A DNA stretch of 5,555 nt, taken from assembly GCA_025928435.1 (NCBI GenBank), contig JAICJM010000233.1:1-5555 (forward strand). The letters are read 5' to 3'. The notes under the pieces are model-generated. The model searched no databases. It had not been told where the DNA came from and worked only from the letters and a program-made list of their open reading frames with translations. Below are positions 1 through 5,555 of this stretch, in pieces; positions within the stretch are counted from its first letter, which is position 1; each line of letters starts with the position of its first letter. The DNA is from Thermoleophilia bacterium (lineage in GTDB: Bacteria > Actinomycetota > Thermoleophilia > Gaiellales > JAICJC01). The position numbers were made by a program, and so were the translations under genes.

Positions 1-1227
1 CCGGGTCGACCTTCGCGAAGCGGTCGAAGATGCGCCCCAGGTGCTCCGCCGGGATGCCGGGGCCGCTGTCCACGACCTCGAAGCGGCGTGCGTGCTCCCC
101 GATGCGGACGCGGCAGGCGCCGCCGCCGTGCTCGATCGCGTTGCCGATCAGGTTGACGAGCACCCGTTCCAGACGGCGGACGTCGGTCACCACGCGCCCT
201 GCGCCCTCGATACGGACGGCGTCCGTCCATCCCCGTGACGCCACCATGGCCCGAACCGCATCGGCTGCGGCGACCGGCTCGGGGTGGACGGGCTCCGTGC
301 CGGCGTCGAGCCGCGAGATCTCCATGAGATCCTCCGCGGTCCGTCGCAGGCGGGCGACGTCGGTGGCGACCAGCTCGGAGAGCCGGGCGGCGTCGGGGGG
401 CATCTCGTCCGCGTGCCGGCGCAGAAGGGCGGCCTCGTTCACGAGCGCCGTCAGCGGCGTGCGCAGCTCGTGTGCGACATCCGCCGTGAAGCGGCGCTCG
501 CGCTCGCGTGCGTCCGAGAGCTCGGTGATCTTGGATCCCAGCGCCTCCGCCATACCGTTGAACGACGCCGCCCAGGCCCCGAACTCGTCGGCGCCGCCCG
601 TCGGCAGACGGGTGTCGAGCAGCCCCTCTGCGAGTGACCTGGCGGCCGCGCTCGCCTGCGCCACCGGAGCGAGGGTGCGGCGGGCGAGCAGGAGTCCGAC
701 GACGCCGGAGACGAGCACGACGACGAACCACCCTGCGACCAGGATCCGCGCGAGCAGGCCGAGGTCGTGCCAGACGCTGCGCTCGTCGAAGAAGAAGAGA
801 GCGTGGTGCCGGGCTCGGACGTCGGCGCTCCGACGACGAGGTACGGCGTGCCGGCCACGGTCTCGCGCTGGTACGCGAGATTCCGCCGTGCCACCAGCCG
901 GTGCAGCCCGGCCGGGATCGGGAGGGTTCCCGTCCGGTGGCGTCCGCCCAGAACCGCCACCGTCACGAACCCCGGCCGCGAGGCATACAGGTGGAGGAGC
1001 GTCGTCAGATCGGCCGGATTGCCGTGCAACGTCGACCGCGCCAGATCGAGGTTCACGTGCGACTGTGTCAGCGCGCGGTCGGTCGAGTCGGCAAGCAGCG
1101 AATGGCGCACGACGAGATACGACCCGACCGCGAGCGCGCCCGCGGACAGCCCGCCGACCAGGACGAACGCGATCGCGAGGCGGCGTCGCAGGCGGCCGGT
1201 GCGGATCGTGGTCGGGGCGGTGGACAC
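1..1227 (-). pseudogene. HAMP-domain sensor histidine kinase, frameshifted and 3'-truncated by window edge
   Basis: Membrane sensor kinase that would autophosphorylate on His and pass the phosphate to the neighbouring response regulator. It starts at GTG 1227; a GGGAGG abuts the start, which is closer than ideal, but no better in-frame start exists upstream. Numbering below assumes one restored base. TM1 is about residues 17-40, followed by an extracytoplasmic sensor segment (41-143), TM2 about 160-181, HAMP about 182-235, H-box ADVAHELRTPL with His253 (codon 472-470), N-box NLIGNAIEHG with Asn363, and G1 box DSGPGIP with Asp387; the F-box IFDRF lies at the edge. The G2 box is off the window. 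The frame breaks after Leu143 (CTC 801-799): the next bases read TCTTCTTCTTC, whereas TACTTCTTCTTC would encode Tyr-Phe-Phe-Phe as in MtrB-like actinobacterial kinases. Downstream coding is clean to the edge. Without the missing base, translation stops at 451 with only TM1 and the sensor region meaningful. A sequencing error is as likely as true inactivation. Confidence 0.85.
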
Positions 1228-1258
1228 CCTCCCATCGTCGGATGACTCGGAAACACGG

Positions 1259-1270
1259 CCCCGACAGGGG
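1259..1270 (-). repeat. Short GC hairpin adjoining the stop-codon hairpin
   Basis: CCCC-TGTC-GGGG on the minus-strand transcript forms a 4-bp stem with a tetraloop. It starts at the base immediately after the 7-bp hairpin at 1288-1271, so the two could stack end to end in the regulator-kinase intercistronic RNA. The stem is short and such matches are common at this GC content. Confidence 0.3.
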
Positions 1271-1288
1271 TGTTACGGCGACGTAACA
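1271..1288 (-). repeat. Perfect 7-bp inverted repeat across the response regulator stop codon
   Basis: TGTTACG and CGTAACA flank a 4-nt loop (minus-strand transcript: TGTTACG-TCGC-CGTAACA). The repeat contains the TAA stop of the response regulator at 1275-1273. It is one of the few AT-containing palindromes in a very GC-rich stretch. It could be an intercistronic RNA hairpin tuning kinase expression relative to the regulator, or a dyad operator. There is no following T-run, so an intrinsic terminator is not supported. Confidence 0.5.
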
Positions 1289-1958
1289 GCGAAGCGGTAC
1301 CCGACGCCCCGAACCGTCTCGATCAGGCGCGGCTGCGCGGGGTCGGCCTCGACCTTGGCCCGCAGCCGCTTCACTGCCACATCGACCAGGCGCGAGTCGC
1401 CCAGGTAGTCGTAGCCCCCACCTGATCCAGCAGCTGCTCGCGGCTCAGCACCTGGCCGCGGTGGCGGGCAAGGGCCAGGAGCAGCTTGAACTCCGTCGTC
1501 GTCAGCCCGAGGTCCTCGCCGCCGCGGCGGGCCTGGAACCCGGCCGGATCGACCTCGATGCCCCCTGCCGTGAACGTCGACGGCTCCGGCTGGCCCGCCG
1601 CCCGCCGCAGCACGGCTCGCACGCGCGCCACCAGCTCCGGCATCTCGAACGGCTTCTTGACGTAGTCGTCCGCCCCCAGCTCGAGCCCGACCACGACGTC
1701 CACGGTCTCGGTCCTCGCCGTCAGCATCACGACGGGAACCCGGCTCGAGCGGCGCAGCTCCCGCAGCACCTCGAACCCGTCGACCGACGGCAGCATGACG
1801 TCGAGCAGCACCACGTCGTAGGCGGCCTGCCGGAACTGCGCAAGCGCCTCCCGGCCGTCGCCGATGCCCGTGACCTGCATCCCGGCCTGTCGCAGGCCGA
1901 TGCCGACAACCTCCCGGATGGAGGCGTCGTCCTCGACCAGGAGCACCCGCTCGTCCAC
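1273..1958 (-). pseudogene. OmpR/PhoB-family response regulator, single-base frameshift in DNA-binding domain
   Basis: Transcription regulator partner of the kinase just downstream (45 nt gap, same strand). With one base restored it is 228 aa, the normal length for the family. The receiver domain spans residues 4-118: acidic pair Asp10/Asp11, phospho-acceptor Asp53 in VVLLDVMLP, Thr80 in VMLTAR, Lys102 in YVKKPF. The winged-helix domain (about 130-225) has [23 protein letters not shown], then [13 protein letters not shown] and [11 protein letters not shown]. The frame breaks after Val180 (GTG 1421-1419): the sequence reads GTGGGGGCTAC where GTGTGGGGCTAC would give the usual Val-Trp-Gly-Tyr. 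Uncorrected, the protein ends at 1371 (196 codons from this start) without the recognition helix and wing. Start chosen at GTG 1958, giving [14 protein letters not shown] 1967 is an alternative with AGGCGGGG upstream at better spacing. The receiver most resembles MtrA/PhoP/RegX3-type regulators, but the target genes cannot be inferred. Confidence 0.87.
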
Positions 1959-2027
1959 GCCGCGCAAGGCTACCCCGCCTGCACCGGGCCTGCCCGATCC
2001 CCGCCGGTCAAGTACCCTTGGCGCCTC
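1959..2027. promoter_or_regulatory. Divergent intergenic region between response regulator and aroQ
   Basis: This 69-nt gap must hold the promoters for both directions unless they lie within coding sequence. On the plus strand TACCCT (2013-2018) fits a TAnnnT -10 box and ends 9 nt before the aroQ ATG. No -35 match and no Shine-Dalgarno sequence follow it, so a leaderless or near-leaderless aroQ mRNA is plausible. On the minus strand TTGACC (2011-2006) resembles a -35 hexamer, but no AT-rich -10 follows at 17-19 bp. A GC palindrome, CGGGC-CT-GCCCG (1985-1996), lies in the middle. Confidence 0.4.
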
Positions 2028-2459
2028 ATGCAGGTCGCGGTCCTGAACGGCGTCAACCTGAACATGCTCGGGCAGCGCGATCCCGTGATGTACGGAACCG
2101 TGACGCTGGCCCAGCTCGAGACCATGGTCTACGGATGGGCGAAGGATCTCCGCGCCACCGCCCGCTGCTGGCAGACGAACAGCGAGGGGGAGTACGTGAC
2201 GATGATCCACGAGGCGATCACGGGCACCGACGGCCTGATTGTGAACCCGGGTGCGTGGACGCACTACAGCTACGCGATCCGCGACGCGCTCGAGATCTTC
2301 CCCCGGCCGGTGGTCGAGGTGCACCTCTCCGACATCGAGGGCCGCGAGGAGTGGCGCCAGAAGTCGGTGATCGCCGACGTCGTCTCGCACCGCATCCTGG
2401 GCAAGGGGCCCGACGGCTACCGCGAGGCGCTCCAGCACCTGATGGACACGGTCGGATGA
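2028..2459 (+). CDS. aroQ: Type II 3-dehydroquinate dehydratase
   Basis: A 143-aa cytoplasmic enzyme converting 3-dehydroquinate to 3-dehydroshikimate, third step of the shikimate pathway; type II enzymes are small flavodoxin-fold dodecamers. Visible motifs: N-terminal LNGVNLNMLGQRDP with Asn10 and Arg17, catalytic Tyr22 in MYG, TNSEGE (49-55), NPGAWTH with Asn73 and His79, catalytic His99 in VEVHLSD, and REEWRQKS with Arg110. Length is typical (about 140-150 aa). Departures from the commonest consensus are Val9 in place of Pro (NGPNLN), Ser52 in place of His in NHEGE, and Asp102 in place of Asn in HLSN; the main catalytic residues remain. Start ATG 2028 fits the family N-terminus (MQVAVLNG). 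There is no Shine-Dalgarno sequence upstream. The stop overlaps the next gene's start (ATGA), which argues for translational coupling and a shared operon. Confidence 0.95.
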   Translation: MQVAVLNGVNLNMLGQRDPVMYGTVTLAQLETMVYGWAKDLRATARCWQTNSEGEYVTMIHEAITGTDGLIVNPGAWTHYSYAIRDALEIFPRPVVEVHLSDIEGREEWRQKSVIADVVSHRILGKGPDGYREALQHLMDTVG

Positions 2460-3532
2460 GCTACGGCCGCAGGCTGGCCGCGGCCCGCGCGGCGATGGAG
2501 GAGGCCGGGGTCGGGGCGATGGTCGTCTCGGGCCTCGTCAACGTCCGCTACCTGACCGGCTTCACGGGCTCGAACGGGCTGGTCGTGATCGGGCCCGAGG
2601 CGGCGACGCTCCTGACCGACTTCCGCTACCAGACGGCCTCCGAGCCGCTGCGGGCGTGGGTCGACGTGGAGCTGGCCGAGCGCGACGTGATCCGCACCGC
2701 GGCCGACCGGCTGGGCGACCTGGCCGCGGGCGCCGGGAAGATCGGGTTCGAGCCGGCGCTGCTCACGGTCGAGCGGTTCAAGATCCTGGCCGACGCCCAC
2801 GACGGGCTCACCGCCGTGCCCGGCCTGATCGAGAAGCTGCGCGCCGTCAAGGACGACGAGGAGCTCGCCGCGATCCGGGCGTCGGCGGCGCTGATCGAGC
2901 CGGTCTACGCGGCCATCGCCGACGAGGGCCTCGTCGGTCACTCGGAGCAGGACACGGCCTGGCGCGTGCGAGAGCTCTTCCACGCCGGCGGCGCCGACGA
3001 CATCGCCTTCGACACGATCGTCGCGTCGCACGGGCGCGGTGCCCAGCCGCACGCCAGGCCGGCGAACGTGCCAATCGGCGCCGACACCCTCGTGACGATC
3101 GACCTGGGCTGCATCCTGGCCGGATACAACTCGGACTGCACGCGCACCTTCGCGACCGGCACGCCACCGCCGGAGCTGGCCCGGGCCTACGAGGTCTGCC
3201 TGCAGGCCCAGCTGGCGGCGATGGACGCCGTCCGGCCGGGCATCCCGGCGAGCGTGGTCGACCTGGCCGCCCGCTCGGTGATCGAGGACGCCGGCTATGG
3301 CGAGCGCTTCGGGCACCCCACCGGCCACGGCCTTGGCCTCGAGGTGCACGAGGCGCCGCGGGTCGGCGCCAAGACCGCTGCAACCCTCGAGCCGGGGATG
3401 GTCGTCACAGTCGAGCCGGGTATCTACCTGCCCGGGGTCGGCGGCGTGCGGATCGAGGATCTCGTCATCGTCACGGCGACGGGAGGCGAACGACTCACCA
3501 TGTACCCTAAGGATCTCGTGACGGTCGGGTAG
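2456..3532 (+). CDS. M24-family Xaa-Pro peptidase (aminopeptidase P / prolidase type)
   Basis: A 358-aa cytoplasmic metallopeptidase expected to cleave peptide bonds next to proline, as aminopeptidase P or prolidase. The N-terminal creatinase-type domain is about residues 3-125 (MVVSGLVNVRYLTGFTGSNG, DFRYQ), and the catalytic pita-bread domain about 131-350. All five dinuclear-metal ligands of the family are present: Asp216 (VTIDLG), Asp227 (GYNSDCTRTF), His291 (GHPTGHGLGL), Glu320 (VTVEPGIY) and Glu334 (VRIEDL). Accessory His199 (QPHARP) and His298 (EVHE) are also there. Length matches the short Gram-positive YqhT/PapA form rather than the longer E. coli PepP. The loop HGRGAQPHA differs from the more usual GPN-type loop. 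ATG 2456 overlaps the aroQ stop and efp begins 11 nt downstream, the conserved order in many Gram-positives. Aminopeptidase P versus dipeptidase activity cannot be settled from sequence. Confidence 0.93.
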   Translation: MSYGRRLAAARAAMEEAGVGAMVVSGLVNVRYLTGFTGSNGLVVIGPEAATLLTDFRYQTASEPLRAWVDVELAERDVIRTAADRLGDLAAGAGKIGFEPALLTVERFKILADAHDGLTAVPGLIEKLRAVKDDEELAAIRASAALIEPVYAAIADEGLVGHSEQDTAWRVRELFHAGGADDIAFDTIVASHGRGAQPHARPANVPIGADTLVTIDLGCILAGYNSDCTRTFATGTPPPELARAYEVCLQAQLAAMDAVRPGIPASVVDLAARSVIEDAGYGERFGHPTGHGLGLEVHEAPRVGAKTAATLEPGMVVTVEPGIYLPGVGGVRIEDLVIVTATGGERLTMYPKDLVTVG

Positions 3533-3534
3533 GA
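3531..3534 (+). promoter_or_regulatory. Ribosome binding site of efp
   Basis: AGGA overlaps the TAG stop of the upstream peptidase gene and lies 9 nt before the efp ATG. It supports the ATG at 3544 as the start. It is also the clearest Shine-Dalgarno sequence with workable spacing in the rightward operon, where the other genes rely on stop/start overlaps. Confidence 0.55.
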
Positions 3535-3543
3535 CCTCGAGCC

Positions 3544-4101
3544 ATGATCTCCACCAATCAGTTCAAGAACGGCATGCACATCGAGGTCGACGGGACGGTG
3601 TACCGGATCGTCGAGTTCCAGCACGTGAAGCCCGGCAAGGGCGGCGCGTTCGTGCGCACGAAGCTGAAGGCGCTCGGCTCGGGCGCGGTCGTCGACAAGA
3701 CCTTCCGGTCCGGCGAGAAGATGTCCCGCATCCACACCGAGGTCTCGAACGTCACCTACCTCTACAACGACGGCTCGGACGTCGTCCTGATGGACTCCGA
3801 GTCCTTCGAGCAGATCCACCTCCCGGCGGACTCGCTGAGCGAGGAGCTGCGGTTCATGAAGGAGAACGACACCGTCCAGCTGCTGCTCGTCGACGGCAAG
3901 CCGTCGAGCCTCCAGCTGCCCGCGTCGGTCGAGCTCGAGGTGGTCGAGACCGAGCCCGGGGTCCGCGGTGACACCGTCTCCAACGTGACCAAGCCGGCGA
4001 CGCTCGAGACGGGCGCGGTCGTCTCGGTGCCGATGTTCGTGAACGTCGGCGAGCGCATCAAGGTGGACACGCGCGAGGCGCGCTACATCTCCCGCGCGTG
4101 A
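3544..4101 (+). CDS. efp: Translation elongation factor P
   Basis: A 185-aa ribosome-binding factor that relieves stalling at consecutive prolines by binding near the P-site tRNA. It is full length, with the three-barrel architecture: KOW-like domain I (about 1-64) starting MISTNQFKNGMHIEVDG, OB domain II (about 66-128, LPADSLSEELRFMKENDTV), and OB domain III (about 130-185) with the EF-P signature from VSNVTKPATLETGA to VPMFVNVGERIKVDT. The domain I tip loop reads HVKPGKGGAF with Lys32 at the tip, the position modified by lysylation (EpmA) or aminopentanol in other lineages and left unmodified in some actinobacteria; Arg, needed for rhamnosylation, is absent. No modification gene is visible here. 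Its TGA overlaps the next gene's GTG (GTGA). Position between a proline peptidase and an accB-type gene is the classic Gram-positive arrangement. Confidence 0.98.
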   Translation: MISTNQFKNGMHIEVDGTVYRIVEFQHVKPGKGGAFVRTKLKALGSGAVVDKTFRSGEKMSRIHTEVSNVTYLYNDGSDVVLMDSESFEQIHLPADSLSEELRFMKENDTVQLLLVDGKPSSLQLPASVELEVVETEPGVRGDTVSNVTKPATLETGAVVSVPMFVNVGERIKVDTREARYISRA

Positions 4102-5555
4102 CCCGCATCGTCGACACCACCATCCGGCTCCTGTCCCAGCAGCCGCTGGCCGGGAACGCCTCCACGGCGACCGTGCTCGAGGTGGCCGAGATCCTCGACG
4201 GCGCGGGCTTCGCGGGGCTCGAGGTGTCCGGCGGCGGCTGCTTCGACGCGGCCGTGCGCCGCGGTGTCGAGAGCCCGTGGGACCGGATCCGGGCGCTGAA
4301 GGCGCGCTGCACGCGCACGCCGCTCCAGATCGCCGTGCGCGGCCGCTTCCTGGTCGGCTCGCGGCCGGTGTCGGACGACCTCGTGCGCCGCTTCATCCTG
4401 TCCGCCGCCGAGAGCGGCATCGACGTCTTCCGGCTGCACGATCCGCTGAACGACGTCGAGAACCTGGTGCCGGCCGCCGCCGCCGTGCGCGAGGCGGGCG
4501 GCAGGCTCTACGCGGGTCTGGCTTTCTCGGGCCAGATGGGCAACCTGGAGCGGGTGGTCGAGAAGGCCCGCCGCCTGGCCGATCTGGGCGCCGAGCGAGT
4601 GCTCCTGCACGACTCGGCCGGAGCCCTCGACCCGGGCGTGTGCGGCACCGTGCTCGAGCGGCTGGCAGGCGCCGCGGGCGTCCCCGCCGGCCTCTACTGC
4701 CAGGGGACGGGCGGCAAGGCCCTCGCCATGGCGGTCGAGGCGGCCCGGCACGATGCCGACCCGATCGCGGTCGCCGCCTACCCGGTGGCCTCGCTCCTGA
4801 ACCGGGTGGCGGCCGAGGTGCTCGGCGAGTCGCTCGCGAGCCTGGAGATCGAACACGGCATCGACGTCGAGCGGGTCTGGGAGGCGTCGCGCTTCATCGA
4901 CGCGCACGTGACCTCGCAGATGCCGGCGCTCCCCGTGCCGCCGCGGATCATCCTGCGCACCGCGATCACGCGCCTGCCGGTCGGGCTGGTCGCCGAGATC
5001 GACGCACGCCTGCGGTCGGCCGACGCGCTCGACCGTCTGGACGAGGTGCTGGCCGAGCTCGACGCCGTACGGGCCGACTGCGGCACCGCGCCGCTGGCGG
5101 CGCCGATCGGCGGCATCCTGGCCGGCCAGGCGGTCACCCACGTGCTCACCGCCCGCCGCTGGGCCGAGGTGTCCGACGAGATGCGCGCGCTCCTCTCCGG
5201 CGCCTACGGCGACCCGCCGCTCCCGTTCTCGGCCCAGGCCGCCGCCCACGCGATCCAGATGCCGACGGAGCCGGACGTCGACATGGACGACCTGCGCGAC
5301 CAGGCCGGCGGCGCGGGCAGCGAGGAGGACCTGCTGCTCGTGGCGCTCTTCGGCGATGCCGCCGCCCGCCTGCTCGAGAACCTGCGCGGCCGCGGGGGCG
5401 ACTCGTCCACGGGGGAGGGCATCGACTCGAGCCAGTCCGAGCGCATCCGCGAGCTGGTGCGGCTCGTCGAGGGCTCCGACGTCGGCGAGCTCACGGTCGA
5501 GGACGGGCCGCTGCGGATCACGGTGCGGAAGCAGGACGAGCGCCCGGCCCCGGTC
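4098..5555 (+). CDS. Degenerate carboxyltransferase (PycB/OadA-like) fused to AccB-like biotin carrier N-terminus; 3' end off window
   Basis: 486 residues are visible and the frame is open at the edge. The start is GTG 4098 in GTGA overlap with the efp stop, giving MTRIVDTTIR, which matches the family N-terminus. Residues 1-270 form an HMGL-like TIM barrel similar to pyruvate carboxylase subunit B and oxaloacetate decarboxylase alpha (DTTIR, LEVSGGGCFDA, VRGRFLVG, GIDVFRLHDPLNDVENL). Residues about 290-420 match the PYC/OADA conserved domain (RLPVGL, GGILAGQAVTHVLTARRW, EEDLLLVALFG). After a Gly/Ser-rich linker (about 430-445), residues 448-478 look like the AccB N-terminus (ERIRELVRLVEGSD, ELTVEDGPLRITVRK). 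The family's metal ligands are replaced: Asp by Leu11, carbamylated Lys by His171, two His by Tyr200 and Gln202. The TSQP motif reads LNRV (234-237). Metal-dependent carboxyl transfer is therefore unlikely and the barrel may be structural. A biotinyl domain with a lysine attachment motif should follow but is not in view. Confidence 0.85.
   Translation, partial: MTRIVDTTIRLLSQQPLAGNASTATVLEVAEILDGAGFAGLEVSGGGCFDAAVRRGVESPWDRIRALKARCTRTPLQIAVRGRFLVGSRPVSDDLVRRFILSAAESGIDVFRLHDPLNDVENLVPAAAAVREAGGRLYAGLAFSGQMGNLERVVEKARRLADLGAERVLLHDSAGALDPGVCGTVLERLAGAAGVPAGLYCQGTGGKALAMAVEAARHDADPIAVAAYPVASLLNRVAAEVLGESLASLEIEHGIDVERVWEASRFIDAHVTSQMPALPVPPRIILRTAITRLPVGLVAEIDARLRSADALDRLDEVLAELDAVRADCGTAPLAAPIGGILAGQAVTHVLTARRWAEVSDEMRALLSGAYGDPPLPFSAQAAAHAIQMPTEPDVDMDDLRDQAGGAGSEEDLLLVALFGDAAARLLENLRGRGGDSSTGEGIDSSQSERIRELVRLVEGSDVGELTVEDGPLRITVRKQDERPAPV

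Follow-up and report, generated by a model that had tools for sequence, protein, structure and literature searches.

The carboxyltransferase (CT) domain of oxaloacetate decarboxylase alpha (OadA), transcarboxylase 5S and pyruvate carboxylase (PC) is a dimer with a metal-ligand set of Asp, carbamylated Lys, His and His. The fusion protein described here differs from two of the closest known proteins, the two-subunit pyruvate carboxylase beta (5ks8) and OadA (2nx9), by replacement of all four ligand positions, by an AccB-type carrier domain and by scores under the NCBIfam cut-offs of their family, and from transcarboxylase 5S (1rqb, 1rqh) by the lost metal site and the fused carrier. With the AccB (TIGR00531) of multi-subunit acetyl-CoA carboxylase (ACC), on the other hand, its full-length relatives share an AccB domain scoring over the cut-off and an EAMK site, along with a neighboring accC and genes for both AccD and AccA halves in their genomes; what sets them apart is an N-terminal stretch of about 445 residues resembling a CT, whereas separate AccB matches in genomes drawn across the phylum sit, among the matches listed, mostly in much shorter frames (e.g., 158–240 aa). 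Searches of the open-licence PMC literature listed no account of a CT-AccB fusion, nor of an AccB that bears an inactive CT; the parts are already known and the arrangement is a new variant. Judging from sequence comparison, this is probably the AccB of acetyl-CoA carboxylase, N-terminally fused to a CT barrel incapable of the family's metal-dependent carboxyl transfer.

Locus and domain architecture

The window, i.e., the whole stretch of 5,555 nucleotides analyzed (Thermoleophilia bacterium, contig JAICJM010000233.1), carries on its forward strand an aroQ-like gene, so named from its motifs, followed by an M24 peptidase gene, efp and the fusion ORF (Table 1). The GTG start of the latter shares four bases (GTGA) with the efp stop, and the ORF leaves the 3′ end of the window after codon 486. 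On the minus strand, divergent from the aroQ-efp cluster, positions 2–1227 and about 1371–2100 resemble in their motifs genes for a sensor histidine kinase and for a response regulator; the kinase-like sequence is split over two frames in the ORF list of the window and forms a single 463-aa ORF in locus L001.

Table 1. Features of the window and of the fusion protein encoded at its 3′ end.
Feature	Coordinates	Strand	Support
aroQ-like gene (presumed)	2028..2459	+	match in 65/80 related loci
M24 Xaa-Pro peptidase-like gene, exact start codon ambiguous	2417..3532	+	PF00557, 210.8 bits
efp, elongation factor P	3544..4101	+	TIGR00038, 247.4 bits
Pseudo-carboxyltransferase-AccB fusion gene, 5′ part, 486 codons	4098..5555	+	98% identical to 587-aa P0001
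CT-type TIM barrel, residues 1–267	4098..4898	+	
L11, replaces metal-ligand Asp	4128..4130	+	alignments and 80 loci
R81, conserved Arg at end of strand 3 (motif RGRFLVG / RGQNLVG)	4338..4340	+	80/80 loci; DSSP of model
H114-D115-P116, replaces F-D-A, end of strand 4	4437..4445	+	80/80 loci, partly selected on peptide
H171, replaces carbamylated Lys	4608..4610	+	alignments and 80 loci
Y200, replaces first metal-ligand His	4695..4697	+	alignments and 80 loci
Q202, replaces second metal-ligand His	4701..4703	+	Gln in 80/80 loci
LNRV (L234-N235-R236-V237), where pyruvate carboxylase has TSQP	4797..4808	+	80 loci, 120 closest proteins, profile alignment
PYC_OADA conserved carboxylase domain, residues 293–430	4974..5387	+	Pfam PF02436, 50.8 bits (cut-off 27)
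AccB (BCCP) domain start, residues 449–480	5442..5537	+	TIGR00531, 13 bits within window (truncated protein)

A TIM-barrel CT fold with a PYC_OADA domain was recovered by Pfam and in the predicted structure. The window protein stays below the cut-offs of Pfam HMGL-like (27.2 bits vs. 29), NCBIfam oadA (243.7 vs. 756.5 bits) and PRK09282 (261.3 vs. 402 bits; best full-length relative 368.1), and the non-AccB remainder of three full-length relatives is likewise below the oadA and pycB cut-offs. The biotin site lies beyond the window end and is present in full-length relatives: most of the 120 listed measure about 580–594 aa, with identity up to 98% and a biotin domain, and the three scanned all matched TIGR00531 at their C-terminus (126.8–129.6 bits, cut-off 115.2). 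The E-A-M-K biotinylation motif, outside the window as well, occurs at 75 of 80 relatives' loci, being absent in the other five, and 4/80 predicted proteins are shorter than 500 aa. Fusion of a CT barrel to a predicted AccB is shown in the full-length relatives, the carrier being AccB-type and the locus of the efp-accB-accC kind, two features that the sequence-only reading had missed. The databases name these proteins differently, many relatives being labeled "oxaloacetate decarboxylase alpha" by JGI and some "acetyl-CoA carboxylase biotin carboxyl carrier protein [Gaiellales bacterium]" by NCBI; the JGI name misleads metabolic reconstructions.

Replaced ligands and conserved residues of the barrel

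Residue n of the fusion protein starts at 4098+3(n−1). Searches with phmmer placed L11, H171, Y200 and Q202 opposite D, K, H and H of both 2nx9 and 5ks8, while the alignment to 1rqb begins at residue 14 and hence shows three of the four ligand positions; the profile alignment to metal-intact relatives was gapless through all four motifs (E 2.4e-72). The replacements originally proposed were thus recovered, every named residue standing at its place in coordinates and alignments. For comparison, 80 orthologous loci were kept out of 97 confirmed in genome contigs. They had been found via the peptides EV[ST]GGGCF and FRLHDP[LM]N, so that invariance of residues 111–118 and 42–49 is partly due to selection, while the ligand positions were not selected on. 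Across these loci, position 11 is L68/V8/I4, position 171 H49/N20/L9/D2, position 200 Y73/H4/F3 and position 202 Q80, and the 120 closest proteins have L119 and one gap, H120, Y119/N1 and Q120, respectively. Asp, Lys and the second His are kept in 0/80 loci and the first His in 4/80; the loss of all four ligands, as first claimed, therefore holds for the window protein and not throughout its relatives, although ligand losses are common to all close relatives examined (80 loci, 120 closest proteins). The passage of profile and structure alignments through the motifs made a relocation of the ligands elsewhere in the predicted barrel unlikely, and the ligand losses together with the scores under the NCBIfam cut-offs led us to reject an ordinary OadA or PycB.

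The adjoining TSQP place requires more caution. Thr882 of Rhizobium etli pyruvate carboxylase, the Thr of TSQP, is termed catalytically essential in PMC5895798, according to which the T882A variant lost oxaloacetate decarboxylation. In the 80 loci R236 (4803–4805) is invariant and position 234 is L55/G13/M5/V3/A2/I2, Thr being absent. Nonetheless, the corresponding segment is ASLP in 5ks8, YGHP in 2nx9 (Thr one residue earlier) and LGPGHNP in 1rqb, so the absence of TSQP says little: the sequence-only reading was right that LNRV occupies the site and mistaken in treating TSQP as a family motif, since it belongs to pyruvate carboxylase and is missing in the solved OadA, PycB and 5S. In 120 metal-intact relatives the place of the Thr is N70/A42/S8, and a decay series, with the catalytic Thr already gone before the metal site, was dropped because the solved PycB, OadA and 5S also have no Thr there. 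It is on the missing metal site that the case rests, and not on the missing TSQP.

In the barrel, R10, Q14, R81, H114, D172, Q202 and R236 are fixed in 80/80 loci and lie at or after C-terminal strand ends (DSSP of the model); among the 120 closest proteins H114 is found in 116 (4 Gln) and P116 in all. In this clade, hereafter the Gaiella type, conservation is stronger at the barrel mouth than on the back face (entropy 0.62 vs. 0.96, p 0.026). In a second clade without the metal site, the Miltoncostaea type, the difference is not significant (0.92 vs. 1.07, p 0.31) and R81 and Q14 are found in 0/120 listed proteins each; residues common to the two clades are R236, R112, D172 and often Q202. 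Metal-intact relatives show this contrast even more strongly (0.07 vs. 0.33), so mouth conservation in the Gaiella type may be inherited. Predicted structures suggest that the barrel fold is kept in both clades, and barrel dN/dS is low. Shared ligand losses, intact model fold and low dN/dS agree with the earlier view of a protein under selection, though not for the family's metal-dependent reaction, in which we infer the barrel to be inactive.

The probable carrier of acetyl-CoA carboxylase and the proposed role of the barrel

The relatives' loci match efp in 78/80 cases, accC in 74/80, pepP in 68/80 and aroQ in 65/80. At L030, L066, L069, L076, L078 and L079 the best accC segment is about 0.6–4 kb downstream of the fusion, not directly behind it. 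In 21 fusion genomes TIGR00531 gave one full-length match each, in frames of at least 597 aa, 20 of them over the cut-off and one (G008) under it (108.9 vs. 115.2 bits), and remaining matches reached at most 51.4 bits; in the eight genomes fetched, the full-length match was the fusion, with an accC match on the same piece. A search with PF01039 detected neighboring AccD-type and AccA-type halves in 19 of the 21 genomes, so ACC's own carboxyltransferase is encoded elsewhere; G010 gave the AccD half only and G015 no match. PYC_OADA gave, among the matches listed, one match each in 15 of these 21 Gaiella-type genomes, hence the warning about the JGI name. In a sample of 139 genomes of the class, membership of which rests on grouping and record names, 96 of 103 AccB matches sit in frames of at least 400 aa, so the CT domain is rarely lost, and 38 genomes had no AccB match at E 1e-20. 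Most likely, the fusion protein serves as AccB in these cells.

Accordingly arranged, AccC would carboxylate the biotin on the fusion protein and AccDA would pass the carboxyl to acetyl-CoA, while the barrel, without chemistry of its own, would be retained for structure, probably as a dimer that pairs two carrier arms and sets their number and spacing. The fold persists in both clades although their pocket residues differ, which points first to a structural role. If so, the essential enzyme acetyl-CoA carboxylase contains a pseudoenzyme domain that two related clades have kept. The fixed R10, Q14, R81, H114, Q202 and R236 and the conserved mouth are more than a pure scaffold needs; the mouth conservation may be inherited, and in the Gaiella type these residues may leave room for a ligand.

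An allosteric sensor, tuning ACC through an anionic metabolite such as pyruvate, oxaloacetate or some other acid held metal-free in the old pocket, would make use of the seven fixed residues at the strand ends and of the conserved Gaiella-type mouth; we regard it as rather unlikely, because R81 and Q14 are gone in the Miltoncostaea type, whose mouth is not significantly more conserved than its back face, the mouth contrast may be inherited, and the invariance of H114 and P116 is partly due to how the loci were gathered. Equally doubtful is its specific form, a metal site rebuilt as a metal-free effector pocket in which R236 and Q202 stand in for the metal and join R10, Q14, R81 and H114 in binding a keto acid or dicarboxylate, the Miltoncostaea type having the same Arg in a different pocket; if true, a former keto-acid carboxylase domain would, within one chain, signal central-carbon status directly to the enzyme that begins fatty-acid synthesis. 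A metal-independent reaction of the barrel on carboxybiotin or another substrate could draw on the new polar set H114, Q202 and R236, fixed in the Gaiella-type clade, but this set is only partly common to the two clades, position 171 varies between H, N, L and D inside one of them, and the carboxyltransferase halves of ACC are encoded elsewhere, which makes altered chemistry quite improbable. Even less credit is given to a passive relic persisting only through in-frame fusion to an essential AccB: the substitutions do differ between the clades, as such a relic would have it, yet barrel dN/dS is low, the fold appears intact in the models and the domain is rarely lost. Finally, the JGI label and the existence of metal-intact relatives could have suggested a gene of the ordinary oadA or pycB kind, altered by mutation or misassembly; this was rejected, with virtually no residual probability, by the ligand losses shared by the 80 loci and 120 closest proteins, which moreover form one clade in CT trees.

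Metal-intact relatives and probable history of the fusion

Within the class, this locus also carries CT-AccB fusions with an intact metal site (L111–L128, in part), which had escaped the sequence-only reading. Others come from genomes drawn across the phylum (L171–L184), so that a fusion confined to this class was rejected. At least 184 of the 396 genomes of the phylum draw had an AccB match at E 1e-22. The 14 loci L171–L184 keep D, K, H and H, with accC adjoining in 14 and efp in 6; they have Asn at the place of the pyruvate carboxylase Thr. The metal-intact fusions are annotated as AccB and, in one case, as 2-oxoglutarate carboxylase large subunit. They are alike in architecture and accC neighbor to the window protein (mean CT identity 32–33%) and differ from it by the kept Asp, Lys, His and His; with sites kept and a closeness to 5ks8_C (522.9 bits for P0124), they are plausibly working carboxylases. 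Separate AccB genes, four of which were fetched from genomes with metal-intact CT-AccB, have accC beside each.

The CT tree was built with the motif columns left out and without L112, L122, L133, L137, L142, L147 and L157 (fragments, broken frame, poor placing), the careful trees also without the accBC_CT group, L125, L162 and L170. It places the CT-AccB fusions on one side vs. OadA and PC (100/98), with the Gaiella type (96/96) and the Miltoncostaea type (100/100) each as one clade and the two grouping together, and carries long-branch warnings, Miltoncostaea type included. Joining the metal-intact group with either metal-less clade was rejected by the AU test (p 0.0006 and 0.0004). Gaiella-type rows form one clade in the EF-P tree and not in the AccC tree (2 changes). 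Given this topology and the phylum-wide loci with D-K-H-H kept, the fusion predates the loss of the metal site, which, with long branches in the tree, may have occurred once or twice on the line to the two clades. The metal-intact CT-AccB with AccC may have been a keto-acid carboxylase that also served ACC where it was the sole AccB, the keto-acid carboxylase job being subsequently lost and the ACC carrier job kept. Because metal-intact versions survive at this locus, each step from enzyme to non-enzyme is open to testing.

Two further cases were observed. L190 (4385–6457, minus strand) adjoins accC and is a divergent CT-AccB in which Asp and Lys are kept and N and R stand for the two His ligands; it may be another metal-site loss, its branch being very long and its place in the tree unsure. 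L129–L144, of the same class, form a separate CT gene family with accC near most and accB near some, in which the carbamyl-Lys position is K, E, Y, G or S and D-K-H-H is kept in 5 of 13 aligned; these are possibly biotin-dependent carboxylases.
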